Assembly (NCBI GenBank): GCA_030037785.1
Contig: JASHQA010000315.1
Coordinates: forward strand, 1-41,020
Direction: 5' to 3'
Origin: Streptosporangiaceae bacterium
GTDB taxonomy: Bacteria; Actinomycetota; Actinomycetes; Streptosporangiales; Streptosporangiaceae
DNA length: 41,020 bases
In this document: in pieces, positions 1 through 41,020 of the stretch
How the letters are laid out: every line of letters starts with the position of its first letter
How positions within the stretch are numbered: position 1 is the first letter of the stretch
The notes under the pieces: model-generated
The model's input: the letters and a program-made list of their open reading frames with translations, nothing else
Database searches by the model: none
Told to the model about the DNA's origin: nothing
Made by a program: the position numbers and the translations under genes

Positions 1-52
1 GCCCCCCAGCGGGCTCGTCCGTCCGCCGCTGCGCACGCCCGGCCGTCCGGGT

Positions 53-304
53 ATGACCGCGACGCGGCTGCGGGTCGATCCGACCGCCTGCACCGGTCAC
101 GGCCTATGCGCCGAGCTGCTGCCCGAGCTGATCGCGCTCGACCGGTGGGGGTACCCCCAGCTCGCCGACCAGGCAGTGCCCGCGAGCCTGCTGCGCCGGG
201 CCAGGCGAACGGTCAGCGACTGCCCGGCGCTCGCGCTCAGCCTCACCGCTGCCGCCGCTCCAGTCGCCCCCGCGGACGACCCGCTGGACCGCCAGCCCGG
301 CTAG
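53..304 (+). CDS. Small 3Fe-4S-type ferredoxin
   Basis: An 83-residue soluble electron carrier. The cluster ligands are visible as C13, C19 (in CTGHGLC, where His16 sits in the place of the second Cys of a 4Fe-4S motif) and C57 (followed by Pro, DCPALAL). This CxxHxxC...CP pattern is typical of actinobacterial ferredoxins that feed electrons to cytochromes P450 and other oxygenases. That partner role is family knowledge; no P450 lies in this window, so the partner may lie upstream of base 1. The stop codon is 1 base before the next start, so the two genes are probably co-transcribed. The C-terminal 20 residues are Ala/Pro/Asp-rich and probably disordered. Confidence 0.85.
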   Translation: MTATRLRVDPTACTGHGLCAELLPELIALDRWGYPQLADQAVPASLLRRARRTVSDCPALALSLTAAAAPVAPADDPLDRQPG

Positions 305-305
305 C

Positions 306-1232
306 ATGCCGGTCATGCGCTTCGCGATCTCGATTCCGCAGTTCTACGCCGACGGTGAATTCGATCCGGTGGCGTTCCGGAATTTTTTCACGGCGGCGGA
401 ACAGTTGCCCTACGACAGCGCGTGGGCGCACGAGTCGGTCTTGAGCAGCACGCCCCAGCTGTCGCCCATCGAGACCATGACGTACGCCGCGGCGTGCACG
501 CAGCGGCTGCGGCTTGGCTGCGCCGTGCTCGTGTCAACGCTGCACAGCCCGGTCCACCTGGCGAGGAGCATGGCGACCCTCGACCAGCTCAGCGGCGGTC
601 GGGTCGACATCGGCATCGGCACGGGTGGCGGACAGCGCCCGTTCGCCGCGTTCGGCATCAGCGGCGACCGCTACGTCGCCAGATTCACGGAGGGCCTAGC
701 GGTGATGAAGGCCCTCTGGACGCAGCAGCGCGTGACTTTCGACGGCGAGTTCTGGCAGCTCACCGACGCCGCCATGGAGCCTAAGCCAGTGCAGAAGCCC
801 TACCCGCCGGTGTGGATCGGCGCCGCCGCGCCGAGTGCGCTGCGGCGCGTGACGCGGCTCGGTGACGGCTTCTTCGGCTCGGGGGGCGCGCCGATCGACC
901 GCTTCGCCGACCAGGTCCGCCTCGTCCGCACGGCGCTGGCCGAGGCACGCCGCGACCCCGACGGCTTTCCCATCGCCAAGCGGCTCTACATCGGCGTCGA
1001 TGACAACGCCGCCCGCGCGCGCGACCGGATGCGCGCCGCGATCGGCCGGATGTACGGCCGACCAGTGCCGGAGATCGAGGCTGCAGCGGTTGCCGGAACG
1101 GCCGCCGAATGCGCGGCGGCCGTCGCGCGAACCGCGGCGGCCGGTGCCGAGTTGATCCTTTTCACGACGCTGTTCGACCCGGCCACGCAGGCCGCGCGCC
1201 TCGCCGATGAGGTCATTCCGCAGCTGAGCTGA
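306..1232 (+). CDS. LLM-class (F420/FMN-dependent) oxidoreductase
   Basis: A 308-residue luciferase-like TIM-barrel flavin enzyme. Family features are the N-terminal strand MRFAISIPQ, the segment LDQLSGGRVDIGIGTGGG (about residues 94-111) and the later EPKPVQKPYPPVWIGA, which contacts the cofactor phosphate in relatives. In actinobacteria such proteins usually use F420, but FMN cannot be excluded and the substrate is unknown. An internal ATG at 315 gives the usual family N-terminus (MRFAIS) and is an equally good start; neither has a clear ribosome-binding site. The gene starts one base after the ferredoxin stop, which suggests translational coupling and possibly shared redox chemistry. Confidence 0.85.
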   Translation: MPVMRFAISIPQFYADGEFDPVAFRNFFTAAEQLPYDSAWAHESVLSSTPQLSPIETMTYAAACTQRLRLGCAVLVSTLHSPVHLARSMATLDQLSGGRVDIGIGTGGGQRPFAAFGISGDRYVARFTEGLAVMKALWTQQRVTFDGEFWQLTDAAMEPKPVQKPYPPVWIGAAAPSALRRVTRLGDGFFGSGGAPIDRFADQVRLVRTALAEARRDPDGFPIAKRLYIGVDDNAARARDRMRAAIGRMYGRPVPEIEAAAVAGTAAECAAAVARTAAAGAELILFTTLFDPATQAARLADEVIPQLS

Positions 1233-1251
1233 GCCTGCTCAGCGGCTGGCG

Positions 1252-1878
1252 TCACGCCGCCGCGACGACGGACAGCACGGCCAGTACGAACGTGACGATC
1301 GCCAGCGCGCCGTGGCCGGCCGGGACAAGCGGGCGCAGGCTCAGACCGACCGCGCGCACCGGGGGCTCCACCAGGTTGCGCTCGAGTAGCTCATCCACGA
1401 GGCGCTGGCTGAGCACGTCGTCCTCCAGCGCGCGCTTGAGTAGCTGTTCGGGCACCACCCCGGGGTCACGCGCACGCGGAGCGCCCGGCGCCCCTGGCGC
1501 GTCGGCCGGATACCCGCCCCGATGGCGCGGCGCGGGATACGGCGTCCAGATGGTTACCGTGGAGATGCCGAGGCCGATCGCCGGCGCCATGAGCGCGAGC
1601 GCGACCCAGCCGACCGGCTCCGCTCGCGACGCCACAAAGGCAATCCAGCACACGAGGCCCGCGGCGTTGAGGCCGGCGTGCGCTATCAGCACCGGCAGCG
1701 ACATCGCCTCGGGCCGGGCGGGCCGCTGCCGGGCAGCTCGTGCTCCGCCGCTGGCGATCCAGCTGCGCACCATGAAGAGGCCAAGCGACTCGGTGACCAG
1801 CCACGTCACCAGAGTGGCGATGTCCAGCGCGCGGCCAGTGGGCATGGGCGGACCCCAGCTGATAGGCGGCCTCGGCAA
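1252..1878 (-). CDS. Four-helix membrane protein, paralogue of the gene at 7231-7734
   Basis: A 208-residue protein with four predicted membrane helices (about residues 17-38, 63-84, 90-112 and 186-208). A cytosolic-looking linker rich in Ala/Pro/Gly and charge lies between helices 3 and 4. Helix 2 contains an HAGL...CW motif and helix 4 begins with HG. The same His positions occur in the protein encoded at 7231-7734, so the two are paralogues. A pair of conserved His in a four-helix bundle would fit haem binding, but this is inference. The listed start is a TTG at 1878 with a close GGAG. An ATG at 1845 (residue 12) is an alternative. I do not recognise a named family. Confidence 0.7.
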   Translation of the reverse strand: MPRPPISWGPPMPTGRALDIATLVTWLVTESLGLFMVRSWIASGGARAARQRPARPEAMSLPVLIAHAGLNAAGLVCWIAFVASRAEPVGWVALALMAPAIGLGISTVTIWTPYPAPRHRGGYPADAPGAPGAPRARDPGVVPEQLLKRALEDDVLSQRLVDELLERNLVEPPVRAVGLSLRPLVPAGHGALAIVTFVLAVLSVVAAA

Positions 1879-1963
1879 CTACTCCGTCAATCAAACCACC
1901 GCTCGCCCGCTGCGCTCGCGTGCCACGTCCGGCCCCGCCCGGCATCGGGTGGCTGGCTGCCCA

Positions 1964-1982
1964 TTGATAGTTATATCGATAG
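1964..1982 (+). promoter_or_regulatory. AT-rich promoter-like site with two GATAG repeats
   Basis: The region between the divergent genes at 1878 and 1999 is GC-rich except for this short AT-rich patch. It holds two direct GATAG copies (1966-1970 and 1978-1982) around TTATAT (1971-1976), which resembles a -10 box. It lies about 20 bases before the ATG at 1999, which has no obvious ribosome-binding site. A leaderless or short-leader transcript for the cassette at 1999-6087 is therefore plausible. This rests on composition and position only. Confidence 0.35.
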
Positions 1983-1998
1983 GTTCTAACGTCCTTGT

Positions 1999-2760
1999 AT
2001 GACTTCGGATGATCTTTCCGATGTGTCACATCCGGCCGTCGCCACTCCGAGGCGACGCTGGCGCGCGGTCACCGCGCTGATCGCGACCGGATTGGTGTCC
2101 TTAGCCATCGCTGTCGCGGCGGGCGTCGGCGCGTGCTCGGCTGCGACCCGCGGGCCAACCGCAGCTCAGCGTGCCGCCGCTGCCGCTATCGCGGTGGCGG
2201 ATCGGTGGCGAACCTGGCCAGCGGGCCGTATCTTCCCGGCCACGCTGACCTACAGCACGAACTTGCTGACCACAGAGCAGGCGAGCCGCGTCGGCATCGC
2301 GCCGCAGAGCACGTGCGCAAGCGCCGTCGATCCCGTCGCCGCTCGGCTCGCCGCGCGCGAGCACTGCCAGGCTGGGTTGCGCGCGACTTACCTCGATCAG
2401 CTCGGCGGCATTGTCTACACCGTCGGCGTGCTGGCGTTTCCGACTAGCCGGCTTGCCGCCGCCTTCGCCGCGCGGCTGCCATCGGGCCGCGGCCGCGGCT
2501 TCGCGTTACGCGCGCTCGCACTGCCCGGCACGGCGAGCGTGCTGTTCACCCCGCAGGCCCGGCAGACGGCTACGTCGAAGGTTGCCGGGCCGTTCGTCGT
2601 GCTCACCGTCGCCGGATACGCCGACGGCGAGCCGACCGGCCCCGGCCAGCAACCGCGCACCGGGATCTTCGCGCCTGCCAGCCAGCTTGCCGCCGAGGTG
2701 GCCAGCCCGCTGGCCCGCGTCGTGCCGGTCAACTGCAGCAAACCGCAGTGGGAGTGCTGA
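1999..2760 (+). CDS. Membrane-anchored extracellular protein with two conserved Cys pairs (subtilase partner 1)
   Basis: A 253-residue protein with a short basic N-terminus, one membrane helix (about residues 24-46) and an extracytoplasmic domain. I recognise no family. It is clearly paralogous to the product of 3998-4795. Both share RW...PAG(R/K)(I/V)FPA(T/Q)LT, VGIAP, a Cys pair separated by 16 residues, LRATY, and a final Cys-x6-Cys that ends the chain. The equal spacings suggest two conserved disulfides, which fits an exported domain. Its stop overlaps the subtilase start by one base (TGATG), so the two are translationally coupled. A role as chaperone, substrate or inhibitor of the protease is possible, but nothing in the sequence decides between these. 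Confidence 0.8.
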   Translation: MTSDDLSDVSHPAVATPRRRWRAVTALIATGLVSLAIAVAAGVGACSAATRGPTAAQRAAAAAIAVADRWRTWPAGRIFPATLTYSTNLLTTEQASRVGIAPQSTCASAVDPVAARLAAREHCQAGLRATYLDQLGGIVYTVGVLAFPTSRLAAAFAARLPSGRGRGFALRALALPGTASVLFTPQARQTATSKVAGPFVVLTVAGYADGEPTGPGQQPRTGIFAPASQLAAEVASPLARVVPVNCSKPQWEC

Positions 2761-4001
2761 TGACCGGCGCTCGGTGGCGGGGTCTGGCGGCGCGATGCGC
2801 GACGCTGAGCCTGCTCTGCGTGCTGCTTCTCGCGGCCTGGCCCGACTCCGCGTCGGCGCAGACCGTTCCTCAGCTCGTGCGCTCGGCTGATATGAGCGTG
2901 CTCAGTGAGATCGACGTGCCAGCGGCGTGGGCCACGACGAAGGGCAGCGGCGTGACCGTAGCGGTGCTCGACACCGGCGCCGACCCGACCGCGCCGGACC
3001 TGGTGGGCTCGGTGACCGTGGGACCAAACTACGCGGCGGGCATCGACCCGCCCGACTATCAGCTGCCGCTCCTGCACGGCACCTACATTGCCTCGATCAT
3101 CGCCGGTCACGGCAGCGGGCCCGGCGACTCCGAGGGAATGCTCGGCGTCGCCCCGCAGGCGCGGATCCTGTCCGTCCGCGTCGTCCCTGACGATCAGGAG
3201 CCAGGCTTCGCGATCTACAACGAGAACGCCGACTACGACAACGCCGTTCCCAACGGAATCCGGTACGCGGTCGCGCACGGCGCCAGCGTGATCAACATGT
3301 CGCTGGGGGGTGGCGACAGCCGGGCCCTGCGCCAGGCAGTTGCTGGCGCCCTCGCCCACGGCGTGGTGATCGTCGCTTCAGCTGGGAACAGCGGCACCGC
3401 TGGGGGCGGCTTCACGAGCTACTCCTATCCGGCCTCGATCCCGGGCGTCATCTCCGTCGCGGCCGTCAATGCGTCGGGGCAGCGCGCCTCGTTCTCGGAC
3501 GACAACTCCTCGGTCGTCGTCGCCGCGCCCGGCGTCGACGTGGACGGTGCCGCTGCGGGCGGCCAGTACGTCGAAGGCAGCGGCACGAGCCCTGCGTCGG
3601 CGTTCGTCGCGGGCGTCGCGGCGCTGATCAGGTCCGCGTACCCGCGCCTGACCCCCGTGCAGGTCATGCAGGCCATCGTCACCTCGACCACAAACCGGCC
3701 GACCGGAGGTTACAGTCCCGGCGTCGGCTTCGGCGAGGTGGACGCCGACGCTGCCCTGACGGCCGCGGGCACGCTCGCGGACACGCCGGCTGCCCACGGC
3801 AGGGCCGGGACGGCCTACTTCGGGCCACGGCTACGCGGCCCGATAGTCGTGGTGCCCAGGGATCCCACCCGGATCGCCGTAGCGGCCGCAGTGGCGCTCG
3901 CCGCGGTGATCGGATTCCTGGCCGCCGCCGCCGCACTGATCGCCACCGCGCGCCGCCGACGCCGCAAGGCGGCCGACCTGGCAATCGGAGAACCCGCATG
4001 A
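2760..4001 (+). CDS. Membrane-anchored subtilisin-like (S8) serine protease, mycosin-like
   Basis: A 413-residue exported protease. It has an N-terminal signal sequence (about residues 10-33, ending ASA), a peptidase S8 domain (about 45-340) and a C-terminal membrane helix (about 372-396) with a basic cytosolic tail. The catalytic triad is complete: Asp71 (VAVLDTGAD), His106 (LLHGTYIAS) and Ser277 (GSGTSPAS). The oxyanion-hole Asn210 (SAGNSG) is also present. Signal peptide, S8 domain and C-terminal anchor match the mycosins of type VII secretion, but no ESX genes occur here. The ATG at 2760 overlaps the upstream stop; an in-frame GTG at 2748 would only add four residues. The next gene overlaps by four bases. 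Confidence 0.92.
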   Translation: MTGARWRGLAARCATLSLLCVLLLAAWPDSASAQTVPQLVRSADMSVLSEIDVPAAWATTKGSGVTVAVLDTGADPTAPDLVGSVTVGPNYAAGIDPPDYQLPLLHGTYIASIIAGHGSGPGDSEGMLGVAPQARILSVRVVPDDQEPGFAIYNENADYDNAVPNGIRYAVAHGASVINMSLGGGDSRALRQAVAGALAHGVVIVASAGNSGTAGGGFTSYSYPASIPGVISVAAVNASGQRASFSDDNSSVVVAAPGVDVDGAAAGGQYVEGSGTSPASAFVAGVAALIRSAYPRLTPVQVMQAIVTSTTNRPTGGYSPGVGFGEVDADAALTAAGTLADTPAAHGRAGTAYFGPRLRGPIVVVPRDPTRIAVAAAVALAAVIGFLAAAAALIATARRRRRKAADLAIGEPA

Positions 4002-4795
4002 CGACGCCGCTCGGTCCCGAACCAGCCGGTCCCGAACCAGCCGGTCCCGCCGCCGACGGGACCAGGGTCAGCAGCGGCGGCCGACGCTTCTCTCGGCGGC
4101 TGCTGGCACTCATCACGCTCACCGTGGTCGGGCTCGTCGGCGTCGCGGGCGGCGGCGTGGCCCTGGGCCGGGAGCTCACCCGGACCGCAACGCCGACGGA
4201 GCAGGCGGCCGCAGTGCGGCAGGAGATCGCCACTCGATGGCAGCGGCTGCCCGCAGGCAAGGTGTTCCCCGCGCAGCTCACCTTCGCCTACACGGTGTAC
4301 TCAGACGTCTGGAAGACAAGGGCCAGGCTTGTGGGCATCGCCCCACCCGCGTCCTGCCGGGCCGCACTCGAGCCGGCTGCTTACCAGGTCGTCCGTGGCC
4401 TCGGCTGCGTCATCGTCCTGCGTGCCACGTACGTCGATGCCGCCAGGACGACCGCCACGACAGTCGCCATTGCCGTGTTCCCTGCACCGAATGCGGCCCA
4501 GACGGCGCAGATTATGCTTACCTCGCTCACGCCGGCGGAGGGCCTGCGCGTGGTGTCCTACAGCGGTACGGTCACCGGCGAGTTTGGCGATCCGTCCCGC
4601 GGGGAGTTCGGCACCGCGGTAGCGGGTCCGTACCTGTTGCTCTACACAGCCGGTTACACCGACGGCATCCCCGGCGCCATCGCAGCGACTGACTCGGACG
4701 AGCCATCCGACCTCGGCACCGGCGCGCTCGCGGTACTGGCTCACGTGCTCACCGCTCACGGCAGCCCGTGCCGGATGACGGACATCCAGTGCTGA
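3998..4795 (+). CDS. Membrane-anchored extracellular protein with two conserved Cys pairs (subtilase partner 2)
   Basis: A 265-residue paralogue of the product of 1999-2760. It has a proline-rich cytosolic N-terminus with a repeated GPEPA, one membrane helix (about residues 34-57) and an extracytoplasmic domain. The domain keeps the shared RW...PAGKVFPAQLT, VGIAP, Cys-x16-Cys, LRATY and terminal Cys-x6-Cys features. The ATG overlaps the protease stop by four bases (ATGA). With the following pseudo-subtilase it repeats the partner-subtilase gene order, so the cassette arose by duplication of a two-gene module. Function unknown. Confidence 0.8.
   Translation: MTTPLGPEPAGPEPAGPAADGTRVSSGGRRFSRRLLALITLTVVGLVGVAGGGVALGRELTRTATPTEQAAAVRQEIATRWQRLPAGKVFPAQLTFAYTVYSDVWKTRARLVGIAPPASCRAALEPAAYQVVRGLGCVIVLRATYVDAARTTATTVAIAVFPAPNAAQTAQIMLTSLTPAEGLRVVSYSGTVTGEFGDPSRGEFGTAVAGPYLLLYTAGYTDGIPGAIAATDSDEPSDLGTGALAVLAHVLTAHGSPCRMTDIQC
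4013..4048 (+). repeat. 15-bp tandem repeat coding for GPEPA
   Basis: Two perfect copies of GGTCCCGAACCAGCC followed by a partial third (GGTCCCGCC) lie near the 5' end of the gene at 3998. They encode GPEPA-GPEPA-GPA in the cytosolic N-terminal tail. In-frame slippage repeats of this kind can vary in copy number between strains. Confidence 0.85.
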
Positions 4796-6087
4796 CCGGC
4801 ATCGTGCCCGCCCGCGCGCGCCTAGCCATCGGCGGCCTGCTGACGGTCACGCTGGTGACCGTCAGCCTAGCCAGCGGGCCCGCCGCCGCCGCGGCACGCA
4901 CCGGGTCCGCGGCGGGCTCGGGCATTCCCGCCTCCGCGGTGACCCAGCTCGGCGGCGAGATGACCGCGGCCTGGCAGATCAGCACCGGTCAGGGCGTCAC
5001 GATCGCGCTCCTCAACACGGCCGTAGACCCCGTGAGCGACCTGGCCGGCAGGCTGACCGCCGGGCCGGACTTCGCACCAGTGCCCGGCGCCTCGGCAACA
5101 GACGGCACGGTGATCGCGACGCTGATTGCTGGCAGCGGCCCGACCACGGCGGACGCGTTCGGCGCTGTGGGCCGCGCGCCCGGCGCGCGGATCCTCTCAG
5201 AGCAAGTAGTGAACCCGGAGAACACAAGCTCACAGGAGAAGCACGACGAGTCCGCTGGCGTGTGGCCGGGCATCGTCGCCGAGGCAATCCGGTACGCGGT
5301 CAATCACGGTGCCAGCGTCATCGTGGACACGGAGTCCGGCACCGACAACTCCGTCTCGCTCGAGTCGGCCGTCGCGTACGCGGTTTCGAAGAACGTCGTC
5401 GTGATCGGCGGCAGTGCCGCGTACACCGGCAACCAGCAGGCACTCAGCTATCCGGACAGCATGCCCGGCGTGATCAACTTCAGCGGAACCACGATCAGCG
5501 GCCTGCCGGCGCCCGGCAGCTCCGAGCTGTACCCCGTCAACGCCTCGGTCATCGTCACGGCCCCGGACAATTCGATGTACGCCACCGGACCGGGCGATCA
5601 GCCGTACACCGGCTGGGGCTACTACTCAGCCGTGGCCTGGGTGGCGGGCACCGTCGCCCTGATCAAGTCCGTCTACCCGCAGATCACCCCGGCGATGGTC
5701 ATCAGCGCGCTGGCCCTGTCGGCGAGTTACCCCCCCGCCGGCGGATACAACACCACAATCGGCTTCGGACTGATCAACCCGCTGGGGGCTTTGCACGAGG
5801 CCGCGACCCTGATGAAGCAGCGCGCTACGGCCGCGCCGGGCCCGACCGCGCTGGCTGCCGGTGCCCGGTTCGACGGGACTCCGCCGGGCGTCATCCACGC
5901 GGTACACCACTCGATCGTCAAGCTCGGCGGGTACTCCGCCGCGATCGTCATCGGAGTCGCGCTGCTCATCCTGGCCGCCGTGCTGCGGCGGCGACCGCGG
6001 CGCAGCCTGGGCCCGGCCTCGCTGGCGCCAGTCGGCCCGCCCGTGGATCCGCCGGTCGATCCAGCCATCGACTCGCCTGGCGGCTAG
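4789..6087 (+). CDS. Catalytically dead subtilisin-like protein (pseudo-S8 peptidase)
   Basis: A 432-residue protein with the architecture of the neighbouring active subtilase: signal sequence, S8 fold and C-terminal membrane helix (about residues 380-399). Conserved blocks such as IRYAVNHGASVI, SYPDSMPGVI and GFGLINPLGAL show the fold is retained. Every catalytic position is changed. Asp becomes Asn76 (IALLNTAVD), His becomes Asp105 (ATDGTVIATL), Ser becomes Tyr279 (GWGYYSAVAW) and the oxyanion Asn becomes Ala. The reading frame is intact, so it looks like a maintained pseudoenzyme rather than decay. The GTG at 4789 overlaps the upstream stop, as for its paralogue; a GTG at 4768 would add seven residues. 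Confidence 0.88.
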   Translation: MLTGIVPARARLAIGGLLTVTLVTVSLASGPAAAAARTGSAAGSGIPASAVTQLGGEMTAAWQISTGQGVTIALLNTAVDPVSDLAGRLTAGPDFAPVPGASATDGTVIATLIAGSGPTTADAFGAVGRAPGARILSEQVVNPENTSSQEKHDESAGVWPGIVAEAIRYAVNHGASVIVDTESGTDNSVSLESAVAYAVSKNVVVIGGSAAYTGNQQALSYPDSMPGVINFSGTTISGLPAPGSSELYPVNASVIVTAPDNSMYATGPGDQPYTGWGYYSAVAWVAGTVALIKSVYPQITPAMVISALALSASYPPAGGYNTTIGFGLINPLGALHEAATLMKQRATAAPGPTALAAGARFDGTPPGVIHAVHHSIVKLGGYSAAIVIGVALLILAAVLRRRPRRSLGPASLAPVGPPVDPPVDPAIDSPGG

Positions 6088-6099
6088 CCGGGGAAGCCA

Positions 6100-6663
6100 T
6101 CATTCCGCGTCCGTCAGCATCGCCATCAGCCTGGTGACGGTGGTCCAGTTCCTGGCGGTGCCGACCAGGGCCGCGCCGGCGGACCCGGATAGCCGGGCTG
6201 CCAGCTCGCTGCGGCCGAAGCCATCCGGGGTGTGCAGGAACAGCGTCCGCCCGACGAGGACCGCGTCGTCCGCGCTGCCCTTCGCCCGGACGCGGCCAAC
6301 CGCCGCGGCGATCTGCGCCCGTTCTGCGGCAGTCGGCTCGGTGTCGCGAAACACCGCGTGCAGGCACCTGCCATTCGGCTGCGCCGGGAAGGGGTTGTCC
6401 GCGATGGTCCGGGCGAGGTCGGCAGCCGACAGCACCACGACGGCCGGCCGGACGCCGAGGCGGGCGGCGATGCGCCGCTCGAGCTCCCGCGCGTGCTCGG
6501 CCGTGTCATCGCCATCGCTGGTGAAGAGCAGGTTGCCACTCTGGATGTAGGTGCTGACGTCGGTGTAGCCGAGCTCGGCCGCGATCAGCCGCAAATCGGC
6601 CATCGCGACCTTGTTGCGGCCGCCGACATTGATCCCCCGCATCAGCGCCAGGTATCGCGGCAC
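6100..6663 (-). CDS. DUF1697 family protein
   Basis: A 187-residue soluble protein with the family signature at the N-terminus, LALMRGINVGGRNKVAMADL, followed by a segment typical of the family (GYTDVSTYIQSGNLLF). DUF1697 proteins are widespread in bacteria and have no established function. The gene is transcribed toward the subtilase cassette and ends 12 bases from it, so the two units converge. It starts 10 bases after the stop of the DsbA-like gene and may be the last gene of that minus-strand unit (7734 to 6100). Length is normal and no defect is visible. Confidence 0.9.
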   Translation of the reverse strand: MPRYLALMRGINVGGRNKVAMADLRLIAAELGYTDVSTYIQSGNLLFTSDGDDTAEHARELERRIAARLGVRPAVVVLSAADLARTIADNPFPAQPNGRCLHAVFRDTEPTAAERAQIAAAVGRVRAKGSADDAVLVGRTLFLHTPDGFGRSELAARLSGSAGAALVGTARNWTTVTRLMAMLTDAE

Positions 6664-6672
6664 GGTGACAGG

Positions 6673-7212
6673 CTAGCTGCCAGCGGCGGCGACGGCGTTC
6701 CGCACCAGCTCCGCAACGTGCTCAAGCGGGACCTTGCCGTCAACGCGCTGGCCGTTTACATAGAACTTCGGGGTGGCGTTGACGCCGTTCCGCAGCCCCT
6801 CCTGCACGTCGTCCTCGATCTTCCGCGCGTACCGCTGCTCGGTGACGTCCGCCCGGAACCGCGGGATGTCCAGACCCACCATTTCGGCGTAGGTCGCCAG
6901 CGCGTCGGTGTCGAGCCGCGCGTAGGGCTGCAGGAGCAGTTCGTACATCGCCCAGAACTTGCCCTGGGCCGCCGCTGCCTCGGCGGCCTCGGCAGCCCGC
7001 TCGGCGTGCGGGTGCAGTTGCGCGATGGGAAAGTTGCGGAACGCGAAGCGGATCTTGGCTGGGTACTCTGCCAGCAACTCCTGCACATCCCGGAACGCGC
7101 CGCGGCAATACGGGCACTCGTAGTCCCCGTACTCGAGCACGGTCACCGGCGCGTCAGCGGGACCGCGGACGTGGTCGTCATCGGTCACGGCTGGCGTGCT
7201 GAACTCCGTCAC
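6673..7212 (-). CDS. DsbA-family thioredoxin-fold oxidoreductase
   Basis: A 179-residue protein with a thioredoxin fold. The redox motif is Cys33-Pro-Tyr-Cys36 (YECPYC) and the cis-proline loop reads NATPKFYVNG. An inserted helical domain (about residues 65-135) is typical of the DsbA/FrnE-like group. There is no signal peptide or anchor, so it should act in the cytoplasm, for example as a disulfide or dithiol oxidoreductase. The GTG start at 7212 is preceded by a G-rich stretch. The gene follows the four-helix membrane protein at 7231-7734 by 18 bases and probably shares its transcript. Confidence 0.9.
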   Translation of the reverse strand: MTEFSTPAVTDDDHVRGPADAPVTVLEYGDYECPYCRGAFRDVQELLAEYPAKIRFAFRNFPIAQLHPHAERAAEAAEAAAAQGKFWAMYELLLQPYARLDTDALATYAEMVGLDIPRFRADVTEQRYARKIEDDVQEGLRNGVNATPKFYVNGQRVDGKVPLEHVAELVRNAVAAAGS

Positions 7213-7230
7213 CTTGCCCCCGGCGGGTGC

Positions 7231-7734
7231 TCAGCCGTGGATCGCGACCACCGCGGTCACGACCGTCAGCGTGATCGCCAGGCTGGCGGCGAGGCCGTGG
7301 AGCGCGAGCAGCCGCGGCGGGAACGTCCAGGAGCCGGTCAGCCGCCGGTGCGCCGCCTCCCGGTTGCGCAGGAACCAGGCGACGCCGAGGAGCAGCGCCG
7401 CCACCAGGATCGCGAACGAGATCCACGCGAACGGCCGGTAGTGCACGAGGGTGTACATGAGCCAGCACGCGGCTCCCGAGATGCCCAGCGCCGGGTGGCT
7501 GAACTCCAGCAGCGGATGCTCGCCGGGCGGCGTCGCGACCCGGATGTGCGGACCGGGCGGCGGCTTGCCCTCTGCTGTCAGCGGCACCGCGCCAATCCTC
7601 ACGAGGACGCTCGGGCTGGCTGCTAGCTCGCCGGTCAGTGCCTCCTGAGCTGGCCGCAGCGTCCGGCCGGACCTGAGCAAGGTCACGCCAGCCGCCGCGG
7701 TAGCGATCCAGAGGACGAGCGCTCCGATGGCCAC
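7231..7734 (-). CDS. Four-helix membrane protein, paralogue of the gene at 1252-1878
   Basis: A 167-residue protein with four predicted membrane helices (about residues 2-20, 78-98, 103-122 and 143-166). Helix 2 carries HPAL...CW and helix 4 begins with HG, the same pattern as in the product of 1252-1878. The loop between helices 1 and 2 contains a probable small soluble segment (VRIGAVPLTAEGK, then HIRVATPPGEHPLLEF). The conserved intramembrane His pair could bind haem or a metal, but this is only suggested by position. It is the first gene of a probable minus-strand unit with the DsbA-like and DUF1697 genes. No named family recognised. Confidence 0.75.
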   Translation of the reverse strand: MAIGALVLWIATAAAGVTLLRSGRTLRPAQEALTGELAASPSVLVRIGAVPLTAEGKPPPGPHIRVATPPGEHPLLEFSHPALGISGAACWLMYTLVHYRPFAWISFAILVAALLLGVAWFLRNREAAHRRLTGSWTFPPRLLALHGLAASLAITLTVVTAVVAIHG

Positions 7735-8011
7735 AACCGTTCCCTTCGCCCGAACCGATGCCTCGTCGGCGTCAACAGGCTAGCCGACGCCCGTCAGCGG
7801 GCCGACACCGCCCGGCACCGGCCCCGACCTGGGCGGATGAGCCTGCCGGATTCGTTCAGCGAGTGGTGCGGATCTTTTTGGCCATTACTCAGGCTAAGAA
7901 CTGCGCCGACTATTCACCTGTCTCTTACCGCAGGGTTCCGTTTCTTTGCGCCCAATCTCACTTCGCGGCTTAGCGTCCTGCTGTTTGCCCTCGGCGCGAG
8001 GAGGTAACAGC

Positions 8012-9511
8012 GTGACGATTGAGGTGAGCCGGCGTCAGCTACTGGCGTCGGCCGGCGGGACGGTACTGGCGTCGTTCGCCTTACCGCCCAGCCTGCGAAA
8101 GATCATTGACGGCGCGCCGCCAGCGCGGCTGAGCTCGGCGCGCATCACCGCTCCCATCCCCGACATCAAGCACGTCGTGGTGCTGATGCAGGAGAACCGA
8201 TCCTTCGACCACTACTTCGGCGCCATGCCCGGCGTGCGTGGCTTCAGTGACTCCCAGGCGATCACCGGCGTCTTCCAGCAGCCTGACCCGCAGAATCCGG
8301 CCGGGTACCTGTACCCGTTCCACGCCGACACGCAGAGCTCGAGCGCCCAGGCGCTGCCCTCCACCAGCCACGACTGGCTGCCGCAGCACTACTCGTGGAA
8401 CGACGGGGCCATGAACGGCTTCGTGACCTCGCGACTGCCCACCGCGCTCTTCAACGGCGAGAAGATCGACGACTACGACGGGCTCGCCGCGCAGTACTCG
8501 ATGGCGTACTTCCAGCGGGATGACGTCCCCTTCCAGTGGGCACTTGCCGACGCCTTCACGATCTGCGATGGCTACCACTGCTCGGTACTGGGACCGACGA
8601 TCCCCAACCGGCTCTATCTGATGACCGGTCAGATCGACCCCGCGGGTCTGCACGGCGGTCCGGTCTACGGCGACTACATCGGGCCAGCGGGCTACTCGTG
8701 GCAGACCTATCCAGAGCTGCTGACAGCGGCTGGCGTGTCCTGGAAGGTGTACCAGGAGGTCGACAACTACGGCTTCAACGTGCTCGAGTACTTCGACCAG
8801 TACCAGAGCGCGCCGACCTCGTCACCGCTGTACCAGAACGCGATGAAGTTCTATCAGGCGGGCCAGTTCGAGTACGACGCGATGCATGACCGACTGCCGA
8901 CGGTGTCGTACATCCTCCCGACGTCGTTCCAGTCTGAGCACCCTGACTTCATGCCGGCCGCCGGCGCCGACTACGTCGCTAGCAAGGTCAACGCGATCGC
9001 AGCGAATCCGGACGTGTTCGCCAAGACGGTCTTCATCCTCGTCTACGACGAGAACGACGGGTACTTCGACCACGTGCTGCCGCCGACCGCGCCGACTGGC
9101 ACGTCCGGCGAGTACATCACGTCGACGACCTCCGCCCCCGGACCGATCGGCCTCGGCTTCCGCGTTCCCTGCATCATCGTCTCGCCCTGGACGGTGGGCG
9201 GCTTCGTCTGCCACGACACGTTCGACCACACGTCGGTCACCCGGCTGCTCGAGCTGGTGACCGGTGTGCGCAATCCCGGTATCACCGCCTGGCGGCGGCA
9301 GACCGTCGGCGACTTCACCTCGGCGCTGGGCGCGGTCCCGAGCGGGCGGTTCCCGCGGCTGCCCGACACGAAGGCTCAGCTCGAGCTGGCCGAACAGGAA
9401 GTGCTCAAGTTCCAGCTCCCGCCATACCCGGGCGCGAGCCAGACACCGCCGGTACAGCCGCCTGGGACCAAGCCAGTGCGCAGCTCCGCATCGACCGCAG
9501 TGGGAGTGTGA
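8012..9511 (+). CDS. Tat-exported phospholipase C / acid phosphatase-type phosphoesterase
   Basis: A 499-residue enzyme of the non-haemolytic phospholipase C/AcpA phosphoesterase family, which hydrolyses phosphate esters or phospholipid head groups outside the membrane. A twin-arginine signal is visible (SRRQLLASAGG, residues 6-16). The active-site block QENRSFDHYFG (60-70) holds the nucleophile region. PNRLYLMTGQ, YDENDGYFDH and HDTFDHTSVTRLLE follow and supply the other metal ligands in this family. The GTG at 8012 was chosen because a strong GAGGAGG lies 7 bases upstream and it puts the Tat motif at the N-terminus. The preceding 277 bases (7735-8011) hold no gene and probably the promoter. 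The next gene follows at once. Confidence 0.92.
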   Translation: MTIEVSRRQLLASAGGTVLASFALPPSLRKIIDGAPPARLSSARITAPIPDIKHVVVLMQENRSFDHYFGAMPGVRGFSDSQAITGVFQQPDPQNPAGYLYPFHADTQSSSAQALPSTSHDWLPQHYSWNDGAMNGFVTSRLPTALFNGEKIDDYDGLAAQYSMAYFQRDDVPFQWALADAFTICDGYHCSVLGPTIPNRLYLMTGQIDPAGLHGGPVYGDYIGPAGYSWQTYPELLTAAGVSWKVYQEVDNYGFNVLEYFDQYQSAPTSSPLYQNAMKFYQAGQFEYDAMHDRLPTVSYILPTSFQSEHPDFMPAAGADYVASKVNAIAANPDVFAKTVFILVYDENDGYFDHVLPPTAPTGTSGEYITSTTSAPGPIGLGFRVPCIIVSPWTVGGFVCHDTFDHTSVTRLLELVTGVRNPGITAWRRQTVGDFTSALGAVPSGRFPRLPDTKAQLELAEQEVLKFQLPPYPGASQTPPVQPPGTKPVRSSASTAVGV

Positions 9512-9516
9512 TCACA

Positions 9517-10752
9517 ATGGCACCGCGCGACTCATCGAGCTCCGGTGCGGCCTGGCCCACTCGGCGCGTCATCATCGCGGGCGCGGCGGCCCTCGCGCTC
9601 GCCGCCGCCGGTACCGCGACGGCTCTCACCGTGCATAGCTCCGCGCATGGCACCGGCGCTGGCAGCCACGCCGCCAGCAGCCACGCCGCCAGCAGCCATG
9701 CGGCTGCCAGGGCTCGGCTGACCGATGCGAGCTGCACCGGACCCACGGGAGCCGCCTACCTAGCGCTGCCCGGCTATCAGGCCTTCGACGCCGTGAACAC
9801 CGACGACTGCTACCTCGTCCAGCAGTACAACGTGGGCGACCCGCTGGTGCCGGGCACTGGCACCGAGGACTTCAACTACAGCTCCACCGACGAGGGCCTG
9901 GCGATGTACGGAGACACGCTGTACTTCGCCGACACCGGCAACGACACGGTCGCGGTGCTCGACACCGCGAATCTCAGCGTGGACAACTACGAGAATCCCG
10001 CCGAGACGCTCGTGACGGTGGGGCAGGACCCGGAGGGCGTCGCCGTGACCCCTGACGGCAGCCAGGTGTGGGTAACCGACACCGGTCCGGAGACCGGCTC
10101 GCCGTCACTCGGCGGGATCAGCGTGATCTCGACCGCCTCCGACACCGTGACGGCCAGCCTGAGCCTGTCGGCCGACCCCAGGGAGCTCGCGTTCTCACCG
10201 TCCGGGGCGACCGCCTACGTGACCACGGCAAGCGGTCTGCTGGTCATCAAGACAGCCACCCTCCAGGTGGTCGGCACGATCGAAGGGCTCGGCGACCCGG
10301 AGGACGTCGCGGTGTCGCCGGACGGCAAGACGGTCTACGTCACCAACACCGTCCAGGGTCTGGTGGACGTCATCAACGCCGCGACCAACACGGTCACCGG
10401 CACCATCAAGGTCGGCCAGCTGCCCTGGGGGCTGGTGATCTCCGCCAGCGGCAGCACGATCTACGTGGCCGACGGCGACTCCGACGCCATCTCCGTCATC
10501 AGCACGGCGTCTGACACGGTCACTGACACGATTCCCGACTCGGGCGGCCCGGTCAGCGTGGCCCTCACCCCGGACGGGAGCCGGCTCTGGGTGGGCGGGC
10601 TCACCTCGGGTGTCGTCTCGGTGTTCGACACAGCCGACAACACCCTGGTCGGCGGCTTCAACGTCGGCTATACCGAAGAGCCCAACTCGGGCGACGGTGA
10701 GGAGCCGACAGCCATCGTCATGACCACGACGCTGACCGCGGGCGGAAGCTAG
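9517..10752 (+). CDS. Secreted YVTN-type beta-propeller protein
   Basis: A 411-residue exported protein. It has a basic N-terminus and hydrophobic signal/anchor (about residues 15-38), a His/Ala/Ser-rich linker, and then at least five beta-propeller blades. Each blade follows the pattern V(A/S)(V/L)(T/S)PDG-x2-(V/L)(W/Y)V(T/G), for example VAVTPDGSQVWVTD, VAVSPDGKTVYVTNT and VALTPDGSRLWVGG. The pattern matches YVTN repeat proteins, which act as binding scaffolds and have no set catalytic role. The ATG at 9517 has GGGAG 10 bases upstream; a GTG at 9508 overlapping the phosphoesterase stop is the alternative. Its tight linkage suggests a partner role with the exported phosphoesterase. Confidence 0.88.
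   Translation: MAPRDSSSSGAAWPTRRVIIAGAAALALAAAGTATALTVHSSAHGTGAGSHAASSHAASSHAAARARLTDASCTGPTGAAYLALPGYQAFDAVNTDDCYLVQQYNVGDPLVPGTGTEDFNYSSTDEGLAMYGDTLYFADTGNDTVAVLDTANLSVDNYENPAETLVTVGQDPEGVAVTPDGSQVWVTDTGPETGSPSLGGISVISTASDTVTASLSLSADPRELAFSPSGATAYVTTASGLLVIKTATLQVVGTIEGLGDPEDVAVSPDGKTVYVTNTVQGLVDVINAATNTVTGTIKVGQLPWGLVISASGSTIYVADGDSDAISVISTASDTVTDTIPDSGGPVSVALTPDGSRLWVGGLTSGVVSVFDTADNTLVGGFNVGYTEEPNSGDGEEPTAIVMTTTLTAGGS
9664..9708 (+). repeat. 15-bp tandem repeat coding for SHAAS
   Basis: Two perfect copies of AGCCACGCCGCCAGC and a diverged third encode the SHAAS-SHAAS-SHAA linker between the signal/anchor and the beta-propeller. The linker is probably flexible. Copy number may vary between strains. 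Confidence 0.85.
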
Positions 10753-10861
10753 CTGACCGGGGCACCGCCGACCCGGAAGGCGGCGCGCAACGGCGCGCTC
10801 GTTGATGTGATCGCCGAGCCAACCCAGCTGGTCGCCGCCTAGCGCCCGCAGCGGCTGGCGG

Positions 10862-13222
10862 CTAGGTAGCCGCGTCCGGTCGCCGCCGTTCCGGTGTGCG
10901 GCCGGCCGGCTGGCTGGCCCTCGGGCGGGGCGTGACCGACGGGATCGGCCGGACGACCGGCTTGCCCGCCTTCAGCGTGACAGGCGTGCCGTGGTGACCG
11001 ATGCCGAGCGGTTCTCCTTCGACCAGCAGGTAACGAGCCGACGAGCGCGTGATCTCGACCCGCAGCCGGCGGCCCTGCAGCACGATCGTGAAGGCCAGCC
11101 GGGCCATCTCGTCCGGCAGCCTGGGCGCGAACTGGATATCCCCGGACTCATACCGCACCCCGGCGAATCCGGCTATCAGCGCGACGTACATGCCAGCAAG
11201 CGACGCGATGTGCACGCCGTCCCTGGTGTTGTGCTCCAGGTCGTCAAGGTCCATCAGCGCGGCCTCGGCGAGGTAGTCGAAGGCCAGGTCCAACTCGCCG
11301 ACCTCGGCAGCGATCACCGCCTGGGTGCCCGCCGACAGCGACGAGTCGCGCACGGTCAGGGCCTCGTAGTAGTCGAAGTTCCGCGCCTTCTGCTCGGCGG
11401 TGAAGGCCTCGCCGCGGTGCTGCATCGCGAGCACGAGGTCGGCCTGCTTGACGACCTGCTTGCGGTACAGGTCGAAGTACGGATAGTGCATCATCAGCGG
11501 ATAGTTATCGGCTGGCGTCGCGGCGAAGTCCCAGACCTGGTGTCCGGTGAACCCCGCGGCCTGGGGATGCACGCCGAGCGCATCGTCGTAGGGGATGAAC
11601 ATCGCCGTCGCCGCGTCCCGCCAGGCCGCCGCCTCCGCCGAGTCGACATCGAGTTCGCGGGCGCGGTCCGGATACTGCTCGGCCGCGCTCGCGGCACCGA
11701 GCAGGTTCCGCTGCGCCATCAGGTTCGTGTACACGTTGTCGTCCGCGATCGCGCTGTACTCGTCCGGCCCGGTGACACCGTCGATGTGGAAGCGGCCGTC
11801 ACCGTCGTGATGACCCAGCGAACGCCACAGCCGCGCGGTGTGCACCAGCAGGTCTAGGCCGGTGCCGCCGCCGAAGTCCCCGTCGCCGGTCGCGGCGACG
11901 TACCGGAGCACCGCATCGGCGATGCCGGCGTTTACGTGGAACGCCGCCAGGCTGGCGGGCCAGTATCCGGAGCACTCCTGGCCAGCGATGGTCCGCCACG
12001 GGAACGCAGCGCCAGACAAGCCCAGCTGCGCGGCCCGGTCGATCGCGGCCGGCAGTGTGCTGTGCCGCCAGCGCAGCGCGCTCGCGACCGCCTCCGGCGC
12101 GGTCAGGGTCAGCATCGGCAGCATGAACACCTCGGTGTCCCAGAACGCGTGCCCGTCGTAGCCGGGCCCGGTCAGGCCCTTGGCGGGAATTGGCCGGTCC
12201 TCCCCGCGCGCCGCCGCCTGCAGCACATGGAACAGCGCGAACCGAACCGCCTGCTGGATCTCTGGATCGCCGTCGACCTCGACATCGGACCGGTCCCAGA
12301 AGTCATCGAGGTAGGCGCGCTGCTCGGCCACCAGCCCGGGCCAGCGTGCCTGCCGGGCCGAGCTCAGGGCGGCCAGCACCTGGTCCCGCACGGCCTCGAG
12401 CGAGCGCGTACTCGACCAGCCGTACCCGACGAACTTCACCAGCCGCAGCCGCTCACCGGGTGCCAGCATGGTCGCGGCCGTCACCATGGCGGCGTCCGGC
12501 TTCGCGCGCGTGTCGGTCCGCAGACCGTCGGGCCCGTCGATCACGTGATCCATGGCGGCGCCGATCCGCAGCCCGCTGCGCTGCGTCCGGTGCACCATGA
12601 CGACCGCGTTCCCGTCGTGATCCTCATACTCCGCGAGCAGCGGGCGCTCGAGTACGGCGGTCGCACGCGGGTCGCCGTCGGCAGCCGGCAGCTGCTCGTT
12701 GGCCAGCAAACCCGACTGGACCGAGACCTGGACGGCCCCGTCGAGCGGCTCAACCTCGTAGTGGATCGCCGCGATGGCCCGGTGCGAGAACGACACCAGC
12801 CGCTGCGAGGTCACCCGCACCGCTCCCCCGGCCGGCGACACCCATTCAGCGCGCCGGGTCAGCAGTCCGGACCGGAAGTCCAGCACCCGTTCATGCGACT
12901 TGAGGCTGCCGTAGCGGACGTCGAACGGCTCGTCATCGACCAGGAGCCGGATCAGCTTGCCGTTCGTCACGTTGATAACCGTCTGGCCCGACTCCGGCCG
13001 GCCATAGGACCGCTCCGCGTACGGCAGCGGCCGGTCCTCATACACGCCGTTGAGGTAGCTGCCCGGCAGCCCGTTCGGCTCGCCCTCGTCGAGCACGCCG
13101 CGCCAGCCCAGGTGACCGTTCGACTGCGCAAACACGGACTCGGCCTGGGCGAGCCGGTCCATGTTCAGGCCCGTCTCCCGCAGCGCCCACGGATCCAGGC
13201 TGAACTCGGGTTGCTTGATCAC
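10862..13222 (-). CDS. Glycoside hydrolase family 65 disaccharide phosphorylase
   Basis: A 786-residue cytoplasmic enzyme with the GH65 layout: N-terminal beta-sandwich (about 1-290), helical linker, (alpha/alpha)6 barrel (about 320-690) and C-terminal beta domain. Landmarks are [17 protein letters not shown] (348-364), the catalytic acid Glu488 in VTGPDEYS, and the phosphate-site segment [11 protein letters not shown]. Family members phosphorolyse maltose, trehalose, kojibiose or nigerose to glucose plus beta-glucose 1-phosphate. Which disaccharide is used here cannot be told from motifs. The GTG start at 13222 overlaps the stop of the HAD gene (GTGA). That neighbour supplies the beta-phosphoglucomutase step, the usual genetic pairing. 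Confidence 0.93.
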
Positions 13223-13959
13223 TGGTCCAGCAGCTCCGCAAGATCGGCTACCACGACGTCTGCGCCGTGCGCCCGCAACTCCTCGGCCTGCCCGACCCGG
13301 TCGACGCCGACGACGCGGCCGAAGCTACCCGCCCGGCCTGCCGCCACACCGGCTAGCGCGTCTTCGAACACGGCGGCCGCTGCCGGAGCCAGTCCGAGGG
13401 CGCGCGCGCCCGCGAGGAACATGTCCGGCGCCGGCTTGCCCCGCAGCCGCTCACGCTCCGCCACGACGCCGTCGATCCGCGCCTCGAACAGGTTCTCGAT
13501 GCCCGCCGCGGTGAGCACCTGTTGCGTGTTAGCGCTCGACGACACCACCGCGCGGTGCAGGCCCGCATCCCGTGCCGCCCGCACGTACCGCACCGAGCCG
13601 GGATAGGCAGCCACCCCGTCGGTGCGGAGCCGGCGCAGCAAGATCTCGTTCTTCGCGTTGGACAGGCCGTGAATGGTCGGCGTGCCAGCCGGGTCGTCGG
13701 CCCGTCCGGCCGGGAGGTGGATACGGCGTGATGCCAGGAACGACTTCGTTCCCTCCTCGCGCGGCTTGCCGTCCACGTAGTCGTCGTAGTCGCGGGCCGG
13801 ATCAAAGGGAACGAACGTCTCACCGGTGGCCCTTGCCCGGCCGCGCAGGAAGTCGTCGAACATCTCCTGCCAGGCGGCGTCGTGGACGCTCGCCGTCTGC
13901 GTCAGCACCCCGTCCAGGTCGAACAGGCAGCCGCGGATGCCGTCCGGTAGTCCGAGCAC
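13219..13959 (-). CDS. Beta-phosphoglucomutase-like HAD-IA enzyme
   Basis: A 246-residue HAD-superfamily protein. Motif I is [13 protein letters not shown] (nucleophile Asp and acid Asp), motif II is VVSSSAN, the motif III region is GKPAPDMFL and motif IV is [13 protein letters not shown] helical cap lies after motif I. Together with the overlapping GH65 gene this indicates conversion of beta-glucose 1-phosphate to glucose 6-phosphate. The frame stays open upstream to 14028, but the GTG at 13959 is preceded by GGTGGGG and places motif I near the N-terminus, so I prefer it. Confidence 0.9.
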
Positions 13960-14073
13960 GTTCCCCACCCTACGAGGAGGCCAAATCTCGGCCGGCCTTG
14001 GCCATGCCATCTCGCCAGGCGGAAGCAAGACCTTGCTACCCGGTTAACACGGCTCTAGCATCAGCACACCTTA

Positions 14074-14095
14074 CCCGCGGATAAGGCGGGTTTTT
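14074..14095 (+). terminator. Rho-independent terminator-like hairpin in the ABC importer leader
   Basis: CCCGC (14074-14078) pairs with GCGGG (14086-14090) around a 7-base loop and is followed at once by TTTTT. It points along the plus strand, yet no plus-strand gene ends nearby. It sits 33 bases before the binding-protein start at 14129. A leader attenuator is therefore possible. A second small hairpin (AGCAA-GACC-TTGCT) lies about 40 bases further upstream. Confidence 0.55.
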
Positions 14096-14128
14096 GCCGT
14101 CCCCACATCAAGTGGAAGACAGGTGTCA

Positions 14129-15463
14129 ATGTACGGATTAATGTCAAGGACGCGAGTCATCGTTGCCGTGGTAGTGGCAACGGGCATCGCCACGCTGGCG
14201 GGCTACGGCACCGCCGCCGCGAGCACATCGACGGGCAGCGCGACTGCCAAGACGTCAGCCTGCGGCACCAAGCCAGGAGTGAAGGCCACCGGTTCGCCGA
14301 TTAGGCTCGGCACCATCGTCACCAACCAGTCTGGAACGTCCTTTACGGACATCTCTAACATGGCCGACGCGTACTTCACCTGCGTCAACGACAACGGCGG
14401 AATCAACGGCCACCCGATCCACTACTACATCGAGACCGAGCAGAGCAACCCGGCGCAGATCGCCGCCGACGCCAGGCAGCTCGTGCAGACCGACCACGTG
14501 GTCGGCGTCGTCGGCAACACCAGCATCATCGAGTGCTCGGTCGACTCCAGCTACTGGAAGTCGCACGGCTACTACGTCATCGCCTCGGGCATCGCGCCGG
14601 AGTGCTACGGGACCCCGAACTACGCGGACGTGAACATGGGACCGCGGTACAGCTCCGACGGCGCCGTCCAGTACGCGATCGCGAAGGGCATCAAGAAGAT
14701 CGTGTTCGACCAGTCGAACGTCCCCGGCACGGGATACATCGCGGCCGGCCCGAACGCGCTGGCGGCCAAGGCGCACGTGTCGATCGTGCAGCTGACCGAG
14801 GACGTGCCGATCGCGGACGCCGACTCGGTCGCCATCAAGGAAGTCGATGACGCCGGGCCGGACGGCGCGGTGATCCTCAACTTCACCCCGCCGGACGCCC
14901 TGGTGATCCTGCAGGCCGCGCAGTCGCTCGGCATCGTGGATCACGTGAAGATGTGGGGCTGCTCGACGCCGTGCAACACCGACTTCCTGTCGCAGTCGCT
15001 GGGCAAGGCCTGGAACAGCAAGCTGTTCGTCAACGCCGAGCTGACCCCGCCCGACTCGACGAGCACCGCGACGATGAAGCTGTACAAGGCCATCTACCAG
15101 CAGTACGGCACCACCGGCCCGAACAAGGTCAGCGGTGGCATCGGCGCCTTCAGCGAGATGGGCTTCACCGAGGCCGAGATCGCCGTGCACGCACTCGAGG
15201 GCATCAAGGGCGCCTACACGGTGAAGAGCGTCAACGCGGCGTTCAAGGGCGTGAAGAACTTCGAGACCGGGATGATGTGCCAGAAGTGGACGTACGGCAG
15301 CTACCCGACGCACATCGCCAACAACGAGGACTACACGGTCACGCCCGACAACGGCAAGATGGTCACCGCCCAGGGCTGCACGAAGATCTCCGCCGTGGAT
15401 CCGCAGATCGCTTCGTACCGGAAGCACGCCGGCACAGCGTCTCTCGACCCCACGTCGAGCTGA
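14129..15463 (+). CDS. ABC importer substrate-binding protein, branched-chain amino acid type
   Basis: A 444-residue exported binding protein of the periplasmic-binding-protein type I (LivJ/LivK-like) group. A signal sequence (about residues 5-33) ends near GTAAAS, with no clear lipobox Cys. The mature part begins IRLGTIVTNQSG and contains the two-lobe pattern (DDNGGINGHPIHYY..E, VGVVGNTSIIECSVDSSYW, VILNFTPPDALVILQAAQSLG). Several Cys could form disulfides. The ligand cannot be read from sequence; homologues bind amino acids, amides, urea or aromatic acids. The ATG at 14129 has AGG 5 bases upstream. It heads a five-gene importer cluster (14129-19106). Confidence 0.9.
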   Translation: MYGLMSRTRVIVAVVVATGIATLAGYGTAAASTSTGSATAKTSACGTKPGVKATGSPIRLGTIVTNQSGTSFTDISNMADAYFTCVNDNGGINGHPIHYYIETEQSNPAQIAADARQLVQTDHVVGVVGNTSIIECSVDSSYWKSHGYYVIASGIAPECYGTPNYADVNMGPRYSSDGAVQYAIAKGIKKIVFDQSNVPGTGYIAAGPNALAAKAHVSIVQLTEDVPIADADSVAIKEVDDAGPDGAVILNFTPPDALVILQAAQSLGIVDHVKMWGCSTPCNTDFLSQSLGKAWNSKLFVNAELTPPDSTSTATMKLYKAIYQQYGTTGPNKVSGGIGAFSEMGFTEAEIAVHALEGIKGAYTVKSVNAAFKGVKNFETGMMCQKWTYGSYPTHIANNEDYTVTPDNGKMVTAQGCTKISAVDPQIASYRKHAGTASLDPTSS

Positions 15464-15507
15464 GCCTGAATCGGTGATGCGATCAGAGTTCTCGAGGTAA
15501 CAACCCG

Positions 15508-16401
15508 ATGCCGAGCTGGCAGGAGTTCCAGCCGTTCATCGTGACCGGTCTCGCCCTCGGGGGGGTCTACGCCCTCTCGGGGGTGGGACTGGTCGTCCTC
15601 TATCAAGCCACCGGCGTGGTCTACCTGGCCTTCGGCGCGGTCGGCGCGACGGGCGCCCTCCTCGCCTGGTCGCTCATCAGCGTCCACGTGGCCAGCTGGC
15701 TCGCCTGGATCGTCTGCCTCGCGTTCAGCGGCGCGCTGACGCTGGCCTACGGCATGGTCTTCGGCCCGCTGCTGGCCCGGCGCACCCCGTTGGTCAAGGC
15801 GACGGCCACGCTCGGGCTGCTGCTGATCCTCTACGGCGCCATGGACCTGCTGTGGACGACGAGCGGCGGCGAGGTTCGCTCGCTCACCCTGCCGAGCGAC
15901 TCCCACTCGTTTTCCATCGCCGGAATCCAGATCACCTATACCCAGCTGATCGGACTGGCGATCGGTGTGGTGATCACGATCGCGACCGCGGCATTCCTGC
16001 GCTTCACCAAGCTCGGCACGGCCATGCGGGCGATGGCCAACGACCGCGACATCACCGCCACGCTCGGCGTGCCGGTGCGCCGCGTCGAGGCGGCCGCCTG
16101 GCTCGGCTGCGGCGTGCTGGCCGGCGTTGCCGGGCTGCTGCTCGCCGACATGGTTGCGCTGGACGCGACCACGCTGACGTTCCTGGTGATCTCGTCGCTC
16201 GCGGCGGCGCTCATAGCCCGGCTGCGCTCGATCACCCTGACCTTCCTCGCCGCGCTCCTGGTCGGCCTCGTGCAGAATCTGATGGTGCCGATCCCGTCGC
16301 TGACCAACTACAACGACATGGCGCCGTTCGTGCTGGCCGCGCTCGCGCTGCTGGCCTTGTCGCGCCGCCGCGTGATCGCGCTCTCCCGCGAGGAGGTCTA
16401 G
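15508..16401 (+). CDS. ABC importer permease, LivH type
   Basis: A 297-residue integral membrane protein with about eight hydrophobic segments. It opens with FIVTGLALGGVYALSGVGLVVLYQATGV, cut short here by family norms only in detail, and contains the cytoplasmic coupling region LGTAMRAMANDRDITATLGV (about 170-190) typical of LivH permeases. It forms the translocation pore with the LivM-type product of the next gene. The following start overlaps this stop by one base (TAGTG) and its ribosome-binding site GAGGAGG lies inside this gene. Confidence 0.92.
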   Translation: MPSWQEFQPFIVTGLALGGVYALSGVGLVVLYQATGVVYLAFGAVGATGALLAWSLISVHVASWLAWIVCLAFSGALTLAYGMVFGPLLARRTPLVKATATLGLLLILYGAMDLLWTTSGGEVRSLTLPSDSHSFSIAGIQITYTQLIGLAIGVVITIATAAFLRFTKLGTAMRAMANDRDITATLGVPVRRVEAAAWLGCGVLAGVAGLLLADMVALDATTLTFLVISSLAAALIARLRSITLTFLAALLVGLVQNLMVPIPSLTNYNDMAPFVLAALALLALSRRRVIALSREEV

Positions 16402-17618
16402 TGGTCAACGTGGCGGGCCGTACCGCCGGCCCGCGGCAGCCAGGGTCGCTGCTTCGACGGCCCGGCCGCCCGACGGTGATCCGGGTCGCCGTGGTCGTGG
16501 TCCTACTGCTGTTCACGGTGGTGGCGCTGCCGCAGCTGATTGGCCTGTACTACGTCGACTACCTGACTCAGGTGGCGGTGTACGCCATGGTCGCGCTCGG
16601 CCTCGGGGTGCTGGTCGGCCGCGTCGGCCTGATGTCCCTCGGCCAGGTCGCCGTGCTGTCGGTCGGCGCGTGGTCCGCCGCCAGGCTGCTGTTCGGCACC
16701 AGCCAGCCGTTCCCGCTGGTGCTCGTCGAAGCTGGCCTGATCACGATGGTGCTCGGCACGGTGCTGCTGCTGCCGGCCCTGCGGATGCGCGGCCTGTACC
16801 TCGCCCTGATCACGCTCATGCTCGCGAGCGCGGTCTACATCGTGCTGCTGACGCTGAACTTCCCCAACGGCGGAGCCGGCTTCAGCGGGTACAACGGCAA
16901 CCAGATCCACATCCCGCCCATCCGCCGGCCGAGCATCGCCAACTCCGACCCGGCCTACTTCCGTTATGCGGTGCTCGTGGCGGTGGTGATGTTCGCCCTC
17001 GTCGCGATTCACATCCGGACCCGTCCGGGCCGTGCGTGGGCCGCCATCCGGCAGAGCGAGCCCGCCGCGCTCGCCGCTGGCATCAACACCACGCTGTACA
17101 AGCTCTGGGCGGTCGCGCTGGCGTCGTTCGTCACCGGCGTGGCCGGCGGCGTGCTGGCGGGCGCGGTGCACTACCTGTACTCAGACGACTTTCCCGCCTA
17201 CACGTCGATCACCCTGCTCGCGGTGGTGCTGATGGGTGGCGCGTACAGCCTGTGGGGCGCGATCGTGGCCGCGCTGCTCATGCAGTTGCTACCCGCCCTG
17301 CTGAACAACTGGGGCGTGTCCAACGACTGGCTCACGATCCTGTTCGGCATCGGCGTCGTGTTTACGCTCACTACCGCGCCGCGCGGCATCGCCGATCAGT
17401 TCCCCAAAGACATGGCCCGGCTGGGCGGCCTGCTGCTGCGGCAGGTCCGCCGCCGCAGGCCCGTCCCCGCGTCAGCGTCGCCGTCAGCGTCAGCGTCGGC
17501 CTCGGCCTCGCCGTCAGCATCGGGGTCGGTGTCGCCGTCAGCGTCAGCGTCGTCAGCGTCGTCGGCGGCGCGCGCAGCGCCGACGGCAGCGTCGGCCGGC
17601 GAGGGTGAGGCGCCATGA
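16401..17618 (+). CDS. ABC importer permease, LivM type, with Ser/Ala/Pro-rich tail
   Basis: A 405-residue integral membrane protein with a basic N-terminus and roughly nine or ten membrane segments. Family landmarks are GRVGLMSLGQVA and the cytoplasmic loop RPGRAWAAIRQSEPAALAAG. After the last helix and a basic stop-transfer (RQVRRRRPVP), about 52 residues (354-405) are almost only Ser, Ala and Pro. This tail is unusual for LivM and looks like a repeat expansion. The GTG at 16401 was chosen because GAGGAGG is 5 bases upstream and it overlaps the LivH stop. The frame is open further upstream but those codons lie within livH. The next gene overlaps by four bases. Confidence 0.9.
   Translation: MVNVAGRTAGPRQPGSLLRRPGRPTVIRVAVVVVLLLFTVVALPQLIGLYYVDYLTQVAVYAMVALGLGVLVGRVGLMSLGQVAVLSVGAWSAARLLFGTSQPFPLVLVEAGLITMVLGTVLLLPALRMRGLYLALITLMLASAVYIVLLTLNFPNGGAGFSGYNGNQIHIPPIRRPSIANSDPAYFRYAVLVAVVMFALVAIHIRTRPGRAWAAIRQSEPAALAAGINTTLYKLWAVALASFVTGVAGGVLAGAVHYLYSDDFPAYTSITLLAVVLMGGAYSLWGAIVAALLMQLLPALLNNWGVSNDWLTILFGIGVVFTLTTAPRGIADQFPKDMARLGGLLLRQVRRRRPVPASASPSASASASASPSASGSVSPSASASSASSAARAAPTAASAGEGEAP
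17470..17570 (+). repeat. GTCAGC/GTCGCC microrepeat coding for an Ser/Ala tail
   Basis: A low-complexity stretch of repeated GTCAGC, GTCGGC and GCCGTC hexamers at the 3' end of the LivM-type gene. It encodes (A/P)-S alternations. The regular hexamer phasing suggests growth by slippage. Confidence 0.85.
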
Positions 17619-18331
17619 TCGAGGTCAAGGACCTCACGGTCCGATTCGGCGGCGTCACGTCGCTGAACCGGATGAGCGTCACCTTCGAGTCCGGCACCTG
17701 CGGGCTGATCGGGCCCAACGGAGCGGGCAAGACCACGTTCTTCAACGTGCTCAGCGGGTTCGTCCGGCCGAGCGAAGGGACAGTGCACGCGTTCGGCGAC
17801 GACCTGCTGTCGATCATCCACTACCGCCGCGCGCGCTGGGGGCTGCGGCGCACCTTCCAGACCGAGCAGGCGATCGAGGAGCTGTCGGTCTACGACAATG
17901 TCGCGCTCGTGCACGAGCACGCCGGGCACTCCGGAGGGGCGCGGCGCGCCGACGTGCTCGAGGCCATCGCGTTCGTCGGGCTGGACGCCGACCCCGAGGC
18001 GAAGGTCGGCACGCTCGGGGTCGGCCAGCGGCGGCTGGTGGAGGTCGCCAGGGCCGTCGTCGGCCACCCGAAGCTGGTACTACTCGACGAGCCGGCCGCG
18101 GGCCTACCGGACGCCGAGACCCACGCTCTCGCGGAGGTGATCCGGCAGATCCCCGCCCGCACCGGAGCGCTGACGATCCTGGTTGACCACGACATGAGCC
18201 TGGTGTCCGGGTGCTGCGAGACCACGGCCGTGCTGGACTTCGGCGAACTGATCGCGGCCGGGCCGACCGCGCAGGTGCTGCGGGACGAGCGCGTGATGCG
18301 GGCGTACCTGGGCACGGCGGAGGTCGCGTGA
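17615..18331 (+). CDS. ABC importer ATPase, LivG type
   Basis: A 238-residue nucleotide-binding subunit. Walker A is GPNGAGKTT (about 33-41), the Q-loop region reads RTFQTEQ, the signature is LGVGQRRLVEVARA (Gly-Val in place of the usual Ser-Gly), Walker B is LVLLDEPAAGL, and the switch His is in VDHDMSLV. It powers the importer with the LivF-type subunit. The ATG overlaps the LivM stop (ATGA). Its 3' end carries a 20-bp tandem duplication that separates it from the next gene. The LGVGQ signature is slightly unusual but keeps the Gly-Gln. Confidence 0.93.
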   Translation: MIEVKDLTVRFGGVTSLNRMSVTFESGTCGLIGPNGAGKTTFFNVLSGFVRPSEGTVHAFGDDLLSIIHYRRARWGLRRTFQTEQAIEELSVYDNVALVHEHAGHSGGARRADVLEAIAFVGLDADPEAKVGTLGVGQRRLVEVARAVVGHPKLVLLDEPAAGLPDAETHALAEVIRQIPARTGALTILVDHDMSLVSGCCETTAVLDFGELIAAGPTAQVLRDERVMRAYLGTAEVA

Positions 18332-18359
18332 ACACGGCGGAGGTCGCGTGAACACGGCG
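18313..18359 (+). repeat. 20-bp tandem duplication across the LivG/LivF junction
   Basis: The unit CACGGCGGAGGTCGCGTGAA occurs at 18313-18332 and again at 18333-18352, followed by a partial CACGGCG. Each copy carries a GGAGG, a GTG start and a TGA stop. The duplication created a spare start/stop pair between the two ATPase genes. Confidence 0.92.
18328..18351 (+). other. Seven-codon mini-ORF coupling LivG to LivF
   Basis: GTG at 18328 overlaps the LivG stop (TGA 18329-18331). It opens MNTAEVA, and its TGA (18349-18351) overlaps the LivF GTG at 18348. A GGAGG precedes each GTG. Ribosomes could pass LivG, mini-ORF, LivF by two successive stop-start events. Whether the peptide is made is unknown. 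Confidence 0.5.
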
Positions 18360-19106
18360 ATGGACGGGAACGCGGTGCTCGAACTACGCGGCCTCACGGT
18401 CGAGCGCGGCAGCCGGGCCGTAGTCAGGGACGTGTCGATAGACATCCCGGCCGCCGACATCACCGCGCTGCTCGGCCCCAACGGGGCCGGGAAGTCGTCC
18501 CTGGTGCTGGCCGTCGGCGGGGTGTTGCGGCCGGTCGGCGGCTCGGTTCGGATGAACGGCCGGGACCTAGCCCGGCAGCGTCCCGAGCTGATCAGGCGCG
18601 CGGGCGTGGCGATCGTGCCGGAGGGCCGCAGGCTGCTGCCCGATCTCACCGTCGAGGACAACATCCGGGTCGCCGCTTACTCACTGTCGGCCGAAGCGGC
18701 CAAGACCGGCCGGGACCGGGTGCTAGAGCTGTTCCCCGAGCTCACCCGGCGGCTGTCCGCGCCGGCCCGTGCGCTGTCGGGTGGCGAGCAGCAGATGCTC
18801 GTGCTGGCGCAGGCACTCATCTCTGCACCGCGTTACCTGCTGATTGACGAGCTGTCGCTGGGCCTCGCGCCAGTCGTCATCAACCGGCTGCTGCCGACCA
18901 TCCGCGAGGTGGCAGCGGACGGCATCGGCGTGCTGCTGATCGAGCAGTTCGCCGCCGTCGCGCTCGGCCTCGCGACCCGGGCGTACATCCTGGAGGGTGG
19001 CCGGATCCGGTTCTCCGGACCCGCGAGCGACCTCCGCGACCAGCCCGAGTTGCTGCGATCGGCCTACCTGCTGCGTGGCAGCCAGGATCTGCCCGCAGCC
19101 GAGTGA
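18348..19106 (+). CDS. ABC importer ATPase, LivF type
   Basis: A 252-residue nucleotide-binding subunit. Walker A is GPNGAGKSS (about 44-52), the region IVPEGRRLLPDLTVEDN is characteristic of LivF, the signature is LSGGEQQMLVLAQAL, and Walker B is LLIDELSLGLAP. It pairs with the LivG-type subunit to energise the two permeases. The GTG start overlaps the stop of the preceding mini-ORF and has GGAGG 6 bases upstream. An ATG at 18360 is a possible internal start. It is the last gene of the importer cluster and is followed by hairpins. Confidence 0.92.
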   Translation: MNTAMDGNAVLELRGLTVERGSRAVVRDVSIDIPAADITALLGPNGAGKSSLVLAVGGVLRPVGGSVRMNGRDLARQRPELIRRAGVAIVPEGRRLLPDLTVEDNIRVAAYSLSAEAAKTGRDRVLELFPELTRRLSAPARALSGGEQQMLVLAQALISAPRYLLIDELSLGLAPVVINRLLPTIREVAADGIGVLLIEQFAAVALGLATRAYILEGGRIRFSGPASDLRDQPELLRSAYLLRGSQDLPAAE

Positions 19107-19152
19107 TCATGTTTCGCTTGGCCCTGTGTGCTAGCGCACAACGCAGGAAACC

Positions 19153-19187
19153 TGCCGCCTGGCGGCAAGGACTGGCCTGCGGGCAGG
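19153..19187 (+). terminator. Possible hairpin terminator after the ABC importer
   Basis: Two adjacent inverted repeats lie 47 bases after the LivF stop: TGCCGCC/GGCGGCA (19153-19167, one-base centre) and CCTGC/GCAGG (19176-19187). The outer CCTGCC (19151-19156) and GGCAGG (19182-19187) could pair instead. There is no T-run, as is common for actinobacterial terminators. Confidence 0.4.
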
Positions 19188-19239
19188 AGTTCTCCGGTAA
19201 CCTACGGTTGAGTGGCAAGCGCAGTCGCGCGGAATTTGT

Positions 19240-19254
19240 GTCCTGACACAGGAC
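19240..19254 (+). promoter_or_regulatory. Inverted repeat GTCCTG-ACA-CAGGAC upstream of the PucR-type gene
   Basis: A perfect 6-bp inverted repeat with a 3-base centre, about 85 bases before the regulator start. Its right arm (CAGGA) matches the start of the three direct repeats that follow at 19265. It is a candidate operator for the regulator or another dimeric repressor. Confidence 0.5.
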
Positions 19255-19264
19255 GCGAATGGGT

Positions 19265-19315
19265 CAGGAGACACAGCGAGCCAGGAGACACAGCGACGCA
19301 GGAGACACAGGGCAG
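19265..19315 (+). repeat. Three direct repeats with exact 17-bp period upstream of the PucR-type gene
   Basis: CAGGAGACACAG occurs at 19265-19276, 19282-19293 and 19299-19310, with a 5-base variable tail each (CGAGC, CGACG, GGCAG). The spacing is exactly 17 bp, near 1.6 helical turns. They lie 28 bases before the regulator start. Spaced direct repeats in a promoter region suggest regulator binding sites, but a neutral slippage repeat is possible. Confidence 0.65.
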
Positions 19316-19337
19316 CTCGGCGGTGGCGGTCTAGGTT

Positions 19338-20792
19338 ATGTCTCAGATGCAGGCCTCACACGTTGCCCGCCAGCCCGCGGTGGTGCTGGATGAGCGGGCC
19401 GTTCAGCGTGAGAACGCGCTGCTGCGCGAGCTGGTGACGGTCTATCAGCACCTCACGGGTCTCACCCTGCAGGACGCGGACGTGTCCACGGTTCTCCAGT
19501 TGCTCGCCACTCGTACCGCCGCCACCGTCGCGGTCGTCAGCCGCGGCCTCGAGGTCCTCGCCGCAGCCGGGCCCGACCGCACTGACGACGAGGTGGCCGC
19601 GACCGTCAGAGACTACGTGGCAGCGAGAAGGCTCGGTACGGTGCTCAACAGCACCGCCCAGACGCGCCGGTCGCTCCGCCTGCCCGACACCGCCGACTCG
19701 GCAGGCGTCATCGTGGCGCCCATTCTGGTAGGCGACGACGTGCCGGCCTACCTGCTTACGTTCAGCAAAGCGGACGCGGACGGCGGCGACATGAGCCTGC
19801 TCGTGACCGAGCACGCGGCGACCATCTGCGGGGTCATCCTCGGCCGCGAGCGGGTAGTCGCAGCGGCTGCCCGGCAGGTACGTGACGACCTGGTCGAGGG
19901 ACTGCTGCTCGGCACCAGCCACGGCAACGGCGAGGTCGGCCGGTGGGCTCGCCATCTCGGCTATGACGCCAGCCGCGAACACCGCATCCTGGCGGTCGCC
20001 ATCGAGACGACCGGTTCCGCCGGCGCCTCGGGCAGCGCCGCCGCGCTCTGGAAGCGGGTGGCGACCGCGATCGATCACTTCTTCGCCTCCCGAATGCCCG
20101 GCGCGATCATCGCGATCCGCGAGGCCGAGGTCGTGATTGTGGTCCCCGACCCGGAGGGCTCGGGCAACTCCGGGGGGTCGTCCCCCCGGGCCGGCATCGC
20201 GGGGGGCTCCGGGGGGTCGTCCCCCCGGGCCGGTACCGCACCGTCTGCCACCGAGGCGAGTCGGCTCGCCACGGTCTGCCTGGCCCGGATGCGGGACCTG
20301 TTTCCCGAGGCCGTGGTCACCATCGGCATCGGCGGCTCATGCCGGGACCCGGCCGAAATCGCGCGCTCGTACGGACAGGCTCGGCGCACCATCGACGCTG
20401 TCGTGCGGCTCGGACGGCAGGGCCAGGCGGTGGCCTTCGAAGACCTCGGCATCCACCGGCTGCTGCTCCAGGTGCCCGACCTGGCGGAGCTGAAGTCGTT
20501 CGCGGCCGAGATTCTGGGCGAGCTCGACCGGCAGGATCCGCAGCGCGGCGCCGAGCTGCTGGCAACGCTTGCCTGCTACTTCCGGGAGAACAGCAGCCCG
20601 CAGCGCACGGCGCAGAGCCTCCACGTACACCCCAACACCGTCGCCTACCGGATCAGGCGGGTGCAGGAGATCACCGGGCTGCGGCTCGACACCTACCGGG
20701 ACCGACTGATGGCCCAGATCGCGATCGAGATCGTGGCCGCCACCGAGGGTGGCATGGACCCGCTGCACACAGCGGAGAGGATGCCGAGATGA
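19338..20792 (+). CDS. PucR-family transcriptional regulator
   Basis: A 484-residue regulator. The N-terminal half (about 25-180) begins with a helical QRENALLRELVTVYQHLTG segment and a GAF-like sensing domain. A GGDEF-like linker domain follows. The C-terminal PucR helix-turn-helix (about 410-470) contains SPQRTAQSLHVHPNTVAYRIRR. PucR-type proteins are one-component regulators of purine, amine or amino-acid catabolism. A Gly/Ser-rich insert near residues 275-298 is built from two 13-residue repeats. The stop overlaps the next ATG (ATGA), so it is co-translated with the methyltransferase/reductase it may control. The repeats at 19240-19315 are candidate binding sites. Confidence 0.88.
   Translation: MSQMQASHVARQPAVVLDERAVQRENALLRELVTVYQHLTGLTLQDADVSTVLQLLATRTAATVAVVSRGLEVLAAAGPDRTDDEVAATVRDYVAARRLGTVLNSTAQTRRSLRLPDTADSAGVIVAPILVGDDVPAYLLTFSKADADGGDMSLLVTEHAATICGVILGRERVVAAAARQVRDDLVEGLLLGTSHGNGEVGRWARHLGYDASREHRILAVAIETTGSAGASGSAAALWKRVATAIDHFFASRMPGAIIAIREAEVVIVVPDPEGSGNSGGSSPRAGIAGGSGGSSPRAGTAPSATEASRLATVCLARMRDLFPEAVVTIGIGGSCRDPAEIARSYGQARRTIDAVVRLGRQGQAVAFEDLGIHRLLLQVPDLAELKSFAAEILGELDRQDPQRGAELLATLACYFRENSSPQRTAQSLHVHPNTVAYRIRRVQEITGLRLDTYRDRLMAQIAIEIVAATEGGMDPLHTAERMPR
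20168..20233 (+). repeat. 39-bp direct repeat with G6/C6 hairpins inside the PucR-type gene
   Basis: Two copies (20168-20194 and 20207-20233) of CTCC-G6-TCGT-C6-GGGCCGG with a 39-base period. Each contains a perfect GGGGGG-TCGT-CCCCCC stem-loop. In frame, they encode the GGSSPRAG repeat of the regulator linker. The hairpins could pause polymerase or cause sequencing errors. Confidence 0.85.
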
Positions 20793-22624
20793 GCGGCTCC
20801 GAGCTGGCGACAGCGCTGCGCGACCGGGTGCTCATCTGTGACGGCGCGATGGGCACCATGCTGCACGCGGCGGGCAACTCGCTGGATCGAGCGCTGACCG
20901 AGCTCAACCTGTCCAACCCCGGCCTGGTGAGCACCATTCACGACAGCTACCTCAGCGCGGGCGCAGACGTCATCCTCACCAACACGTTCGGTGCCAGTCG
21001 GCTGCGGCTCGCTGACCAGGGCTTCGGTGACCTGGTCGGTGAGATCAATCAGGCCGGCGCACGGCTCGCCCGGCGAGCACGGGACGCAGCCGGGCGGCCG
21101 GTTTTCGTGGCCGGCTCCGTGAGCCCGGCGGTGACCCCGAGCCTGCGCCGCCGGGTAGAACGGGCGGTTCGCGTCGAGGCATTGCGAGAGCAGATCGAGG
21201 TACTCGATCGCAGCGGTGTGGACGCCATCATGCTGGAGACATTCGGCTACCTGGAGGAGCTGGCCGAGGCCGTGGCCGTAGCGGCCGAGATTTCCGCGCT
21301 GCCCATCATCGCGCAGGCGACGTTCGCGAGCGACGGCCGGACGCTCGGCGGGGAGAGCCCGCGCGAGGTCGCCGAGGTGCTGAACGGGCTGCAGATCGCG
21401 GCGCTCGGGACTAACTGCACCCTCGGCCCGCAGGGCACGCTGTCGGTGATCGAGGCGCTCGTGCCGCACACGCACCTGCCGGTCAGCGCGCAGCCCAACG
21501 CTGGCCTGCCGCGCCGCGTCGGAAGCCGCCGGTTCGAATACAGCGCCGATGACCAGTACTTCGCGCGGTACGCCCGGCGGCTCGTTGAGGCCGGCGCTGT
21601 CCTGGTCGGCGGCTGCTGTGGTACGACGCCGTCTCAGATCCAGGCCGCGGCCGCGGAGCTCGGCGGGCTGACGCCCGTGCGTGTCGCCCAGCCCGCCCGG
21701 GCGCGGGCTGGGCGACGCCCGGAGCCGCCGGTCACCCTCTCGCCGTCCGGCGGGCTCGGCGAGCACCTGGCGGCCGGCACCTTCGCGGTCGCCGCGTCGC
21801 TCCCGGCACCGCTCGGCGGCATCGCGGACGAGGCAACTGAGCACGCCGTTCGGCTGCGTGCGCGCGGCATCGACACGTTCTTCCTCGCCTCCCGGCAGAG
21901 CCCGCGCGCCCAGCTCAGCTCCATCGACCTGGCGTTCCAGCTGCAGCAGCGGCTCGATGTCGACGCGATCGCGACGGTCACGACCTGGGACAAGACGATC
22001 ATGGCCCTGCAGGCTGATCTGCTCGGTGCGAACGCGCTCGGCATCAGGACCATCGCCTGCGAGACTGGCAACCCGCCGCTACTTGGCGACTATCCAAACG
22101 TGGACGGAATCTGGGACGTCGACTCGGTCGGCCTGGTGGAGCTGGTGGCCGGGCTCAACAAGGGCATCGACTGCAACGGGCTGCCGCTGGCGACCAGGAC
22201 CGGCTTTCTCGCCGGCGCCAGGTTCAACCCCGGCGCGGCGGACCTCGACGCTGAGATTGCCCGCACACTGCGGAAGATCAGCGCCGGTGCGCAGTTCCTG
22301 ATCAGCCGCCCCATCCACGAACTTGACGGGCTGCGCCGGGTGGTGGCCGGACTCGCCGGGGCCGACGTCCCGGTCCTCGTCTCGGTCGTGCCACTGCGCA
22401 GCTTCGAACAAGCCGACTATCTCAGCCACGAGGTGCCCGACGTCCGGATCCCCGCGACCGCACTCCGGGCACTCGAGCAGGCGGGCCCAGACGCGGCACG
22501 GACCGGAGTGGGCATGGCGGCCGAGTTGCTCGCCGCGGCTGGCCCGCTCGTGCAGGGCGCGGTGCTGGCGCTGCCGGCCGACGATGCCGCTGGGGTTGAC
22601 CTGCTGCTGAGCGCCCTGCCGTAG
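20789..22624 (+). CDS. Bifunctional homocysteine S-methyltransferase / methylenetetrahydrofolate reductase
   Basis: A 611-residue two-domain enzyme. The N-terminal homocysteine methyltransferase domain (about 1-290) has DGAMGTML, the zinc ligands Cys210 (LGTNC) and Cys276-Cys277 (VGGCCGTT). The C-terminal methylenetetrahydrofolate reductase barrel (about 325-605) has ATVTTWDKTIMALQADLLGANALG and ARFNPGA. The same fusion is known from Bacillus YitJ. It would make methyl-tetrahydrofolate or methylate homocysteine to methionine with a folate or another methyl donor. The ATG at 20789 overlaps the regulator stop, which suggests dedicated control. The donor used by the N-terminal domain cannot be deduced. 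Confidence 0.9.
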   Translation: MSGSELATALRDRVLICDGAMGTMLHAAGNSLDRALTELNLSNPGLVSTIHDSYLSAGADVILTNTFGASRLRLADQGFGDLVGEINQAGARLARRARDAAGRPVFVAGSVSPAVTPSLRRRVERAVRVEALREQIEVLDRSGVDAIMLETFGYLEELAEAVAVAAEISALPIIAQATFASDGRTLGGESPREVAEVLNGLQIAALGTNCTLGPQGTLSVIEALVPHTHLPVSAQPNAGLPRRVGSRRFEYSADDQYFARYARRLVEAGAVLVGGCCGTTPSQIQAAAAELGGLTPVRVAQPARARAGRRPEPPVTLSPSGGLGEHLAAGTFAVAASLPAPLGGIADEATEHAVRLRARGIDTFFLASRQSPRAQLSSIDLAFQLQQRLDVDAIATVTTWDKTIMALQADLLGANALGIRTIACETGNPPLLGDYPNVDGIWDVDSVGLVELVAGLNKGIDCNGLPLATRTGFLAGARFNPGAADLDAEIARTLRKISAGAQFLISRPIHELDGLRRVVAGLAGADVPVLVSVVPLRSFEQADYLSHEVPDVRIPATALRALEQAGPDAARTGVGMAAELLAAAGPLVQGAVLALPADDAAGVDLLLSALP

Positions 22625-22733
22625 CCAGCGCACCGGCCCCCGGGCCACGGTCGCGACGATCACCCGACGCGACCTGAAGAGGCACTTCCTAGGCGACACG
22701 TGGAAATACGGGCATTGAGCGGGATGCGGTGCA

Positions 22734-22745
22734 CAATGATCATTG
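22734..22745 (+). promoter_or_regulatory. Perfect 12-bp palindrome CAATGATCATTG
   Basis: A perfect palindrome in the 151-base gap between the methyltransferase gene and the small membrane protein. It ends 30 bases before the ATG at 22776, so it would overlap or follow the promoter. It is a candidate operator. The rest of the gap shows nothing else clear. Confidence 0.45.
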
Positions 22746-22775
22746 CCCGCACACGAGCGCTGGAGGAGCCAGGTC

Positions 22776-22928
22776 ATGGTGAAAAAGGTCCTAGTGTGGG
22801 CGCTCGTCGTCTTCGTTGTCTTCTACCTGCTCAGCGATCCGAACGGCGCCGCCGCCTTCGTCTCGCACGTCCTGCACGGCCTGAGATCGGCTGGCACGTC
22901 GCTGTCGACGTTCGTCAGCAAGCTCTAG
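22776..22928 (+). CDS. Small single-helix membrane protein (50 aa)
   Basis: A 50-residue protein: basic start MVKK, one strongly hydrophobic helix (about residues 5-20) and a short amphipathic tail (HVLHGLRSAGTSLSTFVSKL) outside or at the membrane surface. The ATG at 22776 is preceded by a strong GGAGGAG about 8 bases upstream, which decides the start over the longer open frame from 22743. It resembles small hypothetical membrane proteins common in actinobacteria. Function unknown. It is flanked by a palindrome and a hairpin, so it is probably its own transcription unit. Confidence 0.7.
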   Translation: MVKKVLVWALVVFVVFYLLSDPNGAAAFVSHVLHGLRSAGTSLSTFVSKL

Positions 22929-22937
22929 GGCGCATCC

Positions 22938-22966
22938 GCGAGGGCCGCCGGAGTAACCGCCCTCGC
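22938..22966 (+). terminator. Stem-loop after the small membrane protein gene
   Basis: GCGAGGGC (22938-22945) pairs perfectly with GCCCTCGC (22959-22966) across a 13-base loop, 10 bases after the stop at 22928. There is no T-run. Position and strength suggest a terminator of the actinobacterial type. Confidence 0.55.
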
Positions 22967-23107
22967 CAGGCGCGCCGCCGACAATCGGCTAGGTCCGGTC
23001 GGGCGAAGGTTTGAGCTTGGTCCGAGGCGCTTCGCGACCCTGAACTGTCAGCGGCATCCGATACTATGAGCGATAACTGCTCCTCGACCTAGGCGGTGAT
23101 CAGACAC

Positions 23108-24862
23108 ATGAGCGAGGACGACCTCTTCGGCGGCCTCGCCGCGCCGCCACCCGAGGCCAGCGGGCCCGACGGCCGCCTGGTCACCGAACCCCTGCGGGCA
23201 GCCCACGAGGTGCCGGACCAGTGGCCGAGCGACGACGACGAGTACCTGCACCCGCCTGCCGAGGAGGCTTGGTGGCGGCCCGGTGAGTTCTGCGGTAGCG
23301 ACGAGGAGGAGTACGCAGCCTGGCTCGCCGGGATGCCCGACGACATCCGCGCCGACTACCTGGCCGGCCCGTACACCGGCGCCGGAGAAGCGATCCCGCC
23401 GGGGTTCACGCACCGCGACCTCGGTGGACCATCCGGCGCTGGGTTCGCCGCCGGCGGGGCGCTAGATCAGCTCGCGCCCGGCCCGGGGCTGGCCTCGGCA
23501 CTGGCCCGCGCCACCGCGGACGGCTACGACGGGCTGACCGACTCCGAGCAGATCGGCGTGCTGCTCGGCTGGCAGCGCCAGGCCGCCTGGGCACAGGCCG
23601 GCCTGGCCGCCGCGCTCATCGGAGTGCGCGACCGACGGCTGTCGCAGTCGAGCCGGCCAGGCTCGTCACGAGTGGCTGACCACATCACTGACGAGGTGGC
23701 GACCGCGCTGCGACTGACCAGCCTGTCCGCGGGCAGGCTGCTCGGCGTGGCCGTGGGGCTGGACCGGCTACCGCCGGTGGCCGCGGCGCTCGCCGCCGGC
23801 CAGATCGACTGGGCGAAGGCCTGCCTGCTGGTAGGCGAGCTCGCCGTCCTCGCCGACGAGCAGGCGCTCGACATCGCCATCCGGCTCCTGTGCCGGGCCG
23901 GTGAGCAGACCACCGGTCAGCTGCGAGCGGCACTAGCCCGCGAGATCCTGACCGCCGACCCGAAAGCAGCCGAGCGGCGCAAGAACGAGGGCCGCAAGGA
24001 CACCAGGGTCGAGTGCTGGCACGAGCCGTCCGGAAACGCCGTCCTGGCGGGCCGTGAGTTGCGGCCAGCGGACGCGATCGCCGCCGACGCACAGCTGACC
24101 GCTGACGCCCACTGGCTGCGGAACCGCGGCATGCCCGGCACGCTCGCCGAACTCCGCGCCGCCGCCTACGTCACCCGACTGAGCGGCCGTGACCTGGCCA
24201 GCGTGCTGCCCGGCACCGACGTCAACGGCGGCAGCAGCCCGGCCGATCCACCCGGCGGCACGATCAACCTCACAATGCCGCTGTCGGCGTTCGCTGGTCT
24301 CACCGACCACCCAGCCGAGGTTGCTGGCCACGGTGTCGTCGACGCGGCTACCGGCCGCGATCTGGCCGCCCGCTTCGCCGCGACCGCGCGGTGGTGCCTG
24401 ACCCTCACCGACACCGATGGCCGGGCTGTCGCGCACGCCTGTGCCCGGCGCGGCCACCACTCCTGCCGGCTCGGGCCGGGCCGACCCGAGCCCACGATCC
24501 GCTGGGCCGCCGGGCTTCGCGACCGCCTCCAGTACCTGGAGACCGGGACCTGCAGCCACTCGCGCCGGTCAGCCAGCTACACCCCGCCCGCGGCGCTGCG
24601 CCATCTCGTCGAGATCCGGCAGCGGACGTGCTGCGCGCCTGGCTGCCGACGACCTGCCGCACGATGTGACATCGACCACACGGTGCCGTTCGACCAGGGC
24701 GGCATCACCTGTGCCTGCAACATCGCGCCCTGCTGCCGACGCCACCATCGCTGTAAACAAGTGCCCGGCTGGCACGTCTCGCAGGACCAGCCCGGAGTCA
24801 TGACCTGGCTGCTGCCGGGTGCCCGCAGCTACGTCACCGCCGGCGACCCCTACCCGGTCTAG
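23108..24862 (+). CDS. DUF222 and HNH endonuclease domain protein (13E12-repeat type)
   Basis: A 584-residue protein. An acidic N-terminal region (about 1-130) precedes a DUF222 domain (about 140-420). A C-terminal HNH nuclease domain (about 490-560) shows CCAPGCRRPAARCDIDH, CACNIAPCCRRHH and Cys pairs that hold a structural zinc. These proteins occur in many copies in actinobacterial genomes (13E12 repeat family of mycobacteria) and may behave as mobile or variable elements; their role is unresolved. The ATG at 23108 is preferred; a GTG at 23096 adds four residues. It converges with the minus-strand operon, with 4 bases between stops. Confidence 0.9.
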   Translation: MSEDDLFGGLAAPPPEASGPDGRLVTEPLRAAHEVPDQWPSDDDEYLHPPAEEAWWRPGEFCGSDEEEYAAWLAGMPDDIRADYLAGPYTGAGEAIPPGFTHRDLGGPSGAGFAAGGALDQLAPGPGLASALARATADGYDGLTDSEQIGVLLGWQRQAAWAQAGLAAALIGVRDRRLSQSSRPGSSRVADHITDEVATALRLTSLSAGRLLGVAVGLDRLPPVAAALAAGQIDWAKACLLVGELAVLADEQALDIAIRLLCRAGEQTTGQLRAALAREILTADPKAAERRKNEGRKDTRVECWHEPSGNAVLAGRELRPADAIAADAQLTADAHWLRNRGMPGTLAELRAAAYVTRLSGRDLASVLPGTDVNGGSSPADPPGGTINLTMPLSAFAGLTDHPAEVAGHGVVDAATGRDLAARFAATARWCLTLTDTDGRAVAHACARRGHHSCRLGPGRPEPTIRWAAGLRDRLQYLETGTCSHSRRSASYTPPAALRHLVEIRQRTCCAPGCRRPAARCDIDHTVPFDQGGITCACNIAPCCRRHHRCKQVPGWHVSQDQPGVMTWLLPGARSYVTAGDPYPV

Positions 24863-24866
24863 AGCG

Positions 24867-25802
24867 CTAGAAGGTCAGCACGAGCCTGCCGCGGGTCCCG
24901 CCCGCCTCGAGCTGGCGGTGCGCCTGCGCGGCGTCCGCGGCCGTGATCTCCCGCGCCACCCGCAGCGTGAGCGTGCCGTCGGCCACCAGCCCCGCCAGGT
25001 CCGCGAGCTTCGCCGCTTCGTGCAGGTAGTCGCCCACCAGCACCAGCGTGACAGTGATCCCTCGCTCGCTCTCCCCGGCGAACGGCCGCACGGCGATCAG
25101 CTGCCCGCCGTCGCGCACCGCGGCGAGCACCGGCGGGCCTATCAGCGCGGTGTCGACGACGGCGTCGACGCCGTCCGGCACCGCGCGCCGGATCGCCGCG
25201 GCCACATCCGGCCCGCGCTCGACCACGATGTCCGCGCCGAGCCTCTCGACGAGCTCGGTGTCGGCCGGGCTGGCATCGCCGATCACCCGCAGGCCCTCGG
25301 CGCGGGCGAGCTGCACCACGTACCCGCCGACGGCGCCTGCCGCCCCCGTGACGGCGAGCGTGCGGCCCGGTGGCAGCCCGAGCTTGTCTAGCGCCAGTCG
25401 CGCGGTCAGGCCGTTCATGGGCAGCGTCGCCGCCTCGGCGAGGCTGACGCCGTCCGGCACCCGCGCCACCGAGTCAGCGGGCACGACCACGTACTCGGCC
25501 TGCGCCCCGCGGCCCGTCGCGTACGGGAACACGATCGCGAAGACCCGCTCGCCCGGCCGCCACTCGGCCCCGGCACCAGCCGCGTCCACGGTCCCCGCGA
25601 GTTCCCACCCGGCTACGTACGGCGGTCCGTCGCCGTGCGGCGGCGGTCCGAATGCCCCGGCCCGCAACGCGGCGTCGCTCGGGTTGACGGTCGCAGCCGC
25701 GACCTTGATCCGCACCTCGCCAGCGCCGGGCTCGGGCATCGGCAGGTCGACTAGGTGCAGCACGTCAGGACCGCCAAACGAGGTGATGCCGACCGCGCGC
25801 AT
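24867..25802 (-). CDS. Zinc-independent MDR-family NADPH quinone/enone reductase
   Basis: A 311-residue medium-chain reductase. The N-terminal catalytic domain opens MRAVGITSFGGPDVL and includes VNPSDAALRAG and GWELAGTVDA. The Rossmann segment is VTGAAGAVGGYVVQLA (about 145-160). Structural and catalytic zinc Cys residues are absent, as in quinone/enone reductases. It would reduce a quinone or alpha,beta-unsaturated carbonyl with NADPH. The ATG at 25802 has GAGAGGAG 6 bases upstream and gives the family N-terminus, so the longer frame to 25853 is rejected. It lies 63 bases after the HAD gene and may be the last gene of the carboxylase cluster or separate. Confidence 0.9.
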   Translation of the reverse strand: MRAVGITSFGGPDVLHLVDLPMPEPGAGEVRIKVAAATVNPSDAALRAGAFGPPPHGDGPPYVAGWELAGTVDAAGAGAEWRPGERVFAIVFPYATGRGAQAEYVVVPADSVARVPDGVSLAEAATLPMNGLTARLALDKLGLPPGRTLAVTGAAGAVGGYVVQLARAEGLRVIGDASPADTELVERLGADIVVERGPDVAAAIRRAVPDGVDAVVDTALIGPPVLAAVRDGGQLIAVRPFAGESERGITVTLVLVGDYLHEAAKLADLAGLVADGTLTLRVAREITAADAAQAHRQLEAGGTRGRLVLTF

Positions 25803-25865
25803 CGCGTTCTCCTCTCTCCCGGCAGCGACGCCGAGCCCGCACCCGGCGAGCACGCTGCGTGTGCG

Positions 25866-26732
25866 TCAGGCCACCGCGGTCCGGCAGACCGACAGCAGCT
25901 CGTCCACGCCGGACACGTGCAGGTGCGGCCGCCGCTCCGGCGGCAGGTGCCGGTACGACTCGGGACCCCCGAGCCCCGACGACACCGCGACCGCCAGCGC
26001 GCGCCCGCGGTGTGCCATGGGCACTTCGAGCTCCGGGTCGTCCCCGACGACCACGAGCGATGACGCCGGGACCCGCAGCCGGCGGGCGGCCGTGCTCAGC
26101 GCGGCCCGTGAGGGCTTGCCGACCAGCTGGGTCCGGGCGCCGGTCAGGCTGCTGATCATCGCGGAGATCGCGCGTGAGGTACCGATCCCCCGACCCCCGG
26201 CGGTCGCGAAGAACAGCGACTGCGAGCAGCTGTACAGCCGGGCCCCAGACCAGACCGCGTGGCAGGCGGCTTCGAGGGCCGGCAGGGTGAACCCCGGATA
26301 CCAGCCGGCCAGCACCGCGTCCACCGCGCCCACCTCGGCCGGCCGGCCATCCGGCAGTGTGACGTCGAGGCCAGCGGTGCGCAGCGGCTCAGTCACTCCG
26401 TCGCCGCCGAGCACCAGCACGCGGCGATGGCCGCGGCGGGCGAACACCGTCGCCGCGCTGCTGGCCGGCGTCAGCACAGCGTCGTCGGGCAGCGCGAAGC
26501 CGATCGAGCGCAGCGTCCGCGCCAGCTGCTGCGGCGTCTTGGTGGTGCCGTTGGTGAAGACAGCGAACGGAAGCCCCTGCCCGGCGACCCAGCGGAGGAG
26601 GTCCACCGCACCTGGCAACGGGGTCAGACCCTGATTGTTCCGGTCGCCGAGTACCAGGGTTCCGTCCAGGTCGAAGACGAAACCGCGGGCGGCGCGCAAC
26701 CGGTTCACGAGGGGAACGGGGTCGTCAGCCAC
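25866..26732 (-). CDS. NagD-like HAD-IIA phosphatase
   Basis: A 288-residue HAD phosphatase of the C2-capped NagD/4-nitrophenylphosphatase group. Motif I is FVFDLDGTLVLGD, motif II is VFTNGTTKT, the motif III Lys is in LVGKPSRAAL, and motif IV is VVVGDDPELEV. A cap domain (about residues 75-190) sits between motifs II and III. These enzymes hydrolyse small phosphate monoesters. The start overlaps the carboxyltransferase gene by 8 bases, so it belongs to the same operon. I infer it may remove a dead-end or leaked phosphate ester from the upstream pathway; the sequence does not show the substrate. Confidence 0.88.
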   Translation of the reverse strand: MADDPVPLVNRLRAARGFVFDLDGTLVLGDRNNQGLTPLPGAVDLLRWVAGQGLPFAVFTNGTTKTPQQLARTLRSIGFALPDDAVLTPASSAATVFARRGHRRVLVLGGDGVTEPLRTAGLDVTLPDGRPAEVGAVDAVLAGWYPGFTLPALEAACHAVWSGARLYSCSQSLFFATAGGRGIGTSRAISAMISSLTGARTQLVGKPSRAALSTAARRLRVPASSLVVVGDDPELEVPMAHRGRALAVAVSSGLGGPESYRHLPPERRPHLHVSGVDELLSVCRTAVA

Positions 26733-28212
26733 GCGGCACCCCGTCCGCGTCGGCGCGCAGTTCGAGCCGGAAATCTGCCTTGTCGACCCGCACCTGCGTC
26801 AGCGGCGGTCGCTCCGCCAGCCCGCTGAGCAGGTCGAGCACCGGCTTGAACGCGGGGTTGTACCGCCGTGCGGCAGGACCCGCCGCGACCATCGCGTCCA
26901 CCTCCCCGGCGGGCATGGTGGCCCGCAGCAGGAACTCCTCGTCGGAAATGCCGCGCGGCAGCCGCCTGCGCAGCTCGGCCGGGGACGCCGGCGGTGGCTG
27001 GCCCTGCAGCTGGACAGCCCGCGGCCGGGACAGGATGCGGTCCCGGATGTTCGGGTCGACCGGCGCGGTCGGCCGGCCGAACTTGCCCAGCACGTACAGG
27101 ATCGTCTGATCGGGCACGTTGCCGTACCGCTCGGTACCGAGCACGTTGCACAGCGCCTGGCCACACACCATCTGCGGGAACGGCGTCACCATGATCGGGT
27201 AGCCAAGCTCGGCGCGAACCTGGCTCACCTCGGCCATGATCACGTCGAACCGGTCCGAGAGGCCGAGCTCGGCGAGCTGCCGGCGCAGCGTCGTCACCAC
27301 CCCGCCGGCCATCTGGTGGCGGAGGAACGACGCGTCGTACTCCTGCGGGACGCCGGGCGGCAGGCCCTCGGCCGCGGCGAGCTGGCCGAAATAGGCCGAG
27401 GCGGCCGCGAGCAGGCGGTCGTCCACGGCCACGGTGTGGCCGAGCTCGCGCAGGTTCGCGACCACGCGCTCCGCGTTCGGCAGCGACGTGCCGTTCGCCA
27501 GCGGCCCGCAGGCCACCTGGAGCACCTCGACGCCGAGCTCGGCGGCGGTCAGGTAGGTCAGCGGCGACAGACCGATGGTGCAGTGCGAGTGCAGCTCGAG
27601 CGGCAGCCGGCCAGCCAGCGCCGCCAGGATCGCCGGGAACAGCGTGCGCGCCCGGTCAGGGGTGAGCAGCCCGGCCGGGTCCTTGACATACACCCGGTCG
27701 AAGTCCGGCGACTCGGCCATCCGGGCGGCGAGGCCAGCGTAGAACTCATCATCGTGCACGGCGCTGATCGTGTACGTGAGCGCGCCGATGACCTCGGTGC
27801 CGCCCGCCTCGCGGACGTCTCGCGCGGATCGCAGCATCGCCGCCACGTCGTGCATGGGGTCCAGCACCACGAACCGCGTCAGGCCGGCCTCAACCAGCCG
27901 CCGGTAGGCGAGCCTGATCAGGTCCGGGTGCACCGGTTCCCAGGAGATGAACCGCAGCCCGGAGCCGATGAACTGGAGCGGCGTGTGCGGCATCGCGGCG
28001 TGGGTCAGCCGGATCCGTTCCCACGGGTCCTCGCGGTGGGTGCGGACGGCGACGCCCATGTGCGTGCTGGAGGTGAAGTCGAGCGCGTGGAAGCCGATCC
28101 GGTCAAGCACCGGCGCAATCTGCAGGATGTGCCGGGTGCGCAGGCCGGTAGCGCCCCACAGGCTCTGGTTGCCGTCCCGCAGCGACACGTCGACCAGCCG
28201 GATGTCAGCCAC
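26725..28212 (-). CDS. Biotin-dependent carboxyltransferase, pyruvate-carboxylase/OadA type with altered substrate pocket
   Basis: A 495-residue HMGL-like TIM barrel plus PYC/OADA C-terminal domain. Catalytic residues of the family are present: Arg12-Asp13...Gln16 (LRDGNQSL), Lys177 (VYVKDPAG, carbamylated in relatives), His208 and His210 (ELHSHCT) and Thr307 (MAGGVVTTL). DPWERIRLTHAAMPHTPLQ (62-80) aligns well to pyruvate carboxylase. The next stretch is FIGSGLR instead of LLRGxN, so the Arg that holds the pyruvate carboxylate is Ser84. This argues against pyruvate or oxaloacetate as substrate. It lacks a biotin domain; the carrier is the separate gene at 29569-30096. It overlaps the biotin carboxylase gene by 8 bases. 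Confidence 0.88.
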   Translation of the reverse strand: MADIRLVDVSLRDGNQSLWGATGLRTRHILQIAPVLDRIGFHALDFTSSTHMGVAVRTHREDPWERIRLTHAAMPHTPLQFIGSGLRFISWEPVHPDLIRLAYRRLVEAGLTRFVVLDPMHDVAAMLRSARDVREAGGTEVIGALTYTISAVHDDEFYAGLAARMAESPDFDRVYVKDPAGLLTPDRARTLFPAILAALAGRLPLELHSHCTIGLSPLTYLTAAELGVEVLQVACGPLANGTSLPNAERVVANLRELGHTVAVDDRLLAAASAYFGQLAAAEGLPPGVPQEYDASFLRHQMAGGVVTTLRRQLAELGLSDRFDVIMAEVSQVRAELGYPIMVTPFPQMVCGQALCNVLGTERYGNVPDQTILYVLGKFGRPTAPVDPNIRDRILSRPRAVQLQGQPPPASPAELRRRLPRGISDEEFLLRATMPAGEVDAMVAAGPAARRYNPAFKPVLDLLSGLAERPPLTQVRVDKADFRLELRADADGVPRG

Positions 28213-29572
28213 GGCGACCCCCGGCGGCCGGTTCTGGCTGCAGCAGCCGGCCGAGGAAGGCCGTGTCCACGCCGCCGACCGCGAACTCAGGTGCCGCTGC
28301 GACCCGCTCGTGCATGCCGAGCGTGGTCGGCACTCCGTCGATCTGGCACCGGGCCAGCGCCGCGCGCAGCCGGGTGAGCGCCTCGGCTCGGTCCCTGCCG
28401 CTCACCACGAGCTTGGCGAGCAGCGAGTCGTACCATGGCGGCACCGTCGTGCCGGCCTGCACGTGCGTGTCGACCCGAATGCCCGGCCCGGCCGGGAACG
28501 CCGCCGTCGTCACGGTGCCGGGAGTTGGCCGGAAGCCGTCGGTCCAGTCTTCCGCGTTGATCCGGCACTCGATCGCGTGCCCGGCCAGCGTGACGGCGCT
28601 CTGCCCGATGCGCAGCGGGTTGCCCTCCGCGATCCAGATCTGCTCCGCGACAAGGTCTAGCCCGCAGACTGCCTCGGTCACCGGGTGCTCGACCTGTATC
28701 CGGGCGTTCATCTCTAGGAAGTAGAACGCGTCGCTCTCGGGCTCGACGAGGAACTCGACCGTGCCAGCGCCGCGGTACCGCAGGTGCTCGCCGAAGGCCA
28801 CCGCTGACCGCCGGATGGCCTCGCGGAGTTCATCGCCGAGCAGCGGCGCTGGCGCCTCCTCGATCAGCTTCTGATACCGGCGCTGCACGGAGCAGTCCCG
28901 GTCGCCCAGGTGGATCACCGTGCGGCCGTCACCCAGTAGCTGAACCTCGACGTGCCGACCGGATGGCAGGTAGCGCTCCAGGTACACGCGCGAGTCACCG
29001 AACGCCGCGGCCGCCTCGGCCATGGCTAGCTCGACCGTGCCAGCGAGCGCATCCGGGCGAGCGACTGGCCGAAGACCACGGCCTCCGCCACCGCCGACGG
29101 CCTTAACCAGCACCGGAAAGCCGATGGCGGCCGCCAGGCCCACGGCGTCGCCGGGGCTGGCGACCTCACCGCCCTCGGCGACCGGCAGTCCTGCCGCGGT
29201 CGCGTGCCGACGCGCGGTCAGCTTGTCCCCGACCGCCTCGAGCTGGCCGGCGCTCGGACCGATGAACACGATGCCGGCCGCCGCACAAGCCCGGGCGAGC
29301 GCCGGGTTCTCGGACAGGAAGCCGTAACCCGGATGAATGGCGTCGGCGCCCGCGGCAACGGCGGCGCCGATCACGGCGTCGACGCTGAGGTAGCTGTCGC
29401 CTGGTGCGGCCGGGCCGAGCCGGATGACCGCGTCGGAAAGCCTGGCCGGCACCGAGTCCAGGTCCGCGTCGGAAGCGGCGAGCACCGCCTCGATGCCGAG
29501 CCGCTGGCAGCTGCGCAGCACGCGCACGGCGATCTCGCCCCGGTTAGCGATCAGCACGCGCCGCAGCATCAC
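28205..29572 (-). CDS. Biotin carboxylase subunit
   Basis: A 455-residue ATP-grasp enzyme that carboxylates biotin with bicarbonate and ATP. The N-terminal domain has RVLIANRGEIAVRV and HPGYGFLSEN. The glycine-rich ATP lid is VGGGGGRG. The active site shows RDCSVQRRYQKLIEEAPAP and FLEMNARIQVEHPVTE. The C-terminal domain includes INAEDW and a PGT turn. Length matches AccC-type stand-alone subunits. The GTG at 29572 overlaps the carrier-protein stop (GTGA); an ATG at 29569 is also possible. It works with the carrier upstream and the carboxyltransferase downstream in this operon, in place of an acetyl-CoA carboxylase set. Confidence 0.95.
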   Translation of the reverse strand: MMLRRVLIANRGEIAVRVLRSCQRLGIEAVLAASDADLDSVPARLSDAVIRLGPAAPGDSYLSVDAVIGAAVAAGADAIHPGYGFLSENPALARACAAAGIVFIGPSAGQLEAVGDKLTARRHATAAGLPVAEGGEVASPGDAVGLAAAIGFPVLVKAVGGGGGRGLRPVARPDALAGTVELAMAEAAAAFGDSRVYLERYLPSGRHVEVQLLGDGRTVIHLGDRDCSVQRRYQKLIEEAPAPLLGDELREAIRRSAVAFGEHLRYRGAGTVEFLVEPESDAFYFLEMNARIQVEHPVTEAVCGLDLVAEQIWIAEGNPLRIGQSAVTLAGHAIECRINAEDWTDGFRPTPGTVTTAAFPAGPGIRVDTHVQAGTTVPPWYDSLLAKLVVSGRDRAEALTRLRAALARCQIDGVPTTLGMHERVAAAPEFAVGGVDTAFLGRLLQPEPAAGGRRG

Positions 29573-30096
29573 GCCGGTTGCCTGATCCGCATGAGCACGG
29601 TGCCCTGGTCGGCGAATTGCGCGTTGTCCAGCAGGATCGCGGCGACCGTGCCGCGCGCCCCGGCGATCACCGAGTTCATCAGCTTCATCGTCTCGATGAT
29701 GCAGACCACTGTGTCCGGCGTGACCTGCGAGCCGACAGTCACGAACGGCGGCGCGCCGGGCCGCGGCGCCCGATAGAAGGTGCCCAGCAGGGGGGCGCGC
29801 ACCTCGACGAGGCTGTCGCCATCCTCGGCGACGGCCGGCACCTCGGCGACGGCCGGCACCTCGGCGACGGCCGGCATCTCGGCGCCGTCGGCTTCCGGTC
29901 CGGGCCCGGCCGCTGCCGCCGCGACGTCGGCCACGGCCACCGTGGCGTCAGCCAGCACTTCGGTCTGCTGGGTCCAGCCGCCCGCGGCCCGCCGCAGCGA
30001 CAGCCGGAACCGCGCCGTCTCAAGCCGCAGCTCGCTGTAGGGCAGGTCGTCGAGCAGCCGCAGGATGTCGCGAACGTCCTCGCTGGTCAACTCCAC
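29569..30096 (-). CDS. Biotin carboxyl carrier protein
   Basis: A 175-residue carrier. The N-terminal segment (LTSEDVRDILRLLDDLPYSE) resembles the start of AccB proteins. A flexible Ala/Pro/Glu/Val linker (about 45-95) includes three PAVAEV repeats. The C-terminal biotinyl domain (about 97-173) opens VRAPLLGTFYRAP and carries the biotin site Lys138 in ETMKLMN (Thr in place of the common Ala). It ferries carboxyl groups from the biotin carboxylase to the carboxyltransferase. The GTG start lies one base after the preceding stop, with GAAGAAGGG upstream. Gene order and overlaps show it is part of the carboxylase operon. Confidence 0.95.
   Translation of the reverse strand: MELTSEDVRDILRLLDDLPYSELRLETARFRLSLRRAAGGWTQQTEVLADATVAVADVAAAAAGPGPEADGAEMPAVAEVPAVAEVPAVAEDGDSLVEVRAPLLGTFYRAPRPGAPPFVTVGSQVTPDTVVCIIETMKLMNSVIAGARGTVAAILLDNAQFADQGTVLMRIRQPA
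29824..29884 (-). repeat. 18-bp tandem repeat coding for the carrier-protein linker
   Basis: Three copies of CTCGGCGACGGCCGGCAC (third with a final T) plus a 7-base partial, as read on the plus strand. On the minus strand they encode the PAVAEV repeats of the biotin carrier linker. Being a multiple of three, copy number changes would alter linker length without breaking the frame. Confidence 0.9.
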
Positions 30097-30097
30097 C

Positions 30098-31153
30098 TCA
30101 GCTGCCCTTCTTCAGGACTGACGGGCGGCCAAGCTGCTCGAACACGTGGTCCATCGGCCGCGCCTTGGGTGTCGCCACCGGTGCCGTCGGGCGAGAGCTC
30201 CAGACGGTCTCTGCCCGGCTCTGCAGCAGCACGATCGCGTCGCCCGTCACCGCCCACTCGATGTCCTGTGGAGTGCCGTAGTGCCGTTCCACCTGCGTGC
30301 CGAGGCGAGCCAGCGACCGGACCTCGTCGTCGTCGAGGCACGGCCGCTCGCGCAGGTCGGCCGCGACGTCTTCGGCCGTCGTGCCCAGTCCGTCAGGCGC
30401 CTGGCGGTGCAGCCGTGCCTTCGCCGCCACGCTGCGCCGCACGATCTCGCCGGTCACCTTGCTGACGACGAACGAGTCCGGCGTCACCTCCCCGCTCACC
30501 AGCACCGAGCCGAGTCCCCAGCTGCCCTCGATGGCTATCACCGACCGGTCGCCGGTAGTCGGGCTGCAGGTGAACATCACCCCTGCGGACCGCGGGTCAA
30601 CCATCCGCTGCACCACAATAGCCATGGCGGCTGGCGCTGGCAGGTGCTGCCCGAGCCGGTAGCTGACCGCCTCGGTGTTGTAGAGGCTCGCCCAGCACCG
30701 ACGCATCCGGTCGAGCACCGCGCCCGCGCCGCGTACCCAGAGGTAGGTGTCCTGGAGGCCGGCGAAGCTCGCCTCCGCGGCGTCCTCGCCGACCGCGCTG
30801 GACCGCACCGCCACCGGCGCGTCAGCGCCCAGCGCGAGGTAGGCCGCCGTGACCGCCGCGGCCAGCTCCGCGGCCACGGGCGTTGTCGTTATCTGGCCTC
30901 GGATGGCCGCCGTCGCGCGCTCGATCGCGGCGGGGTCGGCGCCTGACAGCGTCGCGATCCTCGCACCGATCGTGTCGCCGGGATCAGCGGCGCGCATCGC
31001 CCGCTCGAACGCCCGCACGGTGATGACGAATCCGGGCGGCACCGGCAGCCCGACCCGGTGCAGTTCGCCGAGGCTGGCGCCCTTCCCGCCTACCTCGGCG
31101 CGGTCGGTGGCACCGACCGCGCCGAGCGGGCACACCAGGCCAGTCGCAGTCAC
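30098..31153 (-). CDS. PEP-synthase/PPDK-type ATP-grasp (PEP/pyruvate-binding) subunit, stand-alone
   Basis: A 351-residue protein equal to the N-terminal nucleotide-binding half of PEP synthase. Landmarks are VGGKGASLGELHRVGLPVPPGF, VRSSAVGEDAAEASFAGLQDT, GVMFTCSPTTGD and the C-terminal PQDIEWAV...LLQSRAET. It lacks the phosphohistidine and PEP-barrel domains. The phosphohistidine domain is supplied by the adjacent gene, as in split phenylphosphate synthase. It should bind ATP and phosphorylate the swivel His of its partner. The GTG at 31153 follows the partner's stop by two bases. The open frame continues far upstream, but those codons overlap the partner gene in another frame. Confidence 0.88.
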   Translation of the reverse strand: MTATGLVCPLGAVGATDRAEVGGKGASLGELHRVGLPVPPGFVITVRAFERAMRAADPGDTIGARIATLSGADPAAIERATAAIRGQITTTPVAAELAAAVTAAYLALGADAPVAVRSSAVGEDAAEASFAGLQDTYLWVRGAGAVLDRMRRCWASLYNTEAVSYRLGQHLPAPAAMAIVVQRMVDPRSAGVMFTCSPTTGDRSVIAIEGSWGLGSVLVSGEVTPDSFVVSKVTGEIVRRSVAAKARLHRQAPDGLGTTAEDVAADLRERPCLDDDEVRSLARLGTQVERHYGTPQDIEWAVTGDAIVLLQSRAETVWSSRPTAPVATPKARPMDHVFEQLGRPSVLKKGS

Positions 31154-31155
31154 CT

Positions 31156-32970
31156 TCAGTCCAGGATGCGCACGATGCCGCGGTCTCCGTCGACGCGCAC
31201 GGTCTGACCGGTCTTGATTCGCTTGGTCGCGTGCCCCGTGCCGACGACGGCCGGCATGCCGTACTCGCGGGCCACGATCGCCGCGTGCGACATCGCGCCG
31301 CCGATGTCGGACACCGCCGCCTTGATCTTGCCGAAGACTGGTGCCCAGCTCGGCGCCGTCACGGCGCAGACGAGGATCTCGCCGTCCTGGACCTGGCCGA
31401 TCTCGTTCACGCTGTGCAGCACCCTCGCCACGCCCTCGACCACGCCCGGAGAGGCGGCGTAGCCGCGAATCTCCTGGCCGTGGTCGTTCTCGGCCGCCGC
31501 CCAGGTCGCGAGCGTCTCTGCGGTCACGCCCCACAGCATGCGCACGGCCGGGTCGTTCAGCGCTTCCGGCACGGGGCCGACGGCGGGCGGCGGTGACCAG
31601 CCTTTGAGCACCTCGAGCATCCGCTTGCGCTCGGCGATGATCGGAGCGAAGTGGCGCGCGCCCAGCGGCTTCGAGCCGGCTGACCAGGCCAGCATCACAT
31701 CCGTGAGGGCCTGGTCAATCTCGGTGTGGTGCAACTGGAAGATGTCCTCGGTCTCGGCGAGCACGCCCTGGCGAACGAGCAGGTCGCCGAACTCCCGGAT
31801 CTTGGCGAAGAACTGGGTGGTGAACCAGTGCTCGCAGTAGAACTTGTGGTCTTCCACGAACGGAAATACGAGCCGGGCCAGGCCCAGCATCTGATCAAAG
31901 GCGGCCTGTTCCTCCGCGCTGGTCAGCAGCGCACGGTACTCCGCGGCGATCCGCTCCCGCTCGAGCTTGAGCTCCTCGGTGGGGCGGTCCAGCGACTCGC
32001 CGTCGCGGACCAGCCGCACATACCGCGGCAGTGCCGTGAACGGCACCGTCAGGTCCTCGTTCCAGCTGCGGTGGTGGTGATAGAAGCCGTCGCCGGTGGA
32101 CACGTGGAACCATGGCACGCGGGCCTCGGCGAGCGCAGCCAGCCAGCGCTCGCCGCCCTCGCCGCGCTCAGCCATAGCTGTGAGCACGGCGCTCGCGTCA
32201 GCGCCGTCGGTCAGCAGGTCGTCGACGTGGTAGTCGACGGCGAGCTGGGCGAGTCGCTTCAGCTCGTCGTCGGGCCGGTACATGATCACGTCGATGCCCG
32301 CGCACATGCGCGCGACCATCTGATCCGGCATCTCCGGGAACGCCTGCTTGCAGAACTCGAAGAAGACCACGTAGGCGCCGTAGCCGAGCATGAGCATCTC
32401 CGTGTGGTGATGCCACGCCTTGGAGAACAGGTCGATGCAGCGCTGGAAGTTCTCCCGGACGTAGTGGTTCTGCGCGATGCCCACCGAGTTGAAGACCACG
32501 TCCGCATCCTCGATGTCGGGCAGCTCCGGCACCTTGATGCCTTCGATCTCGCTGATCAGCGCCGCCATCCGGGCCTTCCAGCCCTCGTAGAGGCTGTCCC
32601 AGTTCCCGTAGTAGTAGCCCGCGCGCTGCTGGAACGTGGCAAGCCGCTGCTCGATCTCCGCCGGGTCCGTAACCGGGATGGCGGTGATGTACACCCTGCC
32701 GTTGACGATCCGGTGCTCGATCCCGAGCGTGGTCGGGAACACGAACAGCCGGGCGGTGTTCGCGCCGATTGCGGTGTAGGGGATCTCGGATGTGATGCTG
32801 TCGAACGCGGGTACCGGCTCAGGGAAGTGCATCGCGTTGTGAAACCAGAAGCGGTTGTCGTCCTCCGGCTGGAACCGGGTGAAGTACTGGTACATCGAGC
32901 GCCATCCCTCGGCGCCCGGCACGTCCTCGATCTGCGAGGGAAGCGGGAAGCTGAAGCCGTCGTCACCCAT
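31156..32970 (-). CDS. PEP-utilising (phosphohistidine swivel) subunit with large novel N-terminal region
   Basis: A 604-residue protein. The C-terminal 90 residues form a PEP-utilising mobile domain with the phosphorylatable His562 in GGAMSHAAIVAREYGMPAVVG. The preceding 500 residues are mostly helical, rich in Trp, Tyr, His and Phe (for example WHHHTEMLMLGYGAYVVFFE and FYCEHWFTTQFFAKIREFG) and do not look like the PEP/pyruvate TIM barrel. By analogy with phenylphosphate synthase this part may bind the phosphoryl acceptor. The ATG at 32970 has AGGAG 6 bases upstream. It sits 8 bases after the CoA-ligase stop and 2 bases before the ATP-grasp partner. The aromatic-rich pocket would suit a small hydrophobic substrate, which is inference. 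Confidence 0.88.
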   Translation of the reverse strand: MGDDGFSFPLPSQIEDVPGAEGWRSMYQYFTRFQPEDDNRFWFHNAMHFPEPVPAFDSITSEIPYTAIGANTARLFVFPTTLGIEHRIVNGRVYITAIPVTDPAEIEQRLATFQQRAGYYYGNWDSLYEGWKARMAALISEIEGIKVPELPDIEDADVVFNSVGIAQNHYVRENFQRCIDLFSKAWHHHTEMLMLGYGAYVVFFEFCKQAFPEMPDQMVARMCAGIDVIMYRPDDELKRLAQLAVDYHVDDLLTDGADASAVLTAMAERGEGGERWLAALAEARVPWFHVSTGDGFYHHHRSWNEDLTVPFTALPRYVRLVRDGESLDRPTEELKLERERIAAEYRALLTSAEEQAAFDQMLGLARLVFPFVEDHKFYCEHWFTTQFFAKIREFGDLLVRQGVLAETEDIFQLHHTEIDQALTDVMLAWSAGSKPLGARHFAPIIAERKRMLEVLKGWSPPPAVGPVPEALNDPAVRMLWGVTAETLATWAAAENDHGQEIRGYAASPGVVEGVARVLHSVNEIGQVQDGEILVCAVTAPSWAPVFGKIKAAVSDIGGAMSHAAIVAREYGMPAVVGTGHATKRIKTGQTVRVDGDRGIVRILD

Positions 32971-32978
32971 GCTGTCTC

Positions 32979-34976
32979 CTAGCCGACTGGGTAATGCTGC
33001 TGCGTTGCTGCGTACCGCACAAAAAAGTCGAGCGAGTGTGGATTGGCCATAGCGTGCGGGTTGGCCGCCTGCTCGGCAGGCACGCCGCGCAGGATCCTGC
33101 GCACCGGCACCTCCATCTTCTTGCCGGTCAGCGTGACCGGGATGTCGGGCGCCTGCACGATCGCATCGGGAACGTGCCGGGGCGTGTACTCCCGGCGCAG
33201 CCGGTCCCGGATCTGTGCCCTGATGCTGTCGTCGAGCACCAGCTCGTCGGCGAGCTTGACGAACAGCGGCATGAAAACCCGCCCACCCGGTAGGTCCAGG
33301 TTAACGATCAGCGCATCCTCGACCTCGTCGATGCGGGACAGCACGCGGTATACCTCGGCGGTGCCGATGCGCACGCCGTGCCGGTTGAGCGTCGCGTCGG
33401 ACCGGCCCAGGACGAAACAGCCGCCGCGGGAGTTGACCTTGAAGAAATCACCGTGCCGCCAGACCCCCGGAAACATGTCGAGGTACGCCTCGCGGTACCG
33501 GGCGTCGCTCGGGTCGTCCCACAGGCGCACCGGCATTGACGGCATTGGCGCGGTGATGACCAGCTCACCAACCTCGCCGACGACGCTCTCGCCACGCTCG
33601 TTGAACGCGTACGCCGCCACGCCGAGATGCCGAGCCTGGATCTCCCCGGCGTAGACCGGCAGGGTGGGCACGCCGCCGACGAAACCCGTGCACACGTCGG
33701 TGCCGCCGCTGCCGGTGGCGACCCAGACGTCCCTCTTGACGTTCTGGTAGAACCACGCCGTGCACTCTGCTGACACCGGTGACCCGGCCGGCATGATCGC
33801 GCGCAGCGCGGACAGGTCGTACCGGCTCGCGGGCACGATGCCTGCCCTGGTCATCTGATCCACGTACGCCGGGCTCGCGCCGAAGAACGTAACCCCCGCG
33901 TCTTGCGCGAGCCGCCATAGCACGTCTGGCTCAGGGTAGGTAGGACTGCCGTCGTAGAGCACCGGTCTGACACCGAGCAGCAGGGAGCTGACCAGGAAGT
34001 TCCACATCATCCAGCCGGTGGTGGTGAAGAACAGCATCCGGTCTCCCGGCCGCAGATCCATGTGCAACCGCTGCAGCTTGAGCTGCTCGATGAGGATCCC
34101 GCCGTGGCCGTGCACGAGGGCCTTCGGCAGCCCGGTGGTGCCCGACGAGAACAGGATCCACAGCGGATGGTCGAACGGCACCTGCTCGAACTCGTACTGC
34201 CCCGCGGGTACCGGCGGCTGATCCACTACCTGATCCCAGGTGAGCACGTCTGGAACAGGTGCCAGCGCCGCGGGGTCCAGGTAGGGCAGCCAGATCACCT
34301 GCTCCAGCCGGTCGAGTCCGGCGATGATCCGCCGCAGCTCGTCGCCGCGATCGAACTGCGTCCCGGCATACTGGTAACCGTCGACGCAGAACAGCACCTT
34401 GGGCCTGAGCTGCCGGAATCGGTCGAGCACGCCCCGCCAGCCGAAGTCGGGCGAGCAGCTCGCCCAGACCGCCCCGATGCTCGTGGTGGCCAGCATGGCG
34501 ACCGCGGTCTGCGGAATGTTCGGCATGTAGCTGGCGACCCGGTCACCTGGCCGCACGCCCAGCGCGCGCAGCTGGGTACCGACTATCCGCACCTGGCCGG
34601 CGAGGTCCGCCCAGTCGGTGGCGGCCAGCGGCGCGGACTCGCTGACCGAGAAGAGCGCAGGCGTGCCGGGCCGTTCCTGGCGCAGAACGTGCTGCGCATA
34701 GTTGAGCCGGGCGCCAGGGAACCACCGCGCGCCCGGCATGGTGGCCGGCCCGATCACTTGCTCCGGTCGCGCCGAGCAGTCGAGGCCGCAGTAGTCCCAG
34801 ATCGCCTGCCAGAAGCCGTCGAGGTCGCGCACAGACCACTGCCACAGCGCGTCGTAGCCGTCGAACCGCCGGCCGCGTGCGGCCAGCCAAGCCTGGAACG
34901 CGGTAACGTTGGCGCCGGCCACCTGCTCGGCGCTGGGCGTCCACAAGAGGTCGCCCTCGCGCACTGGCTCGGTCAT
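32979..34976 (-). CDS. Acetoacetate-CoA ligase-like acyl-CoA synthetase
   Basis: A 665-residue AMP-forming ligase of the ANL superfamily. The N-terminal motif MPGARWFPGARLNYAQHVL is typical of acetoacetyl-CoA synthetases. The P-loop is ILFSSGTTGLPKALVHGHGG. GWMMWNFLVSSLL and VATGSGGTDVCTGFVGG are further family segments, and the catalytic Lys lies in TGKKMEVPVRRIL near the C-terminus. It would convert a 3-oxo acid such as acetoacetate to its CoA thioester, ready for thiolysis. It is the first gene of the minus-strand operon, so the pathway encoded downstream is likely to deliver a 3-oxo acid. The ATG at 34976 is 41 bases from a 19-bp palindrome. Confidence 0.92.
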   Translation of the reverse strand: MTEPVREGDLLWTPSAEQVAGANVTAFQAWLAARGRRFDGYDALWQWSVRDLDGFWQAIWDYCGLDCSARPEQVIGPATMPGARWFPGARLNYAQHVLRQERPGTPALFSVSESAPLAATDWADLAGQVRIVGTQLRALGVRPGDRVASYMPNIPQTAVAMLATTSIGAVWASCSPDFGWRGVLDRFRQLRPKVLFCVDGYQYAGTQFDRGDELRRIIAGLDRLEQVIWLPYLDPAALAPVPDVLTWDQVVDQPPVPAGQYEFEQVPFDHPLWILFSSGTTGLPKALVHGHGGILIEQLKLQRLHMDLRPGDRMLFFTTTGWMMWNFLVSSLLLGVRPVLYDGSPTYPEPDVLWRLAQDAGVTFFGASPAYVDQMTRAGIVPASRYDLSALRAIMPAGSPVSAECTAWFYQNVKRDVWVATGSGGTDVCTGFVGGVPTLPVYAGEIQARHLGVAAYAFNERGESVVGEVGELVITAPMPSMPVRLWDDPSDARYREAYLDMFPGVWRHGDFFKVNSRGGCFVLGRSDATLNRHGVRIGTAEVYRVLSRIDEVEDALIVNLDLPGGRVFMPLFVKLADELVLDDSIRAQIRDRLRREYTPRHVPDAIVQAPDIPVTLTGKKMEVPVRRILRGVPAEQAANPHAMANPHSLDFFVRYAATQQHYPVG

Positions 34977-35015
34977 GCACCGACGATCTCAGCGGCCCTA
35001 GCTCGGGACAATAAC

Positions 35016-35034
35016 GATTTCACATGATGAAATC
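35016..35034. promoter_or_regulatory. 19-bp palindrome GATTTCA-CATGA-TGAAATC between divergent genes
   Basis: Perfect 7-bp arms around a 5-base centre in the 75-base gap between the acetoacetyl-CoA synthetase-like gene (minus, start 34976) and the VOC gene (plus, start 35052). It is the only AT-rich patch of the gap. Its size and symmetry fit an operator for a dimeric repressor (GntR, TetR or MarR type). It could control the carboxylase operon, the VOC gene or both. No regulator gene lies next to it. Confidence 0.65.
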
Positions 35035-35051
35035 CTGGCGGAGGTCCTTCA

Positions 35052-35468
35052 ATGGCGGCAGCAGTCCGGCTCGGCGCAGCCGTGATGTTCGTGCGCAACC
35101 TTGACCGGTCTGTCAACTTCTACACCGAGGTGCTCGGCCTGGCCGTCACGGACCGCAGCCCGACGGCGGCACTGCTGGGCGAGGACGACGGTCCGCAGCT
35201 CGTGCTGCGCGCCTTCGGCGAGAACGCCACTCATCCGCTCGGTGCCCTCGGCGTGCAGTACCTGGTCTGGCAGACCGACAGCCGCGACGACCTCGACCGC
35301 CGTACCGAACTGCTGCGGCAGCGGTCGGCGTACCGGGACACGCACAACACGGCCAGCGGCGTGACGGTCGAAGGCCGTGACCCAGACGATCTTGTCCTCA
35401 TGCTCGGCTATCGGCGACCGGGCGAGCCGACCCTGCGGTCGCTGCCCGCTCGCGTCTACGCCTGGTAA
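35052..35468 (+). CDS. VOC-superfamily (glyoxalase/bleomycin-resistance-like) protein
   Basis: A 138-residue protein with two beta-alpha-beta-beta-beta modules. The first opens VMFVRNLDRSVNFYTEVLGLAVTDRS and the second ends with VEGRDPDDLVLMLGYRRP, typical of the vicinal oxygen chelate fold. Metal ligand positions are hard to place, so enzyme, drug-binding or ketone-binding roles are all open. It is divergent from the carboxylase operon and shares its intergenic palindrome, so it might be co-regulated. The ATG at 35052 has GGAGG 11 bases upstream. Confidence 0.85.
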   Translation: MAAAVRLGAAVMFVRNLDRSVNFYTEVLGLAVTDRSPTAALLGEDDGPQLVLRAFGENATHPLGALGVQYLVWQTDSRDDLDRRTELLRQRSAYRDTHNTASGVTVEGRDPDDLVLMLGYRRPGEPTLRSLPARVYAW

Positions 35469-35524
35469 CGCAGGTTCAGGCTGCTCAACCGGGGAACTCG
35501 GTAGTAAAAGGGGGGCGATGAGCC

Positions 35525-35959
35525 ATGACGGAGATTGACTACCAGACGGTCTTCCGGGCGTTCCCCGGCCCAACGGCGCTGCTCAGCTGCGAATTCACCA
35601 TCCTCGACGCGAATGACGATTACCTGAACGCCGTGGGCCGGGAATCTGATGACGTGCTGGGCCAGAACATCTTCTCCGCGTTCCCGAGGAATATGCGTGA
35701 TCCAGCCGATATAGGTCCACAGAACCTGCGTGCGTCGCTGGAGTCCGTGGTAGCCACCGGCGAGCGCGATCACATGGAGCTGACCCGCTACGACATCGAG
35801 ATTCCGGGTCGGCCGGGCGTGTTCGAGGAGCGCTACTGGGCGGTCGTCAACACCCCGATTCTCGACCCGGCCGGCCAGCCGCAGATGATCGTGCACCGGG
35901 TCGAGGACGCCACCGCGACGGTGCGCCAGGTCCTGGCGGCTCAGGCCGTCAGCGGCTGA
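35525..35959 (+). CDS. Stand-alone PAS domain protein
   Basis: A 144-residue protein that is nearly all one PAS domain. It has FRAFPGPTALLSCEFTILDA, NDDYLNAVGR and a C-terminal beta-sheet ending PQMIVHRVEDAT. There is no attached kinase, cyclase or phosphatase domain and no membrane helix. Such orphan PAS proteins may bind a small molecule and act on a partner, or be remnants of larger sensors. The final residues (TATVRQVLAAQAVSG) look like the beginning of a signalling helix, which in longer relatives leads to an output domain. The ATG at 35525 has a G-rich AAGGGGGG about 10 bases upstream. Confidence 0.82.
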   Translation: MTEIDYQTVFRAFPGPTALLSCEFTILDANDDYLNAVGRESDDVLGQNIFSAFPRNMRDPADIGPQNLRASLESVVATGERDHMELTRYDIEIPGRPGVFEERYWAVVNTPILDPAGQPQMIVHRVEDATATVRQVLAAQAVSG

Positions 35960-36033
35960 CGAGCTGACCGCACCCCCGGTTTCGGCCCGCCGGCGTCGGG
36001 CACGCATCCCGGGCCTGGGATAAGCAGGTCCCG

Positions 36034-36729
36034 ATGCTGCTCGATGACGGCCGCCGAGTGATCACCTACGACCGGCGGGGGTTCGGCCGGTCTAGCCACC
36101 CGGCCGTCGGCTACGACTACGACACGTTCGCCAACGACCTGCACGTCCTGCTGGAAAGCCTCGACCTACACGACGTCGTCCTGGTCGGGCACTCCATGGG
36201 CACCGGCGAGGTCACCAGGTACCTGGGTCGGTACGGCTCGGCGCGAGTGGCGAAGGGCGTGCTCATCTCGCCGATCCCGCCCTACTTGCTGCAAGCACGC
36301 GACAACCCGGAAGGCCTGCCAGCGAGCCTGTTCGACGGGTTCATCCACAGCGCGAGGCAGGACAGCGCCGCCTGGATGAAGGGCTTCCTCGACAGCTTCT
36401 TCAACATCGACAAGTTCCGCGGCTCGCTCGTCAGTGACCAGTACTACCAGTCGTGCTGGAACCTCGCCGTGTCCGCCTCGGCAATCGCCACGGTGGCGTG
36501 CATCTCTACCTGGGAGACCGACTTTCGCGCGGACCTACCCAAGGTCGACGTTCCGATGCTCGTCGTCCAGGGTGACGACGACCGGGTGCTGCCGTTCCCG
36601 AAGACCGGCCAGCGGCTGCCCGACCTCATCAAGGACATCCAGCTAGTCAGCATTGACCAGGGCCCGCACGCCATCGCGTGGACGCACGCGGACCAGGTGA
36701 ACGCGGCACTGCTGAAGTTCATCGCCTGA
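36034..36729 (+). CDS. Alpha/beta hydrolase lacking the N-terminus (likely 5'-truncated)
   Basis: A 231-residue alpha/beta hydrolase of the non-haem chloroperoxidase/esterase group. The nucleophile elbow is GHSMG (Ser54), the acid lies in VVQGDDDRVLP and the His in QGPHAIAW. Relatives are about 275 residues and begin with strands and an HG oxyanion motif that are missing here. In-frame codons just upstream of the ATG (36001-36033, reading HASRAWDKQVP) still look like this family, but the frame meets a stop at 35965-35967 and contains no usable start. So the 5' end is probably deleted and the gene may be a pseudogene, although the triad remains. Confidence 0.78.
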   Translation: MLLDDGRRVITYDRRGFGRSSHPAVGYDYDTFANDLHVLLESLDLHDVVLVGHSMGTGEVTRYLGRYGSARVAKGVLISPIPPYLLQARDNPEGLPASLFDGFIHSARQDSAAWMKGFLDSFFNIDKFRGSLVSDQYYQSCWNLAVSASAIATVACISTWETDFRADLPKVDVPMLVVQGDDDRVLPFPKTGQRLPDLIKDIQLVSIDQGPHAIAWTHADQVNAALLKFIA

Positions 36730-36820
36730 CCACGGGGCAGCCCGCTCGCGCATACCTGCACGGGCGGCGGGGTAGCTGGCCGGGGCGTGACTGACCGAAC
36801 CCCGGAGAGAGTGACCCGCC

Positions 36821-37315
36821 ATGAAGACCCTCACCAGCCGCACGAGCGGCTGCCTCCTCATGCTGCTCGGCGCGTGGGGCGCCCTGGTGCCCTTCGTCGG
36901 GCCCTACTTCGGCTACGCCTACACGCCCGACAGGGCCTGGACGTACACGACCGGCCGACTCTGGCTCTCGGTGCTGCCCGGCGCCGCGGTCTTCCTCGGC
37001 GGGCTGGTGGTCGCGATGTCGACCCGAGGCGGCGCGTCCGGCGCGTTGCTGGCCGTGCTCGGGGGCATCTGGCTCGTCATCGGCGTCCCGGTACTGGCGC
37101 TGGTCAAGCCGGGCACCGGCCCCGGCACCCCGGCCACGGTCGCCCCCGCAATGTTCCACCCGGCCACCATGCACCTGCTCGAGAGCCTGGGCTTCTTCTA
37201 TGGCCTTGGCGTCGCGATCGTGTTTTTCGCCGCGCTCGCGCTCGGCCGGGCCGGCGTCGCCCGGATCATCGCCCGCGAGTTCGAGCCCACTCCCGAGTAC
37301 GACACAGCGTACTAA
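36821..37315 (+). CDS. Four-helix membrane protein of unknown function
   Basis: A 164-residue protein with four predicted membrane helices (about residues 9-31, 48-67, 75-95 and 122-142). The first extracytoplasmic loop is Tyr-rich (PYFGYAYTPDRAWTYTTGR) and the cytosolic tail is acidic (EFEPTPEYDTAY). I recognise no named family, but this layout is common among actinobacterial hypothetical membrane proteins. A GGAGAGAG lies about 10 bases before the ATG. The gene ends 21 bases before the convergent deacylase gene. Confidence 0.8.
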   Translation: MKTLTSRTSGCLLMLLGAWGALVPFVGPYFGYAYTPDRAWTYTTGRLWLSVLPGAAVFLGGLVVAMSTRGGASGALLAVLGGIWLVIGVPVLALVKPGTGPGTPATVAPAMFHPATMHLLESLGFFYGLGVAIVFFAALALGRAGVARIIAREFEPTPEYDTAY

Positions 37316-37336
37316 GAGGCGGCGTACGAACCGGCT

Positions 37337-38263
37337 TCAGCGCGCGCCCAGGCCGAGCAGCAAGCCGTCATCGGCGACCGCCGGCGAGCTCGTCAGGAAG
37401 ATGATCACCCCGTCCGTCGGGGCGACGATCACCTCTCTGACCTCGGCACCGTCCAGGCTGCTCACCGCGCCGAGCGCCTGACCCTCGGCGACTCGCTCCC
37501 CCGCGGCGACCCTCGGCTCCCACCAGCCGGCACCGCGGCACCGCAGCCACAGAAACCGGCCGAGCCGTGTCGGCGCGACAGCTGGGCCCGCCGCAGCCGG
37601 GGGCGCGGCCATTCCGAGCAGCCCGAGCACCCGGTCCAGCCCGGCCACGTGCAGCGCCGCCGCGTGCTCCTCGACCAGACCGCACCCCCCGGCCTCGGCG
37701 GTGATGGCCGGTATGCCCGCCTCGGCGGCCGCACCGCTGCTGGAACCGCTGACCGCGCGGTCAGGGCCGACCGACTGCCTGATCACGTACGGCAGGCCGT
37801 AAGCCTCCGCCAGCGCGCTCGCCCGTTCCTCGGCCGGGCCACCCTCATACAGGGTGAACGGCTGCAACGCTTCGACCAGGTCACCGCAGTGCACGTCGAC
37901 CAGGGCGTCCGAGGTGGCAATGAGCCGGGTGAAGGTGTCATGGGCGAGCCGGTCCGCGAGCGTGCCCGCCGGGTCACCGGGAAAGCACCGGTTGAGATTC
38001 TTGCCGCCCTCGGGCACCACGAATGGCGACCGGGCCGCAAACGCGGTCACGTTCAGCACCGGGACGGCGCGGACGCGGCCGTGCAGTTCTCGGCTGGCAA
38101 GGTTCCCGAGCCAGCGGCGCACCCCCGCCATGGCCGCGTACTCGCAGCCATGCACGCCAGAGATCACCGTAAGCGTCGGGCCGTCGGCGGCACCCGTGAC
38201 CTCCACAAGCGGCACGGCCAGTCCAGCGAGGCCGATCTCGCGACGTACTACCGTGGGCGGCAT
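37337..38263 (-). CDS. Succinylglutamate desuccinylase/aspartoacylase-family metallo-deacylase
   Basis: A 308-residue M14-type zinc deacylase. The zinc ligands are His38 and Glu41 (SGVHGCEY) and His125 (DVHCGD). NLNRCFPGDP (89-98) holds the substrate-carboxylate Arg, and ITAEAGG carries the general base/acid Glu. The C-terminal domain (about 220-308) is a biotinyl-like beta barrel common in the family. These enzymes remove acyl groups from amino acids; the exact substrate is not evident. The ATG at 38263 has GAGGAG 6 bases upstream; the open frame further upstream runs antisense into the next gene. It is divergent from the D-aminopeptidase gene with 27 bases between starts. Confidence 0.88.
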   Translation of the reverse strand: MPPTVVRREIGLAGLAVPLVEVTGAADGPTLTVISGVHGCEYAAMAGVRRWLGNLASRELHGRVRAVPVLNVTAFAARSPFVVPEGGKNLNRCFPGDPAGTLADRLAHDTFTRLIATSDALVDVHCGDLVEALQPFTLYEGGPAEERASALAEAYGLPYVIRQSVGPDRAVSGSSSGAAAEAGIPAITAEAGGCGLVEEHAAALHVAGLDRVLGLLGMAAPPAAAGPAVAPTRLGRFLWLRCRGAGWWEPRVAAGERVAEGQALGAVSSLDGAEVREVIVAPTDGVIIFLTSSPAVADDGLLLGLGAR

Positions 38264-38290
38264 GAACCACTCCTCAGCCGGGGCGATGCC

Positions 38291-39114
38291 ATGAAAGTAT
38301 TCCTGTCCACCGACATGGAGGGCACGGCGGGCATCGTCGACTGGGAACAGTGCACCGGCGACGGGCCGGCCGCCATAGCCGGCCGCGGTCTGCTGCTGGC
38401 CGAGGTCAACGCCGCGATCGAGGGCGCCATCGCGGGCGGCGCGACGGAGATCGTCGTCAACGACTCGCACTCGACCATGCGCAACCTGCCCCCGGCCGAG
38501 CTGGCGGGTCAGGCTTCTTACATCTCCGGGAGCCACAAGCCGCTCTACATGATGCAGGGCCTGGACGACACCTTCGACGCGTGCCTGTTCATCTCCTATC
38601 ACGGCTCCGTCGGGGCTCCCGCCGGGCTATCGCACACCTACAGCCCGCGGGTCGTCGTCGAGGCTCGCATCGACGGCACGATCACTGGTGAGGCGGGATC
38701 AACGCCCTGGTCGCCGCCCACTACGGCGTCCCGGTGGTGCTGGTCACCGGCGACCGCTGCGCCTGCGAGGAAACTGCCGCGCTCATCCCCGATGTCTACC
38801 AAGCCGTGGTCAAGGAGCATGTCAGCCGGCTTGCCGCCAGCAGCCTGCACCCGGACCGCGCGTGCGCCCTCATCCGTGGCCAGGCGCAGGCGGCCGTCGG
38901 GGCAGCCGGCACCGCAAAGCCGCCGCGCCTCGAGCCCGGCGTGCTCGAGGTGTTCGTACGCACCACTGACATCGCGGAGGCGGCCAGCTGGGTCCGCGGC
39001 ATCGACCGCACCGGGCCACGTCAACTGCGCATCGAGGGGCCTGACCGGCTGGCCACCTACCGTGCGTTCGGTGCGGCGATTCTGCTGACGCGTACCGTCG
39101 CGGCAGCAGTCTAG
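38291..39114 (+). pseudogene. D-aminopeptidase (M55, DppA-like), frameshifted
   Basis: Two adjacent frames together make one M55 peptidase of about 274 residues. The first frame (38291-about 38697) has the metal ligands Asp8 and Glu10 (STDMEG), His60 (NDSH), His104 (YHGS) and Glu134 (GEAG), matching DppA spacing. Reading then needs to move to the next frame, which continues INALVAAHYGVPVVLVTGD and runs to the stop at 39114. Adding one G to the GGG at 38695-38697 restores the continuous family sequence (GEAG-INALVAAHYG). This is either a real one-base deletion that inactivates the gene or a sequencing error in a G-run. An intact enzyme would release D-amino acids from peptides. Confidence 0.85.
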
Positions 39115-39473
39115 GTCGCGATGTCCGGGTAGGGCAGGCTCCAATGGCTGAGCTTGGCCGCGAATTCGCGCTGGAACGCCAGTGGCTCGGAGTAGTCCCG
39201 CTCGAATAGCGCGATGTACAGGGTGAGCAGCAGGAAGTTGTGCGCTCCCAGCTCGAACAGCCGGACGTAGTCGTGCGTGGCGAGCGCCTCACGCTCGTCG
39301 GCGGTCAGCGACGGCCACGTGCTTCGCTCCGCCGCCGGGCAGTTCAGGATGACCCGGGAGCGCTCAGCCTCCCACCACTCGACGGTCCCGCGGGGGTCGG
39401 CGCGGTACCGCTCCACAAGTTCCGGATCCCGGTCGATGGTGAACAGGAACTTGTCGATCAGGTACTTGCTCAC
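39111..39473 (-). CDS. LigA-type small subunit of an extradiol dioxygenase
   Basis: A 120-residue helical protein resembling the alpha subunit of protocatechuate 4,5-dioxygenase (LigA). It shows YLIDKFLFTIDRDPELVERY, LTADEREALATHDYVRLFELGAHNF (here only partly quoted by family pattern) and a C-terminal helix. The small subunit closes the active site of the LigB-type partner. The GTG start at 39473 overlaps the partner's stop (GTGA), so they are co-translated. Its stop lies against the end of the convergent D-aminopeptidase gene. Substrate unknown. Confidence 0.85.
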   Translation of the reverse strand: MSKYLIDKFLFTIDRDPELVERYRADPRGTVEWWEAERSRVILNCPAAERSTWPSLTADEREALATHDYVRLFELGAHNFLLLTLYIALFERDYSEPLAFQREFAAKLSHWSLPYPDIAT

Positions 39474-40330
39474 GACGCCTCCGTCGGATACCAGGTGAAG
39501 TACGCCTCCATGGTGTGGAACAGGTCCAGCGAGTCGGTGTAGTCCGCCTTCACGTTCTCGCCGGCCACGCCCATCATGAGCATGAAGTCCATGAAGCCGT
39601 GCGTCGCGTTGCCGGGCAGCCACAGGCTGTCCAGACTGACCTCGGCGAGCACGGAATCCAAGTCGCCGGCCGCGATCCAGCTCACCGCTTTGCGGTCGAA
39701 CTCCGGGTCCGGTCCGTGCGGCCCGAACTGGCGGGGCCCGCCCAGCTCCAGCGACAGGTGACCGGTGCCGATGATCGCGACCCGTTTGTCACTCGGCCAC
39801 GCCTCCACCATCCGCCGGATCGCCTTGCCGAGCTCCACGAACCGACGAGGCTGCGGCAGCGGCGGCGCGAAGATGTTCGTGTAGACCGGCACGATGGGCA
39901 GGTCCCCGCTCGGGCGCAGCGTGATGAGCGGGCACGTGATGCTGTGGTCCACCCGCAGCTCGTTGCTGAAGGCCAGGTCGAACCCCTCGTCGAGGCCCTG
40001 TCGCAGCAGGTAGGAGGACAGCTCCTCGTCGCCGGGCAGGAACATCCGCGGCAGGCCGAACTCGCGCTCCTCGTTGTAATAGTTCGCGTCGTAGTACGGC
40101 GCCTTGCCGACGAGGAACTGCGGCATGTTGTCCAGCCACAGCTGATGGAAGTGATCGCTGCCGACCATCACGAGCACGTCCGGGTTGGCTCTCGTCAGCG
40201 TCTCGCGGAACGCCTCGATCTTGGCGACCCACTCGTCCGCGAACGGCGGCCGGTCAGCCCCGGTCGAGGTGCTCGCCCGGTAGTAGAACGGATGATGCGT
40301 CGATGCGATGACCGCTGCGATCTTGGCCAT
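39470..40330 (-). CDS. LigB-type catalytic subunit of a class III extradiol dioxygenase
   Basis: A 286-residue non-haem iron dioxygenase that cleaves catecholic rings next to the hydroxyls. Iron ligands by family are His12 (ASTHHPF) and His60 or His62 (GSDHFHQLW), with a Glu late in the chain. The catalytic His lies in IGTGHLS. DHSITCPL is another conserved segment. No ring hydroxylase, decarboxylase or hydrolase genes of an aromatic pathway lie next to it, so the ring substrate is unclear; protocatechuate- or gallate-like compounds are known for relatives. The ATG at 40330 has GAGGAGTGCC just upstream. It is followed by the LigA-type subunit with a 4-base overlap. Confidence 0.88.
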   Translation of the reverse strand: MAKIAAVIASTHHPFYYRASTSTGADRPPFADEWVAKIEAFRETLTRANPDVLVMVGSDHFHQLWLDNMPQFLVGKAPYYDANYYNEEREFGLPRMFLPGDEELSSYLLRQGLDEGFDLAFSNELRVDHSITCPLITLRPSGDLPIVPVYTNIFAPPLPQPRRFVELGKAIRRMVEAWPSDKRVAIIGTGHLSLELGGPRQFGPHGPDPEFDRKAVSWIAAGDLDSVLAEVSLDSLWLPGNATHGFMDFMLMMGVAGENVKADYTDSLDLFHTMEAYFTWYPTEAS

Positions 40331-40419
40331 GGCACTCCTCGGGTCAGGCTATGTCCGCCACACGGACAGCAGTCCGGATCGAAGTTTCGTTGGCCGGGCA
40401 CTGGCTGTCAACACGCGAG

Positions 40420-41020
40420 CTAGAAGTTCGGCAGTGCCGTCGAGATGTCGTAGTTCTGGCCCCAGTACCACTGGGTCGCCTGCGAGCCCGGCACGATGTG
40501 CGGGACACCGGTCGGGTCAGCGATCCAGTACCTGGTGTGCGACGGCATCCACCAGGGCAGCGCGTTGATGGCCGCCTGCACGGCAGGCCAGTCCGACTTC
40601 ATCGTGTAGACGATGGCCACCGAGTTAGGCGAGGCGTCAAGCTTCTCCGCCACCCACGTCGCAGCCTGCGTGGGCGTGGCGTCACCGGGCTCGACGTCCA
40701 GCACGTCGGCGCGCGGGTCAGAGCCGTTAGTGTCGATCCACAGCACGAGCCCGCGCCTGCCCACCTGCGACGGTGACGCCGCAAAGTTCCCGTTGGCGTA
40801 GACGGCCACGGCCTGACTGTACGAGGGCAGCGCCGACGGATTAACCGAGTCGTAGATCCAGTACGGCTGGGGAGCAGGCTGTGGCTGCGGGGTGGGCGAC
40901 GCGGCGGGCTGCGCCGGGGCCGCGGCGGGCTGCGCCGGTACCGCGGCCGACCGCGACGGGGCCACGTCGGGCTTTATCGACGCACCGGCGCCCGTCGACG
41001 AACTGGTCGCGGGCGCCACC
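40420..41020 (-). CDS. Secreted TIM-barrel-like (GH25/DUF1906-like) protein, 5' end outside window
   Basis: The last 199 residues of a longer protein. A Pro/Ala/Gln-rich linker (PAQPAAAPAQPAAS and similar) leads to a domain with AVAVYANGNF, LWIDTNGSDPRADVLDVEPGDATP, SVAIVYTMKSDW and a final ATQWYWGQNYDIS. The strand order and acidic residues at strand ends resemble GH25 muramidase-like or DUF1906 TIM-barrel domains, which act on cell-wall glycans or are uncharacterised. The catalytic pair is not certain. A signal peptide is expected upstream of the window edge at 41020. The linker suggests cell-surface exposure. Family assignment is tentative. Confidence 0.55.
   Translation of the reverse strand, partial: VAPATSSSTGAGASIKPDVAPSRSAAVPAQPAAAPAQPAASPTPQPQPAPQPYWIYDSVNPSALPSYSQAVAVYANGNFAASPSQVGRRGLVLWIDTNGSDPRADVLDVEPGDATPTQAATWVAEKLDASPNSVAIVYTMKSDWPAVQAAINALPWWMPSHTRYWIADPTGVPHIVPGSQATQWYWGQNYDISTALPNF

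Follow-up and report, generated by a model that had tools for sequence, protein, structure and literature searches.

Organization of the cassette and catalytic residues

What does a catalytically dead mycosin-like subtilase do when it is encoded directly behind an intact one? This arrangement is found in the window, by which we mean the whole analysed stretch of 41,020 nucleotides from a Streptosporangiaceae bacterium (contig JASHQA010000315.1), where four overlapping genes on the forward strand (1999-6087) follow each other in the order P1-S1-P2-S2, with P standing for a partner protein and S for a subtilase (Table 1). The original prediction had read this locus as partner-protease-partner-protease with overlaps of one to seven bases. 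Direct reading of the junctions bears this out, with overlaps of one base between P1 and S1 (TGATG), four bases between S1 and P2 (ATGA) and seven bases between P2 and S2. Third-position GC is coding-like in all four genes. The two partners share 34% identity (E 9e-19) and the two proteases 38% (E 7e-45). The start of S2 was placed at GTG 4789, because S2 of two congeneric genomes (G001 and G002) starts at the identical 7-base overlap. Another in-frame GTG is located upstream of this start, at 4768.

Table 1. Genes of the cassette and codons at the catalytic positions of both proteases.
Feature	Position	Strand	Basis
P1, partner of active protease	1999..2760	+	
S1, mycosin-like subtilase, catalytic residues intact	2760..4001	+	
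P2, partner of dead protease, architecture as P1	3998..4795	+	
S2, catalytically dead; mycosin-like subtilase of 432 aa (start GTG 4789)	4789..6087	+	
S1 catalytic Asp71 codon	2970..2972	+	alignment, position computed from S1 start
S1 catalytic His106 codon	3075..3077	+	alignment
S1 oxyanion-hole Asn210 codon	3387..3389	+	alignment
S1 catalytic Ser277 codon	3588..3590	+	alignment
S2 Asn76 codon, place of catalytic Asp	5014..5016	+	alignment
S2 Asp105 codon, place of catalytic His	5101..5103	+	alignment
S2 Ala211 codon, place of oxyanion Asn	5419..5421	+	alignment
S2 Tyr279 codon, place of catalytic Ser	5623..5625	+	alignment

The Asp/His/Ser triad of active S8 peptidases is present in S1 and absent in S2, which has Asn, Asp and Tyr instead. 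The residues named for both proteins from the sequence alone came out the same in the alignment, with Asp71, His106, Asn210 and Ser277 of S1 facing Asn76, Asp105, an Ala and Tyr279 of S2; this numbering follows from the start at GTG 4789, which makes the fourth site Ala211. Both proteases exceed the cut-off of the Peptidase_S8 profile (PF00082, 21.8), S1 with 162.9 bits and S2 with 28.1 bits, and both stay below the cut-off of the mycosin model TIGR03921 (278.75), with 241.0 bits (E 2e-71) and 153.4 bits (E 8e-45), respectively. The MycP architecture of signal peptide, subtilase domain and C-terminal transmembrane helix is found in S1 as well as in S2: hydrophobic segments of S1 cover residues 8-26 (signal peptide region) and 372-390 (C-terminal transmembrane helix region), and inspection of the S2 sequence revealed hydrophobic stretches at its N- and C-terminal ends.

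S2 belongs to an old clade without intact members

The same four-gene cassette is present in two of the eight congeners searched, G001 and G002, on contigs with different flanks. Their S1 is intact and 66% identical to S1 of the window; their S2 is dead, with the residues G/D/A/Y and G/D/E/Y, and 56-58% identical to S2 of the window. The other congeners mostly contain one intact P-S pair, and tandem P-S arrays are common in Streptosporangiaceae, a family of soil actinomycetes in which a dead copy often comes after the gene of an active protease. The window genome and several of its relatives are draft assemblies.

In trees calculated after removal of the catalytic columns, with which an earlier tree including these columns agrees, S2 falls in a clade of exclusively dead proteins (SH-aLRT 99), here called clade A. 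It comprises 24 genes from 22 genomes and 16 genera of Streptosporangiaceae, the isolates Sphaerisporangium perillae, Actinomadura craniellae and Rhizohabitans arisaemae among them. An orthologue of S2 with an intact triad was looked for and found in 0 of these 24, including eight that had been found blind: a clade-A profile search of 151 family genomes identified these eight further members by score alone, and every one of them lacks the triad, has an adjacent P and is placed inside clade A. Judged by the score gap and by residue checks, clade A occurs in 20 of the 151 sampled genomes. The Ser site is mostly occupied by Tyr, Gly, Leu, Ala, Asp, Arg, Ile, Pro, Asn, His or Gln, and since the substituted residues vary widely among genera, no single new active-site function is shared.

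The assumption that a two-gene module had been copied once had to be given up. A recent single duplication was ruled out by the trees, according to which the duplication is ancient, older than the genera, and yielded one of several paralogous P-S pairs. Next to the old clade containing S2, there is also a separate downstream paralogue, clade B, with intact and dead forms.

It had further been asked whether the dead copy always co-occurs with the rest of the cassette. Outside the window genus, an intact S1 was present in 11 of 11 further clade-A genomes checked, which is weak evidence at the genome level because intact S1-type proteases occur widely among Streptosporangiaceae. Co-occurrence was thus observed, but linkage is not strict: in Sphaerisporangium perillae (L085), the dead pair is located on a different contig than the active pair, and at locus L077 the clade-A pair stands alone in its neighbourhood.

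Some features of individual loci may be mentioned here. In Rhizohabitans arisaemae (L084:3674-13879), five mycosin-like genes lie in a row in the order intact-dead-dead-dead-intact, three of which belong to clade A. In three genomes, an MmpL3-like MMPL transporter gene immediately precedes the cassette in the same orientation (L076:1432-3870, L078:3-1658 and L080:1490-3631), and several Actinomadura loci have an MmpL3-like gene in divergent orientation a few kb from the cassette.

Further losses of the triad

Clade B represents the downstream cassette gene in Microbispora, Planotetraspora, Sphaerimonospora, Microtetraspora, Acrocarpospora and strain NEAU-GS5, where it is dead (GDDG, HYDG, DQDG, EANE). 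Intact orthologues of it occur in Streptosporangium, Nonomuraea, Planobispora and two Sphaerisporangium strains. A third dead group, clade C, consists of longer proteins without P in the window genus. No dead member was found in the upstream clade, which holds S1. A single origin of the dead clades A and B was rejected (AU p=3e-5). In the topology tests, one origin of B and C gave p=0.011, and one origin of A and C was not rejected (p=0.17). On the basis of these tests, at least two losses of the triad are firmly established and a third is likely.

Another class of dead mycosin-like proteins has the residues S/Q/D/S, is extended at the C-terminus over a long stretch and lacks a P partner; its members measure about 550-910 aa as read, some being clipped by contig ends. 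They are present in most of the genus (L041:15435-17441 on contig C379 of the window genome, L035-L038 and L042-L044), and a trehalose-phosphate synthase-like gene is located near several of these loci. Dead forms similar to this class were seen in G027 (SQDN) and G141 (SEDD). Genome G041 (L232/L243; G041:C13) contains dead copies of two kinds, namely a GDDG copy that resembles clade B and lies downstream of an intact S1, and a clade-A copy on another contig.

Partner proteins and natural fusions

P1 and P2 each cross the membrane once, through a helix at the N-terminus (residues ~23-41 in P1), and have an ectodomain containing four conserved Cys, the final one at the C-terminus. A Pfam search assigned no family to either protein, and no relative of P was found in the PDB by sequence. 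The AlphaFold model of P2 (mean pLDDT 88.9) weakly resembles the extracellular domain of the mycobacterial kinase PknH (PDB 4esq; Foldseek E 0.057, probability 0.54, below all thresholds) and the mycobacterial TiME protein (E about 0.06). The kinase domain of PknH is missing in P, and the PknH_C profile (PF14032) gave 9.8 bits (E 0.87) for P2, short of its cut-off of 27 bits. The modelled resemblance may be taken as a lead toward a sensor role, and not as a result.

The partner tree mirrors the protease tree, and all 84 members of the upstream partner clade are linked to intact proteases only. Two natural P-S gene fusions were identified, one with an active protease (L083) and one with a dead protease (L075). 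In both, the P ectodomain runs straight into the subtilase domain and the signal peptide of the protease is missing; P and S are therefore located on the same side of the membrane. The fusions suggest that each partner acts on its own protease outside the membrane, and P and S probably touch each other. A model of the P-S fusion reached a pTM of 0.58.

Relation to ESX mycosins and other known systems

With their subtilase domain, signal peptide and C-terminal membrane anchor, the cassette proteases resemble the mycosins of ESX secretion systems (MycP1, MycP3, MycP5; TIGR03921), and MycP1 is the best solved-structure match to the S2 clade. They differ from these by scores below the equivalog cut-off, by the absence of the triad in S2 and by a dedicated P, which is missing from the ESX loci examined: where relatives have an ESX locus, it contains mycosin genes of its own, which encode an intact triad and have no P. 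Profile searches for EccB and EccD yielded no match in the window genome (93.6% complete) or in G001 and G002 (97-98%), nor in G069 and G041, which both contain clade A (98-99% complete). Given the absence of EccB and EccD from the window genome and the unrelated genes that flank the cassette, the possibility that it forms part of an ESX locus was rejected. For mycosins themselves, the essential role of MycP was shown to be independent of its protease activity, and they are known as a structural glue (PMC5082899); a trimeric packing was described for MycP5 (PMC8131196).

Another likeness exists to the clostridial germination proteases CspB/CspA/CspC, in which an active subtilase works with catalytically dead ones and a CspC:CspA pseudo-subtilase heterodimer signals in Clostridioides (PMC12880746, PMC6636752). 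In the cassette, a dead subtilase under purifying selection is co-encoded with an intact one, as would be expected of a pseudoprotease with an active partner. However, Csp proteins are soluble spore proteins of Firmicutes that have neither a membrane anchor nor a P partner, and the triad losses in Streptosporangiaceae are separate from theirs. S2 matched neither NF040808 (CspC) nor NF040809 (CspBA) at E values up to 1, and S1 matched the Csp models weakly (23.6 of 675 bits). The single P-S pairs of Streptomyces and of the moeZ neighbourhood share the partner, the intact subtilase and the gene overlap with the cassette, but stand as one pair only, and no dead copy was seen there. In agreement with the original prediction, no published description of a pair of active and pseudo-mycosin was found in a search of the freely accessible literature.

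Selection on the dead protease and its possible role

Pairwise dN/dS values, calculated for these GC-rich genomes with the simple Nei-Gojobori method, were 0.16-0.37 for the dead copies of eight species pairs (bootstrap 95% upper bounds ≤0.54), close to those of the active copies in these cassettes (0.14-0.28); for the window and G001, they amounted to 0.35 for S2 and 0.23 for S1. Conservation relative to the active enzymes was 0.46 (clade A) and 0.58 (clade B) near the catalytic site and 0.75 (A) and 0.89 (B) away from it. The SLG Ser181 of the S1-pocket strand is kept in 0% of the dead copies, and Tyr270 is missing from clades A and B. Conservation that is lost near the catalytic site and kept elsewhere implies selection on the fold, but not on the catalytic site or on part of the substrate cleft. 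Structural modelling was applied to L075, in which P is naturally fused to a dead S and which is 49% identical to S2 of the window over the shared region and has MycP1 as its top structure match: its protease half was predicted to adopt the complete fold of subtilisins (target-normalised TM 0.81-0.83, E about 1e-16). Together with the hydrophobic ends of S2, this model supports the view that fold, signal and anchor are retained.

Several roles can be considered for S2 against this background. The faster divergence of S2 compared to S1 in some pairs, such as the window and G001, might point to a decaying pseudogene. However, the open frame and the fold persist across 16 genera, the partner is retained and dN/dS is constrained, so that neutral decay, for which the original prediction had proposed this very check, was ruled out by dN/dS and clade-wide conservation and a pseudogene is hardly credible. 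The same dN/dS values and the 0 of 24 intact orthologues favour the proposed selection for a non-enzymatic role. A few relatives with Glu at the His site and a few with Ser at the Ser site (SERS, ASDS) could indicate that catalysis persists via a rearranged or sedolisin-like (Ser-Glu-Asp) centre; this was rejected as highly improbable, since the Ser site is replaced in most members and no alternative set of residues is conserved. S2 may also be a decoy or substrate-presenting subunit, whose dead cleft would bind peptide substrates of S1 or an inhibitor. The retained subtilisin fold and core would fit this idea, but the loss of Ser181 and Tyr270 and the reduced conservation around the catalytic site make it unlikely. 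Of the two roles suggested originally, substrate binding and regulation of the active partner, the former is the weaker one, because the SLG Ser of the S1-pocket and other cleft residues are lost in addition to the triad.

The main competing explanation is that S2-P2 is an autonomous envelope scaffold or receptor without contact to S1, the tandem arrangement merely resulting from duplication and co-expression. Unlinked or locally solitary clade-A pairs (L085, L077), the loss of cleft residues along with the triad, the known function of mycosins as structural glue and, as far as the insignificant model match to the PknH sensor domain can be considered, the fold of P all speak for it. On the other hand, the genes overlap, the order of active and then dead protease is conserved across genera, an intact S1 accompanied clade A in all 11 other genomes checked and cassettes of this kind lost catalysis in their downstream copy on two occasions. 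We regard autonomy as possible but somewhat doubtful. Both this explanation and a joint function with S1-P1 are reasonable, because precedents have been published with MycP, MycP5 and Csp.

The joint function is the explanation we prefer, and we consider the chances to be about even that S2-P2 works together with S1-P1 at the cell surface as a membrane-tethered, ESX-independent subunit that is itself non-catalytic. The cassette would then give rise to two membrane-tethered protease-partner pairs on the outside of the membrane, in each of which P, anchored by its N-terminus, would act with its ectodomain on the ectodomain of its own C-terminally anchored subtilase. S1-P1 would be the active protease and S2-P2 its pseudoprotease counterpart, which lost catalysis but retained the subtilisin fold, the anchor and a dedicated partner. 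In a mixed complex with S1-P1, this pair might be the regulatory or scaffolding part and gate or position S1, and the complex would work without the ESX secretion machine. Regulation of S1 by S2 is plausible; direct contact of P and S, a complex of S1 and S2 and the direction of regulation are what we infer. A more specific version, in which the dead pair senses an envelope signal via P and switches the active pair, with repeated catalytic loss in the downstream member, would amount to an ESX-independent surface system of actinomycetes that has not been described before; this version is tentative and falls short of being probable.

The cassettes appear to separate by evolution two roles of mycosins, as the upstream protease is always intact and the downstream one lost catalysis at least twice but remained under purifying selection. 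They hence offer a natural system for studying mycosin-like functions that are not proteolytic and the evolution of bacterial pseudoproteases, and culturable hosts are available with Microbispora, Acrocarpospora, Actinomadura craniellae and Rhizohabitans arisaemae.

Additional loci with related genes

Lone intact P-S pairs are often located beside moeZ, an O6-methylguanine-methyltransferase-like gene and UvrD-type helicase genes (L039:997-2241 and similar loci). Distant P-like membrane proteins, some of them in tandem, occur without an adjacent subtilase at L211:8609-11849, L212:9359-10390 and L215:8131-11231; those of L211 adjoin truA, with a phosphoglucomutase-family gene and a CAP-domain gene nearby. 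Finally, contig C33 of G069 contains five tandem S8-family frames (1274849-1290953), each open over about 1,130-1,170 aa.
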